DNA of 64,000 bases from assembly GCA_028714855.1 (NCBI GenBank), contig JAQTLP010000004.1:1-64000 (forward strand), read 5' to 3'. This DNA is from Phycisphaerae bacterium. GTDB lineage: Bacteria; Planctomycetota; Phycisphaerae; Sedimentisphaerales; Anaerobacaceae. The notes under the pieces were generated by a model. That model did not search any database and was not told where the DNA came from. It was given only the letters and a program-made list of their open reading frames with translations. A program made the translations under genes and the position numbers. This document shows, one piece after another, positions 1 to 64,000 of the stretch. Every line of letters begins with the position of its first letter. Position 1 is the first letter of the stretch.

Positions 1-35
1 AGCCCGTACAATCGCTTCCATAATTCGCCTTCCAT
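1..35 (-). CDS. 5' tip of a divergent gene, partial
   Basis: On the minus strand an ATG at 35-33 opens a frame that runs off the window edge (MEGELWKRLYG so far). A good Shine-Dalgarno sequence, AAGGAGA, lies 5 bases upstream of the ATG, and this is the main evidence for a real start. Eleven codons are too few to assign a family. The gene would be divergent from xseA. Confidence 0.45.
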   Translation of the reverse strand, partial: MEGELWKRLYG

Positions 36-153
36 AACATCTCCTTTCAAAGGAATTCTATTCAGGAGTATTATGAAGGCGAATTTCTTAGGGCGCAAGG
101 ACTTATATCACTTGGCGCAAAAAGTTGGAAACTGGGGGCTAAATATTTTTGAG

Positions 154-179
154 ATTGCCGCGGCCTTCGGCCTCGCAAT
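154..179. repeat. Palindromic intergenic repeat
   Basis: An imperfect inverted repeat: ATTGC-CGCGGCC pairs with GGCCTCGCAAT across a short TTC loop, with one bulged base. It lies upstream of xseA. Short palindromes of the form GATTGC...GCAATGAC are scattered in many bacterial genomes. Nothing shows whether this one is mobile or regulatory. Confidence 0.45.
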
Positions 180-250
180 GACACCCACCAGTTTTGATAT
201 TCGGATAGATAAATTGAAGAGCGGGGGTTTTGGGCTTATAATGGGGGCAG

Positions 251-1546
251 ATGAAAAACGGGACGAAGATATATACGGTCAGCCAGATAAATACGCTAAT
301 CAAGGGGATTCTGGAAAATAATCTGCCCGGAAGGCTGACAATCACAGGCGAGATAACGGACTGGAAGCTGCACCACAGCGGGCATTGCTACTTTTTGCTG
401 AAAGACGAAGAAGCGGTGCTGCCGTGCGTAATGTGGAAGAGCAGTTTCAGCAAGTTAAAATTCAGGCCTGAGAACGGTATGGCGGTTTTCGGCACGGGGT
501 TTATAGATGTCTATGAGCCGCAAGGGAAATTCCAGTTTTATGTCGAAAGGATAGAGCCGGCAGGGGTGGGGGCGCTGCAGTTGGCTTTCGAGCAGATGGT
601 GAGGAAGCTTGCGGCGGAGGGGCTTTTCGAAGAGGAACACAAAAAACCGATTCCGCCTTACCCGGAAAGGATTGGGATATTGACCAGCGAGTCAGGCGCG
701 GCGATAGAGGACATTAAAGACAGTATCTGGAACCGCTGGCCCTGCGTGAAATTGTTTTTATACCCTGTGCAGGTACAGGGTGAAGGGGCGGCGGCGGAGA
801 TAGCGGCGGCCATCAGAGATGTAAACAGACGCAATAAAAAACTTAAACTCGATATTCTGATTGTCGGCAGGGGCGGCGGGTCGATGGAGGATTTGTGGGC
901 GTTCAATGAGGAGGTTCTGGCGAGGGCGATTTTCGATTCGAAAATACCTGTTATAAGCGCGGTCGGTCACGAGGTTGACACCACAATCGCGGATTTGGTC
1001 GCCGACAGAAGGGCCTCGACGCCGACAAAAGCGGGCGTTGTGGCGGTTCCCGATATGCGGCAGGTGCTGGAGGATTTAGAAAATAAAAAAGAAAGTTTGA
1101 ACAGAAACATAATTTTGTGCGTGCAGGACAGGGGACAGCTATTGGATGATGCATTCACGGGGTTGGCAGGTGTGCTAAAAGAATTAATGGCGGAGGGGAA
1201 GGACAAATTACACAGCTTTTATGAGCAGGTTATTAAGATTGAGCCGCACCGGCTTTTGGGCAGAAAAACAGTTGAGCTGAATGACTGGAAAAACCGGGCA
1301 GGTGCATCGGTGAAGGCGATTATGAATAAATGCGGGATGCAATTTGAAACGCAGAAGAGCCGGTTGACAGGTTTAAATCCCAAATCGGTTTTACAGCGAG
1401 GATACAGCATTACAACCAATAAAAGGACTGGCCTTTTGGTGAAGAATTTGGCGGATATACAGATTGAAGACTGCATAATTACCGAGCTTGCCGGCGAGAA
1501 TTTGATTGAAAGTAAAGTGACAAACAAGCAAAATAGAAACAAATAA
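251..1546 (+). CDS. xseA: Exodeoxyribonuclease VII large subunit
   Basis: Catalytic large subunit of exonuclease VII, which degrades single-stranded DNA to oligonucleotides together with several XseB subunits in the cytoplasm. The 431-residue length is normal for the family. An N-terminal OB-fold (about residues 5-105, with HHSGHCYFLLKDE) is followed by the catalytic domain with PERIGILTSESGAAI, LIVGRGGGSMEDLWAFN and SAVGHEVDTTIADLVADRRASTP, all family signatures. The C-terminal third is the usual coiled-coil region, ending in the conserved L-x-RGYSI segment. The ATG at 251 follows a G-rich stretch and places the conserved IYTVSQIN at the usual distance from the N terminus. xseB follows after 14 bases, so the two form an operon. 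Confidence 0.95.
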   Translation: MKNGTKIYTVSQINTLIKGILENNLPGRLTITGEITDWKLHHSGHCYFLLKDEEAVLPCVMWKSSFSKLKFRPENGMAVFGTGFIDVYEPQGKFQFYVERIEPAGVGALQLAFEQMVRKLAAEGLFEEEHKKPIPPYPERIGILTSESGAAIEDIKDSIWNRWPCVKLFLYPVQVQGEGAAAEIAAAIRDVNRRNKKLKLDILIVGRGGGSMEDLWAFNEEVLARAIFDSKIPVISAVGHEVDTTIADLVADRRASTPTKAGVVAVPDMRQVLEDLENKKESLNRNIILCVQDRGQLLDDAFTGLAGVLKELMAEGKDKLHSFYEQVIKIEPHRLLGRKTVELNDWKNRAGASVKAIMNKCGMQFETQKSRLTGLNPKSVLQRGYSITTNKRTGLLVKNLADIQIEDCIITELAGENLIESKVTNKQNRNK

Positions 1547-1560
1547 ATCGGGGTCTGATT

Positions 1561-1785
1561 ATGGCAAAAGACGAGAAGAAAAATGATGTCGGGAAAATGA
1601 GCTTCGAAGAGGCAATCAAGGAGCTGACCGATATTGTCGGCAAAATAGAGCAGGGCAAAATACCGCTTCAGGATAGTCTCGAACAATATGAAAAGGGGAT
1701 GGCCCTGATTAAGCACTGCAAGGGCATACTTGAAAAAGCTGAGAAGCGGATTGAGAAGATAAGCAAAGAAGAGAATTCAGAATAG
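1561..1785 (+). CDS. xseB: Exodeoxyribonuclease VII small subunit
   Basis: Small subunit of exonuclease VII (74 residues, the usual size). It binds the coiled-coil part of XseA. Family features visible are SFEEAIKELTDIVGKIEQGKIPLQDSLEQYEKG (split here only by description) followed by a basic, Glu/Lys-rich helix. It starts 14 bases after xseA and stops 4 bases before the tRNA-Leu gene, so the transcript may run into the tRNA. Confidence 0.95.
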   Translation: MAKDEKKNDVGKMSFEEAIKELTDIVGKIEQGKIPLQDSLEQYEKGMALIKHCKGILEKAEKRIEKISKEENSE

Positions 1786-1789
1786 GATC

Positions 1790-1872
1790 GCGAGCGTGGC
1801 GGAACTGGCAGACGCGCAAGGTTTAGGTCCTTGTGTCCTATGGACGTGTAGGTTCGACTCCTATCGCTCGCA
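1790..1872 (+). tRNA. tRNA-Leu (anticodon UAG)
   Basis: The sequence folds as a class II tRNA. The acceptor stem GCGAGCG pairs with CGCTCGC, and the discriminator base is A at 1872. The D arm contains GGCAGACGC. The anticodon stem CAAGG/CCTTG encloses a TTTAGGT loop, giving anticodon TAG. A long variable arm (GTCCTATGGAC) precedes the T arm with GGTTCGACTCC. The TAG anticodon and long variable arm identify tRNA-Leu reading CUA. CCA is not encoded. Confidence 0.95.
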
Positions 1873-1903
1873 GTTGCAGGAGCAGCAAAGACTTATGGCA
1901 ATA

Positions 1904-1932
1904 TTGACCGAAATATTGTAATCTAATATAAG
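1904..1932 (+). promoter_or_regulatory. Sigma70-type promoter of the glycan cluster
   Basis: TTGACC (1904-1909) and TATAAG (1927-1932) are separated by 17 bases, a near-consensus housekeeping promoter. It lies about 30 bases before the ATG of the nucleotide-sugar dehydrogenase gene, which also has an AGGA ribosome-binding site. It is the likely promoter for the genes from 1962 onward. Confidence 0.65.
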
Positions 1933-1961
1933 ACAGAGTTAATCTTTGCAGGAAAATAGTT

Positions 1962-3161
1962 ATGGGAAAATTTTCTTATGACGTATGCGTGGTCGGCGGG
2001 CTGGGGCATATTGGCCTGCCTTTGGGGATATCGTTTGCCAAGGTGGGGAAAAAAGTAATACTTTACGATATAAACAAAGATTCAATCGATACGGTATCGA
2101 AAGGCAAGATGCCTTTTTCAGAGGTCGGTGCGGAAAAGCCGCTGCAGGAAACAATCAATAAAACCCTGTTTATCAGCTCTGACAGGAATGTAATATCTCA
2201 AAGCCATTTCGTTATACTGACAATCGGCACGCCTATAGACGAGCATCTCAACCCGCAATTTACCCTTTTTAAAAAGTTTTTTGACGAGATAATCTTCCTG
2301 CTGAACGACCAGCAGCACATAATTATAAGAAGCACCGTTTATCCGGGGACAACAGAAAAGATAACAGAGCTGCTGCGGCAAAACGGCAAGAAGACGCGTG
2401 TTTCTTTCTGCCCGGAGAGGATAGCCGAGGGCAAGGCAATAGAGGAGGTTAGAAGCCTTCCGCAAATAATCGCCGCTTTCGACGACGACTCAATCCGCGA
2501 AGCAAGCGAACTGTTCCTGAATCTGACGACCCAGACAATACCGCTCAAACCCATCGAAGCCGAGCTGGCGAAACTTTACACGAATGTATGGAGATACCTG
2601 CAATTTGCGATTTCCAACCAGTTCTACCAGATTGCGGTCCAGAACAACCTGGATTTTTATAAAATATTCGACGCTGTAACCAACAATTATCCGCGCACGA
2701 AGGGGTTCGCCAAGGCGGGTTTTGCGGCAGGGCCGTGCCTGTTTAAGGACACTATGCAGCTTGCGGCGTTCGCGAACAACAGCTTTTTCCTCGGCCACGC
2801 GGCGATGCTGATAAACGAAGGGCTGCCGAATTTCATTGTTCAGAAACTGAAAGAAAAGCACAATCTCAAAACAAAGGTTGTCGGCATACTGGGGATGGCC
2901 TTCAAGGGTGACAGCGACGACAGCCGGGAGTCACTCTCGTACAAATTGAAAAAAGTCCTGACTATCGAAGCCGCACAGGTTCTTTGTTCAGACTCGCACG
3001 TAAAAGATGCCACACTTGTGCCGGTGGAGACGCTGATAAAAAAATCGGACATTATTATTATCGGGGCGACGCATTCGGAATACAAAAAACTCAAACTCGA
3101 TTTCTCATCGAAGACGGTTGTCGATATGTGGAACTTTTTCGGTCTTGGAGGAATATTTTAA
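1962..3161 (+). CDS. UDP-glucose/GDP-mannose dehydrogenase family protein
   Basis: A nucleotide-sugar dehydrogenase of 399 residues. The family oxidises C6 of a UDP- or GDP-hexose to the uronic acid with two NAD+. The N-terminal Rossmann motif is GGLGHIGLPLG; TIGTPID and IIRSTVYPGTTE follow, then the central EAELAKLYTNVWRYLQFAISNQF. The active-site-type segment GPCLFKDTMQL contains GPC, with the Cys expected to be catalytic. The C-terminal domain has LGMAFKGDSDDSRESLSYKL, the usual substrate-pocket motif. The length is slightly below the family's common 420-440. The exact sugar cannot be told from sequence. It heads a cluster with an epimerase and glycosyltransferase, so it probably supplies a uronic acid or related precursor for surface glycan. 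Confidence 0.85.
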   Translation: MGKFSYDVCVVGGLGHIGLPLGISFAKVGKKVILYDINKDSIDTVSKGKMPFSEVGAEKPLQETINKTLFISSDRNVISQSHFVILTIGTPIDEHLNPQFTLFKKFFDEIIFLLNDQQHIIIRSTVYPGTTEKITELLRQNGKKTRVSFCPERIAEGKAIEEVRSLPQIIAAFDDDSIREASELFLNLTTQTIPLKPIEAELAKLYTNVWRYLQFAISNQFYQIAVQNNLDFYKIFDAVTNNYPRTKGFAKAGFAAGPCLFKDTMQLAAFANNSFFLGHAAMLINEGLPNFIVQKLKEKHNLKTKVVGILGMAFKGDSDDSRESLSYKLKKVLTIEAAQVLCSDSHVKDATLVPVETLIKKSDIIIIGATHSEYKKLKLDFSSKTVVDMWNFFGLGGIF

Positions 3162-3162
3162 A

Positions 3163-4182
3163 ATGAAAATTCTTGTTACAGGCTCAGCGGGTTTCATTGG
3201 AGGATACCTTGTAGAGGAGCTGCTCGAACGCGGGCACGAGATTGTCGGAATTGATAATTACTCGAAGTACGGCGAAGTCGTGAAAAGTTACGACAAACAT
3301 CCCCACTATACCTTCGTGCGGGGCGACGCTAAAGACGTCGAGCTGATGAAACGTTTGGCAGCGGACTGCGACCAGATTGTCGGGCTGGCAGCAATCATCG
3401 GCGGAATAACGCTGTTCCACGAACTCGCATACGACCTTCTTGCCGAGAACGAAAGAATAATGGCCTCCACCTTCGATGCGGCGATATGGGCCTTCAAAAC
3501 CAAAAAGCTAAAGAAAGTAAACATAGTGTCCTCTTCGATGGTTTTCGAGAGCACGGAAATCTTTCCCACTCCCGAAGGAGAACAGCTGAAATGCCCGCCT
3601 CCATTGTCAACGTATGGTTTCCAGAAATTGGCCTGCGAGTATTTCGCCAAGGGCGCCTTCGAGCAATACAAACTGCCTTACACCATAATAAGGCCTTTCA
3701 ACGCGATAGGCACGGGAGAGAAAAAAGCGATGATGGAACGGGAGATATTTTCCGGCAATATTAAGCTTGCGATGAGCCATGTTGTCCCCGACCTGGTACA
3801 GAAGGTATTAAAGGGCCAGGACCCTCTTCATATTCTCGGCAAGGGTAACCAGATTCGCCATTATACCTATGCGGGCGACCTGGCAAGCGGTATGCGTATC
3901 TGCATCGAAAGTGAAAAGGCGGTTAACGACGATTTTAATATTTCCACGCCCGTCTCTACCACCGTGATGGAGCTGGCGGAGACAATTTGGAAAAAAGTAA
4001 ACGGCGATAAGCCCTTCAGGTACGTATGCGACAACCCATTCGAATATGACGTGCAGAAACGCGTTCCTTCCACGGAAAAATCCGAGAGAATTCTTAATAT
4101 CGAATGCAAAACCACTTTGGACGAGGCACTCGACGAGATTATTCCCTGGATAAAACAGCAGATTGAATTAGGAGGCTTTTAA
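3163..4182 (+). CDS. NAD-dependent epimerase/dehydratase (extended SDR)
   Basis: A 339-residue extended short-chain dehydrogenase acting on a nucleotide sugar. It has the N-terminal NAD-binding motif GSAGFIGGYL, an SSS segment (VSSSMVFEST), the catalytic YGFQK (YxxxK) and the IRPFNAIG motif typical of UDP-sugar epimerases and dehydratases. An in-frame upstream start at 3118 exists. The ATG at 3163 is better, because GGAGG sits 12 bases before it and the nucleotide-binding motif then starts at residue 7, as usual. It follows the dehydrogenase gene by one base. Its last about 55 bases are partly duplicated at 5458-5508. The reaction (4-epimerase, decarboxylase or dehydratase) is not decidable here. 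Confidence 0.85.
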   Translation: MKILVTGSAGFIGGYLVEELLERGHEIVGIDNYSKYGEVVKSYDKHPHYTFVRGDAKDVELMKRLAADCDQIVGLAAIIGGITLFHELAYDLLAENERIMASTFDAAIWAFKTKKLKKVNIVSSSMVFESTEIFPTPEGEQLKCPPPLSTYGFQKLACEYFAKGAFEQYKLPYTIIRPFNAIGTGEKKAMMEREIFSGNIKLAMSHVVPDLVQKVLKGQDPLHILGKGNQIRHYTYAGDLASGMRICIESEKAVNDDFNISTPVSTTVMELAETIWKKVNGDKPFRYVCDNPFEYDVQKRVPSTEKSERILNIECKTTLDEALDEIIPWIKQQIELGGF

Positions 4183-4196
4183 AATCGGACTATTAA

Positions 4197-5387
4197 ATGT
4201 CTAAACAACAATTACTAACTCCGAGTGTCGTAATTATAGCAGGTTGCATATTACTTATTTTTATGGGAGTGCTGCCTGTCCTGTTCTCGTTTGCTCCGGC
4301 GCCAAGTCTCAAGTTGTTTTTGGAATCACCTGTGTTAAAATTCACAGGAAAAGCTCTGGTATTGCTGTTTTTGCTCGGCATAATTTTCCTGATTGCCAAA
4401 CTGGATTCTATGCCAATGCCGATGAAATTCATTCTTTACGCCAGTTTTTTGCTTTTGTCCTTTTTTTTAACTGATTTGCATTATTACACGGTAGACACCA
4501 AAAGATTACAGTGGCAGGTAAATCAGTACGTCAATATACTTGCAGGGCAGGAGTGTGTACCTCATCAATATCGTTTTCTGCCACAGGGTATCCTCTGGTG
4601 GATGGTTTTGTTCAGCGGAGATTTTCTTTTTGCGTACTACATATACCGTTTGTTTTTTACGTTTGCGGTATGTCTTTCGCTTTACAAGTTAAGCAGGATG
4701 TACAACCCACATAAGGATTCGCTCATAGTCGTTCTTCTATATGCGATTTTCTATCCGCTTTCAATTCGTTATTACTATGGCAATCTGCTGGACCCTATGT
4801 TTCATTCCATTTTTATTCTGGCGCTGATGTACTGTCAAAAAAGAAAAATTCGGGAGGTCTTTTTTCTCGTAACTATGGGAATGTTCGTAAAGGAAACAGT
4901 TATTCTGGCGGTGCCGTGTTACTATTTGTTGAATATGGAATTGCTGCATTCCGTGCGAAAAAAAGTGATTTTGAAGCTGGGCTTGCTGGTTGGTTGGTGT
5001 TTATTGTTATTCTTGGCGTGCAGAATTCCCTTTGGTTTCCGTTATAACATTAAGACTATCAATGGGGTGGAGCAACTTATGATTCTGAGGAATTTTGGGC
5101 GTTCAGTGGGGCTGGCAGGATACCTGCATCCGATATTGTTTATCTTCATGTGGATTCCAATTTTGATTTTCTATAGAAAGTATCTTTCTCGTTCTCTGTT
5201 CTATACTAGTATATACTTGGCTGTATCTTTTTACCTGACGAATCTGTGCTTTGGATGGAATACCGAGTCGCGAAACTTTGTTCCTGCTCTTTGCATGCTT
5301 CTTATCTCAACGGTGAGCATCTTCAATCAGATTAAAGTTAAAGCTGTTGAAAAGAGCCGGATTAGTAAGAGCTGTTCCTCGCCCTGA
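4197..5387 (+). CDS. Polytopic membrane protein, glycan cluster
   Basis: I do not recognise the family. The 396-residue protein is almost entirely hydrophobic, with about ten membrane spans and a short basic C-terminal tail (KAVEKSRISKS). The arrangement, a hydrophobic N-terminal span, a loop with tryptophan and charged residues, then tightly packed spans, resembles GT-C type glycosyltransferases or glycan-repeat polymerases, but no catalytic DxD-type loop is convincing. It sits 14 bases after the epimerase gene and before a GT2 glycosyltransferase, so a role in surface-glycan assembly is inferred from context only. Confidence 0.6.
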   Translation: MSKQQLLTPSVVIIAGCILLIFMGVLPVLFSFAPAPSLKLFLESPVLKFTGKALVLLFLLGIIFLIAKLDSMPMPMKFILYASFLLLSFFLTDLHYYTVDTKRLQWQVNQYVNILAGQECVPHQYRFLPQGILWWMVLFSGDFLFAYYIYRLFFTFAVCLSLYKLSRMYNPHKDSLIVVLLYAIFYPLSIRYYYGNLLDPMFHSIFILALMYCQKRKIREVFFLVTMGMFVKETVILAVPCYYLLNMELLHSVRKKVILKLGLLVGWCLLLFLACRIPFGFRYNIKTINGVEQLMILRNFGRSVGLAGYLHPILFIFMWIPILIFYRKYLSRSLFYTSIYLAVSFYLTNLCFGWNTESRNFVPALCMLLISTVSIFNQIKVKAVEKSRISKSCSSP

Positions 5388-5457
5388 TTAAAGTAAAGGT
5401 GTAATGAAAAAGAATTAAGGAAGAACCCACCGGTCGTGGACGGCCCACATTAGGCCA

Positions 5458-5508
5458 GGCACTTGACGAATTCCGTGGATAAAATAGCAGATTGAATTAG
5501 GAGGTTTC
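5458..5508 (+). pseudogene. Duplicated 3' end of the epimerase gene
   Basis: These bases closely match the last about 55 bases of the epimerase gene at 4125-4181. GGCACT-GACGA, GGATAAAA-AGCAGATTGAATTAGGAGG and the flanking bases agree, with a 3-base deletion and a few substitutions. The copy is not in a long reading frame. It supplies the AGGAGG ribosome-binding site of the next gene (start 5513). It looks like a scar from duplication or replacement of a gene cassette that once followed a second epimerase copy. Confidence 0.75.
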
Positions 5509-5512
5509 GAAA

Positions 5513-6226
5513 TTGGAACTGGGGATAATAATTCCTGTTTACAACGAACAGACAAATATAGAAGCTACATTTCTTGCCATCGAGCAGAAAGTTCATACGC
5601 CTCATAAGATTTATATTGTTTACGACTTCGACGAGGACAATACCCTGCCGGTTGTCAAAAAGATGCAGCAGAAGGGCCTGCCTGTGGAACTATTGAAAAA
5701 TCCCACACCCGGTGTTGCACATGCAATCAGAACAGGGCTGCGAAATTCTCACGGAGACTGTTTGCTTGTTACAATGGCCGACCTTTCCGACGATTACGCC
5801 GTGGTAGACCAGATGTGCCAGCTGATGTCACAGGGTTATGATGTTGTCTGCGGTTCCAGATATATGAAAGGCGGAAAACAGATTGGCGGCCCGTTTATCA
5901 AAAAACAGATTTCCCGCGCAGCGGGAGTATCTCTTAAGTATCTTGCAGGGATACCCACTCACGATGTCACGAACAGTTTTAAGCTTTATAGAAAAACTAT
6001 GCTGGACAATATTGAAATCCAAAGCGAAAACGGTTTTGAAATCGGGATGGAAATAGTCGTCAAGGCCTATTTTTCAGGATACAAAATTACAGAACTACCC
6101 TGCACATGGACTGACCGGCAGGCCGGTAGCTCCAGGTTCAGAATATTCAAATGGCTGCCGAAGTACCTAAGGTGGTACTTTTATGCGTTAAAAAAAACTT
6201 TGCGCAAGATGTTTCGGCCTTGCTGA
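5513..6226 (+). CDS. GT2 family, dolichol-phosphate mannosyltransferase-like
   Basis: A family 2 glycosyltransferase of 237 residues, of the DPM1/polyprenol-phosphate sugar transferase type. These move a sugar from a nucleotide donor to a polyprenyl phosphate on the cytoplasmic membrane face. The N-terminal IIIPVYNEQTNIE is the canonical GT2 opening. An acidic donor/metal-binding segment (MADLSDDY) follows, then GSRYMKGG and a C-terminal ELPCTWTDRQAGSSRF like the DPM1 family. No C-terminal membrane spans are present, so it is the short soluble form. The start is TTG with AGGAGG 8 bases upstream, and that site lies in the duplicated epimerase scrap. The following two genes encode membrane proteins that could use the lipid-linked sugar (inference). 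Confidence 0.85.
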   Translation: MELGIIIPVYNEQTNIEATFLAIEQKVHTPHKIYIVYDFDEDNTLPVVKKMQQKGLPVELLKNPTPGVAHAIRTGLRNSHGDCLLVTMADLSDDYAVVDQMCQLMSQGYDVVCGSRYMKGGKQIGGPFIKKQISRAAGVSLKYLAGIPTHDVTNSFKLYRKTMLDNIEIQSENGFEIGMEIVVKAYFSGYKITELPCTWTDRQAGSSRFRIFKWLPKYLRWYFYALKKTLRKMFRPC

Positions 6227-6248
6227 ATTAAGTTGGGATTAAATTTGT

Positions 6249-7559
6249 ATGCTACCAGCACTTGGAAGAAAGCCGCTTATCGTTATGGCTATGATCCTGC
6301 CAGCCGTGCTCGTTTTTCATTACATACGCAAGTTCGGCCTAACAATACCTTATTATGACCAATGGGAACTTGTTCCCTTGCTCGAAAAAATGCATAATCA
6401 CACCCTTACTCTGTCTGACCTCTGGAGACAGCACAACGAACACCGGATAATATTTCCCAAAATTTTGATGCTGGTTCTTGCTCACTTTTCAAACTGGAAT
6501 ATTTTTCTCGAACTGTGCGCGAACATGGTAATAGCGACTTTTATCTTCCTGTTTCTCCTATCCATACTTCGCAGCACCTCGGACATAACTTCTTTTTGGA
6601 TGAAGATATTTTTTTCTTTGATGGTATTTTCCATGTTCCAGTATGAAAACTGGTCGTGGGGTTGGCAGATGCAGATTTTTCTTTCCGTCCTTGGCTCTGT
6701 TGTCGCAATATGGGCTGCAAATAAATGGAAGGGCAGAGGCATCGGCCTTGCAGTCGCAGTATCGGGTGCAGTATTATCCAGTTACTCTTTCAATACTGGG
6801 CTGGTGACATGGCCTGCCGTGCTTGTTGTTATGCTGCTGCGGAAAGAATGGAAACGAAAGCATATTGTAATACTGCTGCTGGCCTGTATCGCGACCATCC
6901 TGCTCTACTATTATAATTTTGCAAAATGTCGTTCTCACTCATTCCTGTTCTTTTTCCTAAAACATCCCTACCTTTACGCCAGATTTGTATTAACATATTT
7001 AGGCGCCTCTCTTGGCTTGAAGTATTATTTCGCCCCTATAGTAGCACTGATTATCCTGGCTTTAATCTCATTGGCAATTATCAATATTTGGCGATTTGAC
7101 AGACAGAAACTGCGCGAGTTGGCGCCCTGGCTGGCGCTGGCGTTATACGCAATTATAGCTGCCTGTATAACAGGAGTGGGAAGGACAGTCAACGGATGGG
7201 AACAGGCTTTCGCCAGCAGATATACTACTATTTCCTTTTTCCTGCCGTTATCTACTGCAGTTCTGCTCTGGCACTCGATAAAGCTGAATCCTGCAAGGAA
7301 CAAGAAAAAGCGTTTGAGAAAATTATTATTCACAGTCACAATTACAGCTATGTTTATCCTATTATATATCAGCACCTGTTTTACAGGAGTGCAGGAAATG
7401 GGGATACGAGCGAGGCGTATCAACAGGGCGGCTTTCTGTCTGACCTATCCCCAAATTGCTGACGATTGGTCTCTCAAAATATTATATCCTGAACCTAAAG
7501 TCATTAGGCCGAGAATTAAAGCACTGTCTGACATGGGTATAAAATTTTCAGACCGTTGA
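6249..7559 (+). CDS. Polytopic membrane protein, possible GT-C enzyme
   Basis: A 436-residue membrane protein with roughly ten or eleven hydrophobic spans. After the first span there is an extracytoplasmic-looking loop with PYYDQWELVPLLE and then WRQHNEHRI. An acidic loop after the first span, followed by His/Arg-rich residues, is the pattern of GT-C transferases that use polyprenyl-phosphate sugars. The similarity is only in layout and I cannot name a family. It starts 22 bases after the DPM1-like gene, and 13 bases separate it from the next membrane gene, so the three are probably co-transcribed. Confidence 0.6.
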   Translation: MLPALGRKPLIVMAMILPAVLVFHYIRKFGLTIPYYDQWELVPLLEKMHNHTLTLSDLWRQHNEHRIIFPKILMLVLAHFSNWNIFLELCANMVIATFIFLFLLSILRSTSDITSFWMKIFFSLMVFSMFQYENWSWGWQMQIFLSVLGSVVAIWAANKWKGRGIGLAVAVSGAVLSSYSFNTGLVTWPAVLVVMLLRKEWKRKHIVILLLACIATILLYYYNFAKCRSHSFLFFFLKHPYLYARFVLTYLGASLGLKYYFAPIVALIILALISLAIINIWRFDRQKLRELAPWLALALYAIIAACITGVGRTVNGWEQAFASRYTTISFFLPLSTAVLLWHSIKLNPARNKKKRLRKLLFTVTITAMFILLYISTCFTGVQEMGIRARRINRAAFCLTYPQIADDWSLKILYPEPKVIRPRIKALSDMGIKFSDR

Positions 7560-7572
7560 ATAAATTAAACAA

Positions 7573-9549
7573 ATGTCTAAAGATAAATTATCAAAGCGAA
7601 GCAGAGCACAAAGAAAGTGGATAGGAAAGAATAGTTTGTCCCCTGTCGGTAAACCGCCCCCTATAGATTACCAAAAGCTTCGCAGAAACCTTGTAATTAC
7701 AATAATATTCTGGACAATAGGGTTTCTGACCATTCCGGATTTGCTGTTATGGCCTAAAATGGGGCTCGATAACTCCTGGAGGGTCGGATTAAACATGGCA
7801 AGAGTTTCCGGACTCCAGTTCGGCAAGGATATTGTGTTTACCTTTGGTCCTTTGGGGTTTATGTATGATCCTGTTTTCTGCGAATCCGGTGCGTGGCTCA
7901 TCTCGGTTATTTTCAACTTATTTGTGCATTTCCTGCTCATACAGACAATAGTTGTCGTAATGAAAAAGCTTTCTGCCGGTTTATGGGATTATGTGCTGAT
8001 GGGCATAACATTAATGTTCGCATTACCGGTAACGTGCGTGGAATATAAATTGCTGTTCGCCCTGACGGTACTATTGTATTTTTCAATCGTTAGCCAATCC
8101 CCCACGAAACGTTTGTTAATGCTGTGTGTATTTGTGTCTTTTCTGATGGCGGTGGCGAGCCTTGTTAAATTCACCGCGATGCTGATAAGCGCCGGCGTAT
8201 TGATATTTATGGTCATTTTCTACATTTACAAAAAACAGATACTTCTTTTGTGCTGTATGTTATTGAGTTATATAGTTTCTCTCCTGGCATTACTTTTCGC
8301 GGCGGGACAAAAAATTTCCAGCTTTCCGGCATACGTGCTTAACAGCGCAGAAATATCCTCGGGATACAATTCAGCCATGTATTATGAAGGCCCATGGAGG
8401 GATGTTTTTGTCGGTTTTTTTGCAGTAGGGCTGTTAATCTTTCTGATGGTGAGCTCAATATTAAAGAATAAACCCGGTTTGATATCTTTTATCCTTATCA
8501 ACATTGGTTTTTTGTTTGTTAGCTTTAAGCACGGTTTTATCCGTCATGATGCACACATAAATGTTTTTTTTGCTAATACGCTTCTGGTATTCTGCATTAT
8601 ATGGATAGCAAACAAAAAACAATTTACCCTGCTGCAGCGTTGTTTGTCCCTGGCCCTGATATTAGTTTTCATCGGCTTAATTTTCAAAGGTAACCAGAAG
8701 CTGATAATCCCGGATTTGGGGGGAAAATTTAAAATAGTCAGATCGGCGGCAACTTTAGCGACCATGGACGCGACCAGCAAAGCCCGGCTCCTGGAAGGTA
8801 TCAAGCAAAGAGTAAAAGCGACCTATTCGTTGAATAACGAAACTCTTAGGTATGTAGATAACAAGACTGTAGATATAATGCCGTGGGAAATTTCAATGGC
8901 CTTTGCCTACGGTATGAAGTGGACACCCCGGCCTGTTTTTCAGTGTTACAGCGCATACACAGACAAACTCGATATGCTTAATTCCAAATATTTCGAAAGC
9001 GCAGATGCGCCGGAAATATTGCTGTACACCTTCTCGTTTTTCATGGACAAAAGATACCCGCTGTTCGATTCGCCGGCGACTTTCAGAACTATTTTGAGAA
9101 AATATAAACCTGTATTTATAGACAACCAGTATATCGTCCTGCGGAAAGCGGATATTGATACTCCGCCTGCCTCAAAAATAATATCGGTTCTCGATACGGA
9201 AATAGGCAGGCCGATACCGGTGCCAAGAATCAGGGACGGATATTTATTCGCGAATATCGATATGGATTATAATTTAATCGGGAAAATAGCAGAGCTGTTT
9301 TATAAAGTTCCGGGTGTTAAAATTAGAATGACCGGTAATAGAGGTACGTCTGAATACAAATTTATTTTTTCGCCGGCGGGAAACGGTATATTCCTGTCAC
9401 AGTTTGTTGGCGACTCAGGAGAATTATTTAACGTCTGGCAGGGGAAAATGGATGACAGATATGATCTGGACTCGATAACCATAATTGCCGACAGTCCGTA
9501 TTTTTACGGCAAAAATATACGGGTGGAATTTTTCGAAGTTCCACTATGA
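7573..9549 (+). CDS. Membrane protein with large C-terminal soluble domain
   Basis: A 658-residue protein. A basic, Ser/Lys-rich N-terminal tail (about 45 residues) precedes about ten hydrophobic spans up to residue about 380. A soluble region of about 270 residues follows. It has PWEISMAFAYGMKWTPRPVFQ and, later, DKRYPLFDSPATF, a layout seen in lipid-linked-sugar transferase-like proteins with an outward C-terminal domain. No family is certain. It closes the cluster that began at 1962. A 9-base inverted repeat directly after the stop may mark the transcript end. Confidence 0.6.
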   Translation: MSKDKLSKRSRAQRKWIGKNSLSPVGKPPPIDYQKLRRNLVITIIFWTIGFLTIPDLLLWPKMGLDNSWRVGLNMARVSGLQFGKDIVFTFGPLGFMYDPVFCESGAWLISVIFNLFVHFLLIQTIVVVMKKLSAGLWDYVLMGITLMFALPVTCVEYKLLFALTVLLYFSIVSQSPTKRLLMLCVFVSFLMAVASLVKFTAMLISAGVLIFMVIFYIYKKQILLLCCMLLSYIVSLLALLFAAGQKISSFPAYVLNSAEISSGYNSAMYYEGPWRDVFVGFFAVGLLIFLMVSSILKNKPGLISFILINIGFLFVSFKHGFIRHDAHINVFFANTLLVFCIIWIANKKQFTLLQRCLSLALILVFIGLIFKGNQKLIIPDLGGKFKIVRSAATLATMDATSKARLLEGIKQRVKATYSLNNETLRYVDNKTVDIMPWEISMAFAYGMKWTPRPVFQCYSAYTDKLDMLNSKYFESADAPEILLYTFSFFMDKRYPLFDSPATFRTILRKYKPVFIDNQYIVLRKADIDTPPASKIISVLDTEIGRPIPVPRIRDGYLFANIDMDYNLIGKIAELFYKVPGVKIRMTGNRGTSEYKFIFSPAGNGIFLSQFVGDSGELFNVWQGKMDDRYDLDSITIIADSPYFYGKNIRVEFFEVPL

Positions 9550-9550
9550 A

Positions 9551-9598
9551 TTAATATCAAGTTGCTTGCCTAAAGCTTGGCTTGACCTATGATATTAA
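9551..9598. other. Inverted repeat between gene clusters
   Basis: TTAATATCA (9551-9559) and TGATATTAA (9590-9598) are perfect 9-base inverted copies, separated by 30 bases that contain a small CAAG/CTTG match. The element lies 2 bases after the stop of the membrane-protein gene and about 60 bases before the purine permease. There is no T-run after it. It could be a weak terminator, a protein-binding site or an RNA leader. It does not show the conserved core of a purine riboswitch. Confidence 0.35.
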
Positions 9599-9659
9599 AT
9601 CGATGTCTGCATTTAATTAAACAACATTAAAGGAAAATACTGTTCAGAGAGGTAATGAT

Positions 9660-10988
9660 ATGGTCGATTCTCTTTTTCATCTCAAAGAAAAACAAACCAG
9701 CGTAAGGGTTGAGATTGTAGCCGGGCTGACAACATTTCTTACGATGGCCTACATTATATTCTCGCAGCCGAATATTCTCGGCCCCACAGGAATGGACAAG
9801 GATGCTCTTATCGCGGTGACCTGCATCGTATCAGCGATTGCCACGATAATAACGGGTATTTTTGCCAATGCTCCGATAGCTATGGCGCCGGGTATGGGGC
9901 TAAACGCAATCTTTGCATATCTTGTTATTTCGGGCAAGATGGATTGGCAAACGGCTTTGGGGGTTGTGTTTTTGTCGGGTTTGTTTTTTATGGTTTTGAC
10001 TTTGCTGGGATTGAGAAAAAAGATTGTCGAGGCGATACCGGCATCGCTTATTTCGGCTATCGCAGTCGGGATTGGACTTTTTATTACATTTATGGGGCTG
10101 GCAGATTTGGGTATTGTTGTTTCCAATCCGATTACTATTGTTTCGGCAGGGCCAATAACCTCGACGGTCTTAATAGGATTTGCCGGGTTGCTTGTGATGA
10201 TTTATCTGGAGGCGAAGAAAATAAAAGGGTCGCTGCTTGTTGGTATTTTGGTCGCCACGGTTTTAGCGGCTGTCTTCGGGAAGATTGAGATTCCGGAGCG
10301 GTTTATCTCCCTTGATATAGATATCAGCCCTATTGCGCTGAAACTTGATATTATCGGCGCTCTTAAATGGAGCTTTTTCGGCAGCATATTCACGTTGATG
10401 TTTGTAGATATGTTCGACAGTATCGGCACACTTGTTGCCTGCTGCGGCCAGGCCGGCATGGTCGATAAAGATAATAAAATCAAAGGGCTGGACAGGCTTT
10501 TGAGTATCGATGCGGCAGCGACTATGGTCGGGGCATTGTTCGGAACCTCAACTACCACTTCTTACGCCGAGTCGGCAGCAGGTATCGAGCAGGGCGGGCG
10601 AACCGGTTTGACGTCGATTGTTACGGGGCTGCTGTTTCTGTTGGCTTTGTTATTTATACCTGTTGTCCGAATAGTCCCCCAGTATGCGACTGCACCGGCG
10701 CTTATTATGGTCGGGTTATTTATGATGAAAGAGGTAAAAAGAATTAACTTCGCGAATATCGAAGAGGCGTTTCCGGCCTTTATCATTATGGTAATGATAG
10801 CCCTTAGCTACAGCATCAGCGCGGGATTGGCGTTCGGCTTTATATCATTTGTAGTCATAAAGACTGTCTGCGGTAAAATCCGCGAGGTCAAACCCACTAT
10901 GTGGATGATTGCATTACTTTCTATAGGCTTTTTAACACAGGACAGGCTCGGTGAGCTAATCAGCCGGTTAATAAACACTGCAGGATAA
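9660..10988 (+). CDS. NCS2 family (AzgA/PbuG-type) purine permease
   Basis: A nucleobase transporter of 442 residues from the AzgA-like branch, which imports adenine, guanine or hypoxanthine by cation symport. Signatures are the N-terminal VEIVAGLTTFLTMAYIIFSQP, then ANAPIAMAPGMGLNA, a central MFVDMFDSIGTLVA, and the GTSTTTSYAESAAGIEQGGRTGL segment that forms the substrate site. About twelve to fourteen hydrophobic spans are visible. The ATG follows an AGAGG ribosome-binding site. It is not next to purine biosynthesis genes, and the GH105 gene starts 18 bases later. Which base it carries is not decidable. Confidence 0.9.
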   Translation: MVDSLFHLKEKQTSVRVEIVAGLTTFLTMAYIIFSQPNILGPTGMDKDALIAVTCIVSAIATIITGIFANAPIAMAPGMGLNAIFAYLVISGKMDWQTALGVVFLSGLFFMVLTLLGLRKKIVEAIPASLISAIAVGIGLFITFMGLADLGIVVSNPITIVSAGPITSTVLIGFAGLLVMIYLEAKKIKGSLLVGILVATVLAAVFGKIEIPERFISLDIDISPIALKLDIIGALKWSFFGSIFTLMFVDMFDSIGTLVACCGQAGMVDKDNKIKGLDRLLSIDAAATMVGALFGTSTTTSYAESAAGIEQGGRTGLTSIVTGLLFLLALLFIPVVRIVPQYATAPALIMVGLFMMKEVKRINFANIEEAFPAFIIMVMIALSYSISAGLAFGFISFVVIKTVCGKIREVKPTMWMIALLSIGFLTQDRLGELISRLINTAG

Positions 10989-11006
10989 GAAAGGGAAAAT
11001 TTTTAT

Positions 11007-12620
11007 ATGGTTATGTGTTTAAGAAAATATTCGCCTTATTTTTTAATCTTACTAACTATTGCTAACTCATTTATTTGTTCTGCTTGTGCAGGCGAAATCT
11101 TTATTACTTACCAGAAAAATCAGACGCCGGCGGAAATAGGAGAGCGCTTGGTAAAAAATCTGCTTAGCCGCAAAGATTTTATGCTTTATGGAAAGGAAGG
11201 TCTCCATTACGCCGAGGCCTGTACCGGCTATAGTGCATATCGTTTTGCGGCCCTGACCGGTGATAAAGAACTACTTGCCGAACTGGACAAACGCTATGGC
11301 AGCGTGTTCGACACAAACGGGCTTATTTCGACAAAGCCGCACGTCGACCAGGCAGTTATAGGAATTCTGCCGCTGGAAATGTATATGCGAACGCATGATA
11401 AAAAATTTCTTGAGATGGGTTTATCTTTTGCGGACAGACAGTGGCAGGGGCCGCAGGAAGATGGCTTAACGAGCCAGACCCGCTGGTGGATTGATGATAT
11501 GTATATGGTCGGTATGCTGCAGATGCAGGCATACAGGGCGACAGGCGAAATCAAGTATGCAGACAGGGCGGCATTGCAAATCGCCGCATATCTCAAAAAG
11601 CTGCAACAGCCGTCCGGCCTGTTTTACCACGGCCCCGAACATCCTTTCTATTGGGGACGCGGGAATGGCTGGGTGGCTTCAGCCCTGACCGAGGTTCTCA
11701 AATCTTTGCCGCAGGACCACCCCAAAAGAGGCCGGATTATGGATGGTTATCTCAAAATGATGGCGACCCTTCTGAAATATCAGTCTAAAAATGGGATGTG
11801 GCGCCAGTTGATTGACTACAAGCCCGCGTGGGATGAAGGTTCGTGTACCGCGATGTTCACCTATGCGATGATTACGGGAGTTAAAAACGACTGGCTCAAA
11901 GGCGACGAATATCGTCTCGCAGCGCAAAAGGGCTGGGACGCACTTTGCTCGCACCTTGACGGGCAGGCAAACCTCGGCGATATATGTGCCGGCACGGGCC
12001 AGGGGGACAATATCGAATACTATCTTAACAGGCCAAAATCGTCTGGAGACCTGCATGGGCAGGCGCCCTTGCTGTGGTGTGTCTGTGAATTGCTCGATGC
12101 GAATCCGACAATTCAGGCTACTGAACAAATGCAGCAGGATAAAAAAGGAGGCAATGTTATGGAAATAAAAATTACAAGTTCTGCTTTTGCCGAGGGTGGG
12201 ATGATTCCGCCGAAGTACACCTGCGACGGCCAGAGTATTTCGCCGCCTTTGGAATGGGGCGCGGTGCCCGAAGACACCAAGAGTATCGCTCTTATATCAG
12301 ACGACCCGGACGCAGTTGTGGGAACGTGGGTGCACTGGGTTTTGTTTAACCTGCCGGCCGATGCCGGTAAGCTTGAAGAAAACATTCCCCTGGATAAGAC
12401 TTTGCCGAACGGCGCCAGGCAGGGCGTTAATGACTCACGCAGGGTTGGCTATGGCAGCCCCTGTCCGCCGAGCGGAACACACAGGTATTTCTTTAAGATT
12501 TACGCGCTCGATACGAAGCTCGATTTGCCCGCCGGTGCTAACAAAGGCGAATTGCTCAAGGCGATGGAAGGACACATCCTCGGGCAGGGACAGCTAATCG
12601 GCAAATACAAAAGGAAATAA
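11007..12620 (+). CDS. GH105 hydrolase fused in frame to a YbhB/PEBP domain
   Basis: One continuous 537-residue frame. Residues 1-28 look like a signal peptide. Residues about 35-372 form a GH88/GH105-type alpha/alpha barrel. The GH105 family removes the unsaturated galacturonyl residue from rhamnogalacturonan or related oligosaccharides. Catalytic-type [21 protein letters not shown] and the later [10 protein letters not shown] and GTGQGD motifs support it. Residues 385-537 are a complete YbhB/YbcL (Raf kinase inhibitor-like, PEBP) protein with [33 protein letters not shown] and [13 protein letters not shown]. The second domain opens with its own Met at 12159, preceded by GGAGG. It could therefore also be made as a separate 153-residue protein. 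The two domains have no known functional link. Confidence 0.85.
12147..12161 (+). promoter_or_regulatory. Internal ribosome-binding site and ATG inside the fusion
   Basis: GGAGG at 12147-12151 (within an AAAAAAGGAGG run) is followed after 7 bases by ATG at 12159-12161. The site sits exactly at the boundary between the GH105 and PEBP parts and in the same frame. It is the strongest Shine-Dalgarno sequence in the neighbourhood, so separate translation of the PEBP protein is likely. Confidence 0.7.
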
Positions 12621-12664
12621 ACGTCCGGCTTGTTGGTTGTAATTCGGCGGCGTGATTAGGGAAT

Positions 12665-13630
12665 TTAGAGCTTTTGCGCCGCAGAGGCTATGTGCATTCC
12701 AAGCATCATAAGATAGTCCAAATCGGGGAGGCTGTAGTGGTCGTCGCGGAAAGTGTTATTGGCATATAACACGCCAAAACAGCCCGCCGGGCCTACTATA
12801 GGCGCTATCACCACGGAGCGAATCTGGCCTTTTTCATCCTTGGTCATATCTTTCGAGAAGATAAAAAGCAGAAAGTGGCTTTTCTCAATTGCCTCGTTGA
12901 TTTTTTCATTGAGTTTTATATTGCTCAGCTCCAGCGTTTTACCATCCCTGGTTCTGCCGGCGTGATGTGTCATCGGGCCTGCAGGCTCACTTCTCAGTGC
13001 ACACCAGCTATGATATGTCCCGAGCTGTTTTGATATGAGATCCAGTAAGGTCAGCAGCAGCTCATCTGCGTTGCCTGCTTTGTTGATTGCCTCAATGGAC
13101 CGCAGCAAATCCATTCCTCTTTGGGGCGGTAGTCTTATAGGCGGAGCATCCGTCGTATCTAATTTTCTTTCTATAACTTGTGGTACGCCGACTGATACGC
13201 CGGGTGTTCCGGGTGGTGCGGATGCAGCAGGTGCAGCGGCAGGTTCGGATGCGGCAGGCGCAGGTGCAGCGGCTGGTGCAGGAGGTGTTGCGGTTGCGGC
13301 GAGTGTATCATCCAAATGAATTTGTTTTTCAGCTTCTTCACCATCTTTGAGATTGATTTCGATAATGTGGTCGGTTATGCGAAGACAATCGCCGGTTTTA
13401 ATCTCAACCTTGTGAATTGCCAGGTCGTTCAGATATGTCTTATTTGCCGAGTCGAGGTCTTCGACCATCCATTTTCCATCCTGGGTGCTGAAGATTACCG
13501 CGTGCTGTCTTGAGACCGCCGCGTCGTGCAGGAAAACCTGGCTGGATTCCTGCCTGCCTATATAAATAGGTCCCTTGGCGAACCGAAATTCGTTGACAGT
13601 TCGACCGTTTTGTTTTACAACCAAAAGCAC
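12665..13630 (-). CDS. FHA-GAF domain signalling protein
   Basis: A 321-residue cytoplasmic protein. The N-terminal FHA domain (about residues 5-95) binds phosphothreonine peptides. It shows IYIGRQESSQVFLHD, VSRQHAVI and the DLDSANKTYLND end, equivalent to the conserved G-R, S-x-x-H and N-x-T of FHA folds. An Ala/Pro-rich linker (about 115-145) leads to a C-terminal GAF-like sensory domain (about 165-320; HHAGRTRDGKTL, VVIAPIVGPAGCFGVLYAN). FHA-GAF proteins are common in planctomycetes beside kinases, but no kinase is adjacent here. The start is GTG at 13630 with GGGAGGA 6 bases upstream, and a strong promoter lies behind it. Confidence 0.85.
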   Translation of the reverse strand: MLLVVKQNGRTVNEFRFAKGPIYIGRQESSQVFLHDAAVSRQHAVIFSTQDGKWMVEDLDSANKTYLNDLAIHKVEIKTGDCLRITDHIIEINLKDGEEAEKQIHLDDTLAATATPPAPAAAPAPAASEPAAAPAASAPPGTPGVSVGVPQVIERKLDTTDAPPIRLPPQRGMDLLRSIEAINKAGNADELLLTLLDLISKQLGTYHSWCALRSEPAGPMTHHAGRTRDGKTLELSNIKLNEKINEAIEKSHFLLFIFSKDMTKDEKGQIRSVVIAPIVGPAGCFGVLYANNTFRDDHYSLPDLDYLMMLGMHIASAAQKL

Positions 13631-13677
13631 CGAGTGTCCTCCCTATGTTTGGATTATAAAACTCGTACACTCTGTAT

Positions 13678-13706
13678 ATTATGCACAATTTGACGTAATT
13701 TGTCAA
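13678..13706 (-). promoter_or_regulatory. Promoter of the FHA-GAF gene with overlapping inverted repeat
   Basis: Read on the minus strand, TTGACA (13706-13701) and CATAAT (13683-13678) are 17 bases apart, a near-consensus promoter. The -35 box is half of an inverted repeat, TTGAC-7-GTCAA (13690-13706), which could be an operator for this gene or for resB on the other strand. The operator idea is inference. Confidence 0.6.
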
Positions 13707-13737
13707 GTAAAACAATTGCAATTACCGGATTGCTCTG

Positions 13738-14475
13738 ATGGGTATAGAGGCAACCTCTAAGAAAAAGTTAAGACGTGCCGTGATGCGGGTTGTGCCGGCA
13801 ATGGTGGCATTATTGATTTTCCTGTCTATTTACGGCGCGTTTCTCGGTCCATGCCGGGCAAAACCCTTTTTTAACTCACCGGCGTTATCCGTCTATTGGT
13901 TAGCTTTAATGGCTCTTTTGGTAACGGCTTTTGCGGCTTTTTGCAGGCCGATTCGCCTTCCCGGCCTATTTCTGATGCACGGCGGCTGCATTCTCGTTCT
14001 CGCCGGCGCGCTCTGGGGCTCAGGTGCCAGCCTTAAAATCCAAAATCAGCTTTTTGGGACTGATAAAATCCAGGCAGGTCGAATGATAATTTTTAAAGGA
14101 AATGCTGAAAAGCGCATCTGGCTGGAAGACAGCGGCCGTATTAAGGAATTGCCCTTCCATATAAAACTTAATGACTTCCGGATTGAATATTATAAGCCCG
14201 AATCCGTCCGGGATTACATAAGTGACATCCAGGTCGTCAAAGATGGAAGCGTTATCGCGGAAAAAAGCATCGAGGTAAATCACCCGCTCCACTTTGGCGG
14301 GTACCATTTTCACCAGAACTCTTTTGACCCCGAGGCGCACAAATATACTGTTCTTTCTGTTATTTCCGATACGGGTTTAAACCTTGTTTACGCCGGCTAT
14401 CTGTCGCTCGGCATCGGCGTCTTCTGGCATTTCTGGTTAAGACACATTTTTACAAAGCAAGTAAATGGAAATTAA
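13738..14475 (+). CDS. resB: ResB-like cytochrome c biogenesis protein
   Basis: A 245-residue membrane protein of the ResB/Ccs1 type. With CcsA/ResC it moves haem to apocytochrome c outside the membrane (system II). Hydrophobic spans lie at about residues 18-38, 47-67, 75-92 and 216-236. Between the last two is an extracytoplasmic beta-rich domain, with the HPLHFGGYHFHQNSF segment typical of ResB. It is shorter than classical ResB (about 400-540 residues), matching compact forms. It overlaps the next gene by 11 bases, so the pair is translationally coupled. No clear ribosome-binding site precedes the ATG. Confidence 0.8.
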   Translation: MGIEATSKKKLRRAVMRVVPAMVALLIFLSIYGAFLGPCRAKPFFNSPALSVYWLALMALLVTAFAAFCRPIRLPGLFLMHGGCILVLAGALWGSGASLKIQNQLFGTDKIQAGRMIIFKGNAEKRIWLEDSGRIKELPFHIKLNDFRIEYYKPESVRDYISDIQVVKDGSVIAEKSIEVNHPLHFGGYHFHQNSFDPEAHKYTVLSVISDTGLNLVYAGYLSLGIGVFWHFWLRHIFTKQVNGN

Positions 14476-15253
14476 ATACACAATTCAAGGCCTGCTGATT
14501 TACGCTGCTATCGCTGCGTACCTGCTTGCGTTTCTGGCTGTGCTGCTGCGTCACCCGAAAGTCGGCCACGTCTTATACGTATTTGGTTTTGTGGCCGCAG
14601 TTTTGGCTTTCGGGTATCGATGGTATCACGCAGGCCATATACCTTTTCAAAACCTTTTCGAGGTGTTCCTGAGTTTGGGTATGATGATTTATCCGGTCTC
14701 ATTATTTTGCCGGCGTATCCTGCGCGTAGGCGGGTTCTCAGCCGATATGCTCATAGGGGCGATGGTTCTTTTTCCTGCCGGCTTTGTCTTTAGCGCCGAG
14801 CCGCAGCAGTTACCGCCGGCCCTGCAAAGCTGGCTTTTTGTGCCGCATGTCGCCGTCTATATGCTCTCATATATTTTTATGGCCAAAGCTGCCTGCCAGG
14901 CCGTTTGTCAGCTTCGCGGTCAGCAGGGGGACGAACACCTTCTATCCTCTGAAGATGCGACCTATCGTATGATTTGCGCCGGCTTTCCATTATTGACGCT
15001 CGGCCTAATCCTCGGAAGCGTCTGGGGCAAACTCGCCTGGGGCGATTACTGGAACTGGGACCCGAAAGAACTCTGGTCTTTGGCGTCCTGGCTGGTTTAC
15101 GTTGGATATTTCCATTTCCGCTATATGTTTCGCAAGACACATTCCCGCTGGAACAGCATTTGGGCAATTGCCGGTATGGCGGTCATTGTTATAACTTTGC
15201 TTTGGGTGAATCTCTCTAAAATCTTCCTTGGTCTGCACACATACGCAACCTGA
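14465..15253 (+). CDS. ccsA: Cytochrome c biogenesis protein CcsA/ResC
   Basis: The haem-handling partner of ResB (262 residues, about eight spans). The tryptophan-rich WWD-type motif that binds haem is clear: WGDYWNWDPKELWSLASW. Conserved His residues are present in AGHIPFQNLFE, in VPHVAVYMLSYI, and at the C terminus in GLHTYAT. The start at 14465 lies inside the end of resB. No cytochrome c gene is adjacent. The operon ends in repeat-rich DNA. Confidence 0.9.
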   Translation: MEIKYTIQGLLIYAAIAAYLLAFLAVLLRHPKVGHVLYVFGFVAAVLAFGYRWYHAGHIPFQNLFEVFLSLGMMIYPVSLFCRRILRVGGFSADMLIGAMVLFPAGFVFSAEPQQLPPALQSWLFVPHVAVYMLSYIFMAKAACQAVCQLRGQQGDEHLLSSEDATYRMICAGFPLLTLGLILGSVWGKLAWGDYWNWDPKELWSLASWLVYVGYFHFRYMFRKTHSRWNSIWAIAGMAVIVITLLWVNLSKIFLGLHTYAT

Positions 15254-16138
15254 TATTATTGTGCTATAGTGCAAATCAGCCATAGTTAAAACTTTCCCTG
15301 CCTTTTGAATATGCCTGAGGCGGTAAGTGTTTTTAATAGGCCTTTCGACTACGCTCAAGGCAATTTTACCCACCATATAGGCTGGTAAAATTGGCTTTGT
15401 TTGGCTTTGTTTTTGCAACATCGAAAGCTCCGAATTTTTGCTGTAACTGGTTGTCATAGAATTAGTTATATTCATTTTTGGCGTTTTGGAAATTGGCTTT
15501 GTTTGGCATATTTTATGTTCAAAATGATTGAAATCTCCGGTCAAGACAGACGAAAATCGGAGATAAATCCGACATTTTTTAAACGGATAATCCAAATAAA
15601 ATAAACGAAATTTCATAATTCAATTAACCTTAGCCGGAAGGCATTTTTAAGCTCCGCTTAGTTTTAAGTTTTTAGTTTTGAGTTTTTAGTTAATTTGCGG
15701 AGCGATCCCGCCAAAAGACGGCGAGGTCTTCGCTACGCTACGATATTTGAATTGGGCCTATCCGCCAAACGAATGGCGAGATAAACTGGACCTGAAACCT
15801 TGCCCACCGGGGCGATATGCGTTCACCTTCTGGCAAACTGGCGGGTATTATACCAAATTTTGGGCAAAAGTCAAGAAATTAGCCGCGAAAAGGCACAAAA
15901 AACGCAAGAAAAAATTAACCACGAATGGACACGAACAAACACAATTGTTTTACCGCGGAGAGCGCAGAGAACGCAGGCTTAAAGAGTAAGTTAGGAAAAG
16001 GCAGGATACACGGGAAATTTTTGGACCCGCTTGGGGATGGCTTACGCCATTGTAAAATGAACGCGGTTTGGGTAGAATTAGGGGGCAATTCAAAATCTAA
16101 AAATAAAAGGTAAAATAGGTGGCTGAGCCGAGATTCAC
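15254..16138. repeat. Repeat-rich intergenic region
   Basis: No convincing gene in about 880 bases. Bases 15385-15530 carry a dispersed repeat whose reverse strand reads TKPISKTPKMNIT. A second copy is at 29190-29370 (shared DNA words include TTATATTCATTTT and GTTTTGGAAATTGG). At 15660-15700 there is a TTTTTAGTTTTGAG-type simple repeat. Bases 15710-15990 hold a short open frame (CPPGRYAFTFWQTGG) that looks like decayed or repeat DNA. Near 15919 is CCACGAATGGACACGAA and near 15955 CCGCGGAGAGCGCAGAG, phrases of a kind found as scattered repeats. Confidence 0.6.
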
Positions 16139-16672
16139 TTGAGTAATGTAAAGGACTCATCAGAGCACGAATGGCACGAATTTGATTGGGGGCAGGCTCC
16201 TCGAATGCCGATTGGCCCACATAATAAATTGAAACTATATGCTGATGCCTGTATACCTCGCTGTATAATTGAAGAATTGAGAGCAGTGGGGCTACCTGTT
16301 GAGGCTGCAACGGAAATTGGTAATGCAACTCAGCCAGACGAAAACATACTCCAGCAGGCCAAAAAGCTACACAAAATCCTTCTGACTATGGATAGAGATT
16401 TCTGGGACGACCGTAAACATCTACTGCAAAAGGGACCTGGTGTTATTTTTGTGGATATTCCACCTGATCAGGCAACAAAAGCCATTGACGGTCTTGCGAG
16501 ATTTTACACGCTATTCGCAAAGCACTATCCACTTGATTGGTGGGAAAGCATGAAAGCTCGAGTCACCGAGTCCGGATTTGTCCTAAAGTTTCATGCTTGG
16601 GAAGGAAAAATAAAAGAAGAGGAGTTTCGTCTAACGGACAATGGGAAACTTATAACTCGTGCAATCAAATAG
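16139..16672 (+). CDS. DUF5615-type PIN-like nuclease domain protein
   Basis: A 177-residue protein whose middle matches the DUF5615 PIN-like fold found in toxin-antitoxin toxins and Mut7-C proteins. It shows KLYADACIPRCIIEELRAVG with the first acidic residue, then QPDENILQQAK, LLTMDRDFWDD and PGVIFVDIPP. Asp residues in YADA and TMDRDFWDD would form the metal site. The C-terminal third (KFHAWEGKIKEEEFRLT) is outside the usual domain. The start is uncertain: TTG at 16139 has a weak site, while ATG at 16205 follows a GGGGGCAGG stretch and puts the domain at the N terminus. No DUF433-type antitoxin gene precedes it, which is unusual for this family. Confidence 0.7.
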   Translation: MSNVKDSSEHEWHEFDWGQAPRMPIGPHNKLKLYADACIPRCIIEELRAVGLPVEAATEIGNATQPDENILQQAKKLHKILLTMDRDFWDDRKHLLQKGPGVIFVDIPPDQATKAIDGLARFYTLFAKHYPLDWWESMKARVTESGFVLKFHAWEGKIKEEEFRLTDNGKLITRAIK

Positions 16673-16693
16673 ACCGAAGTTGGTTACATTTCC

Positions 16694-16975
16694 TTATCTA
16701 TTGCCTCGAGCACGTTCAGCCATCGCTCGAAAATAACGACTCCCTGATCTCATATTGTATTGCTCCATCTTTTCAGCCGTTCTGTCAAGCATAGCAGCCG
16801 CTTTTTCATTGGGATAAAAAACTTCAGATCCCTCTTGCAGTACTATCGGGGCATTTGAGAGAATCTTAGCATCTTCTTCGTTCTCACACTTAATCCAAAT
16901 GCCTCTGTCATTCTTTACTTCCCATGTACCGTCATCAGATTGCCTTAACGGCAAGGGTTCTACTTTCTTGGTCAT
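16694..16975 (-). CDS. Small hypothetical protein
   Basis: A 93-residue charged soluble protein of no family I recognise. It begins TKKVEPLPLRQ after the Met, then WEVKNDRGIWIKCENEEDAK, and ends in an Arg-rich SRYFRAMAERARGNR helix. A longer frame begins at 17044. The ATG at 16975 is preferred because AAGGAGG lies 6 bases upstream. Downstream it faces the PIN-like gene (22 bases between stops). It follows a small membrane protein on the same strand, probably in one operon. Confidence 0.6.
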   Translation of the reverse strand: MTKKVEPLPLRQSDDGTWEVKNDRGIWIKCENEEDAKILSNAPIVLQEGSEVFYPNEKAAAMLDRTAEKMEQYNMRSGSRYFRAMAERARGNR

Positions 16976-16988
16976 GTTTACCTCCTTA

Positions 16989-17234
16989 TCAAGTATCTTT
17001 CTCCGAACTGACATTTTTTGATCCTTTGATTGAATATATAGCACCGGCTGTCAGGACAAATACAATAATCCACTGGATTGTCAAATGAGCTAAGGCAAGA
17101 TCTGGTGGGTCCGTAGATAGCAAAAAATCATAAGAAACGTCTCCAAAACGAGAAGAAGAATTAGGGGGAAATAAACCCATTAGGACAAAAATACTTATCC
17201 CGACCCACATAATTATTTTCTGTTTTTTATTCAT
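16989..17234 (-). CDS. Small two-span membrane protein
   Basis: An 81-residue protein with two hydrophobic spans, IIMWVGISIFVLMGLF near the N terminus and LTIQWIIVFVLTAGAIYSI near the C terminus, joined by a Ser/Asp-rich loop. The family is not recognised. ATG at 17234 has AGAGGA 5 bases upstream, better than the in-frame TTG at 17258. It is placed 13 bases before the next small gene on the minus strand. Confidence 0.55.
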   Translation of the reverse strand: MNKKQKIIMWVGISIFVLMGLFPPNSSSRFGDVSYDFLLSTDPPDLALAHLTIQWIIVFVLTAGAIYSIKGSKNVSSEKDT

Positions 17235-17269
17235 GTTTTCCTCTGATGGGTTCTTCAATATAAATACGA

Positions 17270-17818
17270 CTACCAGAAGATTTGGTTATGGAGTTGACGA
17301 TGCCATTCAGCACTAGTTCTCATTAGATTTTTCCGCCGATTGTCCAGTGGGTTATTATTCTTGTGGTGAACATGGTACCCTTTAACATATTTTAATCCTT
17401 TGACTAACCGGTGCATTGAAACCCTTTCGCTCCAGCAATCTTTCGTAATAGCATAGCCATTCTTATCTTTGTACCAACTATATTGGTTAATTTGATCGTA
17501 ATCTCTGTTTTCTACAATTGCGTAACCACCATTCTCTAATGGGATGTAGCGTGGTTCAAAAGGATTTCGCTGGATATCTCTTTGTCTCTCCCAAAATACT
17601 TTGAGTTCTTTGGCATGACAGCTTTCACAGATACGTCTTGTGTAGTGCCCAAAATCAGTTACAAAAACCCATTTTTCGTATCCACACTTAGGACATTTTG
17701 ATGGTGCTTGTTGCTGTCTTATTAAGTTGCCCGTTTTATTCTCTTTTATATCGTAGGCTATTTTGAATGCGAGAATATACGAAAGAATTATGGTCGCAAT
17801 TATTATTAGTGGCATCAT
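17270..17818 (-). CDS. Membrane-anchored zinc-ribbon HNH endonuclease-like protein
   Basis: A 182-residue protein with three parts. Residues 3-24 are a single hydrophobic span. Residues about 42-68 hold two CxxC pairs (CPKCGYEKW and CESCHAKE), a zinc ribbon. The C-terminal half has the HNH fold of phage and homing-type nucleases: YHVHHKNNNPLDNRRKNL followed by WHRQLHNQ. The middle region (IPLENGGYAIVENRDYDQINQYSWY) matches the segment that precedes HNH in phage enzymes. A membrane anchor on this nuclease type is odd. AAGGATAA precedes the ATG. Codon use looks AT-rich compared with flanking housekeeping genes, suggesting acquired DNA. Confidence 0.75.
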   Translation of the reverse strand: MMPLIIIATIILSYILAFKIAYDIKENKTGNLIRQQQAPSKCPKCGYEKWVFVTDFGHYTRRICESCHAKELKVFWERQRDIQRNPFEPRYIPLENGGYAIVENRDYDQINQYSWYKDKNGYAITKDCWSERVSMHRLVKGLKYVKGYHVHHKNNNPLDNRRKNLMRTSAEWHRQLHNQIFW

Positions 17819-17946
17819 TTAATTATCCTTTTAATAGGAACACATTTTCCTTTTTGGCCACTTAATCAGATGTCTATTCAAAATAAAAACCTACAAATCT
17901 ACGTTGACTAAAAATAAAAGTAAAATTCGTCACATAACTTATTAAA

Positions 17947-18105
17947 ATGTGGATTTCCCGCAATGGTTATATCGTCTGGAAACAAAGACTGCTTAAGAAG
18001 CCAAAGGCCGATAAATTGAAAAATAGGTTTGTCGGGGCAGGACAGTCGCCGTGGCGGCGACTGCTAAACAAGATTCAGCGTAAAGTTAATAGACCCACCG
18101 GATAA
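17947..18105 (+). CDS. Possible 52-residue basic protein
   Basis: An ATG frame of 52 codons encodes a strongly basic, Trp-containing peptide (starts MWISRNGYIVWKQRLLKK, ends KVNRPTG). There is no ribosome-binding site upstream. One codon stretch is itself a 9-base palindrome, and the TAA lies in the loop of the next hairpin. These points argue for structured DNA as much as for a gene. Confidence 0.2.
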   Translation: MWISRNGYIVWKQRLLKKPKADKLKNRFVGAGQSPWRRLLNKIQRKVNRPTG

Positions 18106-18197
18106 ACCGGTGGGCTTTAGGATTAAGTGGATAGGTCCGCACCCTACTTTTTACTGGCAGGGGGGCGGGAACTGCATATAATAGTCGAATTATCTAA

Positions 18198-18227
18198 CCC
18201 GCCTCGCCGCGGGCGAGTCGTGGCGGG
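18198..18227 (+). promoter_or_regulatory. Hairpin just upstream of the malic enzyme start site
   Basis: CCCGCC pairs with GGCGGG and, inside, TCGCC pairs with GGCGA around a GCG loop. The outer stem ends one base before the CAGGAG ribosome-binding site of the malic enzyme gene. A leader hairpin at this spot could affect translation. It may also simply be a GC-rich repeat. Confidence 0.35.
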
Positions 18228-18244
18228 CAGGAGAATTTGGGATT

Positions 18245-19594
18245 ATGAAATACGACGAAAAAGACCTCTTAGCCAAAGCAGCAAAACCTCAGGAAATAGC
18301 TTCGGAGCTTCATTCATATTACAGGGGCAAAATAGCTGTAACGGCCAAGTGCCGCATGAGAGACATGCATGATTTCGATATATGGTACACGCCTGGTGTC
18401 GCATCTCCATGCAGGGATATTGTCAGCAATCCTGAAAAAGTTTACGAGCTAACTAATAAATGGAACACCGTCGCCGTTGTCAGTGACGGCACGCGCGTGC
18501 TGGGCCTCGGAGATATAGGGCCTGCGGCGGCTCTTCCTGTTATGGAAGGAAAAGCCCTGATTTACAAGTATCTCGGCGGCGTCGATGCGTTTCCGATATG
18601 CCTTGATACGAAAGACCCTGATAAATTTATAGAGATTGTCTTGGCACTGCATCCTTCCTTCGGAGGGATTAATCTCGAAGACATAGCGCAGCCCAAATGT
18701 TTTTACATACTAGACAGATTGAGGAAAGAAAGCCCGATACCGGTATGGCACGACGACCAGCAGGGGACAGCGACGGTTACACTCGCCGGTCTTATCAATG
18801 CTTTGAAGGTAGTCGGCAAGAATATCAAGGATGTAAAAATCGTTTTTATGGGCGCTGGCGCAGCGAATATAAGGATTGCAGACCTTATTTTTCAGTTCGG
18901 CGCCGATGCGAAAAAATGCATTATGTATGACAGCAAAGGCCCGCTTTGCAAAAGCCGGACAGACATAATGGATGACCCTTCTCTGAAGGAGAAAGCAAAT
19001 ATCTGCCGGATTACCAACGAGTCCGGCTTCGAAGGCCCAATCGCCGAAGCGTTGAAAGGGGCGGACGTGCTGATTTCGCTTTCAAAGCCCGGCCCTAAAA
19101 CCATTCAAAAAAAATGGATATCAAAAATGGCAAAGGATTCAGTTGTCTTTACGTGCGCCAATCCGGTACCTGAGATTTGGCCCTGGGAGGCAAAAGAGGC
19201 CGGCGCAAGGATAGTCGCGACCGGCCGCAGCGATTTTCCGAATCAGGTGAATAACTCGCTCGGTTTTCCGGGAATCTTCAGGGGAGCTCTTGACGTAAGG
19301 GCCAAAACAATAACCGATGAAATGTGCATCGAGGCGGCAAGAGAATTGGCAAAAACCGCTGAGGATAAAGGACTAAGTGAAGATTATATAATTCCCTCTA
19401 TGGATGAATGGGAAGTGTTTCCTCGCGAGGCCGCTGCCGTCGCAGCGAAGGCAATTGAGCAGGGAATAGCTCAAATAGTTTTACCGCGGACAGAATTGTA
19501 TAAACAAGCTGAAGCAATCATAAAGACAGCAAGAGAGCAAACCCGACTGCTGATGAAAGAAGGATTCATAGCAAAGCCGGATAAAGAATTTTAG
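18245..19594 (+). CDS. Malic enzyme, NAD(P)-dependent
   Basis: Oxidative decarboxylation of malate to pyruvate and CO2 with NAD+ or NADP+. At 449 residues it is the short bacterial form without a phosphotransacetylase-like tail. Visible signatures are the N-terminal [13 protein letters not shown], then [26 protein letters not shown] (split), DAFPICLDT, the metal-binding [12 protein letters not shown] and [13 protein letters not shown], the Rossmann motif [14 protein letters not shown], and [12 protein letters not shown]. Pyruvate from this enzyme could feed the PFOR encoded at 60053. The V-ATPase operon follows with its own promoter. Confidence 0.92.
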
Positions 19595-19630
19595 CTCTTT
19601 TCCCACCAAAATTTTGATACTCGATGTTTG

Positions 19631-19659
19631 TTGAATTTTAGCCGGCAATTTCGTATTAT
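19631..19659 (+). promoter_or_regulatory. Promoter of the V-ATPase operon
   Basis: TTGAAT (19631-19636) and TATTAT (19654-19659) with a 17-base spacer, 44 bases before the first V-ATPase gene. It fits the sigma70 pattern and is the only good match in the gap after the malic enzyme gene. Confidence 0.6.
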
Positions 19660-19703
19660 GAGCCGCTTATTGTTGAAACTGCGTTTGAATTGCAGGGGCT
19701 TAA

Positions 19704-20009
19704 ATGGAACTGATAAGGAAGATAAAAGAAGCTGAAGCAGAATCGCAGCGGATAATAGAGCGTGCTAAAGCAGGCGCGGTCGAGTCAGCTCAAAAGGCCA
19801 AACAAGCCGGGCAGCAGGCTCTTGAACAGGCCGAGCGAGACAGGAAAAAGGCGATAGAATCCGCCGTCGCCGCCGGACAAAAACAAGGTCAGGCCGAAGC
19901 TGCGGAGCTTAAAGTCAAAGGACAGCAGCAGCGGAAACAGTTGCGGGCCAAAGCAAAAACGCGAATGGACGCCGCGGTCAAATCGGTAATGGAATATCTC
20001 GAGAAGTAG
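19704..20009 (+). CDS. ntpF: V-type ATPase peripheral-stalk subunit (NtpF/G-H type)
   Basis: A 101-residue, almost wholly helical protein, rich in Ala, Gln, Glu and Lys, with RKIKEAEAESQRIIERAK at the start. It is the stalk partner of subunit E, and the two form the right-handed coiled coil that holds the catalytic head to the membrane part. Position, as first gene before subunit I, and length match NtpF of Enterococcus hirae. Sequence conservation in this family is low, so the call rests mainly on composition and gene order. The ribosome-binding site is AGGGG. Confidence 0.8.
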   Translation: MELIRKIKEAEAESQRIIERAKAGAVESAQKAKQAGQQALEQAERDRKKAIESAVAAGQKQGQAEAAELKVKGQQQRKQLRAKAKTRMDAAVKSVMEYLEK

Positions 20010-20011
20010 CG

Positions 20012-21997
20012 ATGGCTATAGTTCAAATGGCCAAATTTATGATTGTAAGCCACCGCGGCGAAGCGGGCCGGCTGCTGGAAGCACTTCAGCAGGCGGGGAT
20101 TTGCCAGATACTCAATGCCGATGCCGCCGCTATCAGCAAAGAGATGAAAGACCTCGAGCGGGGCGGGGAAAAACCAAGAGATATAGAAGAAACACTTGGT
20201 CAGCTTGCCAGAGGCGTCGATTTTTTGAAGCCATACAGCAAACCGGCGAGAGGGCTGTCTGCGATATTAGCACCCAGGACGGTCGTGGACAAACGCACTT
20301 ACGAGCAGGTAACGACCGATGAGGCGATTCTGCAAGTTGCCGAACAATGCAGCCGGACTAAATCGGCGATTGAGAAGCTTAAATCAGAAATTGATAATCT
20401 TAACTCGCATCTGGCGGAGCTTAGACCATGGGAGGGACTGGACGTCATAATCGGGGAACTCGGTCAGCTCAAACGGACCAGATGCTGGCTGGGTTTTGTT
20501 CCCGTCCAGCGTTTCGAGCAGCTTAAACAGGATTTGGTACAAGCCGGTGCGATAATTCAATCCGTTGGCCGGGCGGGGACTAAGAAAATCTGTGTGGTTG
20601 TTGCGCTCAAAGACGCAGAAGAGCAGACAGGCAAGTTGTTGCGCTCGGCTGAATTCGACCAGGCCGAACTCAATGGCGTAACAGGGACCGTAGCCGAGGC
20701 AATGAGTGAAACCACAGGCAGGCTCAAAAAGGCCGAAGAGGCCCTTGCTGGTCACCGGATACAAGCCGAATCGCTTACTAAACATCTTTTGAAGCTTGAG
20801 ATTCTTTATGACTACTATTCGAACCTGCTGAACAGGGAACAGACCGAAAAGTCGGCCCCGGCGACTAAACAAACGATTATTTTGGAGGGTTGGGTCAGGC
20901 GGAAAGACTTCTCCCTGCTCGAAAAAATCGTCGGCCGTTTCTCGGCATCGAGCTTACATAAAATTGCCCCGGCCGAAGATGAGCAAATACCAGTCGAGAT
21001 AGAAAATACCAATGTCATAAGGCCCTTCGAGGCGATAACCCGGCTGTATGGGATGCCGCAGCATTTCAATATCGACCCGACCGTCTTTTTGGCGCCGTTT
21101 TTTATTGTGTTTTTCGCGATGTGCCTGGCCGACACCGGATATGGGCTTTTAATGGTGGCAATTGTGGGTTGGATTATAGTGAAAATGCAGGGCGACAAAA
21201 AACTGCTTTGGATGCTGGGCATTTGTGGTATTTCCACGATGATATTCGGGGCGATGACGGGCGGATGGTTCGGGGACGCGATTCCGCAGTTCATACCGGC
21301 CCTAAAACCTTTAAGAGAAAAATTAATGCTTTTCGACCCGTTGTCGAACCCCGTTCCCTTTTTAGTGCTTTCCATCGGGTTTGGCTACTTCCAGATAAAC
21401 TTCGGTATAGTGATAGCGATGGTGCATGATTTGAAACGCAGGGATTTTGTAGCCGCGGCATGCGACCGGCTGACGTGGCTGGTGATGCTCAACTCGCTGG
21501 TATTATTCGGGGCCGGCAAATTCAGCCTGATTGACAGCCATATCGGCGGGATATTCGGCTGGATAGCGATTGTGCCCGCAGTTGCAATCCTGCTTTTCAG
21601 CCATCGCCAGGGCGGCTGGGGCGAGCGCCTCGGAATGGGTTTTTACAACGTCTTCAGCTCCGTGTTTTACCTTGGCGATGTTCTCAGTTACCTGCGGCTG
21701 ATGGCGCTTGGTATGACTGGTGCTGGCTTGGCAATGGCGGTAAACATTATCGCCAAGCTCGTGATGCATATACCTTACGGCATAGGGATAATACTGATGA
21801 TACTGATATTGGTGGGCGGGCATTTGTTCAACCTGGGTATGTCGGCGCTGGGTGCGTTTGTTCACACGCTGCGGTTGCAGTATGTGGAATTTTTCCCGAA
21901 ATTTATCATCGGCGGCGGCAGAAGTTTCGAGCCGCTGAACAAACAATATAAACATATTTATATAGCAGGTGACGAAAAAGCGATTTTGAAAGATTAG
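20012..21997 (+). CDS. ntpI: V-type ATP synthase subunit I (subunit a)
   Basis: The membrane stator that carries the ion half-channels. The 661-residue length is typical. The N-terminal half (about 1-345) is cytoplasmic, with long helices and PWEGLDVIIGEL. The C-terminal half has seven or eight spans, starting FLAPFFIVFFAMCLADTGYG. The family signatures GYFQINFGI, SYLRLMALGMTGAGLAMAVN and GHLFNLGMSALGAFVHTLRLQYVEFFPKF contain the essential Arg (in SYLRLMALG). It begins 3 bases after ntpF. Confidence 0.93.
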   Translation: MAIVQMAKFMIVSHRGEAGRLLEALQQAGICQILNADAAAISKEMKDLERGGEKPRDIEETLGQLARGVDFLKPYSKPARGLSAILAPRTVVDKRTYEQVTTDEAILQVAEQCSRTKSAIEKLKSEIDNLNSHLAELRPWEGLDVIIGELGQLKRTRCWLGFVPVQRFEQLKQDLVQAGAIIQSVGRAGTKKICVVVALKDAEEQTGKLLRSAEFDQAELNGVTGTVAEAMSETTGRLKKAEEALAGHRIQAESLTKHLLKLEILYDYYSNLLNREQTEKSAPATKQTIILEGWVRRKDFSLLEKIVGRFSASSLHKIAPAEDEQIPVEIENTNVIRPFEAITRLYGMPQHFNIDPTVFLAPFFIVFFAMCLADTGYGLLMVAIVGWIIVKMQGDKKLLWMLGICGISTMIFGAMTGGWFGDAIPQFIPALKPLREKLMLFDPLSNPVPFLVLSIGFGYFQINFGIVIAMVHDLKRRDFVAAACDRLTWLVMLNSLVLFGAGKFSLIDSHIGGIFGWIAIVPAVAILLFSHRQGGWGERLGMGFYNVFSSVFYLGDVLSYLRLMALGMTGAGLAMAVNIIAKLVMHIPYGIGIILMILILVGGHLFNLGMSALGAFVHTLRLQYVEFFPKFIIGGGRSFEPLNKQYKHIYIAGDEKAILKD

Positions 21998-22013
21998 AGA
22001 CAAAGGTTTTTGA

Positions 22014-22541
<528 letters not shown>

Positions 22542-22568
22542 TAAACAAATTATTCGGCGGGTAAAAAT

Positions 22569-23150
22569 ATGGATGGTGATCAGGTAATAGAAAAAATATT
22601 GTCGGACGCGAAAACCGAGGCGGACAAAATAAAAAAAGACGCCGAGGCAAAACTATCGCAGCAAAAGGCGGAAACTGACAAGCGTCTCGACGAATACCGC
22701 AAACAAACCGATGCCCTTGCCCAAAAGGCCGGCGAAGATGCCAGACAGCGGGTGTTGTCCGCCGCTCGGATGGAGCTGGCAAAGGAAAATCTCGCCGACA
22801 AGGCAAAGCTGCTCGATGAGGTCTTCACTGTGGCGCAGCAGCAGTTAAAGAAATTGGCCGATGACAAATACCAAAAGCTGATGGCCAATCTGATGGCAGG
22901 CGCCGTTGAGACCGGCGACGAAGAAGTGGTAATCGATAACAGCGAGAAACGCATCGACCAGTCGCTGGTAGACAAAGTGAATAGTCAGAAAAAATCGAGC
23001 CTTAAACTCGCAGAGCATAAAGAAAATATCGGCGGCGGCTTTATCCTTAAGCGCGGCAAGATTAAAAACAACCTCTCGATCGGTGTCCTTCTGGGGCAGG
23101 CGAGGGAGCAGATGGAGATAGAGCTGGCAGAGGAACTTTTTGCCGAGTGA
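22569..23150 (+). CDS. ntpE: V-type ATPase subunit E
   Basis: Peripheral-stalk subunit, 193 residues. A long N-terminal helix rich in Ala, Lys and Glu (KILSDAKTEADKIKKDAEAK) pairs with the NtpF protein. The globular C-terminal part (about 100-193) has the EVVIDNSEKR and IGGGFILKRGKIKNNLSI segments typical of subunit E. It sits between K and C, as in E. hirae. Confidence 0.88.
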   Translation: MDGDQVIEKILSDAKTEADKIKKDAEAKLSQQKAETDKRLDEYRKQTDALAQKAGEDARQRVLSAARMELAKENLADKAKLLDEVFTVAQQQLKKLADDKYQKLMANLMAGAVETGDEEVVIDNSEKRIDQSLVDKVNSQKKSSLKLAEHKENIGGGFILKRGKIKNNLSIGVLLGQAREQMEIELAEELFAE

Positions 23151-23156
23151 TAAAAA

Positions 23157-24191
23157 ATGGACGTTTTGGAACAACAAACAGAAATAGATTTCGGCCGGTA
23201 CCCGCCTGTAGGCGATGAAGACTGGCAGTATGCTTTTGAGACGGCTGAGGTGCGTGCGCTTGAGACGGTGATGCTGCCGAGGTCGGTCCTCGTAGATATG
23301 GCTAACGCGGCCGGTTTCGAACAGGCTGCAGGTTTGTTGGCAGGCGGCGAATATGCCTCGCCGCACGGCGGCAGACACTTTACCGATGTTGAGAAAACGC
23401 TGCTTCTTAGGAGGTCTGCTGTTAGAGAATTGTTTGGGCAGTTAATGATTGATAAGTCGGTTGTAGAGCTGTTCAGGGCTCGTGACGATTTTGCAAACCT
23501 GCGGTTGGCCCTGCGGAGAATGTTGACAGAAAAACCGCTGGGCACTGATTACAGCAGCGAAGGCAGCGTTTCGCCTCAAATTTTCGGGCAGGCCTTTGAA
23601 GAAGAAAACTACCAGCTTTTTCCCGATTATATGGCTGAAGCCGCAGAGCAGGCCGCTTTGGACTATTACCAGAATAAAGATATACGCCGGATTGATTACA
23701 CAATCGACCGGCTCCAGGCGGAATACAATTTGAATAAAGCTCGCCCGCTGAAGAACGTTTTTCTGTCAGGGCTTATCAAAATGCAGATTGACTTGACCAA
23801 TATTCGCACTCTTCTTCGCCTGAAATTCACCGAATCGCTGCAGCGTGACGTTTTTCTAAAAGGCGGCTTTGTTGAGCCGGAGCGATTCATACAGGGACTC
23901 GAGCTTGGCTACGAAGGGTTGGGGACGCTGTTTTTTGCGACATCTTACTATGAGGTTGTTGAATCGGGCGTTAGTTATCTCAAGTCGAATAAATCATTCC
24001 TGGGACTCGAACGGCGTTGTGAAGAACATCTGCTTGGCTTTTTGGAATCCACGCGGCAGATTACCGCCGGCCCTCAGCCGGTTATTGCCTATCTGCTGAT
24101 GAAAGAAAATGAAATCCGCAATGTACGGCTGATATTAACAGCTAAAAAGAATTTCCTGGATACGAAACTGATTTTAGACCGTATCTCGTAA
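23157..24191 (+). CDS. ntpC: V-type ATPase subunit C (subunit d-like)
   Basis: The socket that links the central shaft to the rotor ring. The 344-residue length is normal. The protein is mainly helical, with the family's late YLLMKENEIRNVRLILTAKK signature. It starts 6 bases after ntpE. An earlier weak match to the three-fold repeat of subunit C is visible in Leu/Arg-rich helices (NIRTLLRLKF). Confidence comes from gene order plus the C-terminal motif. Confidence 0.88.
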   Translation: MDVLEQQTEIDFGRYPPVGDEDWQYAFETAEVRALETVMLPRSVLVDMANAAGFEQAAGLLAGGEYASPHGGRHFTDVEKTLLLRRSAVRELFGQLMIDKSVVELFRARDDFANLRLALRRMLTEKPLGTDYSSEGSVSPQIFGQAFEEENYQLFPDYMAEAAEQAALDYYQNKDIRRIDYTIDRLQAEYNLNKARPLKNVFLSGLIKMQIDLTNIRTLLRLKFTESLQRDVFLKGGFVEPERFIQGLELGYEGLGTLFFATSYYEVVESGVSYLKSNKSFLGLERRCEEHLLGFLESTRQITAGPQPVIAYLLMKENEIRNVRLILTAKKNFLDTKLILDRIS

Positions 24192-24207
24192 TACGAGTGA
24201 TGAAATT

Positions 24208-24531
24208 ATGAAAGGTAATGTTGCAGTTTTAGGTGATGCAGATTTTGTGATGCCGTTCTCGGCGCTTGGGGTAGATACGTACCCTGTTGGCCAGACTGCC
24301 GAGCAAATGCGTGAAAGCGCCGACAAAATAGTTAGTGATAAATATGCTCTTGTTGTGGTTGCTGAAAATATAGCGCCGAAGGTCGAAGAAATCTTTGCAG
24401 CTTATCAGGGTGCCCCGACGCCCTGCATTGTTGTGGTACCGTTCACGACCGAACCGGCCGGCGTCGCAACGAGAACCCTTGGGAAAGCGATTAAAATGGC
24501 TGCGGGGATAAACATTTTACAGAACGATTAG
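24208..24531 (+). CDS. ntpG: V-type ATPase subunit F (NtpG)
   Basis: Central-shaft subunit of 107 residues that binds subunit D. It has the Rossmann-like start VAVLGDADFVMPFSALGVDT, the YALVVVAENIAP strand and a C-terminal GVATRTLGKAIKMAAGIN helix. Subunit F is called NtpG in Enterococcus and AtpF elsewhere. It precedes the A subunit by 15 bases. Confidence 0.88.
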   Translation: MKGNVAVLGDADFVMPFSALGVDTYPVGQTAEQMRESADKIVSDKYALVVVAENIAPKVEEIFAAYQGAPTPCIVVVPFTTEPAGVATRTLGKAIKMAAGINILQND

Positions 24532-24546
24532 GAAAAGGTTTTCATA

Positions 24547-26331
24547 ATGGCTGAAGAAAAAACCGGCAGAATAGTCAAAGTTGCAGGGCCTGTCGTTGTC
24601 GCCGAAGGTATGAACGGCGCGCGGATGTATGATGTCGTTCGCGTGGGACAGCTTGCCCTTATAGGTGAAATCGTGGAGTTGGACGGAGATTCAGCTTCAA
24701 TCCAGGTCTATGAGGAAACCACGGGTGTAGGTCCCGGCGAACCCGTCGTCAATACGGTAGCGCCGTTGTCGGTCGAATTAGGCCCAGGCCTGATTGAGAG
24801 CATTTACGATGGTATCCAAAGACCGCTGGACTTGCTCCTAAAGGCCGAAGGCGAATTCATGAGCCGAGGTGTTATCCTGCCGGCTTTGAACAGAGAAAAA
24901 AAATGGCACTTCAAACCAACCGTAAAAAATGGCGAAGTCGTCGGCCCCGGTGACATCATAGGCGAGGTTCAGGAAACCTCGCAATTCGTGCATAAGATTA
25001 TGGCCCCTTCCGCAGTAACCGGGACTATCCAAAAAATAACTGAAGGTGATTACACAGTCGAGCAGACAATCGCTGTCTGTGTCGCCGAAGGCGGCGCCGA
25101 AACCGAGCTGAAGCTGATGCAGAAATGCCCCGTCAGAAGCGCCAGAGATGTAGTAAAACGTCTTGCTCCGAACCAAATCCTTGTTACCGGCCAAAGGGTT
25201 ATCGATACCTTCTTTCCCGTTGCCAAGGGCGGGACCGCTTGTGTGCCGGGACCTTTCGGCTCAGGCAAAACGGTCGTCCAGCACCAGTTGGCGAAATGGG
25301 TCGATGCGGATATTGTTGTTTATGTCGGCTGCGGAGAACGCGGCAACGAAATGACCGATGTTCTGATGGAATTCCCTGAATTGAAAGACCCGCGAAGCGG
25401 AGAACCATTGATGAAACGCTCCGTCCTTATTGCTAACACGTCGAATATGCCCGTGGCCGCAAGAGAAGCGTCGGTTTATACCGGCATTACCATAGCTGAG
25501 TATTTCCGCGATATGGGTTATACCGTGGCCCTGATGGCCGACAGCACCAGCAGATGGGCCGAGGCGATGCGCGAAATATCGACGCGTCTCGAAGAGATGC
25601 CAGCCGAAGAAGGTTATCCTGCTTATCTGTCCGCCCGGATTGCTGCGTTCTATGAAAGGGCCGGCAGAGTTCAATGCCAGGGCCGTCCTCAGCGCGAGGG
25701 AGCTTTATCGGTAATTGGTGCAGTAAGCCCGCCGGGCGGTGACCTCTCTGATTCGGTCGTCCGGGCGACGCTTCACGTCGTCAAGGTCTTCTGGTCGCTC
25801 GTCGGAGAGCTTGCCTACCAGAGACACTTCCCCGCCATTGATTGGCTGACAAGCTATTCGTTTTACAAACAATACTTGAAAGAGTGTTTCGAGGATAAGG
25901 ACCAGGGCCTCGAAATGGAACAAATGACGGTCGAGGCGATGGGTTTGCTGGAGCAGGAGTCCGAGCTGCTTGAGATAGTTCGTCTCGTCGGTGCAGAGTC
26001 CCTGTCGCCGGCCGACAGACTGGCGATTGAAACAGCACGCTCAATTCGTGAAGATTTCCTGCATCAAAACGCATTCCACGATGTTGATACCTACTCATCT
26101 GTGGTCAAACAATACGAGATGTTAAAAACTATTATGCATTTCCACAAGCAGGCGCTTGCATCCATTGAAGCCGGAGTTGAAACCGCTCCGATTTTCAAAT
26201 TGGCCGTCCGGGAACAAATCGCAAGAGCGAAGTATGTCCCCCAAAGCCAGATATCCAAAATCGCTGAAATTCGCGACACGATTGACGAACAGCTCAAACA
26301 ATTAGCGGTCAAAAACGAAACAGGAGTTTGA
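24547..26331 (+). CDS. ntpA: V-type ATPase catalytic subunit A
   Basis: Catalytic subunit that hydrolyses or makes ATP: 594 residues, the usual size. The Walker A motif GPFGSGKTV begins at residue 235, with K241 and T242. The A-subunit-specific insertion is present at about residues 110-200 ([16 protein letters not shown] and [14 protein letters not shown]). [21 protein letters not shown] holds the catalytic Glu, and [17 protein letters not shown] holds the Walker B Asp. It is followed after one base by ntpB. Confidence 0.96.
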
Positions 26332-26332
26332 A

Positions 26333-27730
26333 ATGTTGTCCATAAAAGAATATCAAACGGTTGCCAGTATTGCCGGCCCATTGATGATAGTCGAGATGGT
26401 TGACCAGGCCAAATACGGCCACATCGTCGATATCGAGCTCGCGGATGGTTCGATTCGTCACGGCCAGATTCTGCAGGTCGAAAGAGACAAAGTCCTCATC
26501 CAGGTTTTCGAGGGGACACGCGGCATTGACGTAGATAAAAGCACAATTCGTTTTTTGGCAAGGCCCCTCGAATTGGCCGTCTCCCCCGACATGCTCGGCA
26601 GGGTCTTCACCGGCCTCGGAGAGCCGAAAGACGGCGGCCCTGCAATCATCCCGGTAAAACGCCTCGATATTAACGGCCGGCCGATTAATCCAGATGCGCG
26701 TGATTACCCCAACGAATTCATCCAGACCGGCATATCGGCAATCGATGGCCTCAATCCCCTCATCAGGGGCCAGAAGCTCCCCGTTTTTTCAGGCGCGGGA
26801 CTGCCGCACGACCAGATAACCGCCCAGTTGGCACGTCAGGCGACCGTTCTCGGCAAAGGTGAAGCATTCGCTGTTGTCTTCGCCGCTATGGGAATCACCT
26901 TTGAAGCCGCACAGTTCTTCATCGACGACCTGCAGGAAACAGGCGCCATCGAGCGTGCTGTTATGTTTATCAATCTCGCGAACGACCCTGCAATCGAAAG
27001 GATTGCTACCCCTCGCTTTGCGCTCACCGCCGCCGAGTATCTCGCCTTCGAGCTGGATATGCACGTCCTCGTAATCTTAAACGATATGACCAATTATTGC
27101 GAGGCCCTGCGGGAAATCAGCGCTGCCCGAAAGGAGGTCCCCGGCCGAAGAGGTTACCCCGGATACCTCTACACCGACCTCGCGACCGTTTATGAAAGGG
27201 CAGGCAGAATCAAAGGCAAAAAAGGCTCCATCACTATGGTGCCAGTCCTGACTATGCCCGACGACGACAAAACCCATCCGGTCCCCGACCTGACAGGCTA
27301 TATTACCGAAGGCCAGATTATTCTCTCGCGCTCCCTGCACAGAAAGGCCGTCTCACCGCCTATTGATGTTCTGCCGAGCCTGTCTCGCTTGAAAGATAAA
27401 GGCATCGGCGAAGGAAAAACACGCGAAGACCACGCCGACCTTTACAACCAGCTTTACGCCGCTTATGCCCGCGGCAAAGAGGTCCAGGAACTGGCCACCA
27501 TTATGGGTAAAGACGCCCTGTCCGAAGAGGACAAAAAATATATGGACTTCGCGAACAAATTCGAGGCCCGCTATGTCTCTCAGGGCTATTATGAAAACCG
27601 TCCCATCGAAACCACCCTTGACCTCGGCTGGGAGCTGCTGAGTATGTTCGAGAACGCTGAGCTGAAACGAATGGATACCAAACTCATCGAAAAGTATATG
27701 CCGCGATTTAGAAAGATTAAAAGTGGATGA
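26333..27730 (+). CDS. ntpB: V-type ATPase subunit B
   Basis: Non-catalytic nucleotide-site subunit, 465 residues. The P-loop position reads [17 protein letters not shown], the degenerate form normal for subunit B. Also visible are [17 protein letters not shown] and [26 protein letters not shown] with the arginine finger region. The stop TGA (27728-27730) lies inside the first copy of the GATGAGT tandem repeat. The last codons (KSG) may therefore have been altered by the insertion of the next cassette. Confidence 0.96.
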
Positions 27731-27757
27731 GTAGATGAGTAGATGAGTGGATGAGAG
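27726..27757 (+). repeat. 8-base tandem repeat, left end of four-helix cassette
   Basis: Four head-to-tail units: GATGAGTA, GATGAGTA, GATGAGTG, GATGAGAG. The array begins in the stop codon of ntpB. Its first 15 bases recur in inverted orientation, with one mismatch, at 28157-28171 on the other side of the four-helix gene. A related array (unit ACTCATCC, the reverse complement) is at 53216-53263. Confidence 0.8.
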
Positions 27758-27767
27758 GAATAGTTTT

Positions 27768-28130
27768 GTGAAGACACATAAAGATTTAGATATTTGGAAG
27801 CGTGGTATCAGGTTTGTTGAGCAAATTTACAAAGGCACCAGTAAATTTCCAAAAGAGGAGATTTATGGTTTAATGTCGCAAATAAGAAGGGCATCGGTAT
27901 CCTACCCGAGCAATATTGCTGAAGGAGCTGCCAGATTTTCCAAAAAAGAGTTTATTCACTTTATGTATATTTCGTTAGGTTCGCTGTCTGAGGTAGAAAC
28001 ACAATTGATAATCGCTGAAAAGCTAAAATTTCTAAACGCGGGTGATCTTCTTGAGGAAGTCGAGGCCTTAAGAAGGATGACTCTAAACTTTATTAAATAT
28101 TTGAAATCCAAGGAGCGGATAGGTGAGTAA
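27768..28130 (+). CDS. Four-helix-bundle protein (23S rRNA IVP family)
   Basis: A 120-residue protein of the S23/IVP family (TIGR02436 type), named from open frames inside 23S rRNA intervening sequences and related to the Avd proteins of diversity-generating retroelements. Signatures are HKDLDIWKRGIRFVEQIY, FPKEEIYGLMSQIRRASVS, the SNIAEGAAR motif and FIHFMYISLGSLSEVETQLIIA. The molecular function is unknown. The GTG at 27768 has AGAGGAA 7 bases upstream. An in-frame GTG at 27747 lies within the tandem repeat. The gene interrupts the V-ATPase operon between B and D and is bounded by inverted repeats, so it looks like a small mobile insert. Confidence 0.9.
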   Translation: MKTHKDLDIWKRGIRFVEQIYKGTSKFPKEEIYGLMSQIRRASVSYPSNIAEGAARFSKKEFIHFMYISLGSLSEVETQLIIAEKLKFLNAGDLLEEVEALRRMTLNFIKYLKSKERIGE

Positions 28131-28156
28131 GTTACGTATAAACGCATATATTTATA

Positions 28157-28171
28157 ACTCATTTACTCATC
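28157..28171 (-). repeat. Inverted repeat, right end of four-helix cassette
   Basis: ACTCATTTACTCATC is the reverse complement of GATGAGTAAATGAGT. It matches the first 15 bases of the left array (27726-27740) at 14 positions. With the left copy it encloses the four-helix gene. It sits 17 bases before the ntpD start and leaves no normal ribosome-binding site there. Confidence 0.7.
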
Positions 28172-28187
28172 TGCGCATATACGCATT

Positions 28188-28805
28188 ATGTTAGCAAACA
28201 TCAACGCAACACGGATGGAACTGCTGCATCTGCGAAAGCGGGTGGCCTTGGCTGCCCGCGGTCATCGCCTGCTCAGCGAAAAACGCGATGAGATTTCCCG
28301 CCAACTGATTCAAATCGCTAAGCAAATTAAACCCTTGCGGGAAAAAGTCGAAAAGGAACTGTTGGAAACCTGCCGGCGTTTTATGCTGGCACGGGCATCG
28401 ATGGAGCCGGAAGATGTAAAAGCTGCCCTCGCAGTCCCCGCGAAAAAGTTCACGCTTGCTCTCGAATTCGCTCACATTATGAATGTCAAAGTCCCGCATT
28501 TAATTAAAGAAATGACAGGCGAAATCATCTGTTATGGCTTTGCAACCACCTCAGGCGAGATGGACGTCGCATTGCTGGCTTTGGAGCGCGCCTTCGACGG
28601 CTTGATTGAGCTTGCTGAAAAAGAAAAGCAGGCGCACCTGCTTGCCGTTGAGCTGCGAAAGACCCGCCGAAGGGTCAATGTCCTCGAGCACGTTGTTATC
28701 CCCGAGCTGCACGAAACCATCAGGTTTATTTGTGACAAGCTCGCCGAAGCTGAACGTGACAACACCTCGCGCCTTATGAAAATCACCGACATCATCCGCG
28801 CTTAA
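28188..28805 (+). CDS. ntpD: V-type ATPase subunit D
   Basis: Central-shaft subunit, 205 residues, the normal size. It shows NATRMELLHLRKRVALAARGHRLLSEKRDE (described here in two halves), the N-terminal family signature, and a long C-terminal helix (RKTRRRVNVLEHVVIPELHE). It ends the operon in the E. hirae order F-I-K-E-C-G-A-B-D. The start ATG has no Shine-Dalgarno sequence. The 57 bases upstream belong to the inserted cassette, so translation may depend on a weak or leader-independent signal. Confidence 0.93.
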   Translation: MLANINATRMELLHLRKRVALAARGHRLLSEKRDEISRQLIQIAKQIKPLREKVEKELLETCRRFMLARASMEPEDVKAALAVPAKKFTLALEFAHIMNVKVPHLIKEMTGEIICYGFATTSGEMDVALLALERAFDGLIELAEKEKQAHLLAVELRKTRRRVNVLEHVVIPELHETIRFICDKLAEAERDNTSRLMKITDIIRA

Positions 28806-28873
28806 TCGTCCCCCTCGCGGATTTGCCGTTCCTGCTTGTTGGCCGTAGCTTGAGGTATGGATAGACGATGGAC

Positions 28874-29122
28874 CTACTTGCCTTTAGCTTCGCTGACCTT
28901 GACCGTGAAACCGCCGCAGTCTTTTCCATTCAGGGCTTTTATCGCCGCCTGGGCATCGTCGTCGCTGCTCATCACGACAAAACCGAAACCCTTGCTTTTG
29001 CCTGTCTCGCGGTCAGGAATTATATAAGCTTTTTCAACCGTTCCGAACATTGAAAACAATGCTTTTAAGCTTGCTTCATCTGCGTCAGGACTTATATTTC
29101 CGACATATAACTTTTTACCCAT
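28874..29122 (-). CDS. RNA-recognition-motif (RRM) RNA-binding protein
   Basis: An 82-residue single RRM domain with RNP2 (KLYVGNI) and RNP1 (KGFGFVVM). It is a typical small bacterial RNA-binding protein of the type found in cyanobacteria and planctomycetes, where some respond to cold. The ATG at 29122 has GGAGA 6 bases upstream and gives the classical N terminus. A longer in-frame start at 29188 is not needed. It is convergent with the V-ATPase operon. Confidence 0.9.
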   Translation of the reverse strand: MGKKLYVGNISPDADEASLKALFSMFGTVEKAYIIPDRETGKSKGFGFVVMSSDDDAQAAIKALNGKDCGGFTVKVSEAKGK

Positions 29123-29162
29123 TACTGTTCTCCATTTGGGCTTCTCTATACTAAAGGCGGCA

Positions 29163-29655
29163 TTATACACTAAATCTCTGAAAACCAAAGAAGATATTTA
29201 GGACAGGTTGGCTTTGCTCGCCATAAATTGGGTTCGTTTGGGTTCGTTTTGAGTAGTTCATAGTTCGTGGTTCGTAGTTGTTAGTTATTGTTACCACTAA
29301 AGTTATATTCATTTTGGGGGTTTTGGAAATTGGGTTCGTTTTGCATAATTTATTCATTTTGATTGATTTTTTCCTTCAGCGCAGACAATCATCGTTTCCG
29401 CCATCGCTGGAACTAAGGCGGACAAGACACACCGCCCTCCGTAATTGAATGAACCTGCGCGATTGATGCGAAAATTGTAATCGTCGCTTGTCGCTCGGCC
29501 CTCGTAACTCGATGCGGGAAAAGGAGTAAAAAAATTATGAAAAAATGGATTTTTGCTTTTAACCTGCTGCGGTTTTGATTGATTTTTCCAACACCCTCCG
29601 GAAGTACAACGCAAGTCGCTATTTATGGCTGTTTCCAGCTGTTCTTGCAAAAACA
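29163..29655. repeat. Dispersed-repeat block upstream of the restriction system
   Basis: No gene in about 500 bases. Bases 29190-29370 match the repeat at 15385-15530 (both read TNPISKTPKMNIT or TKPISKTPKMNIT on the minus strand). They also contain GTTCATAGTTCGTGGTTCG-like words that recur at 59958-60016. The phrase TTTTGATTGATTTTT appears twice, near 29356 and 29573, suggesting two nested or tandem elements. Short minus-strand open frames here are by-products of the repeat. Confidence 0.65.
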
Positions 29656-29683
29656 TTGACCTATTTTCTGTTTTCTTTATAAT
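29656..29683 (+). promoter_or_regulatory. Promoter of the restriction-modification operon, leaderless
   Basis: TTGACC (29656-29661) and TATAAT (29678-29683) are 16 bases apart. The ATG of the methylase gene is only 7 bases after the -10 box, where transcription should start. The mRNA is therefore predicted to begin at or next to the start codon, and no ribosome-binding site exists. Confidence 0.7.
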
Positions 29684-29689
29684 GTTCTT

Positions 29690-30601
29690 ATGTCTGTTAC
29701 TGCAGAAAAATCAACTTTGGCAAAGCCCTTCTTAAAGTGGGCGGGGGGGAAATCCCAGCTTCTTGATGAAATAGAGCAACGATTACCACATGGCTTGAAC
29801 TCTGGGAAAATTAACACTTATGTCGAGCCTTTTGTCGGCGGCGGAGCTGTCTTCTTTTACATATCGCAAAACTATCCTTCTATAAAGCACTTTTACCTCT
29901 TTGATATAAATCAGGATTTAGTCAACTGCTACAATGCTATCAAGACCGATGTCGAATCGACAATCGACGATCTAAAAGCTCTGGAAAGTGAGTTTCTTGC
30001 GAAGAGGAACTCATCACGCAAAGACTTCTATTATCATATCCGTGCGGAATTCAATGCCGACCGTTCCCCTGCGAAACTTATTTTCCTTAATAAGACCTGT
30101 TACAACGGTCTCTATCGCGTGAACGGAAAAGACGGATTTAATGTCCCCTTCGGAGATTACAAAAACCCAACAATATGCGATGAGGACAATCTGCGAAATG
30201 TGTCAGGCCTTCTGCAAAATTCGGAAATAATTTGTGGTGACTTTACGGATAGTGAAAAGTACATAGACAACCGCACCTTCGTATATTTTGACCCTCCATA
30301 TCGTCCTTTGAACGCTACCGCCGGTTTTACCTCCTATTCAAAGGATGGCTTCTTGGAACAGGACCAAATTAAACTTGCGGAATTCTGTAGTCAAATACAC
30401 AGCAGAGGAGCAAAATTCCTTTTGAGTAACTCCGACCCGAAAAACGAAGATCCAGCCGACCGCTTTTTTGAGAAACGCTACAAAGGATTCAACATCGATA
30501 TAGTTAAAGCAGCCAGAGTTATCAATTGTCAAGCCTCAGGCAGGGGACAAATCAACGAACTCTTGATAACCAATTATGTTAATAAAACAATCTCTGATTA
30601 A
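29690..30601 (+). CDS. DNA adenine methylase (Dam/DpnM type)
   Basis: An N6-adenine methyltransferase of the alpha class, 303 residues. It is expected to modify GATC because it sits with a DpnII-type endonuclease. Motifs are the N-terminal KPFLKWAGGKSQLL (SAM binding), EPFVGGGAVFFYIS, the LNKTCYNGLYRVNGKDGFNVPFG target region (split) and the catalytic DPPY at residues 201-204. It is the first gene of a three-gene system and is read from an apparently leaderless transcript. The endonuclease follows after 12 bases. Confidence 0.93.
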   Translation: MSVTAEKSTLAKPFLKWAGGKSQLLDEIEQRLPHGLNSGKINTYVEPFVGGGAVFFYISQNYPSIKHFYLFDINQDLVNCYNAIKTDVESTIDDLKALESEFLAKRNSSRKDFYYHIRAEFNADRSPAKLIFLNKTCYNGLYRVNGKDGFNVPFGDYKNPTICDEDNLRNVSGLLQNSEIICGDFTDSEKYIDNRTFVYFDPPYRPLNATAGFTSYSKDGFLEQDQIKLAEFCSQIHSRGAKFLLSNSDPKNEDPADRFFEKRYKGFNIDIVKAARVINCQASGRGQINELLITNYVNKTISD

Positions 30602-30613
30602 TGAGGGAGAGGC

Positions 30614-31534
30614 ATGAAATACAGCGATATATTCAAAGATAAAATCAATTGCACTAATTCTGACGAAGTATTTGAATACTTACTAAATACTCTTAAAGAC
30701 ACAGTTACTAGATGGGATTATTTTGTTAATTGGGCAAAGGTGTTTGATAACCTTGTAGATGTTGAAGTCGATTTAAATATTCTTAACTATTTGATTGGTA
30801 AGGATAATATTGAAGAAGAATTTGGTTTATTATTAGATAAACATCCATCTATAAGTCGTCTTATTCCAATCCTAATTGCCTGTCGAGAGAGCAAATTTAG
30901 TATTCTTACCAGTTATGACAAAAATTCATTCAAATATGAAACCTATAATTTCGGAAAATTAGGTTCCATAGAAAAATCCAAAATTATTGAATTCGCAAAA
31001 TGCACTGGCTTCCTCGATTTGCTTGAAACCAAACGGATCAAGAACATAGTTGATTATGTTATTGGGGTTGAGGTTGGGTTAGACTCAAATGGAAGGAAAA
31101 ATCGTGGCGGAACATCAATGGAAACCATTGTTGAATTCTTTGTGAAAGATATTTGCTACAGAAAAAACCTTCAATACATAAAAGAAGCAACGTCAAAAAA
31201 CATCCAAGAGAAATGGGGATTGAAATTGAGGGTGGATAAATCTTCCCGGCGAGTAGATTTTGCAATCAACAATAGTAAAAAATTAGTTCTCATAGAAACA
31301 AATTTTTATAGTGGGGGCGGTTCTAAGCTTAAATCAACTGCTGGCGAATACAAAAGCATTTTCGATTTTTGGAAAAGCGATGGCCATGAGTTTATCTGGA
31401 TAACAGATGGTTATGGCTGGCGATCAACGCACCTGCCTTTGCGGGAAACCTTTAATCATACTGATTATCTATTAAACCTCGATATGGTTGCAAAAGGTTT
31501 ACTTGAAGACATCGTAACAATGACTCACAAATGA
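30614..31534 (+). CDS. DpnII/MboI-type restriction endonuclease
   Basis: A type II endonuclease of the DpnII family, 306 residues, predicted to cut before GATC. Family features are the N-terminal helical part with WDYFVNWAKVF, then NRGGTSMETIVEFFV, the nuclease core RRVDFAINNSKKLVLIETNFY (catalytic D...E-x-N) and FIWITDGYGW. The gene is visibly richer in A and T than its neighbours, which fits recent acquisition. It has a GGGAGAGG ribosome-binding site and overlaps the next gene by 4 bases (ATGA). Confidence 0.92.
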   Translation: MKYSDIFKDKINCTNSDEVFEYLLNTLKDTVTRWDYFVNWAKVFDNLVDVEVDLNILNYLIGKDNIEEEFGLLLDKHPSISRLIPILIACRESKFSILTSYDKNSFKYETYNFGKLGSIEKSKIIEFAKCTGFLDLLETKRIKNIVDYVIGVEVGLDSNGRKNRGGTSMETIVEFFVKDICYRKNLQYIKEATSKNIQEKWGLKLRVDKSSRRVDFAINNSKKLVLIETNFYSGGGSKLKSTAGEYKSIFDFWKSDGHEFIWITDGYGWRSTHLPLRETFNHTDYLLNLDMVAKGLLEDIVTMTHK

Positions 31535-32328
31535 CAAGAAATCAAGATTTAACATTCGATTACAACCCAGAATTTACTACTGTTTGGTCATTCCCCAACC
31601 GTGGAAGTTGGGCAACACATAATTCACAATATCGTGGCAATTTCGCTCCGCAGGTGCCAAGAAATCTGATAGAGATGTATTCTGAGGAAGGGGATTCCGT
31701 TCTCGATCCGATGGTTGGTGCAGGGACAACACTGGTTGAAGCGAAATTGTTGGCCAGACATGCTTTGGGCATTGATATCAATCCCGACGCCGTGAAACTT
31801 GCCGAAGAAGCACTGGCATTCAATCATCAGCCGCCGACAAAGCAAAAGGTTATTGTCGGCGATGCGAGAAACCTATCTCTTCTTAAAGACAATTCGTTTG
31901 ACCTGATAATCACTCATCCACCTTATATGAACATCATCAAATATTCTGACGGCGAAATACCTGCTGACCTCTCTAACATCAGCAGCTTGCCAAAATTCTG
32001 TGATGAAATCGAAAAAATTGCCAAAGAGCTACTTCGCGTTCTAAAACCAGACAAGTTCTGCACAATCCTGATTGGTGACACTCGCAAAGGAAAACATTTC
32101 GTTCCACTTGCTTTCAATGTAATGCAGCGGTTCCTAAAAGCTGGTTTCGTGTTAAAGGAGGATATTATCAAAGTTCAACACAACTGCACTACAACCGAGC
32201 GATGGCGAGCCAAAGCCAAGCAAGACAAGTTTTATCTGATAATGCACGAACACTTATTTGTCTTTCGAAAACCCAAAAATGCCGAAGACATAACAAAGAT
32301 TAAATACAGCACTAACTTGTCCACCTAA
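31531..32328 (+). CDS. Second DNA methyltransferase of the GATC system
   Basis: A 265-residue SAM-dependent N4/N6 methyltransferase. Motif I, DPMVGAGTTLVEA, starts at residue 59, and the catalytic THPPY is at 128-132, so the SAM motif comes first. The N-terminal block (SFPNRGSWATHNSQYRG) is shared with companion methylases of restriction systems. In DpnII systems the second methylase (DpnA) can act on single-stranded GATC. Whether this one has the same target is inference. It overlaps the endonuclease gene by 4 bases, so the two are translationally coupled. Confidence 0.85.
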   Translation: MTRNQDLTFDYNPEFTTVWSFPNRGSWATHNSQYRGNFAPQVPRNLIEMYSEEGDSVLDPMVGAGTTLVEAKLLARHALGIDINPDAVKLAEEALAFNHQPPTKQKVIVGDARNLSLLKDNSFDLIITHPPYMNIIKYSDGEIPADLSNISSLPKFCDEIEKIAKELLRVLKPDKFCTILIGDTRKGKHFVPLAFNVMQRFLKAGFVLKEDIIKVQHNCTTTERWRAKAKQDKFYLIMHEHLFVFRKPKNAEDITKIKYSTNLST

Positions 32329-32438
32329 AGCCACCGTAGCGAAAAAAACCTCCGTTAACTTAGGCAACTTTTATTTTTTATTCTGTCTTCTGCGCTCCGC
32401 GCGATCATTCGCGCAGGGGGGTAAAAAATTCACCAACA

Positions 32439-32528
32439 TTTTCAACCATTTTCAGCGCATTTTGTCTCACTTTTGCGCGCGTTTTTAGCAGCTTTTAGCA
32501 ATTTCTACCACTTTTTAACACGGTTTTT
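32439..32528. other. Helically phased T-tracts (predicted curved DNA)
   Basis: Nine runs of three to five T on the plus strand start at 32439, 32449, 32460, 32471, 32482, 32493, 32502, 32512 and 32524. The mean step is 10.6 bases, one helical turn. Phased A/T tracts bend DNA. It lies in the gap between two convergent genes, the methylase and tsaB. No gene is visible in 32329-32556. Confidence 0.75.
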
Positions 32529-32556
32529 CTTGCCCAGATTACGCAAACTCCCCATT

Positions 32557-33285
32557 TTACCTGAAGGATAATCCTGATTTTTCTTTAATATCCGGCTTGC
32601 GAAGGTAGGTCGGCTGAAGTGTTAATGGGTCAGCGAATTGCCCTGCTAAAGCCTTTTCCCAGCCGAGGTTATAAACATTTCCCGCCCGCGGGTTCCAATA
32701 CTTTTCATCCAGAAATCGAATGCCCTCAGCTTTGAATTTATCCTTATAGAAAACCAGTCCTTCGCCTAACAGCCATACCGGCTTAGACTTACCGCTGAAT
32801 TTCCCGACGAATTCTTCCGCCGTCATCAAACAATCCGGCATTGTCTTTTTCCAGTGTCCCTGCTCGTATTCATAAGCCGCGATGAAGAACTGGCTGCGTT
32901 TAGCATCGAGAATCGCGGCGATTGTGTTTAAATCTTTGGTGCTTTCCTTCTTTATATAGTCAGTTGCGTTAGCTGCGATGACATCCAGCGTATCGACCGC
33001 GACGATTTTTGCCGCGTTTGCGAGATTCGTTGCTTTGGCCAAAGCTGCCGCTATACGCAGTCCGGTGAAGCTGCCGGGGCCGACCGATATATAGATGTGT
33101 TCGATGTCTTTAGGTTTTCTGCTGAAACGCACCAGCAGCTCGTTAATAGCAGGGAAAATTTCAGCGCTGTGTCTCATCGGGGCGGAGAAGTTGGTTTCAC
33201 CGAGCATTTTTTCTCCGAGCGCGATTGCGACCGAGCCAGTTCTGCCGGATGTTTCGATGGCTAATATCAATGGCGTTGGTTTCAT
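32557..33285 (-). CDS. tsaB: tRNA threonylcarbamoyladenosine protein TsaB
   Basis: Part of the TsaBDE complex that places threonylcarbamoyl on A37 of ANN-reading tRNAs. 242 residues, normal length. It has the ASKHA start ILAIETSGRTGSVAIA, then APMRHSAEIFPAINELL, the ISVGPGSFTGLRIAAALAK motif and a DARRSQ-like DAKRSQFFIAAYEY. TsaB lacks catalytic residues and scaffolds TsaD, which is not encoded here. The start ATG has no obvious ribosome-binding site. Confidence 0.93.
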   Translation of the reverse strand: MKPTPLILAIETSGRTGSVAIALGEKMLGETNFSAPMRHSAEIFPAINELLVRFSRKPKDIEHIYISVGPGSFTGLRIAAALAKATNLANAAKIVAVDTLDVIAANATDYIKKESTKDLNTIAAILDAKRSQFFIAAYEYEQGHWKKTMPDCLMTAEEFVGKFSGKSKPVWLLGEGLVFYKDKFKAEGIRFLDEKYWNPRAGNVYNLGWEKALAGQFADPLTLQPTYLRKPDIKEKSGLSFR

Positions 33286-33623
33286 ATATATGTGGTTTAT
33301 ACTGGAAAGCGAATATTTTTTAAAGTTTTTAAGGGTTTGGTTACCTCAAAAAAAGACTATTTTTCAACCATTATTTTACCCATTTTAACATAGCATTTTT
33401 TGCATTTTTTTTATTTTAATGTTGATATTATAGGGCTAAGGCATATAGTTGGAGTTTTTTCTTGCAAAGAAGCGCGTTTTTGGGTAAAATACCTAATGTA
33501 AGTCAAACCATAAAAAGGTGGTTGTAGTTACAAACATTGTGTGATGAAAAAGTCCGCCGCGGGCGGGAAAATTGTGAAAAAGTTTAACCAAGGAGGGTGT
33601 TTTTGGTTTGGAGGAGGTTAATT
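33286..33623. other. T-rich intergenic region upstream of the secretin
   Basis: About 335 bases between divergent tsaB and secretin genes. Bases 33315-33417 are dense in T-runs (33315, 33326, 33360, 33374, 33383, 33396, 33405 and 33414), less regularly phased than the tracts at 32439 and 53287. A promoter follows at 33462. GTCCGCCGCGGGCGG (near 33551) is a short GC palindrome. No gene is seen. Confidence 0.5.
33462..33490 (+). promoter_or_regulatory. Promoter of the secretin gene
   Basis: TTGCAA (33462-33467) and TAAAAT (33485-33490) with a 17-base spacer. The T-rich tract just upstream could act as an UP element. The leader to the start codon is about 125 bases. Confidence 0.6.
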
Positions 33624-36600
33624 TTGTACAAGACAAGATTTCTAACTGAATCTTCTGGTCGAAAGCCTCTGTTAGTCATTTTAGTGTCTCTTTTGCTTCT
33701 GACAACGTCAGTTCTGTCAGCCGCGGCTGCATCTGAGCCAAGCGATGCTGATAAGGGGAAAGTAGTTCGTCAGGTGGCTCAAAAGTGGATTGAGGTTGGC
33801 GCAGAGCAATACAAGAGAGGTTACTTCAAAGCTGCGAAGCAATCGTTTCTTCTGGCACAGGACTACCATGAATATTTAACAGCTGCTGAGCGAGAGAAAC
33901 TTACTGCGTTATTAGAGAAGACACACAAAGGTATACTTGCGAGAGAGTATATCCTTGAGGCAATTCGTGCGGCTGATGAATTAGTTAAGCAAGGCGAACC
34001 AATCAAGGCCCAAGCGCGCCTTGAAGAGATTAAAGATAATGAGTATTTGACTGAAGCTGAGCGCGAACTAATCGCCAAAGGGCTTAAGAAATTAAGCGAA
34101 CAGTCAGATGAGCAGAGCAGAGAAATAGCCGAACTTTATAACAGCAGCGTGGAGCTTTACAACGCCGGTCAGCTCGAAAAAGCCCGGGAAGGTTTTGTTA
34201 AAGTTGCGGCAAGTAAATTAGTTGACGCACCAAAGGGGGAATCAGCGGAGGATTACCTGATAAAGATAGATGGTGTTTTGGTGCAAAAAGCCAAACCTTC
34301 GGCGCCGGCCGAAATACAACCGGAAGATGAGCTTAGCGCCACCATTGCAGCAATTACAAAAGAATTAGTTAATGGCAAGGCCGAGCCCACCAGTAAGGTC
34401 GCCGAACAGCCGGCGGTCGAGGAGCCGGCCGAGCCCGCGGTTGCTGCTGTTCCTGAAGAACAAGCGCCTGAGGCGGAGGCACCCGAAGATACCTATATCG
34501 ACGTGGTTAACCGCAAAAGAACTATCCGGCAAAGCCATACAAGAGCGGTTGTTAACGATGCTGTGGCTAAAGTGCAGGATTGCATAAGCCGGGACGAATT
34601 CGATAAAGCAAAGGAAGAGGTAGAGAGAGCTGAACGGATTGTGAATGAATATCAGCAGGACCTCGGAGACGAGCTTTATAAGCAGAACAGCGGCGAATTG
34701 AAACAGCTGGCTGAGAGAATAGTCCAGGCACAGGATGCAAGGGTCCAGCAGCTGCAGGAGCAAAAGCGCTTAGAAGCGATAGAAGCACAACGCAGGGATA
34801 GAGAGCAGATGGAGGCCGACAGAAACAAGAGAGTAGCCGAACTGATGGAAAATGCGGTTACTTTCCAGAGCCAGCAGCGTTACGATGAAGCTCTTGGCCA
34901 ATTAGAAAGCCTGCTTATCCTCGAGCCGTCAAACAACCAGGCTCTGTTATTGAAGCAGACGCTGGAAGATATGGTTAGCTTCCGCGAACAATTGGATACG
35001 CAGAGAGAATCGGATAAGGAACGTACCGATAGTTTGGTCGAAAGTGATAAAGCCTCGATACCATACGCCGAAGAGCTTAGGCATCCCAAGGAATGGCGGG
35101 AAATTATCGCCAGTCCATTTAGGAAAGAGGAACCTCCTTTCGGGTGGAGCGAGGCTGATGTGGCTACCGATAAACAATTGGATGAAATCGTGGACCTTTC
35201 AGAACTGACGCCGGAAACGCCTTTTGGGGAGGCGGTAGAGATGTTAAAGCATTCTGTTAACCCGCCGTTGCAGACATTCGTCAAGTGGCGGGATTTATAC
35301 GACAACGCCGATATTGACCAGACTACGCCGATAAATATGGACCCGATATCAGCCATTCCGCTAAGAAAGGCGCTGGGGCTTTTGTTAGAGGCGGTTTCGG
35401 GAGGATTTGCAAATATCAATTACATTGTCGAGAGCGGAGTAGTTACGATAGCAACAGCGGAATCACTTCCACCCGTAATGGAATCACGGGTTTATGATGT
35501 TACCGACCTGATTGGCCGGCCCGCCGATTTCTATGCGACGCTTGGTAGTACTATTACCGCACCCACAGAGGGTGAAGCAGGAACGGAGCAGTTGGGCGAG
35601 CAAGAGGATATAGGCAGAGAACAGCTTGTCGCGGAGGCAATCGCCCGGGCTAATAATCTGGCCCAGCTTATCCAGCAGACCGTCCAGCCGATGAGCTGGG
35701 TTGAGACTGGTGGAGAGGGCTCTATAACAGTTTATGAGAACAAAAAGCTTATTATATATCAGACCCGCGAAGTTCATAATCGAATCGAGGAAATGTTCGC
35801 GGAGCTGCGCAAGTCGCTTGGAAATCAGGTTTCTATCGAAGCCAGATTCTTGGTGGTAGGCGAGAATTTTCTTGAAGATGTCGGCCTGGGCGTAAATTTC
35901 AGGGCAAGATTTGCCAATCCTGGGAGCGGGACCTGGGGTATATGGGATTTCACACAGGGTTCTTCAGATATGACTGATCCCACTGATACGGGGGTTACCG
36001 GCAGCTGGAGCAGTGTTGCAAGCAGTGCACTGACCGCCACGGGAGGTTATGGCAGTTTACTTCTTGGCGATCTTGAGGTTAGCGTACTTCTTAGAGCGAC
36101 TCAGGCCCACAGGGACGCCAAGTCTTTGACCGCTCCGAAAGTTACTGTTTTAAGCGGTGAGGCCGCTACATTCCAGGTAGGAAGATTTAGACGTTACCCG
36201 GCTGACGTTACTTTTGATGTTACAACGATTGGCACTGGGGCGGATCAGTCTTTTTATTGGACAGTAAATTACGAGGAGCGTAGTGTAACTTCTGGTCCGC
36301 TTCTTGGTATCACCCCGATTATTACGCCGGACAAGAAGAATGTGCTGTTGAATATTGAGGTTCAAATGTCGGAATACCTTGGTATGCCGATCTATGATAT
36401 TCAGCTGCCCGCAATTGGTAATAATCCCGAACAAGTTTACAAAATACCCCTTCCTGAGACGGAAACATCGATAGTTCGGACGCGTGTAAGCGTACCCGAT
36501 AGGGCGACATTATTGTTAGGCGGACAAAGAATTTCCGTTGAGGTCGAAAAGGAAGCAGGGGTGCCGGTATTGAGTAAAATGCCGTTTTTTGGACGATTGT

Positions 36601-36719
36601 TTAGTAACCGCAGCAAAGTAAAAGACAATCTGATTTTGTTAATCTTAGTGAAACCGTCTATTATTCTGCGGGAAGAAGCTGAAAGTAAAGCGATTGCCGC
36701 AATGGAAGGCAGTAACTAA
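33624..36719 (+). CDS. Secretin-domain protein with TPR-like N terminus
   Basis: A 1,031-residue outer-membrane secretin of the type II/III family. A signal peptide (LLVILVSLLLLTTSVLSAAAA) ends near residue 37. Helical TPR-like repeats follow (about 50-220), then an acidic Pro/Ala/Glu linker (about 220-290) and a second helical coiled-coil block with EALGQLESLLILEPSNNQALLL. N-domain-like folds lie at about 500-730. The secretin core runs from about 733 to 1013: VSIEARFLVVGENFL, SLTAPKVTVLSGEAATFQVG, GPLLGITPIITPD and the signature VPVLSKMPFFGRLFSNR. TTG at 33624 has GGAGGAGG 6 bases upstream; an in-frame GTG at 33597 is the alternative. No other secretion genes are nearby, so its partner system is unknown. 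Confidence 0.85.
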   Translation: MYKTRFLTESSGRKPLLVILVSLLLLTTSVLSAAAASEPSDADKGKVVRQVAQKWIEVGAEQYKRGYFKAAKQSFLLAQDYHEYLTAAEREKLTALLEKTHKGILAREYILEAIRAADELVKQGEPIKAQARLEEIKDNEYLTEAERELIAKGLKKLSEQSDEQSREIAELYNSSVELYNAGQLEKAREGFVKVAASKLVDAPKGESAEDYLIKIDGVLVQKAKPSAPAEIQPEDELSATIAAITKELVNGKAEPTSKVAEQPAVEEPAEPAVAAVPEEQAPEAEAPEDTYIDVVNRKRTIRQSHTRAVVNDAVAKVQDCISRDEFDKAKEEVERAERIVNEYQQDLGDELYKQNSGELKQLAERIVQAQDARVQQLQEQKRLEAIEAQRRDREQMEADRNKRVAELMENAVTFQSQQRYDEALGQLESLLILEPSNNQALLLKQTLEDMVSFREQLDTQRESDKERTDSLVESDKASIPYAEELRHPKEWREIIASPFRKEEPPFGWSEADVATDKQLDEIVDLSELTPETPFGEAVEMLKHSVNPPLQTFVKWRDLYDNADIDQTTPINMDPISAIPLRKALGLLLEAVSGGFANINYIVESGVVTIATAESLPPVMESRVYDVTDLIGRPADFYATLGSTITAPTEGEAGTEQLGEQEDIGREQLVAEAIARANNLAQLIQQTVQPMSWVETGGEGSITVYENKKLIIYQTREVHNRIEEMFAELRKSLGNQVSIEARFLVVGENFLEDVGLGVNFRARFANPGSGTWGIWDFTQGSSDMTDPTDTGVTGSWSSVASSALTATGGYGSLLLGDLEVSVLLRATQAHRDAKSLTAPKVTVLSGEAATFQVGRFRRYPADVTFDVTTIGTGADQSFYWTVNYEERSVTSGPLLGITPIITPDKKNVLLNIEVQMSEYLGMPIYDIQLPAIGNNPEQVYKIPLPETETSIVRTRVSVPDRATLLLGGQRISVEVEKEAGVPVLSKMPFFGRLFSNRSKVKDNLILLILVKPSIILREEAESKAIAAMEGSN

Positions 36720-37037
36720 AACTTGTGGCTGGTTATAGGGTTTTTGTACAAATTATTCCTGCATTCTGCTACAGGGTGGCTTAATTTACAGCTTTTTTAG
36801 GCCGTTAAGGTGCGATAATTTCGCTTATTTTCATAAAATTCTGAAAAAAAGTGTAACATAATCGCATTTTCAGGGTACTTAATAGTGTATAATGGCGGTA
36901 CTTTATAAGGGATGGTGGTGATGCACTGTTAAGTCAACATTCCGTTATGACGATAGTTTAGGGGATATTTCTATGTGGAATATCCCGCTTATTACCGCCT
37001 CAATTCCATAAGCAAAGAAGAATAAGGGAGTATAAAG
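36720..37037 (+). other. Leader region of the giant surface-protein gene
   Basis: About 320 bases without a gene. A TATAAT (36888-36893) is a likely -10 box, but no good -35 lies 17 bases upstream. It would give a leader of about 140 bases. In it, GGGATATT (36962-36969) and AATATCCC (36979-36986) form a perfect 8-base stem. The ribosome-binding site is AAGGGAG. The long, structured leader suggests post-transcriptional control, but no known riboswitch is recognisable. Confidence 0.5.
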
Positions 37038-40000
37038 ATGAAGAGGCAGATCCTGGTCGGCTCGTTAATCCTGCTGTTCGCAGCGGCTTTGGCAATAGCA
37101 GACGATTCTTATAAGCCCGGCGCATTACTTGTGCGTTTTGCAAACCCCAAAGCTACTACACAAGCGAAGAATGCCGTTTTGAGCGCAATTTCCGGCAATC
37201 CTTCTACCAATGTAGTTAAAGAATACCGCATTGTCCCGGGGCTTGCACTTGTACAGCTTCCCACTGGTATGACAGTGAAGCAAATGCGTGTTTTTGCGGC
37301 CCTGTCTCCGGATATTCTTTATGCAGAGCCGGTCTACAAATGCAGAAAATCTGCTGTTCCTAATGATGCGCGGTTCTCCGACTTGTGGGGGCTGCATAAC
37401 ACGGGGCAGGAAGGCGGCACCGCCGACGCAGATATCGATGCGCCTGAGGCCTGGGATTTGGATACAGGAGACGGCAGTGTTGTTGTAGCGGTTATCGATT
37501 CTGGTGTTGATTATACACACTCAGACCTCGCAGCCAATATGTGGCACAACCCCGGCGAAATCCCCGGCAACGGTATTGATGATGACGGTTCTGGATTTAT
37601 AGATGATTATTACGGCTGCGACACTGGTTCTAATGATGCTAATCCAATGGATGACTCGGCAGATCCCGGCCACGGTACTCATGTTTCAGGTATTATTGGT
37701 GCGGTCGGCAACAATGGGATTGGGGTTACCGGCGTCTGCTGGAACGTCAAGATTATGGCCGTAAAAATCGCTGCCGATGATGGTACTCTCTATTACAATG
37801 CAGCTATCGATGGTATCGAGTATGCCGTAAGCAAAGGCGCCAAGGTTATAAATGCCTCCTGGTACCTCGACCCTTCCAGCGGGTTCCCGCAAGCCCTTTA
37901 CGATGCGATTGAGGCAGCAGAGAACGCCGGCGTTCTCTTTGTTACCGGCGCAGCAAATGACGATAGAAGCATTGACGCAATGCCTTATTACCCTGCAAGT
38001 TATACTCTGGATAATGTCATCTCGGTAATGGCAACTTCAAATATCGATGAAAAGGCATATTATTCCAATTTTGGTCTTATATCTGTAGACCTTGCCGCAC
38101 CAGGCGGGGAGCAATACGATGATGGTGACCCAAGGGGTATTCTGAGTACAATACCGGGTAACCAGTACGAATATTATCAAGGCACGTCAATGGCTGCTCC
38201 GTACGTTGCAGGAGCTTGTGCGTTACTTTGGACCGCTGACCCCAATCTGACCTACACTGATGTCAAGGGATTCCTGATGGATTATAGCGATCCGCTTGCG
38301 TCTCTAACGGGTCTTTGTGCTACCGGCGGGCGATTGAATTTATATAATTCGCTGCATGAGGTTCTGTTTGATTCTACTTCGCCGTTGCCCGACCCTGCTG
38401 AATGGGAGTTCGTGCCCCAGGCGACTGGTTTGCATACAATCATTATGCAGGCCAAAGAGGCAACCGACCACTCCGGAGTTGAGTACTATTTTGTGTGTAC
38501 AGATGTTGATTCGGGAGGTCCAAACCCTGCTTTCGACAGCGGCTGGCAGGATAGTACGTTGTATACTCGCAGCGATTTTACTGAGAACACAACATATACT
38601 TTCACGGTAAAATATCGTGATAAATCTGATAATCATAACGAAACTGCACCGTCGATAGCGAGATCTGCCGCAACTGCTAATGGTACAGATAATCTCCCTC
38701 CGTTTTCAAATCCGAGCCGATGGAAGATACGGCCTAAGGTGCAAAGGATTCGGCCGACTCCTCGCGTTGGTATGGAAGCCATGGCCTCTACCGATGAAAA
38801 CGGCCCGATAAGCTATTTTTTCACATGTGTGGATGTAGATGGTACAGGTCCTAACCCCGCTTTAGACAGCGGTTGGATTACAGCTATATATACAATATCA
38901 TCAGGGCTTAATGTAGGCAGCAGCTATACCTTCACGGTCAAAGCCAGAGATTTCTTGCTTAACGAGACCGCCGAGTCTGACCAGGCGACTGTAACGATAA
39001 GCAGCGAGGGTGGGAATTTACTTACTGTCCCGAGACCTTACACCACAATTCAGGATGCCGTTAACGCCGCAGTTGATGGGGATACTGTCGAGGTCAGGCC
39101 CGGCACATATACCGGTACCGGCAACCATGCCATAGACTTTGGAGGCCACAACATTATTGTACGAAGTATGGACCCCAACGACCCGGCTACGGTTGCAGCT
39201 ACGGTTATTGACTGTGGCTTTGAGAACAGGGCCTTTTATTTCCACCACGGTGAGGACCATAACTCGGTTGTTACCGGTTTTACAATCGTAAATGGCTTAG
39301 GTATGGATGATTCTGGCAATCCGTCCGATAACGGTTATGGCGGAGCCATAGCCTGTTTTAACGACAGTGAGCCTACAATTACAAAGTGCGTTATTATGAG
39401 TTGTTTTGCCGCGGGCAATAGCGGCAGCAACGGCGATCCCGGTGCCGATGGAGGGCCTGGTGCAAATGGTGATGATTACGATGCAACCAACGGCACCCCA
39501 GCAACCGACGGCGACGACGGCGGCGACGGCGGCGATGGCGGCGACGGCGACGATGGCGGTAGTGGTTTTGGCGGAGCGTTTTACTTCGATAGTGGAAGTC
39601 CGGAAATTCGACAGTGCAAAATTATCGCCTGTGGAGCCCTTGGCGGCAATGGCGGAACGGGCGGCGACGGCGGCAATGGCGGCGACGGCGGCACCGGCGG
39701 CAATGGAGGCAATAGCGCAGTCGGTGCCGGCGGCGGCGACGGCGGCGACGGCGGCAGAGGCGGCAGAGGCGGCGGCGGCGGTATTGCTTTAGGCGGTGCG
39801 ATGCACTTCGGCACTGCTTGCAGGCCCACAATTGTTGAGTGTGAAATTACAGGCTGCGGTGTCATAAATGGGGGAGGTGCTGCTGCCGGAAATGGCGGCG
39901 ACGGCGGAGATGGCGGCAACGGCGGAAATGGCACTACAGGCGGCCCCGGCGGCACCGGCGGCAACGGCGAAAACGGCGGATTTGCCGGGACAGATGGGCT

Positions 40001-43000
40001 GTCAGCAAGGGGTGGGGCTTTATACTATGCACAAGGCTGCGTTGTTACTATTGCGGACACCATAATCAGAGATAATACGCTTTTTATTAATGATAGTGGT
40101 ACTCACAGTGGCGGCGATGGCGGCAATGGCGGTAACGGCGGCAATGGCGGCGATGGCGACACTGGTGCTGGCCAATGCGGTTCCGGCGGCGATGGCGGCT
40201 ACGGTAGGATAGGCGGCGATGGCGGTGAAGTTGGTTCTGGTAGTGGTTCATGCAGCGGTGGTTTGGACAGACCGGATAATTCGGCTTATAACCAACTGAA
40301 TTCGACGGATGTTCGGGGAGGCGGTAATTATTATGGACCTGATTGTATAGTTGGTATTACCGCTTGCACGATAAGTGGTAATGATGCCGGCGGCCAGAAT
40401 TCCTTCGGCATAGTTGGTTGGGGAGGCGGCGAGTTTTATGAACGCAACTGCAATTCTGTATTTAATAATTGCAAAATAGAAGATAATAATGCGAGCGTTG
40501 ACGGGGGCGGGATTGATTTCAATTCCGTCAATGCCAGCGGCTCAGCGACGCTTAATTTCTGTGATATAACTGGAAACAGCGCCAGCGCGGGCGGCGGCAT
40601 CTTCGGCGGAAGTGTCTATGGGACTTTTACCATAAATATATCCGACAGTAATTTCCGCGAAAATGATGCGCTGTTCGGCGGCGGGATATATCTGGAAAGA
40701 ACAAACCTGACGATTGAGGATTCCATCTTAAGCGGCAACACAGCTTTTGAAGGCGCCGGAATGTGGAATTATGACTGTACAACGACGGTTAAAGGATGCT
40801 CCGTAAAGGAAAACGAGGCATCATTCGGCGGAGGATTTTCTTTAATCGAGTCCCGCGTTAGTATCGAAAACACTAATTTAACCGGCAATCAAGCCTCTTC
40901 TTCTTTTTATGGCACCGGCGGCGCGTTGTTTTTCGAAGGCTGGTCCGACGACCCGCATCAGATTACTAACTGTCTTATAACTGACAACAATGCATATGCA
41001 TATGGCGGAGGCGTGTCGATCAATCGCGGCTCATGGGTTCAAATTAACAACTGCACCCTTGTGGGAAATGATGTCATCGGCCCCGATGGCGTCGGCGGCG
41101 CCGTAAGCAATGCGGAATTTTGGGCCTGGGCCGAGATAGATAATAGTATTTTGTGGGGTAACCGGGCGGAAGCCGGCGGTTCTCAAATCGCAGTAGGAAA
41201 CCCCTTTGGTTCATATCCGTCTGGAGATGGTCGTTATGCAGATGTCTATGTCAGCAATTCCGATGTTCAGTACGGCGAAGGAGACGTCTGGCTGGAAGAT
41301 GAAACCCAAACATATACCGCTTTGTGGTGGCTGGGGGGTAATATTGATGAAGAGCCGTTGTTCGCCAGCACCAGGGCCGACGAGCAGACTTACTTTTTAA
41401 GCCAGATTGTTGCGGGACAGTTAAGCGATAGTAACTGTGTCGATGCCGGAGACGGCACCGCCAGTGCCCTTGACGCTATTATAGGGATACCGCTGACGAC
41501 TCGAACCGACCTTGTTGCTGATGCCAACACTAATGATATTGTTGATATGGGTTATCACTACCCGGCAAGTTCTGTTGTGCCGCAATACGAGTTTACAGTT
41601 GAGGTAGTGAACCAGGGGTATGGCACTTTCGGTACGGTTGATGTAAATTTGCCGCCTTTGATATTGGTGTCAGATGCTAATACATACGATGTCAACCAGG
41701 GCAGGGTAATAGAGCTTCGCGCAGAGCCGAACGATGGCTGGGAAGTTTATCAATGGACAGGGGCTGATTATCTCCCTGTGCATCCGACGGACCAGAATTA
41801 CAATACGGTAACGATGAATTCTGATAAGACGGTGACCATCGAATTCGGGCCTAAAAACGCGTATAAGTTGGTTACTCATGTCATTGGCGACGGCACGATA
41901 TCGCCGTCGGGTCTCAATACCTATTCTCCTGGCACTGTGGTAACTTTGAAAGCTACTCCTGCAAATCCTTCTCAGGTTGTTATATGGACAGGTACCGACG
42001 ACGACCTCTTAGACACGCAGTACAATACGGTAACTATGGATGCGCATAAGGAGGTTTTCGCTGAGTTTTATTCGCCGAGAACACTTTATGTCCCTGGTCA
42101 GTACCCGTCGATTCAGGCGGCCATCGATGATGCTGACGATAGGGATATAATCGAACTTAGTGCGGCGCCAGAGCCTTATTACACCCAGTTTGGTTTTGAA
42201 ATCTACGATAAGGCTATTACAATAACCAGCACCAATCCTGATGACCCGTGCTGTGTTGCTAATACGATTATTCAGATGGATGCCGGCGTGGGCGAAAATC
42301 GCGACACTATTTTCCGTTTTTATGGCGTAGAGCATAATACAATTCTGAATGGTCTTACAATTAGAGGATTTATTGGCGGGGGCTTTACCGCGGTTGCTGG
42401 CAGAGCATGCGATGATGTCAACGGTCCTGGATCTAACGGTGGAATGAATGCCGGAGGTGGGATATCTTGTTATGTAGCTTCACCGACCATTAAAAACTGC
42501 GTGATTTCCGATTGCACTATGATAGGCGACAATGGCGGCAATGGTTTCAACGGTTGCCAGGATTATCCCGATGGTTTTCCGGGTGGTTGGCCGGGAAGAG
42601 CCTACGGCGGCGGCGCGGCCCTTTTCTACAACAGCAGCCCAATCTTTATAAATTGCGTCTTTAGAAATAACAACGCTATTGGCGGCAATGGCGGTGATGG
42701 TGGAAGTGGCAATAGTGCAATCCCTGGGCCATGGGGACGTGGCGGCCCAGGCGGCGGCTGGTATTACGGGGAAGGCAGCTACTGGTATAATCACGACTGG
42801 CCGAATGGTGAGTATTGTGATGGGGGTGGGTGTTGGTTTGACCTGTACACTGAATACACCGGCCGCGGCGGTGCGGTATATGTCGGCCCGAGCTGCTCTC
42901 CGGAATTTATAGGTTGCACTTTTACCAATAATAAGAGCTTCAGCGGCACCAATGGGATTTGCGGTCAGGGCGGTAATCCGTATAGCGGTCGGGATGAACC

Positions 43001-46000
43001 GGCCAGCCGCTATAGGATAGATAACTCCGGCGGTGCGGTATATGTCGCCGGAGCCAGCACAGCGCAATTTATAGACTGTGTGTTCAATAACAACGCGGCC
43101 GATATCAATAACCTCCCGGATAGCAGCGACATGTTCGTTAGTTATGGCGGTGCAATTGCTTTTGAAGACGAGGCAGACCTTACCTTCGAAGGATGTACTT
43201 TCAATAACAATTTGGCAACAATTGGCGGCGGTATATATTCGAGCAATTCCAGCCCGCTGATTGGGGATTGTAACTTCCTGGCTAATTCAGCTTTCCACGG
43301 CGGCGGTGCGCTTTTAGTTAGCGGGACGGTCAATATTGACGGAACCAGTTTCAACGAAAACGAGGCAACAGTTACGGCCGGCCAGGGCGGCGGGTTATGT
43401 CTACTTGGCACAAATGCCGGAATTGTTGACTGCAATTTCGCTAATAACAGCACACGCGGCTCCGGCGGCGGAATCTATTTCTCCAATAAGAATGTCTTCG
43501 GTGAGGATATATCAGGAGACAATCAACTGCTTGTTAAAAACTGCCTGATAACAGGTAACTCTGCCAGCAGGGACGGCGGAGGTATTTCGTCAAATTGGTA
43601 CTCGGAGCCTAATATCGTCAATTGTACCATTGCTGACAACGTAGTTACAGGAGTCGGCTTTGAAGGCGGGTTTGGCGGTGGAGTATACTGTTCGTATAGC
43701 AGTTACGTTAATATCATTAACAGCATCCTATGGGGCAACTCGGGCAATATCGGTGTTCAAGGCTCACAGCTTGCCATTGCCACCGGTGTTCCGTACGACC
43801 CGAGGCTGTCAACAGTAAATGTCGCATATAGTGATATTCAGGATGCCAATGACCCGTGCGCGTTTGGCAGGACAGTAGAGGCGCTTGACCTTGTCTTCTG
43901 CATAGATACGACCGGCAGTATGGCTGATGATATCGATGCTGTTAAAGCTGCTGTAAATCAAATAACCAGCGCTATAGTAACTGAAGTTAATGATTACAGA
44001 ATCGCCGTGATGGACTATAGAGATTTTAATGAGACTCCATATGGTAGTGATGAGACTGATTACCCATACAGGGATGTTTTGGGTTTCACAACAGATACAA
44101 GTTTAGTAGCAAATGCGATTAATTCATTAACCGCTGCTGGTGGCGGTGATACACCTGAATCGGTCTATGCGGCCCTGATGGATTGTATCAACCATAACTC
44201 GCTGGCGGCGGCGCTTGGCGGCCAGTTGCACGGGGCCAGCCCCGCATCAACTGGACCGGGAGCCTGGCGGACAGGCGCAGGGGTGATGAGAGTAATTCTT
44301 CTTATGGGTGACGCTGAGCCTCATGACCCAGAGCCTTTTACGAATTATACGGTTGAAGATATTATCGCAGCGTCCAGCGGCAGTGATCCCGTACGCATCG
44401 TCTCGCTGATGGTTGGCGCAGATGTTAATGCGACCAATTATTTCGAAAGGTTGGCCGGCGAAACAGGTGGAACATTCATGCAGGCCGATAGCGCTGCAGA
44501 TGTAGTTGATGCGATGCTGAATGCGATTAACATGGTTTCACAGACCCCAGACCCCATCTTTGTTGATGTTAATTGCGTTCTTAACTGGACCGACGTCAAT
44601 CACAGATGGGACGCCAACAGTCATAATATCAATGCAGACCCCTGCTTTATTGCGGGTTATTATCTAAGTCAGGTCGCTGCCGGGCAGGATATAAACAGCC
44701 CGTGCATTAACGCAGGAAATGTTGATGCGAATGACCCGAATATCGGCCTTGATACCTACACGACCAGAACCGACAGTTTCCCTGACGTCAACGACCCCAA
44801 CTACCCTGACCCGAACAGCGCCATTGTAGATATGGGTTATCACTACAGGTTGTTCATAGCGCCGCGATACGAGTTACTCGTTACAGCCGATGAAGTTCCT
44901 GACCTTGACTCGGGGCAGCAGCCTGTGGTTGATCCTAACGGAGGGTCCTACTATCAGTACACTGTAGTGCATCTGAACGTCAGTCCAAATCCGCCGCCGT
45001 CTGGCTACCAGGTTTTGTGGACCGGTACGGACAATGATGGGCTTACCGGCACCGAGAACACGGTGCTGATGGATAGGAACAGGACGGGGACAGACAAGGT
45101 TACCGTGACGTTCGTGAGGAACGTCTGCGATTTGACGACCGGCGTAATTGGCTACGGCGGAACTATTATGCCCGCAGATGGTAATTATCCGCGCGGCGCA
45201 GTCGTAGTTCTTACTGCCTCTCCGAATGCAGGTTACAGAGTCAAACGGTGGATTGGGACGGATAATGACAATTCTACCTCCACAAATAACACCATTACTA
45301 TGAATGGTGACAAAACAGTTTCGGTTGAGTTCGAACAGCCCGTGACTATCACTGTTCCCGGCGACTTCTCATCACTTCAGCAGGCGCTGGACGCGGCCGA
45401 AGAGGGCGATACGGTCTTGATTGCTCCGGGCACTTACACTACTTCCACAGGTTACTATATTCACGATTCGAACATTATTATAAGCAGTATTGTTCCTGAG
45501 GACCCATGCGTTGTTGCCGCGACAACAATCGAAATGCAAATCGGAGATGAGGGCTACATCAGCACGAGCGCTTTCGCAATTTATAATGTAGGTCCTGAAA
45601 CAGTTCTTAACGGTATTACTATCAGAGGGTTTGTCCACCAGGCTTATAGTGGACTTCCTGGTGATGAATTGGGCGAGGATGGGTATAATGGTGCACACGC
45701 CTTCGGCGGTGGTATCATTTGCTATATGGCGTCTCCGACCATTAAAAACTGTAGATTTGTTGATTGCAGTGTTATTGGCGGAAACGGCGGCAACGGCTAT
45801 AACGGTAGCGGCAGCAACCCGGATGACCCCAATATTAACGGCACCGATGGCGGTTGGCCGGGCAGGGCTTACGGCGGTGGATTGGCCTGTCTCGTCGATA
45901 GCAGTCCATCCGTTATTAATTGCACTTTTGAAAATTGCACTGCAACGGGAGGTAATGGCGGCGATGGCGGCAACGGCGGTACTACCGAAGATTCCTACGG

Positions 46001-48545
46001 ACAAGGCGGACGCGGCGGCGGTTGGTATTACGGCGAGAGTAACCGAGAGTGGTATCGCCGCCCATGGGTCAACTCCAGTCAAGGTTATGAAAGATTTGGG
46101 CCTGCCATGAATAGCTTCTATGACTTTTACAACGAGTATTCAGGCCGAGGCGGTGCGGTGTTCATCGGTGAACAGTGCGCCCCGACATTTACTCATTGCA
46201 CTTTTATCAATAACCGAACCGAAGGCGGTACCTGCGGAATTACAGGCTTGGATGGCTGGCCGCCGCAGGATAGAGAGGAGCCCAGCATACACTGGGAAAT
46301 TGAGAACTTCGGCGGTGCGGTATTTTGTGAAGCAAACAGCACGCCGGTATTTACCGACTGCAACTTTGCGGGTAATACGGCTGACACCACCTATCTGGCC
46401 GACAACGACGACCCATTTGTAAGCTATGGCGGCGCTTTGGCTTGGGAAAAAGGTGCAGGTGTTGTCCTTGAGAGCTGTAAATTCAGCGACAATTTGGCAG
46501 CTATCGGCGGCGCAATGTATGGTTCCGATGCCGATGCCGAAATTACCGACTGCAACATCTCCGGCAACTTGGCATACCAGGGCGGTGGATTCTTCGGTGC
46601 CTCCGGCTCAGCGACAATACAAAAATGCATTGTCCATAACAACTTCGCCGGGATGGCAGAAAACAATGCAGGCGGACAAGGCGGTGGAATCTACAGCGCC
46701 TCTATGGCAGTTGAAATCTCCGATTCTAATATTTCTTACAATGAGGCCAACACCTCCGGCGGAGGCTTATTCTTAACAGGTGTCACGGGCTCACAAACTG
46801 TTATGAACTGCTTGATTACAGGTAATTTTGCTGGCAGAGACGGCGGCGGTATTTCGTCAAATTGGCATTCAGAGCCTAACATCGTCAATTGTACGATTGC
46901 AAACAACGTTGCTACTGGAATCGGCTTTGGCGCTGCATATGGCGGCGGAGTGTACTGTTCCTATGGAAATTACACCAATATAGTTAACAGTATTCTTTGG
47001 GGCAACTTAAGTCAAAATGGCCCACAGCTTGCTATCGGAACCGGCTTCGAATACGACCCGAGGCCTTCCACGGCGAGTGTTTCCTATAGTGATATTGAAG
47101 GTGGACAGTCAGGTATCTTTATTGACAGTGGTTGCACGCTCAACTGGTGGGGAGTCACAAACCTCCAGGCAGACCCATATTTCGTAACCGGGCCGCTGGG
47201 CAGCTACTATCTCAGTCAAATAGACACCAACGACCCCAATCAGACCGCTGACAGCCCCTGCGTTGAAGCCGGAAATGACCTGGCAAGCGATATCGGCTTG
47301 TCATACCCATATACCACACGTACCGATGAAGTATTTGATACGAATGTGGTAGATCTGGGCTATCATTACCTGCTTGCTCATCCGATAGAGTTCTGCAGTT
47401 TCTGTGACTTGTCCAACGACGGAGACGTTGATCTTGTTGACTTTGCGATATTCGCACTGTCCTGGCTTGACGATGGTTGCTCAAAGGACAACAACTGGTG
47501 CGACGGAGCCGACTTTACGTTTGATTCGTACGTTAACTTCGAAGACTTGAACTTATTCTACGAATGCTGGATTTCAGAAGATAATGAGGCTCCGCTTCCA
47601 AATCCGAGCAAGTGGAAGGTAGCGCCCCACTCGACTACTACAACGCCTCCTTATGAAATCAGCATGACAGCCGAACCTGCCTTTGACGCCTGGGGCGGAC
47701 TTGTCGAGTATTACTTCGAATGCGTCACCGGTAATGCCGACAGTAACGGTTGGGTCTCCAATACGACATACGTTATCACCGACCTCGACCCGAATACCAC
47801 ATATGGCTTCAGAGTAAAGGCTCGTGATGAAAGAGGCCACGAAACCCAGTGGTCGGCAATCGGTTATGCATCAACCGGCCAGGCGCCGGTAGAGGTAGAC
47901 ACCACTCCGCCTGAACCTCCTACTATGACCTGGGCTTCGCCGCCGGCGGCAGTGCCAGGAAGCTCAACTGCGATTACAATGACGGCAACGACCGCTACTG
48001 ACAGCAGCAATCCTGTAATGTATTATTTCGAATGTACCAGCAACGGCACCTTCACCAGTGCTTGGCAGATAAACACGACCTATTTGGCTACTGGTCTTGC
48101 TCCGAGTACTTTGTATACATTTACGGTTAAGGCTCGAGATAACGCTGGTCCCCCTAACGAAAACCTCCCGTCAGCCCCAGCTTCTGCGACCACTAATGCG
48201 GAAGAAGGACCGGTGGATAACCAAGCGCCGGGACCTGTGGCATGGCTAGTGGAGCCTTACGAAACCGGCAGCGGGTTCGATGCCAGGGTCTGGATGACAG
48301 CAGTAACAGCCACAGATGCGGGAGGTAACGGCGTGTGGTATCAATTCGAGTGTACCGATGTTTCAGGTCTCTATAGCGGTGATTGCGGAAATCTTACGGA
48401 TGGCTACAGCAGTGACTGGATAGCTGCACCGGAATGGAACAATATATGTATACATCTTGCTAATCAAGGCCACACCTTCCGCTTCAGGGTTCGTGATAAC
48501 CTTTGGAATGTAAGTGCTTGGTCGTCTACTCTGCCGGCTTTATAG
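37038..48545 (+). CDS. Giant secreted subtilase / beta-helix / vWA / dockerin / FN3 protein
   Basis: 3,835 residues in one frame. Residues 1-21 are a signal peptide. An S8 peptidase follows with an intact triad: D154 (VIDSGVDY), H212 (HGTHVSG) and S384 (GTSMAAP). Residues about 437-656 hold FN3-like segments. Three right-handed beta-helix blocks (about 661-1511, 1682-2271 and 2770-3451) have polymorphic-outer-membrane-type repeats (CxxTGNSA, GGGI). InlB-B-like repeats (WTGTDND, NTITMNGDKTVSVEF) separate them. A von Willebrand A domain is at about 2280-2503, with the metal motif DTTGSM at 2290. A dockerin-like EF-hand pair is at about 3452-3515 (DLSNDGDVDLVDF), and three FN3-like domains end the protein. 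There is no C-terminal anchor or PEP-CTERM signal. Glycine/aspartate-rich stretches fill the first helix. Probably a cell-surface or matrix protein. Confidence 0.9.
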   Translation: MKRQILVGSLILLFAAALAIADDSYKPGALLVRFANPKATTQAKNAVLSAISGNPSTNVVKEYRIVPGLALVQLPTGMTVKQMRVFAALSPDILYAEPVYKCRKSAVPNDARFSDLWGLHNTGQEGGTADADIDAPEAWDLDTGDGSVVVAVIDSGVDYTHSDLAANMWHNPGEIPGNGIDDDGSGFIDDYYGCDTGSNDANPMDDSADPGHGTHVSGIIGAVGNNGIGVTGVCWNVKIMAVKIAADDGTLYYNAAIDGIEYAVSKGAKVINASWYLDPSSGFPQALYDAIEAAENAGVLFVTGAANDDRSIDAMPYYPASYTLDNVISVMATSNIDEKAYYSNFGLISVDLAAPGGEQYDDGDPRGILSTIPGNQYEYYQGTSMAAPYVAGACALLWTADPNLTYTDVKGFLMDYSDPLASLTGLCATGGRLNLYNSLHEVLFDSTSPLPDPAEWEFVPQATGLHTIIMQAKEATDHSGVEYYFVCTDVDSGGPNPAFDSGWQDSTLYTRSDFTENTTYTFTVKYRDKSDNHNETAPSIARSAATANGTDNLPPFSNPSRWKIRPKVQRIRPTPRVGMEAMASTDENGPISYFFTCVDVDGTGPNPALDSGWITAIYTISSGLNVGSSYTFTVKARDFLLNETAESDQATVTISSEGGNLLTVPRPYTTIQDAVNAAVDGDTVEVRPGTYTGTGNHAIDFGGHNIIVRSMDPNDPATVAATVIDCGFENRAFYFHHGEDHNSVVTGFTIVNGLGMDDSGNPSDNGYGGAIACFNDSEPTITKCVIMSCFAAGNSGSNGDPGADGGPGANGDDYDATNGTPATDGDDGGDGGDGGDGDDGGSGFGGAFYFDSGSPEIRQCKIIACGALGGNGGTGGDGGNGGDGGTGGNGGNSAVGAGGGDGGDGGRGGRGGGGGIALGGAMHFGTACRPTIVECEITGCGVINGGGAAAGNGGDGGDGGNGGNGTTGGPGGTGGNGENGGFAGTDGLSARGGALYYAQGCVVTIADTIIRDNTLFINDSGTHSGGDGGNGGNGGNGGDGDTGAGQCGSGGDGGYGRIGGDGGEVGSGSGSCSGGLDRPDNSAYNQLNSTDVRGGGNYYGPDCIVGITACTISGNDAGGQNSFGIVGWGGGEFYERNCNSVFNNCKIEDNNASVDGGGIDFNSVNASGSATLNFCDITGNSASAGGGIFGGSVYGTFTINISDSNFRENDALFGGGIYLERTNLTIEDSILSGNTAFEGAGMWNYDCTTTVKGCSVKENEASFGGGFSLIESRVSIENTNLTGNQASSSFYGTGGALFFEGWSDDPHQITNCLITDNNAYAYGGGVSINRGSWVQINNCTLVGNDVIGPDGVGGAVSNAEFWAWAEIDNSILWGNRAEAGGSQIAVGNPFGSYPSGDGRYADVYVSNSDVQYGEGDVWLEDETQTYTALWWLGGNIDEEPLFASTRADEQTYFLSQIVAGQLSDSNCVDAGDGTASALDAIIGIPLTTRTDLVADANTNDIVDMGYHYPASSVVPQYEFTVEVVNQGYGTFGTVDVNLPPLILVSDANTYDVNQGRVIELRAEPNDGWEVYQWTGADYLPVHPTDQNYNTVTMNSDKTVTIEFGPKNAYKLVTHVIGDGTISPSGLNTYSPGTVVTLKATPANPSQVVIWTGTDDDLLDTQYNTVTMDAHKEVFAEFYSPRTLYVPGQYPSIQAAIDDADDRDIIELSAAPEPYYTQFGFEIYDKAITITSTNPDDPCCVANTIIQMDAGVGENRDTIFRFYGVEHNTILNGLTIRGFIGGGFTAVAGRACDDVNGPGSNGGMNAGGGISCYVASPTIKNCVISDCTMIGDNGGNGFNGCQDYPDGFPGGWPGRAYGGGAALFYNSSPIFINCVFRNNNAIGGNGGDGGSGNSAIPGPWGRGGPGGGWYYGEGSYWYNHDWPNGEYCDGGGCWFDLYTEYTGRGGAVYVGPSCSPEFIGCTFTNNKSFSGTNGICGQGGNPYSGRDEPASRYRIDNSGGAVYVAGASTAQFIDCVFNNNAADINNLPDSSDMFVSYGGAIAFEDEADLTFEGCTFNNNLATIGGGIYSSNSSPLIGDCNFLANSAFHGGGALLVSGTVNIDGTSFNENEATVTAGQGGGLCLLGTNAGIVDCNFANNSTRGSGGGIYFSNKNVFGEDISGDNQLLVKNCLITGNSASRDGGGISSNWYSEPNIVNCTIADNVVTGVGFEGGFGGGVYCSYSSYVNIINSILWGNSGNIGVQGSQLAIATGVPYDPRLSTVNVAYSDIQDANDPCAFGRTVEALDLVFCIDTTGSMADDIDAVKAAVNQITSAIVTEVNDYRIAVMDYRDFNETPYGSDETDYPYRDVLGFTTDTSLVANAINSLTAAGGGDTPESVYAALMDCINHNSLAAALGGQLHGASPASTGPGAWRTGAGVMRVILLMGDAEPHDPEPFTNYTVEDIIAASSGSDPVRIVSLMVGADVNATNYFERLAGETGGTFMQADSAADVVDAMLNAINMVSQTPDPIFVDVNCVLNWTDVNHRWDANSHNINADPCFIAGYYLSQVAAGQDINSPCINAGNVDANDPNIGLDTYTTRTDSFPDVNDPNYPDPNSAIVDMGYHYRLFIAPRYELLVTADEVPDLDSGQQPVVDPNGGSYYQYTVVHLNVSPNPPPSGYQVLWTGTDNDGLTGTENTVLMDRNRTGTDKVTVTFVRNVCDLTTGVIGYGGTIMPADGNYPRGAVVVLTASPNAGYRVKRWIGTDNDNSTSTNNTITMNGDKTVSVEFEQPVTITVPGDFSSLQQALDAAEEGDTVLIAPGTYTTSTGYYIHDSNIIISSIVPEDPCVVAATTIEMQIGDEGYISTSAFAIYNVGPETVLNGITIRGFVHQAYSGLPGDELGEDGYNGAHAFGGGIICYMASPTIKNCRFVDCSVIGGNGGNGYNGSGSNPDDPNINGTDGGWPGRAYGGGLACLVDSSPSVINCTFENCTATGGNGGDGGNGGTTEDSYGQGGRGGGWYYGESNREWYRRPWVNSSQGYERFGPAMNSFYDFYNEYSGRGGAVFIGEQCAPTFTHCTFINNRTEGGTCGITGLDGWPPQDREEPSIHWEIENFGGAVFCEANSTPVFTDCNFAGNTADTTYLADNDDPFVSYGGALAWEKGAGVVLESCKFSDNLAAIGGAMYGSDADAEITDCNISGNLAYQGGGFFGASGSATIQKCIVHNNFAGMAENNAGGQGGGIYSASMAVEISDSNISYNEANTSGGGLFLTGVTGSQTVMNCLITGNFAGRDGGGISSNWHSEPNIVNCTIANNVATGIGFGAAYGGGVYCSYGNYTNIVNSILWGNLSQNGPQLAIGTGFEYDPRPSTASVSYSDIEGGQSGIFIDSGCTLNWWGVTNLQADPYFVTGPLGSYYLSQIDTNDPNQTADSPCVEAGNDLASDIGLSYPYTTRTDEVFDTNVVDLGYHYLLAHPIEFCSFCDLSNDGDVDLVDFAIFALSWLDDGCSKDNNWCDGADFTFDSYVNFEDLNLFYECWISEDNEAPLPNPSKWKVAPHSTTTTPPYEISMTAEPAFDAWGGLVEYYFECVTGNADSNGWVSNTTYVITDLDPNTTYGFRVKARDERGHETQWSAIGYASTGQAPVEVDTTPPEPPTMTWASPPAAVPGSSTAITMTATTATDSSNPVMYYFECTSNGTFTSAWQINTTYLATGLAPSTLYTFTVKARDNAGPPNENLPSAPASATTNAEEGPVDNQAPGPVAWLVEPYETGSGFDARVWMTAVTATDAGGNGVWYQFECTDVSGLYSGDCGNLTDGYSSDWIAAPEWNNICIHLANQGHTFRFRVRDNLWNVSAWSSTLPAL
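39414..40250 (+). repeat. GGC-rich repeats coding Gly-Gly-Asn/Asp tracts
   Basis: Within the giant gene, four clusters (about 39414-39556, 39640-39780, 39890-39985 and 40105-40250) consist of near-repeats of GGCGGCGACGGC and GGCGGCAATGGC. They encode GGNGGDGGNGG-type sequences between beta-helix rungs. The 9-base period with varied third bases looks like slippage-prone expansion. Proline-rich open frames on the opposite strand are by-products. Confidence 0.85.
42082..43850 (+). repeat. Duplicated beta-helix unit, copy 1
   Basis: This part of the giant gene and 45346-47100 encode the same series of segments in the same order, including SPTIKNC, GGWPGRAYGGG, GGGWYYGE, RGGAV, FVSYGGA and SEPNIVNCTIA. 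Near 43573 and 46843 the DNA agrees for most positions over 60 bases, including silent sites. The duplication is therefore fairly recent. Confidence 0.85.
45346..47100 (+). repeat. Duplicated beta-helix unit, copy 2
   Basis: Partner of 42082-43850. In this copy the beta-helix runs straight into its ending (YSDIEGG, then SGCTLNWWGV and YYLSQI). In the first copy a vWA domain of about 220 residues separates the corresponding parts. Confidence 0.85.
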
Positions 48546-48570
48546 TATCAGCGAAATTTTGCTTTGGCTT

Positions 48571-49902
48571 TTAGCCCGCAAAATTGGCCTTGAGCGTCTG
48601 ATAGCCGTAGTGTGCCAGCAGATGGTCGAGTATTACTATAGCTGTATAGTTCTCGGCGACAGGCCATATCCTCGCCACAATCGTGGGGTCACGCCTGGTA
48701 ATAGCCGCCAGTCCTTTGTTTTCGAGTGTATATTTGTCGATTGTCTTCTGTGGTTTGTCGATTGTCGGCGTCGGCTTGACCGCAAGTCTGACGACGATTG
48801 GTTGGCCTGTTGAAAGCCCGCCCGTAATCCCGCCGGCATTATTTGACTCGAAAGTAACCTTCCCCTTTTTCGCCTGCATCTGGTCGTTGGATTGGATGCC
48901 CGTCATATCTTTCACCGCAAAACCTGCGCCGACCTCTACGCCTTTAACGGCCCCGATACCTAACATCTTGCCTAATTCAGCATCGAGTTTATAGAAGACC
49001 GGCTCACCCAGACCTGTCGGCACGCCGGTCGCGACTATTTCAACTACGCCGCCGGATGAATCTCCTGTCTTGGTTATCTTGTTGCACGCTTTGACCATTT
49101 CCTCGGCAGCTTCGATATCCGGGCAGTTGACGACATAGTGCACGCCGTATTTCTCTTTGACCTTGCTGTCGCTCATCTTTGGTGCTTTGCTGCGAATAGC
49201 GTCGATTTCATTCTCGATTTGGGCAAATACAGCCGCCTTTTCCAAAAACCGCATATCCATATTTACCCTGCCTTTGACGTAGATTTCCTGGTAGAACGGG
49301 TCAAGGTCGTGCCGCATTTTTTTATACTGCTCGGTATAGGCAAAGGCCTTGTCGTGTGGGACATCGGGACAGCTGACACTTGCGAGTTCTTTCACGTATG
49401 AGAAGATTTCAATGCCGCATTTTTTCAGGATTTTTTTGGCTACATATCCGGCTGCGACAATAGTCGATGTATATCGTCCGCTGAATATGCCTGCACCGAT
49501 TGCGTCGTCATCAGGGCCGTACTTAATAAATGATGCGTATGATGCGTGCCCCGGCCTCGGCGTGCGGTTTGTGTCCTGATATTGCTCTATATGGACGAAA
49601 TGCCGGTCGAGGTTTGGAATCAGTATTGTCAGCGGCGTCCCGTTGGTGTGGTTTTTGTTTTTGGCTCCCGCAATAGTATCGGCGGCGTTCAGCCCGTTGT
49701 AAATAACCGGCAGGTCAGGCTCTTTTCGCGGGCTGCTCAATTCGTCGGCTCCCGGCTTTCTAAGCAGCAAATCGCCGTAAATCTCCTGCTCAGTTAGTAT
49801 CATCCCCGGCGGAACGCCCTGTATAACAGAAGTTAAACCTTCCTGGTAAGACCCGCCTGCCACCGTTACCTGAAACATCCGTCCTAAAGAGCAGCCAATC
49901 AT
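48571..49902 (-). CDS. aroC: Divergent chorismate synthase
   Basis: Chorismate synthase converts EPSP to chorismate using reduced FMN. The 443-residue protein aligns along its length: GRMFQVTVAGGSYQEG at the N terminus, TPRPGHASYASFIKYG, GVVEIVATGVPTGLGEPVF, AVKGVEVGAGFA and NNAGGITGGLSTGQPIVVR. Several signatures are changed. GESHG reads GGSYQ (residues 16-20), so the near-invariant His is Tyr19. RPGHAD has Ser121 for Asp, with His119 kept. GGRSSxRE reads GIFSGRYT. RHDP reads RRDP. An insert of about 80 residues (about 175-260) explains the extra length. Catalysis by the standard mechanism is therefore doubtful. AAGGAGAG precedes the ATG. It is downstream of aroA and ends 25 bases from the convergent giant gene. 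Confidence 0.8.
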   Translation of the reverse strand: MIGCSLGRMFQVTVAGGSYQEGLTSVIQGVPPGMILTEQEIYGDLLLRKPGADELSSPRKEPDLPVIYNGLNAADTIAGAKNKNHTNGTPLTILIPNLDRHFVHIEQYQDTNRTPRPGHASYASFIKYGPDDDAIGAGIFSGRYTSTIVAAGYVAKKILKKCGIEIFSYVKELASVSCPDVPHDKAFAYTEQYKKMRHDLDPFYQEIYVKGRVNMDMRFLEKAAVFAQIENEIDAIRSKAPKMSDSKVKEKYGVHYVVNCPDIEAAEEMVKACNKITKTGDSSGGVVEIVATGVPTGLGEPVFYKLDAELGKMLGIGAVKGVEVGAGFAVKDMTGIQSNDQMQAKKGKVTFESNNAGGITGGLSTGQPIVVRLAVKPTPTIDKPQKTIDKYTLENKGLAAITRRDPTIVARIWPVAENYTAIVILDHLLAHYGYQTLKANFAG

Positions 49903-49938
49903 TTTTCAAGCTCTCCTTAAAGTTACTAATAATTTGTC

Positions 49939-49958
49939 ATTCCTGCGCAAGCAGGAAT
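49939..49958. repeat. Palindromic repeat between aroA and aroC
   Basis: ATTCCTGC-GCAA-GCAGGAAT is a perfect 8-base stem with a 4-base loop. It is preceded by GTC and followed by CCAGAG, a form that occurs as a dispersed palindrome in many bacterial genomes. It lies in the 89-base gap inside the aroA-aroC pair and might stall or stabilise the shared mRNA. Confidence 0.65.
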
Positions 49959-49991
49959 CCAGAGTTAGAATCGAACTGAGGCAGTATAACC

Positions 49992-51251
49992 CTATTTATA
50001 GAAAACTTCAAACTTTTCCCAGAAGTCTGGGAATGATTTCGCTACGCACATCTCGTTTTCAATTGCTTGGTCGCCTGTCGCCAGTCCCGCAACAGCAAAA
50101 CTCATCGCAATCCTGTGGTCGTTATGCGGGTCTATCTGTGCGCCGTGTATCTTTCCGCCGCCCTTTATAATAAGCGAATTTTCATCGCACGCCGCCTCTG
50201 CGCCCATTTTCCCAAGCTCCGAAGCCATTACCGCCAGTCTGTCGCATTCCTTATTTCTCAAATGCCCTATATTCGTGAGCCTGCTTTCCCCCTTCGCAAA
50301 TGCGCACGCTATAGCTACTGGCGGAACCAAGTCCGGCAGGTCGCTCATGTCCTGCTCAATTGCGGTTAGTTTCCGCCCCGTGATGCAAATCCCATCATTT
50401 GTTTCTGATACCTCGCATCCCATCTGCTCCATCAGCGGGAGAAACGCCTTGTCCCCCTGTTTTGTGTCAGGCCGCAACCCCTTTACAGTAACTTTCGCTT
50501 TACAAATCGCCCCTGCCAGGAAGAAAAATGATGCGCTGCTGTAATCGCCTTCTATTGTTATCTCTCTCGCCGAATACCTTCCCTTCGGAATTTCTATCTG
50601 CTTGTAATTACTGTTTTTCGCCTTTATGCCGAACTCAGCCATCATTTGCAGACTGATGTCGAAATATGGCTTTTCCGTCATTTCATCGACGCATTTCAGC
50701 GTTACTTTCTTTTCCGCGTAAGGCGACGATATGACAATCGAGCTGAAATATTGTGAACATTCCCCGCCTCTTATCTGTGCTTGGCCGCCTTTAATCCCGC
50801 CGCCGTAAACTTTGATAGGCGGAAAACCTTCTTTGTCGAGATAATCTATCCTGCATCCTAATTGCCGCAGTCCCTCCACCACTTCTCCGATAGGCCTTTC
50901 GGTAATCCTTTTGCTCCCCGTGATAACTATCGGCTTGTCAGATAGATTGGCCGCCGAAGTTAGAAAATTCATCCCTACTCCGGATTCGCCTACGTTTAAT
51001 TCGTCTTTTACCGGCGTGTATTTTCCGCCTGTGCCTGTTACGGTTAGCTTATCACTTCCGGCTTCGATTTTTATGCCAAGCCGTTTCAGACACTCAATCA
51101 CATTTCGCTGGTCTTCGCCGAACAGAGGGTTGTAAATCGTGCATTCACCGGCACTTAGAGAGCTGATAATTAAGGCACGCAAGGTGTGTGCTTTGGATGG
51201 CGGAGCATCCACAGTAACATCAGTATTACGGATTTTATTTACGATTTTCAT
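49992..51251 (-). CDS. aroA: EPSP synthase, divergent
   Basis: 3-phosphoshikimate 1-carboxyvinyltransferase joins PEP to shikimate-3-phosphate. 419 residues, normal size. Kept: PPSKAHTLRAL (K20, R25), TERPIG (R119), DLPDLVPPVA, HLRNKECDRL, DPHNDHRIAM and VAKSFPDFW. Changed from the E. coli pattern: Ser23 is Ala21. N94-x-G-T97 is E89-S-G91-V92, in the loop that lines the PEP/glyphosate site. S169 is C165 (CSQ instead of SSQ). The PPSK-type opening resembles archaeal enzymes. With a divergent aroC next to it, a shifted or lineage-specific function is possible. The ordinary role is still the simplest reading. Confidence 0.85.
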   Translation of the reverse strand: MKIVNKIRNTDVTVDAPPSKAHTLRALIISSLSAGECTIYNPLFGEDQRNVIECLKRLGIKIEAGSDKLTVTGTGGKYTPVKDELNVGESGVGMNFLTSAANLSDKPIVITGSKRITERPIGEVVEGLRQLGCRIDYLDKEGFPPIKVYGGGIKGGQAQIRGGECSQYFSSIVISSPYAEKKVTLKCVDEMTEKPYFDISLQMMAEFGIKAKNSNYKQIEIPKGRYSAREITIEGDYSSASFFFLAGAICKAKVTVKGLRPDTKQGDKAFLPLMEQMGCEVSETNDGICITGRKLTAIEQDMSDLPDLVPPVAIACAFAKGESRLTNIGHLRNKECDRLAVMASELGKMGAEAACDENSLIIKGGGKIHGAQIDPHNDHRIAMSFAVAGLATGDQAIENEMCVAKSFPDFWEKFEVFYK

Positions 51252-51364
51252 AATCAGAATTGTATTTCTACCAGAAATTGAGAGGAATTAAAAGAAGTTT
51301 TTGATTTTGACAGTCCTGGGGATGTTTAGCTTACTTCGGGTATAAAGTTGGTCGTATGGTGTTT

Positions 51365-51862
51365 TTAATAATCTTTGAGGGAGTTATAAATACTTTTGCA
51401 GGCGGGCAATATCAAAGGTGTGATTTTGCAGTCTTTGCAGGCCCAGTGGAATAAAATCTTCTGGTCCTCGGAATTAAGATTGTTCTTGGCGTAGGGATGT
51501 CGGATATATTCGTCCACACAGCAGGGCGGAAAACCAAATAAAAAACCCTCGAAACGTATAGTCTGCGCAGATTTATCTATCGGCGTGCCGGCAAATCGTT
51601 TTTCGTAGAGTTGAATGTAACCGGCCGATGTGCCGAAAATATTTTCTAAAACCTCCTTGCCGGTCTTGACCGTTCGCCGGATTTGTTTCGTAAGCAGGCC
51701 TATTTGTTGTAACAATCCGAACCCGTGGCCGTCTAAAGGTTTTTCCCATCTGCTTAATGGCTTTAGTCCCTCACAGGTAAGCAGGGCAAGATATGCCAGT
51801 TCAAAGTCGATTTCCTTAAGGGCCTTGATATGCTGTTTGAGTTCCTGCGAGTCAAAATCCAA
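51365..51862 (-). CDS. Hypothetical protein with GFPPCC motif
   Basis: A 165-residue soluble protein of unknown function. The C-terminal half has FLFGFPPCCVDEYIRHPY and then HWACKDCKITPLI, a set of four Cys that could bind a metal. The CC motif recalls archaeal DUF483 proteins, a weak impression only. The start is TTG at 51862 with GGGAAG 7 bases upstream. It lies 36 bases after the CxxC repeat protein on the same strand, probably one operon. Confidence 0.6.
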   Translation of the reverse strand: MDFDSQELKQHIKALKEIDFELAYLALLTCEGLKPLSRWEKPLDGHGFGLLQQIGLLTKQIRRTVKTGKEVLENIFGTSAGYIQLYEKRFAGTPIDKSAQTIRFEGFLFGFPPCCVDEYIRHPYAKNNLNSEDQKILFHWACKDCKITPLILPACKSIYNSLKDY

Positions 51863-51898
51863 ATCTGCTTCCCTTCAACCGTCTCGCTGTTTAGCGTC

Positions 51899-53104
51899 CT
51901 AATCTTGTCCCGGCTCGGTGCTCTCCAGCCATTTGTCGGCGAATTCAGCAAAGTCGGCAAAGTCCTCTTTGCAGTCTTCATTTAAATCACCGGGCAAATG
52001 CAGCGCCCCTAAATCGCCGCAATGCCGCGGTATTTCAAGCGCCCTTGCCAAGTCCGCCACGTTAAGCCTGCCATCGACCTGTTCAACACCAGGATAATGG
52101 CCGTCGTAGCTGAACGAGCCATGCTCCATATAATGCAAAGCCATCTTAAAAGGAAAACTCACCGTTATGCCTAACTGTGGATTTGTTACCCCTCCCGGCC
52201 CCATAGGCATAGTTGCTCCGCAAATATCACATATGTGCGCCCCGTATTGCGGCCCCCACCATTTATATGTTTCACCCGGTAGGGCATCCTCTTCCCACGG
52301 CAATTCCTCGATAGCAGCAGCGCACTGTTTTGCCAGTTCAATTCCGTCGGGGATAAGGTCTTTGTCTTGGTCAGCGTCGTGTAGATTGTAACCCGCTGCA
52401 AGTTCCTCGCTGTCAGCTAAAAGGTCCCCATCGAGGTCGTTGGCGTCGGGGGCTAACTGGTTCGAGTCGACAACATAATTCAACGGCAACTGGTGCGCGT
52501 TGGGTTCATAAGGGTATCGCCGTTCAAGCGCCCTCATTAAAAGCGCTACATTAAGTCTTCCCTCGACAGGTTCAACGTAGTAACCGTCGTAGCTGAACGA
52601 GCCATGCTCCATATAATGCAGTGCCAGCTTAAAATCAAAACTCACCGTTATGCCTAACTTTGGATTTGTTACCCCTCCCGGCCCCATAACCACAGTTGCT
52701 CCGCAAATATCACATGTGTGCAGACCCATTTGCGGACTCCACCATTTATATGTTTCGTTCGGACCAGCTTCATTTTCCCACGGTAGGTTGTTGATATCAG
52801 TTGCGCAAAGTTTTGCTAATTCGACGCCGTCAGGTATTCCGTTGCGGTTCTCGTCAGCCTTGAATGCACGGTAGCCAATCGCAAGTTCTTCTTTATTGGC
52901 GAGCAAATCCGCGTCTGCATCCTGGCTGACAGGCAGTTCGTGCGGGTCAGGCGTATATGCAGCGAGGGCTTTATTTACCCCTGCAACTGACCCTAAAGCA
53001 ATTACAGCGGCGGTGCCGGCTGCAAGAGCGCGTTTCTTGAACCTTTCTTCCCGCTTAGATTGTTCTCTAATATGTCTTTGATGTGCCCTTCTTAACTTCC
53101 TCAT
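51899..53104 (-). CDS. Secreted protein with two CxxC repeats and a dockerin-like end
   Basis: A 401-residue secreted protein. After a basic start, hydrophobic residues about 27-47 resemble a Tat- or Sec-type signal ending near NKALAAY. Two tandem copies of a 161-residue unit follow. Each has a calcium-loop-like part (DLDGDLLADSEEL; DQDKDLIPDGIELAK), a Trp-rich YKWW segment, a CDICGA pair and ALHYMEHGSFSYDG. The C terminus (about 375-395) has GDLNEDCKEDFADFAEFADKW, a single dockerin-like half. The function is unknown. Such metal-rich secreted proteins are frequent in planctomycetes. AGGAGG precedes the ATG. Confidence 0.75.
   Translation of the reverse strand: MRKLRRAHQRHIREQSKREERFKKRALAAGTAAVIALGSVAGVNKALAAYTPDPHELPVSQDADADLLANKEELAIGYRAFKADENRNGIPDGVELAKLCATDINNLPWENEAGPNETYKWWSPQMGLHTCDICGATVVMGPGGVTNPKLGITVSFDFKLALHYMEHGSFSYDGYYVEPVEGRLNVALLMRALERRYPYEPNAHQLPLNYVVDSNQLAPDANDLDGDLLADSEELAAGYNLHDADQDKDLIPDGIELAKQCAAAIEELPWEEDALPGETYKWWGPQYGAHICDICGATMPMGPGGVTNPQLGITVSFPFKMALHYMEHGSFSYDGHYPGVEQVDGRLNVADLARALEIPRHCGDLGALHLPGDLNEDCKEDFADFAEFADKWLESTEPGQD
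52101..52270 (-). repeat. Tandem duplication within the CxxC protein gene, copy A
   Basis: These bases recur at 52584-52753, exactly 483 bases (161 codons) away, with only scattered substitutions. Stretches include GTAGCTGAACGAGCCATGCT and GTTACCCCTCCCGGCCCCAT. The close DNA match, including silent sites, marks a recent tandem duplication. Confidence 0.85.
52584..52753 (-). repeat. Tandem duplication within the CxxC protein gene, copy B
   Basis: Partner of 52101-52270. The flanking parts of each unit are less alike, so gene conversion or selection may keep the CDICGA-HYMEHG core uniform. Confidence 0.85.
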
Positions 53105-53215
53105 TTTTGTAACCTCCTAAAATAGCTTAACCCTTAAATTACCCCTTATCACAATACCCCCCAAAAGTCAAGAGAAAACCAGTATTAATTTAGTTTCCCC
53201 TGTCCCCATTTTTTT

Positions 53216-53263
53216 ACTCATCCACTCATCCACTCATTCACGCATCCCCTCATCTACTCATTT
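53216..53263. repeat. 8-base tandem repeat (ACTCATCC type), solo copy
   Basis: Six units in a row: ACTCATCC, ACTCATCC, ACTCATTC, ACGCATCC, CCTCATCT, ACTCATTT. The reverse complement, GGATGAGT, is the unit that bounds the four-helix gene at 27726. No four-helix gene is present here, so this may be an empty or target site. Confidence 0.75.
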
Positions 53264-53273
53264 ACTTTCTGTC

Positions 53274-53373
53274 TTTTTTTCACAACTTTACATACATTCT
53301 TCACACTTTTATGTACATTTTTCGCAATTTCGTGCGCATTTTTACCAATTCTTACGCAAATTGAACGTATTTT
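53274..53373. other. Helically phased T-tracts (predicted curved DNA), second locus
   Basis: After a run of seven T at 53274, T-tracts start near 53287, 53297, 53307, 53318, 53328, 53339, 53349, 53361 and 53370, a step of about 10.4 bases. The tract lies just beyond the stop of the S8 peptidase gene and before the CxxC protein gene. The rest of 53105-53427 holds only the 8-base array and a T-rich lead-in. Confidence 0.7.
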
Positions 53374-53427
53374 AACCGCTTAAAGATTGCCTATTTTATC
53401 TATTTAACGTGAATTATTTTGACTTGT

Positions 53428-55155
53428 TTATTTTGTTGTGTACCAGTCGGCTATGTCGTCTTTGTGCTTGAGTATGATTTCGAAATCTTCCTTATCTATT
53501 GTGCCGTCAGCATTTATATCGCCGAGCAGGTAATTTTTGGGTGATTTTGCACTGGTCAGCAAGTTATCAATAAGAATAGTAAGGTCCAAATTATTGACAA
53601 TGCCATCAGCATTTAGGTCATACAACAGTATGTTGTCATTATCTTGTTTAGTGACATTCCACGCCAAGCCGTAACGCTGGTTTGTTTGTATCTCATCGGT
53701 ATCACTGGAGGTGACGACAAGCTCGTAATTTGTGATATTTGCATCGGCCTTGCAATAAATATGCTCGACGTTATCGACTTTGCTGTCGCTGTAATCGAGC
53801 AGATAGGTATTGTTGGGTTCATCTGTATCAACAGCCCAGAGTTCAAGCCGAAGGTCAGCATCTTCATCCGGCATCGGGTCAAAAGGATAAACGTCGCTGA
53901 AATGCTTGTTCCATACGACCGTGGCGGTAATAAAGTTTTCGTTCGGTTCCGGGAGGGTGATTTTGTAGATGTTTTCCGGGGTCTTACTTTCAAGCTGGTT
54001 ATTGTCCCATCCGAGGGTGGGGACAGCAGACAGGCCGGGCTTGGTCTGGCCTGCGATTAGATTTCTATATGCGCCAACGGCGTTTAACATTCCGGCACCC
54101 TGGAGAAAATCCAACGGCGCCTCGTGGTCATCGTCTTTTTCAAGTTTGCCTTTATGCCAGTAGGGCAGTTTCTTTGCCGAATTCAGCAGGATAGCTTTCA
54201 TTACGCAGTTTCCGCCTTCTTTTGCGACAGCGGGGCTTAAATCCATGTCTCCTTTGGCCTTTTGAACGAGCAGGCCGATTGCTCCTGCGACGATGGGCGT
54301 TGAGAAGCTTGACCAGTTGCCGGTCGGTTCGTAGCGGCCTGGGTCATTTGCATCGGCTGCCAGGCAGTTGCCGGGAGCGACGATATCGGGTTTGCATCGT
54401 CCCTCTGCGGTCGGCCCTAGGCTCGAATTCTCCGGGTAAGCGAGCGAGAAGTGCGATAATTTATCTGCGAGATTTTCGGCGTTTACGGAGTTAATGACTC
54501 CGACACCAATAGCATTGGAGCCGGCGCCTGGGTAAAGCAGGGGGTCGAAAGCGTCTGAGCCGTTTCCTATGCCGGCCACGACAATAATGCCGTCCTGCTC
54601 AGCCATTGCTTCCATTCCTCTTGTCCACCAGTCTTCAAACTGAGTGCCGAAGCTGGCGGTTACAATGTCCGCATCAGGCGGCGAGTGAGGAAAGATATTA
54701 TTAGTTAAAAAATACCAAAATTCATAGTTATCAGCCTGGGCCTGTGGTGCAGCCCCCTGATAGTGGAATTGCCCCAGCTGTGGATTATAGGCATTGAGGT
54801 CTTCGCCGAGCAGTATGGAGCAGATAGCTGTTGAGTGGGGCGATATGTCGGCTGCAGGTTCGGCCTGGTCTATGAAATTTAGCTGTTTGTCTTTGAAGCA
54901 GCTATGCTCGATGCTTGGCTGGTAGTCATTTTGGGGTTCGCCGTCAATATAAGTATTACTTCGACAGATGACGGCGAATTTGACGCCGGCGCCTGTCAGG
55001 TTGGGGTCTAATTGCCTTAGCGTATAAATCCCGCTGAAATCTAATCCCTGCGGCTGCAGTACTTCGTCTGCAGCGACAGCGCTACCGGCCGCCAGCGAAA
55101 CTACAATGCCGGCGAACAGACAAAGGCCAAATCTTTTTTCAACACCACAACCCAT
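53428..55155 (-). CDS. S8 subtilase-like protein with dockerin, likely inactive
   Basis: A 575-residue secreted protein with a signal peptide (to about residue 29). The subtilase domain (about 50-370) has His107 (PHSTAICSILLGED), the oxyanion Asn198 (VVAGIGNGS) and Ser283 (WSSFSTPIVAG). The Asp motif that normally reads VAVIDTG reads FAVICRS, with Cys64 at the catalytic Asp position. A beta-rich domain follows (about 370-500), then a type I dockerin (about 505-570) with two calcium loops, DLNADGIVNNLDL and DINADGTIDKEDF. Unless another Asp substitutes, the protease is inactive or altered. The ATG follows GGGGGAG. Confidence 0.85.
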   Translation of the reverse strand: MGCGVEKRFGLCLFAGIVVSLAAGSAVAADEVLQPQGLDFSGIYTLRQLDPNLTGAGVKFAVICRSNTYIDGEPQNDYQPSIEHSCFKDKQLNFIDQAEPAADISPHSTAICSILLGEDLNAYNPQLGQFHYQGAAPQAQADNYEFWYFLTNNIFPHSPPDADIVTASFGTQFEDWWTRGMEAMAEQDGIIVVAGIGNGSDAFDPLLYPGAGSNAIGVGVINSVNAENLADKLSHFSLAYPENSSLGPTAEGRCKPDIVAPGNCLAADANDPGRYEPTGNWSSFSTPIVAGAIGLLVQKAKGDMDLSPAVAKEGGNCVMKAILLNSAKKLPYWHKGKLEKDDDHEAPLDFLQGAGMLNAVGAYRNLIAGQTKPGLSAVPTLGWDNNQLESKTPENIYKITLPEPNENFITATVVWNKHFSDVYPFDPMPDEDADLRLELWAVDTDEPNNTYLLDYSDSKVDNVEHIYCKADANITNYELVVTSSDTDEIQTNQRYGLAWNVTKQDNDNILLYDLNADGIVNNLDLTILIDNLLTSAKSPKNYLLGDINADGTIDKEDFEIILKHKDDIADWYTTK

Positions 55156-55250
55156 TCCGCTCCCCCGGAAATATTGGTTAGAATCGGAAAGGCAGAAAGC
55201 AGCTTCTCATCACGTTGCGGATAGTAAGTCTGCCCCCGAAATATGTCATT

Positions 55251-55279
55251 ATGATACCATAAATGGGTTTCCTTTTCAA
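55251..55279 (-). promoter_or_regulatory. Promoter of the S8-like gene
   Basis: On the minus strand TTGAAA (55279-55274) and TATCAT (55256-55251) are 17 bases apart. It sits about 95 bases before the start codon. The pyrR promoter is divergent, about 70 bases away. Confidence 0.6.
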
Positions 55280-55349
55280 GTAAAATACCTGCAAAATATG
55301 GCGATTTCAGTATTGAAAATGCGGTTTTTGAAAAGTTAGTGCAGAAATC

Positions 55350-55378
55350 TTGCCTTTATAGGGCGTAGTTGTTATACT
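55350..55378 (+). promoter_or_regulatory. Promoter of the pyrimidine operon
   Basis: TTGCCT (55350-55355) and TATACT (55373-55378) with a 17-base spacer. The start codon of pyrR is 33 bases past the -10 box, so the leader is only about 25 bases. That is too short for a PyrR attenuator. Confidence 0.65.
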
Positions 55379-55411
55379 CTATGCGATTTTGGCCAAGGGA
55401 TTGCCGTAAAT

Positions 55412-55939
55412 ATGAAAGTAATTTTGAATTCCGAACAAATCGAGCAGATTCTCAAGGATTTGACAAGCCGTATTATTTCCGAAACCCCGCCCGAATTGGC
55501 TCTTGCCGTAATTGGTATTCGCAGCAGAGGAGAGGTTCTCGCCCAGAGGCTGTCGGGCCGATTGTCGGAGGAGCTTGGCAGGGATGTTCCATGCGGGGTC
55601 CTCGACATCACACTTTACCGGGACGATTTAAATTCACCGCGCAGCGATGCTCAGCCACAGGTGCGAACTACTGAAATCGGTTTCGATATAGACGAAAAAA
55701 TAGTTATTTTAGTCGATGATGTTTTATATACGGGGCGCTCGACGCGCGCGGCGATGGATGCCCTTATAGATTTGGGCAGACCGAAGGCGATTAAATTGGC
55801 GGTGCTTGTTGACAGGGCGGGAAGGGAATTTCCGATACAGGCGGATTACGCCGGTTACAGAGCAGATGTTGAACCGGGCGAATCGGTGCAGGTTTTTCTT
55901 TCTGAATCGGACGGCAAGGAAGAAGTCGTTATCGGGTAG
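55412..55939 (+). CDS. pyrR: Pyrimidine regulator / uracil phosphoribosyltransferase PyrR
   Basis: PyrR binds pyr mRNA in response to UMP and UTP, and also makes UMP from uracil and PRPP. 175 residues, normal. The PRPP-binding loop is VILVDDVLYTGRSTRAAMDAL. AVIGIRSRGEVLAQRL, LDITLYRDDL and VDRAGREFPIQADYAG are PyrR-specific. It heads pyrR-pyrB-pyrC with a 3-base gap to pyrB. With no room for a leader terminator, control may be by blocking translation, as in some actinobacteria, or PyrR may act only as an enzyme (inference). Confidence 0.93.
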   Translation: MKVILNSEQIEQILKDLTSRIISETPPELALAVIGIRSRGEVLAQRLSGRLSEELGRDVPCGVLDITLYRDDLNSPRSDAQPQVRTTEIGFDIDEKIVILVDDVLYTGRSTRAAMDALIDLGRPKAIKLAVLVDRAGREFPIQADYAGYRADVEPGESVQVFLSESDGKEEVVIG

Positions 55940-55942
55940 ATT

Positions 55943-56902
55943 ATGGCGTTAATAAGAAAAAGTAAACAATTCCAGTGGCAGCACAAGCATTTACTTGGCT
56001 TACGAGATTTGAGCGCGGAGGAAATTACATATATTCTCGACACGGCCAAAGGTTTCGAGGTGATAAGCACGCGGTCGGTGAAAAAGGCGCCGCCTCTGCG
56101 TGGTAAGGTTGTCTGTAATCTGTTTTTTGAAGACAGCACGCGGACGCGAAACAGCTTTACCCTGGCGGCGAGCCGATTAAGCGCCGATGTTATAGAGTTT
56201 ACCGAGAAGGTTAGCTCTGTCAGTAAGGGCGAGACGCTTTTAGATACGGCCAGGAACCTGGAGGCGATGGGGATTGATATTGTTGTGATTCGGCATAATG
56301 CCGGCGGAGCGTCGAAATTCCTGAGCAGGAATATTAACGCTTGCGTAATAAACGCCGGCGACGGTTACTGCGAGCACCCCACACAGGGTCTTTTGGATGT
56401 TTATACCATTCGCAAACATAAAGGTACTCTCAAAGGTTTGAAGATAGCAATTGTCGGCGATATTGCCCACTCGCGCGTCGCCCGTAGCTGTATGTGGGCG
56501 ATGACAAAGCTCGGCGCCGAAGTGATATTCGTCGGCCCGCCGACGCTTATGCCGGCGCAGGTCGACAAGCTGCCGGTCAGTGTAAGCTATTCACTCGATG
56601 ATGTCATCGAAAAGGTTGACGTGATAAATATGCTTCGGATTCAGTTCGAGCGGCTCGGCGGCAATCCTTTTCCTTCGGTGCGGGAATACTCACATTATTT
56701 CGGCCTGACGGTGGAGCGTATGAAAAAAGCGAAACCCGATATTCTGGTTATGCACCCTGGGCCGATTAACAGGGGCCTTGAGATGGAAAGCGAGGTGGCC
56801 GACGGCTCGAACAGCGTTATCCTCGAACAGGTTACAAATGGTCTGGCTGTGAGAATGGCGGTCTTGTTCCTGGTCAATCAGGCGGCAGCAATACAAGGAT
56901 GA
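55943..56902 (+). CDS. pyrB: Aspartate carbamoyltransferase, catalytic chain
   Basis: Second step of UMP synthesis: carbamoyl phosphate plus aspartate gives carbamoyl aspartate. 319 residues. The carbamoyl-phosphate motif is FFEDSTRTRNSFTLAASRL. EKVSSVSKGETLLDT, HNAGGASKFL, EHPTQGLLDVYTI and VMHPGPINRGLEME are all present. No pyrI regulatory chain is nearby, so it is the unregulated type, probably a trimer or a complex with dihydroorotase, which is encoded next. Confidence 0.95.
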   Translation: MALIRKSKQFQWQHKHLLGLRDLSAEEITYILDTAKGFEVISTRSVKKAPPLRGKVVCNLFFEDSTRTRNSFTLAASRLSADVIEFTEKVSSVSKGETLLDTARNLEAMGIDIVVIRHNAGGASKFLSRNINACVINAGDGYCEHPTQGLLDVYTIRKHKGTLKGLKIAIVGDIAHSRVARSCMWAMTKLGAEVIFVGPPTLMPAQVDKLPVSVSYSLDDVIEKVDVINMLRIQFERLGGNPFPSVREYSHYFGLTVERMKKAKPDILVMHPGPINRGLEMESEVADGSNSVILEQVTNGLAVRMAVLFLVNQAAAIQG

Positions 56903-56917
56903 TTATTCGCAATTAAT

Positions 56918-58198
56918 ATGGGTGAATTATTAATAAAAAACGGCAGGGTAATAGACCCTGCGAACAGCATCGACAGGCAATGCGATATTCTTATTGTCGG
57001 TAACGACATTGCCGAGGTCGGAAAAATCAAAAAAGACGCAGAGGCGGTTGTCGATGCGGCAGGTAAGTTAGTAGTGCCGGGCTTGATTGATATGCACGTT
57101 CATTTCCGTGAGCCGGGCGACGAAGAAGAAGAGACGATAGCGAGCGGCTCAGCGGCGGCTGTGGCGGCAGGTTTTACTTCGGTTGTTTGTATGCCGAATA
57201 CAAAGCCTCCCATCGAAAACGAAACCGATGTCGAGTACGTTCACCGAAAGGCGCGCCAGACGAGGAAGACGCACGTTTATACGATGGGGGCCATTACCAA
57301 AGGCCTTAATGGAGTTGAGCTTGCGGAGATGGGGTTTATGGCTGAAGCCGGCGCCGTCGGTTTTACCGATGACGGCAACGGTGTTCAGGACCCGTCGGTT
57401 ATGCTGCGGGCTTTGAAATACGCCGCTATGTTCGACGTAGTAATAGCACAGCATTGTCAGGACAATAGTTTCGCCGGCAATGGTGTTATGAATTCCGGAT
57501 ACTATTCGACCATACTGGGGCTGCCCGGGATTGACCCTCTGGCTGAAGAGGCGATGCTTTGGCGGGATATTCAGCTTGTTAAAAAAACAGGGGTTCGCTA
57601 TCACGCTCAGCATATATCCACGGCCGGTTCGGTTAAGCTGATAAGAGCCGCCAAGAAAGATTCTTTGCCGATTACCTGTGAAGTAACGCCGCATCATTTG
57701 CTTTTAACTGAAGAAAGCTGCGCCGAATACGACACCAACTACAAAGTCAATCCTCCGCTGCGGACAGCCAAAGACATCGAGGCGTTGAAAGAAGCGATTG
57801 CCGAGGGATTGGTTGACGCTCTGGCGACTGACCATGCGCCGCATTTGAAAAGCGAAAAGGAACTGGAATTTTTAACCGCGCCTTTCGGCATAGCAAGTTT
57901 GGAATGCGCATTAGCCCTTTATGTTAAGGCGCTGATTGAGCCGGGCATTTTGGATTGGCCGAGACTTATCAGGCTGATGACGGCAGGGCCTGCGAGGATA
58001 ATAGGCGTTGACAAAGGCACGCTGGGCAAAGGCAGACAGGGCGATGTTACCATTATCGACCCGGATGCCGAGTATGTAATAGACGTAAATAAATTCCGCT
58101 CCAAAAGCAGAAACTGTCCCTACCACGGCTGGGCCGTCAAAGGCAGGGTTGAAAAGACAATCGTCGGCGGCGAGATAAGATTTTCTGTGGATAGCTGA
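56918..58198 (+). CDS. pyrC: Dihydroorotase, class I
   Basis: Third step of UMP synthesis: closes carbamoyl aspartate to dihydroorotate. 426 residues. Metal ligands are seen in DMHVHFREPG (HxH), FTDDGNGVQDPS, a His in IAQHCQDNS, HAQHIST, and ATDHAPH (Asp). AGFTSVVCMPNTKPP and CEVTPHHLLLTEE are class I signatures. In class I enzymes it often forms a complex with PyrB, in agreement with the adjacent genes. The NYN gene follows after 4 bases. Confidence 0.94.
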   Translation: MGELLIKNGRVIDPANSIDRQCDILIVGNDIAEVGKIKKDAEAVVDAAGKLVVPGLIDMHVHFREPGDEEEETIASGSAAAVAAGFTSVVCMPNTKPPIENETDVEYVHRKARQTRKTHVYTMGAITKGLNGVELAEMGFMAEAGAVGFTDDGNGVQDPSVMLRALKYAAMFDVVIAQHCQDNSFAGNGVMNSGYYSTILGLPGIDPLAEEAMLWRDIQLVKKTGVRYHAQHISTAGSVKLIRAAKKDSLPITCEVTPHHLLLTEESCAEYDTNYKVNPPLRTAKDIEALKEAIAEGLVDALATDHAPHLKSEKELEFLTAPFGIASLECALALYVKALIEPGILDWPRLIRLMTAGPARIIGVDKGTLGKGRQGDVTIIDPDAEYVIDVNKFRSKSRNCPYHGWAVKGRVEKTIVGGEIRFSVDS

Positions 58199-58202
58199 TA
58201 GA

Positions 58203-58676
58203 ATGCCGTTTATTATCGATGGTTATAATCTGCTGCATTTTATTCAAAAGACGAGTGAGGACTTTGGAGCAATCACCGATGTTCAGTTTTGCCGTGTTAT
58301 AAGCGGGTATTTGAGACTTGTTAACGAAAAAGGTGAAATTGTCTTCGACGGCACCGGGCCGCGGGACAAATGTGGTTTTGATAATATCAGCAATTTGGAG
58401 GTTTTTTTCGCAGGTCTGCGAAGTGACGCCGACACGGTAATCGAAGACAAGATAAAAGCGAGCACCGCACCGAGGAGGCTGACAATTGTCAGCAGTGACA
58501 GGAGGCTGCGTGATGCAGCGAGAAAAAGAAGAGCAACGGTTGTAAAGTCGCAGGTTTTCTGGGATAATGTCGGTAAGCAGTTAAGCCGCAAAGCTAAGGT
58601 AAAAGAACCGAGAGCAAAACGTGAAGGTCTCAGCGAGGGTGAAACCGAGCAATGGCTGAAAATTTTTGACCTTTAA
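58203..58676 (+). CDS. NYN-domain (YacP/Rae1-like) ribonuclease
   Basis: A 157-residue PIN-like NYN nuclease of the YacP/Rae1 group. Rae1 in Bacillus cleaves mRNA on the ribosome. Motifs are PFIIDGYNLLHF at the N terminus, VFDGTGP, DADTVIEDKIKAS and the IVSSDRRLRDAARKRRATVV segment. The acidic residues in these give the metal site. A C-terminal basic tail (KAKVKEPRAKREG) may bind RNA. It starts 4 bases after pyrC, yet has no known link to pyrimidines. Confidence 0.87.
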   Translation: MPFIIDGYNLLHFIQKTSEDFGAITDVQFCRVISGYLRLVNEKGEIVFDGTGPRDKCGFDNISNLEVFFAGLRSDADTVIEDKIKASTAPRRLTIVSSDRRLRDAARKRRATVVKSQVFWDNVGKQLSRKAKVKEPRAKREGLSEGETEQWLKIFDL

Positions 58677-58715
58677 ATGATTTAGAGAATTCAGGTTTAA
58701 GTAGGAGTAAGAACA

Positions 58716-59744
58716 ATGACTAATGAGCAATGGAAACAATTGGTAAGTGTAATAAAAGGCGAAGTCATCGACCCTCTGCCGGTGGGTTTTATCATCGATA
58801 GTCCCTGGCTGCCCGGCTGGGCGGGAATAACTACCCTCGATTATTATACTAATGAGCAGTTGTGGTTCGATATGAATATGAAAGCCATCAGGGAGTTTCC
58901 GGATATAATGTTCCTTCCGGGATTCTGGTCTGAATTCGGCATGTGCACGGAGCCGTCGGCGTTCGGCTCAAAATGCACCTGGCACGAAAAGGATCTGCCT
59001 TTTGCGGATAAAATCATCAAGGATATTGCCGGTATAAGCAATATCAGCAAGCCGGACCCGACAACGGACGGCCTGCTGCCTTTTGTCCTCCATCGTCTGA
59101 AGCATTACCAGAGTAAAATTGAAAAGGAGGGGCACGCCATCAGGTTCGCGGTAGCAAGAGGGCCTTTGAACATAGCTTCGTTCCTTATGGGGACAACTGA
59201 ATTTCTAATGGCTATTAGAACCGACCCGAACGAAATCAAGACGATGCTCGATATGATAACGGATTTCATCATCGACTGGCTCAAACTCCAGATAGAAAAA
59301 ATCCCTTCAATTGACGGCATATTTGTACTCGATGATATCGTCGGCTTTATGGGAGATGAAGATTTCAGGCAGTCGGCGCTTCCGTACCTTAAGCGTATTT
59401 ACCAGTCGATAGATGTTGCCGTCAAATTTTTCCACAACGACGCCCCCGGTTTGATTTGCGCGCCGTATCTCGAGGAAATCGGCATAAACTTTTTCAATTT
59501 CAGCTTTGAGCACAGTTTAGGCCAGATGAAAGAGCTCACGAACAACAATGTAACGCTGCTCGGAAACATTCCTCCGCGTGATGTTCTTATGGCAGGTACC
59601 CCCGAGGACGTGCGCAACAGCGTCAAAACGGCCCTCGATTCGGTAGAAGACAAGAGCCATATTGTTATGAGTTGCGGCGGCGGGATACCTCAGGAAGTCT
59701 CAACGGAGAACATCGCGGCGTTTTTGGCGGCTGTTAGGGAATAG
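58716..59744 (+). CDS. Uroporphyrinogen decarboxylase-family protein
   Basis: A 342-residue (beta/alpha)8 protein of the UroD/MtaA-CmuA superfamily. The motifs of true UroD (such as RPIWxMRQAGR) are absent, so it is probably a methyltransferase-like member acting on corrinoid or methylated substrates. Late strands show NFFNFSFEHSLGQMKEL, TLLGNIPPRDVLMAGTPEDV and MSCGGGIPQEVSTENI, the usual barrel closing. AGGAG precedes the ATG. It starts 39 bases after the NYN gene. Confidence 0.8.
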   Translation: MTNEQWKQLVSVIKGEVIDPLPVGFIIDSPWLPGWAGITTLDYYTNEQLWFDMNMKAIREFPDIMFLPGFWSEFGMCTEPSAFGSKCTWHEKDLPFADKIIKDIAGISNISKPDPTTDGLLPFVLHRLKHYQSKIEKEGHAIRFAVARGPLNIASFLMGTTEFLMAIRTDPNEIKTMLDMITDFIIDWLKLQIEKIPSIDGIFVLDDIVGFMGDEDFRQSALPYLKRIYQSIDVAVKFFHNDAPGLICAPYLEEIGINFFNFSFEHSLGQMKELTNNNVTLLGNIPPRDVLMAGTPEDVRNSVKTALDSVEDKSHIVMSCGGGIPQEVSTENIAAFLAAVRE

Positions 59745-59786
59745 CCGCGGGTGGCGATTCGATTAAGTTAAGCGGGATTTTTGGTG

Positions 59787-59829
59787 ATGGCAACAGGCAG
59801 CAAGTTGGTCTTGCTGTCGTAGTTGCCAT
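59787..59829 (+). terminator. Nested hairpin after the UroD-family gene
   Basis: ATGGCAAC pairs with GTTGCCAT (8 bases). Inside, CAGCAAG pairs with CTTGCTG (7 bases) around a TTGGT loop. The segment lies 43 bases after the stop codon, upstream of the nifJ promoter. It has no T-run, so a terminator role is likely but not standard. Confidence 0.5.
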
Positions 59830-59853
59830 TTCCATTTCCGGCGAAATTTTCCA

Positions 59854-59882
59854 TTGATTAATCAGGCCAAAAGTTGTATAAA
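59854..59882 (+). promoter_or_regulatory. Promoter of nifJ
   Basis: TTGATT (59854-59859) and TATAAA (59877-59882) with a 17-base spacer. The predicted leader of about 165 bases runs through the dispersed repeat block before the start codon. Confidence 0.6.
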
Positions 59883-59957
59883 AGTTCGTTTTGGATAAGT
59901 TTGTAGGCTACCCCTGTTTTCCTGCGGATAGCAAGAAGTCGGCAAGGCCTGTAGTTT

Positions 59958-60016
59958 GTTCATAGTTCGTTGTTCATAGTTCGTTGTCAATGAACCCACA
60001 ACAACGACCTACGAAC
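59958..60016. repeat. Dispersed repeat in the nifJ leader
   Basis: Two 14-base units GTTCATAGTTCGTT in tandem (59958-59971, 59972-59985). They face an inverted form, ACAACAACGACCTACGAAC (59998-60016), so the RNA could form a long imperfect hairpin. Similar words occur at about 29255-29280. The element belongs to the dispersed family also seen near 15.4 kb. Confidence 0.65.
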
Positions 60017-60052
60017 TTAGAATTTTTCTTATCTTAGCAAAATGGAGAAGAT

Positions 60053-63000
60053 ATGAAGCGCAAAATGGTTACGATTGACGGCAACACGGCAGTGGCGCAC
60101 GTGGCCCATGCTACCAACGAGGTGATTGCAATATATCCGATTACTCCGAGCTCTCCTATGGGCGAGATTGCCGATGCGAAGACGGCAAAAGGCGAAACTA
60201 ATATTTGGGGGACGGTTCCTTCAGTTACCGAGATGCAGTCGGAAGGCGGAGCGGCAGGCGCGGTGCACGGAGCACTTACGGCCGGCGCCCTGACGACGAC
60301 GTTTACCGCCTCGCAGGGGCTTTTGCTGATGATTCCGAATATGTATAAGATAGCGGGCGAACTGTCACCGACCGTTTTTCATGTCTCGGCGCGTTCGCTG
60401 GCCTGTCAGGCGCTTTCAATTTTCGGCGACCATTCGGATGTAATGGCCTGCCGGGGCACCGGCTGGGCAATGCTTTGCTCGAACAGCATTCAGGAAGTAA
60501 TGGATTTTGCATTGATTGCGCAGCAGGCGACGCTCGCATCGCGAGTACCATTTCTGCACTTCTTCGATGGTTTCCGCACCAGTCACGAAATACAAAAGGT
60601 CGAGGAGCTGACTTTCGACGATATGCGGGCGATGATTGACGACGAGCTTGTATCGGCTGTTCGCGCTATGGCTTTGAATCCTGACAGGCCGCAGATAGCC
60701 GGCACAGCCCAGAACCCGGATGTTTATTTCCAGGGAAGAGAAGCAGTCAACAAGTTTTATCTGGCAGCGCCTGGTATCGTGCAGCAGACAATGGATAAGT
60801 TCGCAAAATTGGTCGGACGCCAATATCACCTGTTTGACTACGTGGGGGCGGCAGACGCTGAAAAAGTAATAATTATAATGGGTTCAGGGGCAGAGACGGT
60901 GCACGAGACGGTGGAATCTTTCGTATCGAAAGGACAGAAGGTCGGCGTTATTAAGGTTCGGTTGTTCAGGCCTTTCAGCTGCGGAGATTTTATTAATGCG
61001 TTGCCCAAAACGGTGAAGAAAATCGCGGTGCTGGACAGGACCAAGGAGCCTGGTGCTTTGGGGGAACCGTTGTATATGGATATTCGCACTGCTATCGGCG
61101 AAGCGATGGCCAAAAAACAAACGGCCTTTAAAGAGTATCCGGTGATTGTGGGCGGAAGGTACGGTCTTGGTTCGAAGGAGTTTACGCCGGCGATGGTTAA
61201 GGCCGTGTTTGATAATCTCGACGCCGAAGAGCCGAAGAATGGTTTCACTGTGGGCATCATCGACGACATGGCTAATACGAGCCTGGATGTGGGTGAGTCG
61301 TTTGTGCCGTCATCAGAGGGGATTTATACGGCGATGTTTTACGGCTTGGGTTCGGATGGCACAGTCGGCGCAAACCATAACTCGATACAAATCATCGGTC
61401 AGCAGACAGACAACAACGCACAGGGCTATTTCGTTTACGACTCAAAGAAGGCAGGCGCTATTACAATATCGCACCTTCGTTTCGGCAAAAAGCCGATTCG
61501 CAGGCCGTACCTGATAACAAGAGCGGATTTTATCGCCTGTCACAATCCGAGCTTTCCGGAAAAGTATGATATGCTCGCGCCAGCCAAGGAAGGCGCCACG
61601 TTTTTAATGACCAGTATGTACCCTGCGGACAAGGTCTGGGATACGCTGCCGCAGGAAATGCAGAAGCAGATAATCGACAAAAAGCTCAAGTTCTATGTTA
61701 TCGATGCTATTTCGCTTGCTCAGGAAATAGGTCTTGGCGCCAGAATCAATACGATTATGCAGGTGGCTTTCTTCAAGATAAGCAATATTATTCCGCTTGA
61801 TACGGCAGTCAGTGCTATCAAGGCCGCGATTCAAAAAAGCTACGGCAAAAAGGGTGAGAAGATTGTTGCGATGAACAATGCCGCGGTAGACGCGGCCCTG
61901 GAGCGGATTTACGAAGTCAAAACCCCGGGCAAGGTTACAAGCAAGATAAAGATGCCTGCGGTTGTGCCGAATGACGCACCGGCGTTTGTGAAGGATGTCA
62001 CGGCAGAGATTATGGCGCTGCGAGGCGATAAGCTGCCCACCAGCAAAATACCTATTGACGGCAAGTGGCCGACAGGGACGACCAAATATGAGAAACGCAA
62101 TATCGCGGTCAATATACCCGTGTGGGAGCCGCAGGTTTGTATTCAATGCGGCACCTGCTCGTTTGTCTGTCCCCACGGGACGATTCGACTTAAGGCATAC
62201 GACAAAAAATATCTCGATAAGGCGCCGCCGACATTCAAAAACGCTGAAGCAAAAGGAAAAGAGTTGGCCGGTATGAAAGCAACTATCCAGGTTGCGCCGG
62301 AAGACTGCACCGGCTGCGGAGTATGCGTTCAGCAATGTCCTGCTCAGGAGAAAGACGCCAACAAACAACCTACCGGCCGAAAGGCGATAAATATGTCGCT
62401 CCAGGAGCCGTTGCGTATGCAGGAACGGGAAAATTACGAGTACTTTTTGTCTATCCCGAATACCGACCCGAAGTTGTTCAAGCTCAACAGCGTTAAAGGT
62501 AGCCAGCTGGTGCCGCCTTTATTCGAGTATTCTGGCGCCTGTGCCGGCTGCGGCGAGACGCCTTATGTGAAACTTCTAACGCAATTGTTCGGCGATAGGG
62601 CTATGATAGGCAATGCCACGGGCTGTTCGTCGATTTACGGCGGCAATTTGCCAACAACGCCATACACAACAAGAGGAGATGGGCGCGGCCCCGTATGGAG
62701 CAACAGTCTGTTCGAGGACAACGCAGAGTTTGCTATGGGTATGCGGCTGACGGTTGATAAGTTCGGACAGCAGGCGATAGAGCTGCTGGACATCGTGGCC
62801 AAGAAGGGTTGCGTCGAAGCAGCTTTGGCGAGTGAAATAAGCGTTGCCGTGGCTGCTAATGACCCCTCACAGGATGCGATTGAGCAGCAGAGAGGCCGTG
62901 TCGCAAAGTTAAAGGAACAGTGTAAAAAGAGTAACTGTCCGGAATGTAAACGGTTGCTTACCTTGGCTGATTATTTGGTACGAAAATCTGTTTGGGCGCT

Positions 63001-63634
63001 TGGCGGTGACGGCTGGGCTTACGACATCGGCTACGGCGGGCTCGACCACGTTTTAGCCAGCGGAGTCGATGTAAATGTTCTGGTTTTAGATACTGAGGTC
63101 TACTCAAACACCGGCGGGCAGATGTCGAAATCTACGCCGAGGGCCGCGGTTGCGAAGTTCGCTGCGGGCGGCAAGCCGATGCCGAAAAAAGATATGGGTT
63201 TGCTGGCGATGACATATGGCAATATCTATGTCGCAAAGGTGGCGATGGGCGCCAATACCAATCAAGCGGTCAAAGCATTTGTTGAAGCGGAATCGTATCC
63301 AGGGCCGTCATTGATAATTGCATATTCGCAGTGTATTAACCACGGCATCGATATGATGACCGGCTATGAGGAGCAAAAGAAGGCGGTGGCTTGTGGGCAT
63401 TGGCCGTTATATAGGTTCGACCCGCGACTTAAAAAAGAAGGTAAAAACCCGCTGCTGCTTGATTCGAAGGCTCCCACGCTTGACTTCAAAGAGTATGCTT
63501 ATGGAGAGGTCCGTTATCGGCAGCTCGTTCAGTCGAACCCGCAGACTGCAGCGGAACTGCTCAAGCTTGCCAGTAGCGATGCGACCCAAAGGTATGCTTT
63601 GATGGAGCAGCTTGCGAATTTGAAATGCGATTAG
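60053..63634 (+). CDS. nifJ: Pyruvate:ferredoxin (flavodoxin) oxidoreductase
   Basis: Converts pyruvate and CoA to acetyl-CoA, CO2 and reduced ferredoxin, a central step of anaerobic metabolism. 1,193 residues: the fused five-domain homodimeric form. YPITPSSPMGEIAD opens the pyruvate-binding domain. Two ferredoxin [4Fe-4S] motifs begin at C696 (CIQCGTCSFVCPHG) and C752 (CTGCGVCVQQCP). A third, CAGCGETPYVK, precedes the TPP domain, whose GDGWAYDIGYGGLDHV starts near residue 985. NTGGQMSKSTPRAAVAKFA is the usual late signature. Pyruvate from malic enzyme could feed it. GGAG precedes the ATG. Confidence 0.97.
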   Translation: MKRKMVTIDGNTAVAHVAHATNEVIAIYPITPSSPMGEIADAKTAKGETNIWGTVPSVTEMQSEGGAAGAVHGALTAGALTTTFTASQGLLLMIPNMYKIAGELSPTVFHVSARSLACQALSIFGDHSDVMACRGTGWAMLCSNSIQEVMDFALIAQQATLASRVPFLHFFDGFRTSHEIQKVEELTFDDMRAMIDDELVSAVRAMALNPDRPQIAGTAQNPDVYFQGREAVNKFYLAAPGIVQQTMDKFAKLVGRQYHLFDYVGAADAEKVIIIMGSGAETVHETVESFVSKGQKVGVIKVRLFRPFSCGDFINALPKTVKKIAVLDRTKEPGALGEPLYMDIRTAIGEAMAKKQTAFKEYPVIVGGRYGLGSKEFTPAMVKAVFDNLDAEEPKNGFTVGIIDDMANTSLDVGESFVPSSEGIYTAMFYGLGSDGTVGANHNSIQIIGQQTDNNAQGYFVYDSKKAGAITISHLRFGKKPIRRPYLITRADFIACHNPSFPEKYDMLAPAKEGATFLMTSMYPADKVWDTLPQEMQKQIIDKKLKFYVIDAISLAQEIGLGARINTIMQVAFFKISNIIPLDTAVSAIKAAIQKSYGKKGEKIVAMNNAAVDAALERIYEVKTPGKVTSKIKMPAVVPNDAPAFVKDVTAEIMALRGDKLPTSKIPIDGKWPTGTTKYEKRNIAVNIPVWEPQVCIQCGTCSFVCPHGTIRLKAYDKKYLDKAPPTFKNAEAKGKELAGMKATIQVAPEDCTGCGVCVQQCPAQEKDANKQPTGRKAINMSLQEPLRMQERENYEYFLSIPNTDPKLFKLNSVKGSQLVPPLFEYSGACAGCGETPYVKLLTQLFGDRAMIGNATGCSSIYGGNLPTTPYTTRGDGRGPVWSNSLFEDNAEFAMGMRLTVDKFGQQAIELLDIVAKKGCVEAALASEISVAVAANDPSQDAIEQQRGRVAKLKEQCKKSNCPECKRLLTLADYLVRKSVWALGGDGWAYDIGYGGLDHVLASGVDVNVLVLDTEVYSNTGGQMSKSTPRAAVAKFAAGGKPMPKKDMGLLAMTYGNIYVAKVAMGANTNQAVKAFVEAESYPGPSLIIAYSQCINHGIDMMTGYEEQKKAVACGHWPLYRFDPRLKKEGKNPLLLDSKAPTLDFKEYAYGEVRYRQLVQSNPQTAAELLKLASSDATQRYALMEQLANLKCD

Positions 63635-63643
63635 AATAAAAAA

Positions 63644-63684
63644 ACCGGCGACCGGTTACTGATAAATAGTAACCGGTCGCCGGT
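63644..63684 (-). terminator. Intrinsic terminator of the FlgO-like gene
   Basis: A perfect 17-base inverted repeat: ACCGGCGACCGGTTACT (63644-63660), a 7-base loop, and AGTAACCGGTCGCCGGT (63668-63684). On the minus strand it is followed by a run of seven T and ATT, so it is a strong terminator for the gene from the right. On the plus strand no T-run follows, though it may still slow read-through from nifJ. Confidence 0.9.
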
Positions 63685-63696
63685 AATTACCAAGGT

Positions 63697-64000
63697 TTAT
63701 AACCAGCCCTCTTTGCTTTTGCCTTTTAACAGCATTTTAAATACATCGCTGGTTATAGGTATATCGTAGTCATACGAGGAAAGAACACGCCCGTCACTGA
63801 CATTAATAACTCGTGCTGTAATATAAACCTTTTTCGCGGCCACAGCATAAGTTCCCACGACAACAGCTTGTGCACGATGCTTGGTGCTGATTTCCGACAG
63901 TTCACGGGAAAGAAGCAGTTCGCCTGAATCTGCCCTTATGAAAACATTTGTTCGTAATTTCATTTCTATTGTTGCGTATTTTCTCTGTTTGAATCGGGAT
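63697..64000 (-). CDS. FlgO-like outer-membrane protein, 3' part
   Basis: The C-terminal about 100 residues of a FlgO-domain protein; the 5' end is beyond the window. The frame is open to the edge (preceding codons read SRFKQRKYATIE), so the ATG at 63963 is not the true start. The domain shows SGELLLSRELSEIS, AVVVGTYAVAAKKVYITAR and DGRVLSSYDYDIP, the conserved FlgO pattern. FlgO proteins occur in flagellar and other outer-membrane systems. The role here is not clear. A strong terminator follows it. Confidence 0.8.
   Translation of the reverse strand, partial: SRFKQRKYATIEMKLRTNVFIRADSGELLLSRELSEISTKHRAQAVVVGTYAVAAKKVYITARVINVSDGRVLSSYDYDIPITSDVFKMLLKGKSKEGWL

What the first reader, a model, noticed from the sequence alone, without database searches (positions are those of the whole stretch)
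48571..51251. aroA-aroC pair in which both enzymes have altered active-site signatures
The chorismate synthase has GGSYQ where GESHG is expected, so the near-invariant first His is Tyr19. Ser121 replaces Asp of RPGHAD, GGRSSxRE is lost, RRDP replaces RHDP, and there is an insert of about 80 residues. The neighbouring EPSP synthase keeps most charged ligands but changes three positions of the substrate pocket (Ala21, Glu89/Val92, Cys165 by E. coli comparison). Two consecutive pathway enzymes deviating together suggests a co-evolved variant. It could use a modified substrate, lack the normal flavin chemistry, or serve a specialised product, rather than being random drift. The fold signatures otherwise remain, so they are not pseudogenes.
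Basis: partly seen in the sequence, partly recalled or inferred. Interest (0 to 1): 0.7.

Follow-up and report, generated by a model that had tools for sequence, protein, structure and literature searches.

The report
Chorismate synthase lacking its hallmark histidine
The window holds a real and widespread subfamily of chorismate synthase, the last enzyme of the shikimate pathway, in which a histidine described as present in all known species is always a tyrosine; it is this genome's only such enzyme and most likely still makes chorismate, but no known shikimate kinase could be found in the genome, which leaves its exact substrate open.

Summary
The AroC (48571-49902, minus strand) has Tyr19 where chorismate synthases have His, plus RPGHAS, GAGIFSGRYT, RRDP and a helical insert. 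It is the genome's only AroC, next to its only AroA. This is a conserved clade: 42 of 60 family genomes have this AroC alone, and all 80 named loci, in at least five other phylum labels too, keep Tyr19. The other catalytic residues, the five EPSP-binding arginines and the fold are retained, so a working FMN-dependent chorismate synthase is most likely. The proposed co-evolution with AroA fails: a sister species with 89% identical AroC has a 33% identical AroA with an ordinary pocket. Two facts stay unexplained. No shikimate kinase is recognisable in this 98%-complete genome or in most relatives with only this AroC, whereas every canonical AroC of the family is fused to one. Every AroA partner checked has Glu where E. 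coli has Ser197, a phosphate contact of shikimate-3-phosphate (from memory). An unknown kinase is the simple reading; a route without phosphorylation is not excluded.

The parts
48571..49902 (-). aroC variant: chorismate synthase of the Tyr19 / RRDP / insert subfamily (443 aa)
   Evidence: PF01264 320.6 bits, cut-off 27; TIGR00033 328.4, cut-off 212.2; AF2 model matches chorismate synthases, Z 33.0 to 7rca and 30.3 to 1qxo
49846..49848 (-). codon of Tyr19, where canonical enzymes have His (N. crassa His17, M. tuberculosis His11)
   Evidence: alignment to PDB chains; Tyr in all 80 named loci; codon position
49135..49362 (-). helical insert, residues about 181-256, absent from canonical AroC
   Evidence: AF2 secondary structure, mostly high pLDDT; BLASTP against the canonical relative
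48688..48693 (-). Arg404-Asp405 of RRDP; Asp405 is the retained catalytic aspartate, Arg404 replaces His
   Evidence: role of the Asp from PMC3509576
49992..51251 (-). aroA: EPSP synthase, 'group 1' (Ala21, Glu89, Val92, Asn95, Glu193), upstream neighbour of aroC
   Evidence: TIGR01356 415.6 bits, cut-off 287.25; pocket residues compared
49903..49991 (-). 89-bp gap between aroA and aroC; an aroA upstream of this aroC is found in 52 of 80 named loci
   Evidence: no promoter excess in the region

Best explanation
The window's aroC encodes a working, reduced-FMN-dependent chorismate synthase of a distinct clade in which the first active-site histidine is tyrosine, RHDP is RRDP and a helical insert has been added. 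It is this organism's only enzyme for the last step of the shikimate pathway and turns EPSP, made by the neighbouring AroA, into chorismate. Shown: single copy, intact, strongly conserved, chorismate synthase fold (predicted model), retained His119, Asp405 and all five EPSP-binding arginines, and chorismate-using enzymes in the genome. Inferred: that it binds FMN, that its substrate is EPSP, and that Tyr19 and/or Arg404 take over the part usually given to the lost histidine (protonating the leaving phosphate). The AroA is an EPSP synthase of a different type, swapped into the same operon slot, and is not specifically tuned to this AroC. The kinase that makes shikimate-3-phosphate would be one of a type not recognised here.
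For: Only PF01264 match in a 98.3%-complete genome. 42 of 48 family genomes with any AroC have only this form (tallied). Two chorismate-binding enzymes in G000 and at least one in 58 of 60 family genomes. The rest of the route is present: ADH synthase and 3-dehydroquinate synthase II side by side, next to an aroD::aroE fusion. Passes the TIGR00033, NF003793 and PF01264 cut-offs. CS fold, Z 26-33 to every CS entry against under 4 for anything else. Arg48, Arg116, Arg143, Arg403, Arg411, His119 and Asp405 are invariant in A2, which holds 44 variants and one canonical enzyme; in the P. brasiliensis enzyme the matching arginines bind EPSP, two of them its phosphate (PMC11633415), and Asp mutation costs 300-600-fold while the second-His mutation costs 20-fold (PMC3509576). 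One well-supported clade with a long stem and short crown. Neighbouring chorismate mutase/prephenate dehydratase in L113.
Against: No shikimate kinase: no PF01202 match in G000, no archaeal-type kinase over cut-off in any of the 60 genomes, nothing found by local searches of nearly the whole genome beyond IspE, (d)CMP kinase, common P-loop kinases and an unclassified GHMP kinase. Glu at the Ser197 position of every AroA partner checked. Four family genomes keep both AroC forms, which needs a reason if the two are equivalent. No biochemical data.
Confidence: 0.72

Rival explanations
1. Kinase-free or re-ordered end of the pathway: these AroAs act on unphosphorylated shikimate, giving 5-enolpyruvylshikimate. 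The variant AroC then eliminates water (or another group) to give chorismate; in relatives with the AroK::AroC fusion, the fused kinase would phosphorylate after AroA, handing EPSP to its own AroC domain.
For: No recognisable shikimate kinase in G000 or in 35 of 42 variant-only genomes; the six stand-alone SKI genes scanned with models match homoserine kinase best, and of the ten displayed sequences only G022's looks like a true shikimate kinase. All six canonical AroCs of the family are AroK::AroC fusions. Glu at the Ser197 position in 8 of 8 group-1 and 45 of 45 group-2 AroAs, and Asp at the Ser169 position too in L104 and L112. The histidine assigned to protonating the leaving phosphate is the one lost (PMC2386126). 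L154 has Tyr and RRDP without the insert, beside an AroA with Glu197.
Against: The two arginines that match the EPSP phosphate binders (Arg143, Arg403) are invariant in the variant. AroAs with Glu197 also occur in genomes where only a canonical AroK::AroC was found (G029, G045). Enzymes of unknown type do fill such gaps in amino acid pathways (PMC5764234). Loss of hydroxide without activation is chemically hard.
Confidence: 0.12
2. The variant AroC acts on a different substrate for a specialised product, and chorismate is made by an unrelated enzyme or taken up.
For: Some relatives keep both a canonical AroK::AroC and the variant side by side (L108, L111, L128).
Against: In 42 family genomes it is the only AroC although chorismate-using enzymes are present. 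No biosynthetic cluster was seen around it; the recurring neighbour is aroA.
Confidence: 0.08
3. One reading: AroA and AroC diverged together as a co-evolved pair.
For: The two genes are neighbours and both differ from E. coli.
Against: The same AroC sits beside group-1 AroA in 7 loci, group-2 in 42 and other types in 5; same-genus genomes share AroC at 88.6% but AroA at 33.4% identity.
Confidence: 0.04
4. Decaying genes or an artefact of assembly.
For: None found.
Against: Intact ORFs and strong conservation in about a hundred loci from independent assemblies.
Confidence: 0.01

Closest known systems
Canonical chorismate synthase AroC (EC 4.2.3.5; PF01264, TIGR00033; structures 1QXO, 2O12, 1UM0, 7RCA)
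   Same: Fold, second active-site His, catalytic Asp, five EPSP-binding Arg, passes curated cut-offs
   Different: First active-site His is Tyr; GGGRSSxRE is GAGIFSGRYT; RHDP is RRDP; about 65-residue helical insert; not fused to AroK as all canonical copies of its family are
L154 AroC (genome G219, same phylum)
   Same: Has GESYG (Tyr) and RRDP, beside an AroA with Glu at position 197
   Different: No insert; keeps GAGRASGRE; RPGHAE; long branch, one genome of 61% completeness
AroK::AroC fusion of Phycisphaerae relatives (L108, L111, L128, L004-L006, L009)
   Same: Lies in the same operon just before the variant in L108, L111 and L128
   Different: Canonical signatures and an N-terminal shikimate-kinase-like domain
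EPSP synthase AroA (TIGR01356; E. coli 1G6S)
   Same: Catalytic Lys22, Arg27, Arg124, Gln171, Asp313, Glu341, Arg344, Arg386, Lys411 kept
   Different: Ser23 is Ala, Asn94 is Glu, Thr97 is Val, Arg100 is Asn, Ser197 is Glu, Asn336 is His

Membership tests
Chorismate synthase (PF01264 / TIGR00033) | Score above the curated cut-off | tested here: met
   PF01264 320.6 against 27; TIGR00033 328.4 against 212.2; NF003793 328.9 against 321
Chorismate synthase (PF01264 / TIGR00033) | Chorismate synthase fold | tested here: met
   AF2 model pLDDT 81.7, pTM 0.87; Z 33.0 to 7rca, 30.3 to 1qxo, next fold under 4
Chorismate synthase (PF01264 / TIGR00033) | First active-site His of G-E-S-H-G (described as present in all known species, PMC2386126) | tested here: not met
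   Tyr19 in the window and in all 80 named loci. A signature exception, so it is filed as a variant, not an ordinary member
Chorismate synthase (PF01264 / TIGR00033) | Second active-site His (N. crassa His106) and catalytic Asp (Asp367) | tested here: met
   His119 and Asp405 invariant
Chorismate synthase (PF01264 / TIGR00033) | EPSP-binding Arg residues (P. brasiliensis R46, R103, R129, R354, R362) | tested here: met
   By alignment Arg48, Arg116, Arg143, Arg403, Arg411, all invariant
Chorismate synthase (PF01264 / TIGR00033) | Turns EPSP into chorismate with reduced FMN | not testable with these tools
   needs enzyme assay or complementation
EPSP synthase (TIGR01356) | Score above the curated cut-off | tested here: met
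   415.6 against 287.25
EPSP synthase (TIGR01356) | PEP-site residues (E. coli K22, R124, Q171, E341, R344, R386, K411) | tested here: met
   all kept in P0002
EPSP synthase (TIGR01356) | Shikimate-3-phosphate pocket (S23, R27, S169, S170, S197, D313, N336, K340; list from memory of UniProt P0A6D3) | tested here: inconclusive
   R27, S170, D313, K340 kept; S23A, S169C, S197E, N336H changed. Pocket residues do vary between EPSP synthase classes, and what these changes do to specificity cannot be told from sequence
EPSP synthase (TIGR01356) | Uses shikimate-3-phosphate and PEP | not testable with these tools
   needs enzyme assay

The most novel reading that the evidence does not exclude
The end of the shikimate pathway runs without phosphorylated shikimate in these bacteria: an AroA with an acidic residue in the phosphate pocket makes 5-enolpyruvylshikimate, and the Tyr-type AroC turns it directly into chorismate. 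This would explain at once the missing kinase, the Glu at position 197 of AroA and the lost leaving-group histidine.
Probability: 0.1. Interest if true: 0.92.

Novelty: new variant of a known kind. Interest (0 to 1): 0.5.

Why it matters
Chorismate synthase is a drug-target enzyme with an unusual flavin mechanism, and one part of that mechanism rests on a histidine described as universal. Here a whole natural clade has done without it, apparently as the sole enzyme in many bacteria, so the proposed role of that histidine can be tested with evolution's own mutant. The missing shikimate kinase makes a second question directly testable: who activates shikimate in these organisms, or whether it is activated at all.

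Tried and rejected
A canonical second aroC in the genome: none. DHQ synthase AroB in G000: absent, replaced by the ADH synthase / DHQS-II route. Stand-alone PF01202 genes of relatives as shikimate kinases: the six scanned with models match the Desulfovibrio homoserine kinase model best (178-196 bits, just under its 197 cut-off, against 103-118 for shikimate kinase models); L185, L187 and L188 look the same by eye; only G022's L183 looks like a real shikimate kinase; G014, G018, G052 and G056 were not read. Archaeal-type shikimate kinase: none of 60 genomes over cut-off, and the G000 hit is IspE. A kinase gene between aroA and aroC: none recognised in the loci inspected. Literature on this variant: no held paper joins chorismate synthase with Phycisphaerae, and the hits for Planctomycetes and Lentisphaerae are incidental; most subscription papers, including the original His mutagenesis paper, are not held. 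That position 197 contacts the phosphate is from memory; no held paper naming it was found.

Full report
What is there. The window lies in a 2.31-Mb, 98.3%-complete genome whose relatives are named Sedimentisphaerales and other Phycisphaerae. On the minus strand, aroA (49992-51251, 419 aa) is followed after 89 bp by aroC (48571-49902, 443 aa). The genome has one PF01264 gene, and two PF00275 genes of which only one is an AroA; the other was taken to be MurA from its low similarity and was not scanned. Both window proteins pass the curated cut-offs for chorismate synthase and EPSP synthase.

The signatures. Tyr19 takes the place of the first active-site histidine, RPGHAD is RPGHAS, GGGRSSxRE is GAGIFSGRYT, RHDP is RRDP, and there is a helical insert at about 181-256 plus a shorter insertion near 75-84. 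Against that, His119, Asp405 and Arg48, Arg116, Arg143, Arg403 and Arg411 are invariant in an alignment of 44 variants and one canonical enzyme. By alignment these arginines match the five that hold EPSP in the P. brasiliensis enzyme (PMC11633415). The aspartate is the residue whose mutation costs 300-600-fold, and the second histidine costs about 20-fold (PMC3509576). The lost histidine is the one proposed to protonate the leaving phosphate, and it was described as present in all known species (PMC2386126).

The AlphaFold model (pLDDT 81.7, pTM 0.87) has the chorismate synthase fold, with Z of 26 to 33 to every chorismate synthase entry and under 4 to anything else.

A clade, not drift. In 60 sampled genomes of the family, 42 have only the variant, 4 have the variant and a canonical AroC (one variant copy, in G024, is only a fragment at a contig end), 2 have only a canonical one, and 12 have none found, mostly incomplete assemblies (tallied). 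A scan of named genomes gave 272 relatives. The best 80 all carry G[GA]SYQ, although the search patterns did not include that stretch; they include records labelled Lentisphaerota, Omnitrophota, Ratteibacteria, Fibrobacterota and Armatimonadota, and MAG labels can be wrong. In a tree of 47 sequences the variant is one fully supported clade with a very long stem (2.96) and short inner branches, which fits one remodelling followed by strong constraint and spread between lineages.

The AroC in L154 has GESYG and RRDP but no insert. A supported branch (100/97) puts it on the variant's side of the remaining canonical sequences, so the Tyr and RRDP changes may have come before the insert. It is a single long-branched sequence from a 61%-complete genome.

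The pair. The AroA beside the variant is of three kinds: group 1 as in the window (7 of 54), group 2 (42), others (5). The same-genus genome G015 makes the point: AroC 88.6% identical, AroA 33.4% identical, in the same operon slot. AroA was exchanged while AroC stayed.

The pathway. The genome has the archaeal-type entry, with ADH synthase and 3-dehydroquinate synthase II side by side next to an aroD::aroE fusion, no AroB, and two chorismate-binding enzymes. So shikimate is made and chorismate is used. The shikimate kinase, however, is missing: no PF01202 match, no archaeal-type kinase above cut-off, and a local search of nearly the whole genome found only IspE, a (d)CMP kinase, common P-loop kinases and one unclassified GHMP kinase. 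In the family, all six canonical AroCs are fused to a shikimate-kinase-like domain. The six stand-alone PF01202 genes scanned match the Desulfovibrio-type homoserine kinase best (that activity was shown in PMC5764234). One variant-only genome, G022, has a shikimate kinase of its own. The link of AroK to canonical AroC is largely the fusion itself, so the Fisher value should not be read as independent events; the telling fact is that 35 of 42 variant-only genomes have no PF01202-like gene at all.

A further common feature. Every AroA partner checked has Glu at the position of E. coli Ser197, and two also have Asp at Ser169. From memory, Ser169, Ser170 and Ser197 contact the phosphate of shikimate-3-phosphate. 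Glu197 is also present in genomes where only AroK::AroC was found (G029, G045), and Ser in one genome with an unfused canonical AroC (L162), so the link to the variant is not clean. In group 2 the placing of this Glu rests on the ungapped family alignment; pairwise alignment to E. coli alone puts Asn at 197 and the Glu one position on.

Interpretation. The simplest account is a functional, FMN-dependent chorismate synthase working on EPSP, with an unrecognised kinase supplying shikimate-3-phosphate; the two conserved phosphate-binding arginines speak for it. A route without phosphorylation, or with phosphorylation after AroA by the kinase fused to AroC, would explain the missing kinase, Glu197, the fusion of two otherwise non-consecutive enzymes and the lost leaving-group acid together, but it conflicts with those arginines and has no direct evidence. 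It is kept as the novel case at about 0.1. The mechanism by which Tyr19 or Arg404 would replace the histidine is inference only.

Noticed in passing
G000:C7, L175:5898-9441: Archaeal-type entry to the shikimate pathway in a planctomycete: ADH synthase and 3-dehydroquinate synthase II adjacent, divergent from an aroD::aroE fusion; no AroB in the genome.
   Followed up: yes
L108:6278-7858, L111, L128, L004-L006, L009: Canonical AroC of Phycisphaerae relatives is fused to an N-terminal shikimate-kinase-like domain, two enzymes that are not consecutive in the textbook pathway.
   Followed up: partly
L154:1000-2150: AroC with GESYG and RRDP but without the insert, a possible intermediate of the Tyr-type clade.
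   Followed up: partly
L104:207-1490, L112:6635-7930: AroA partners of the variant with Asp at the Ser169 and Glu at the Ser197 position (E. coli numbering): two acidic residues where E. coli contacts phosphate.
   Followed up: no
window 37038-48545: Giant 3835-aa secreted S8-protease-like and Gly/Asn-rich repeat protein, convergent with aroC; large ORFs grouped with it by similarity recur near the variant aroC in relatives.
   Followed up: no
L071:6849-7262, L113:2592-3020, L141:5272-5679, L142:5184-5552: Outside the family, a small conserved protein (TKGQIEAEISEAIIKFEKEYMGRGP...) recurs near the variant aroC, in some loci with a PEP-carboxykinase-like gene.
   Followed up: no
window 55412-56902: pyrR-pyrB pair; ORF clusters with the same proteins recur in 13-14 of the related loci.
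   Followed up: no
window 51899-53104: 401-aa protein with an internal duplication (two copies of a CDICGAT.MGPGGVTNP.LGITVSF block), unnamed.
   Followed up: no
G000:C7:138307-139323: Unclassified GHMP kinase (best mevalonate-kinase-like, far below cut-off), the only GHMP kinase found besides IspE.
   Followed up: partly
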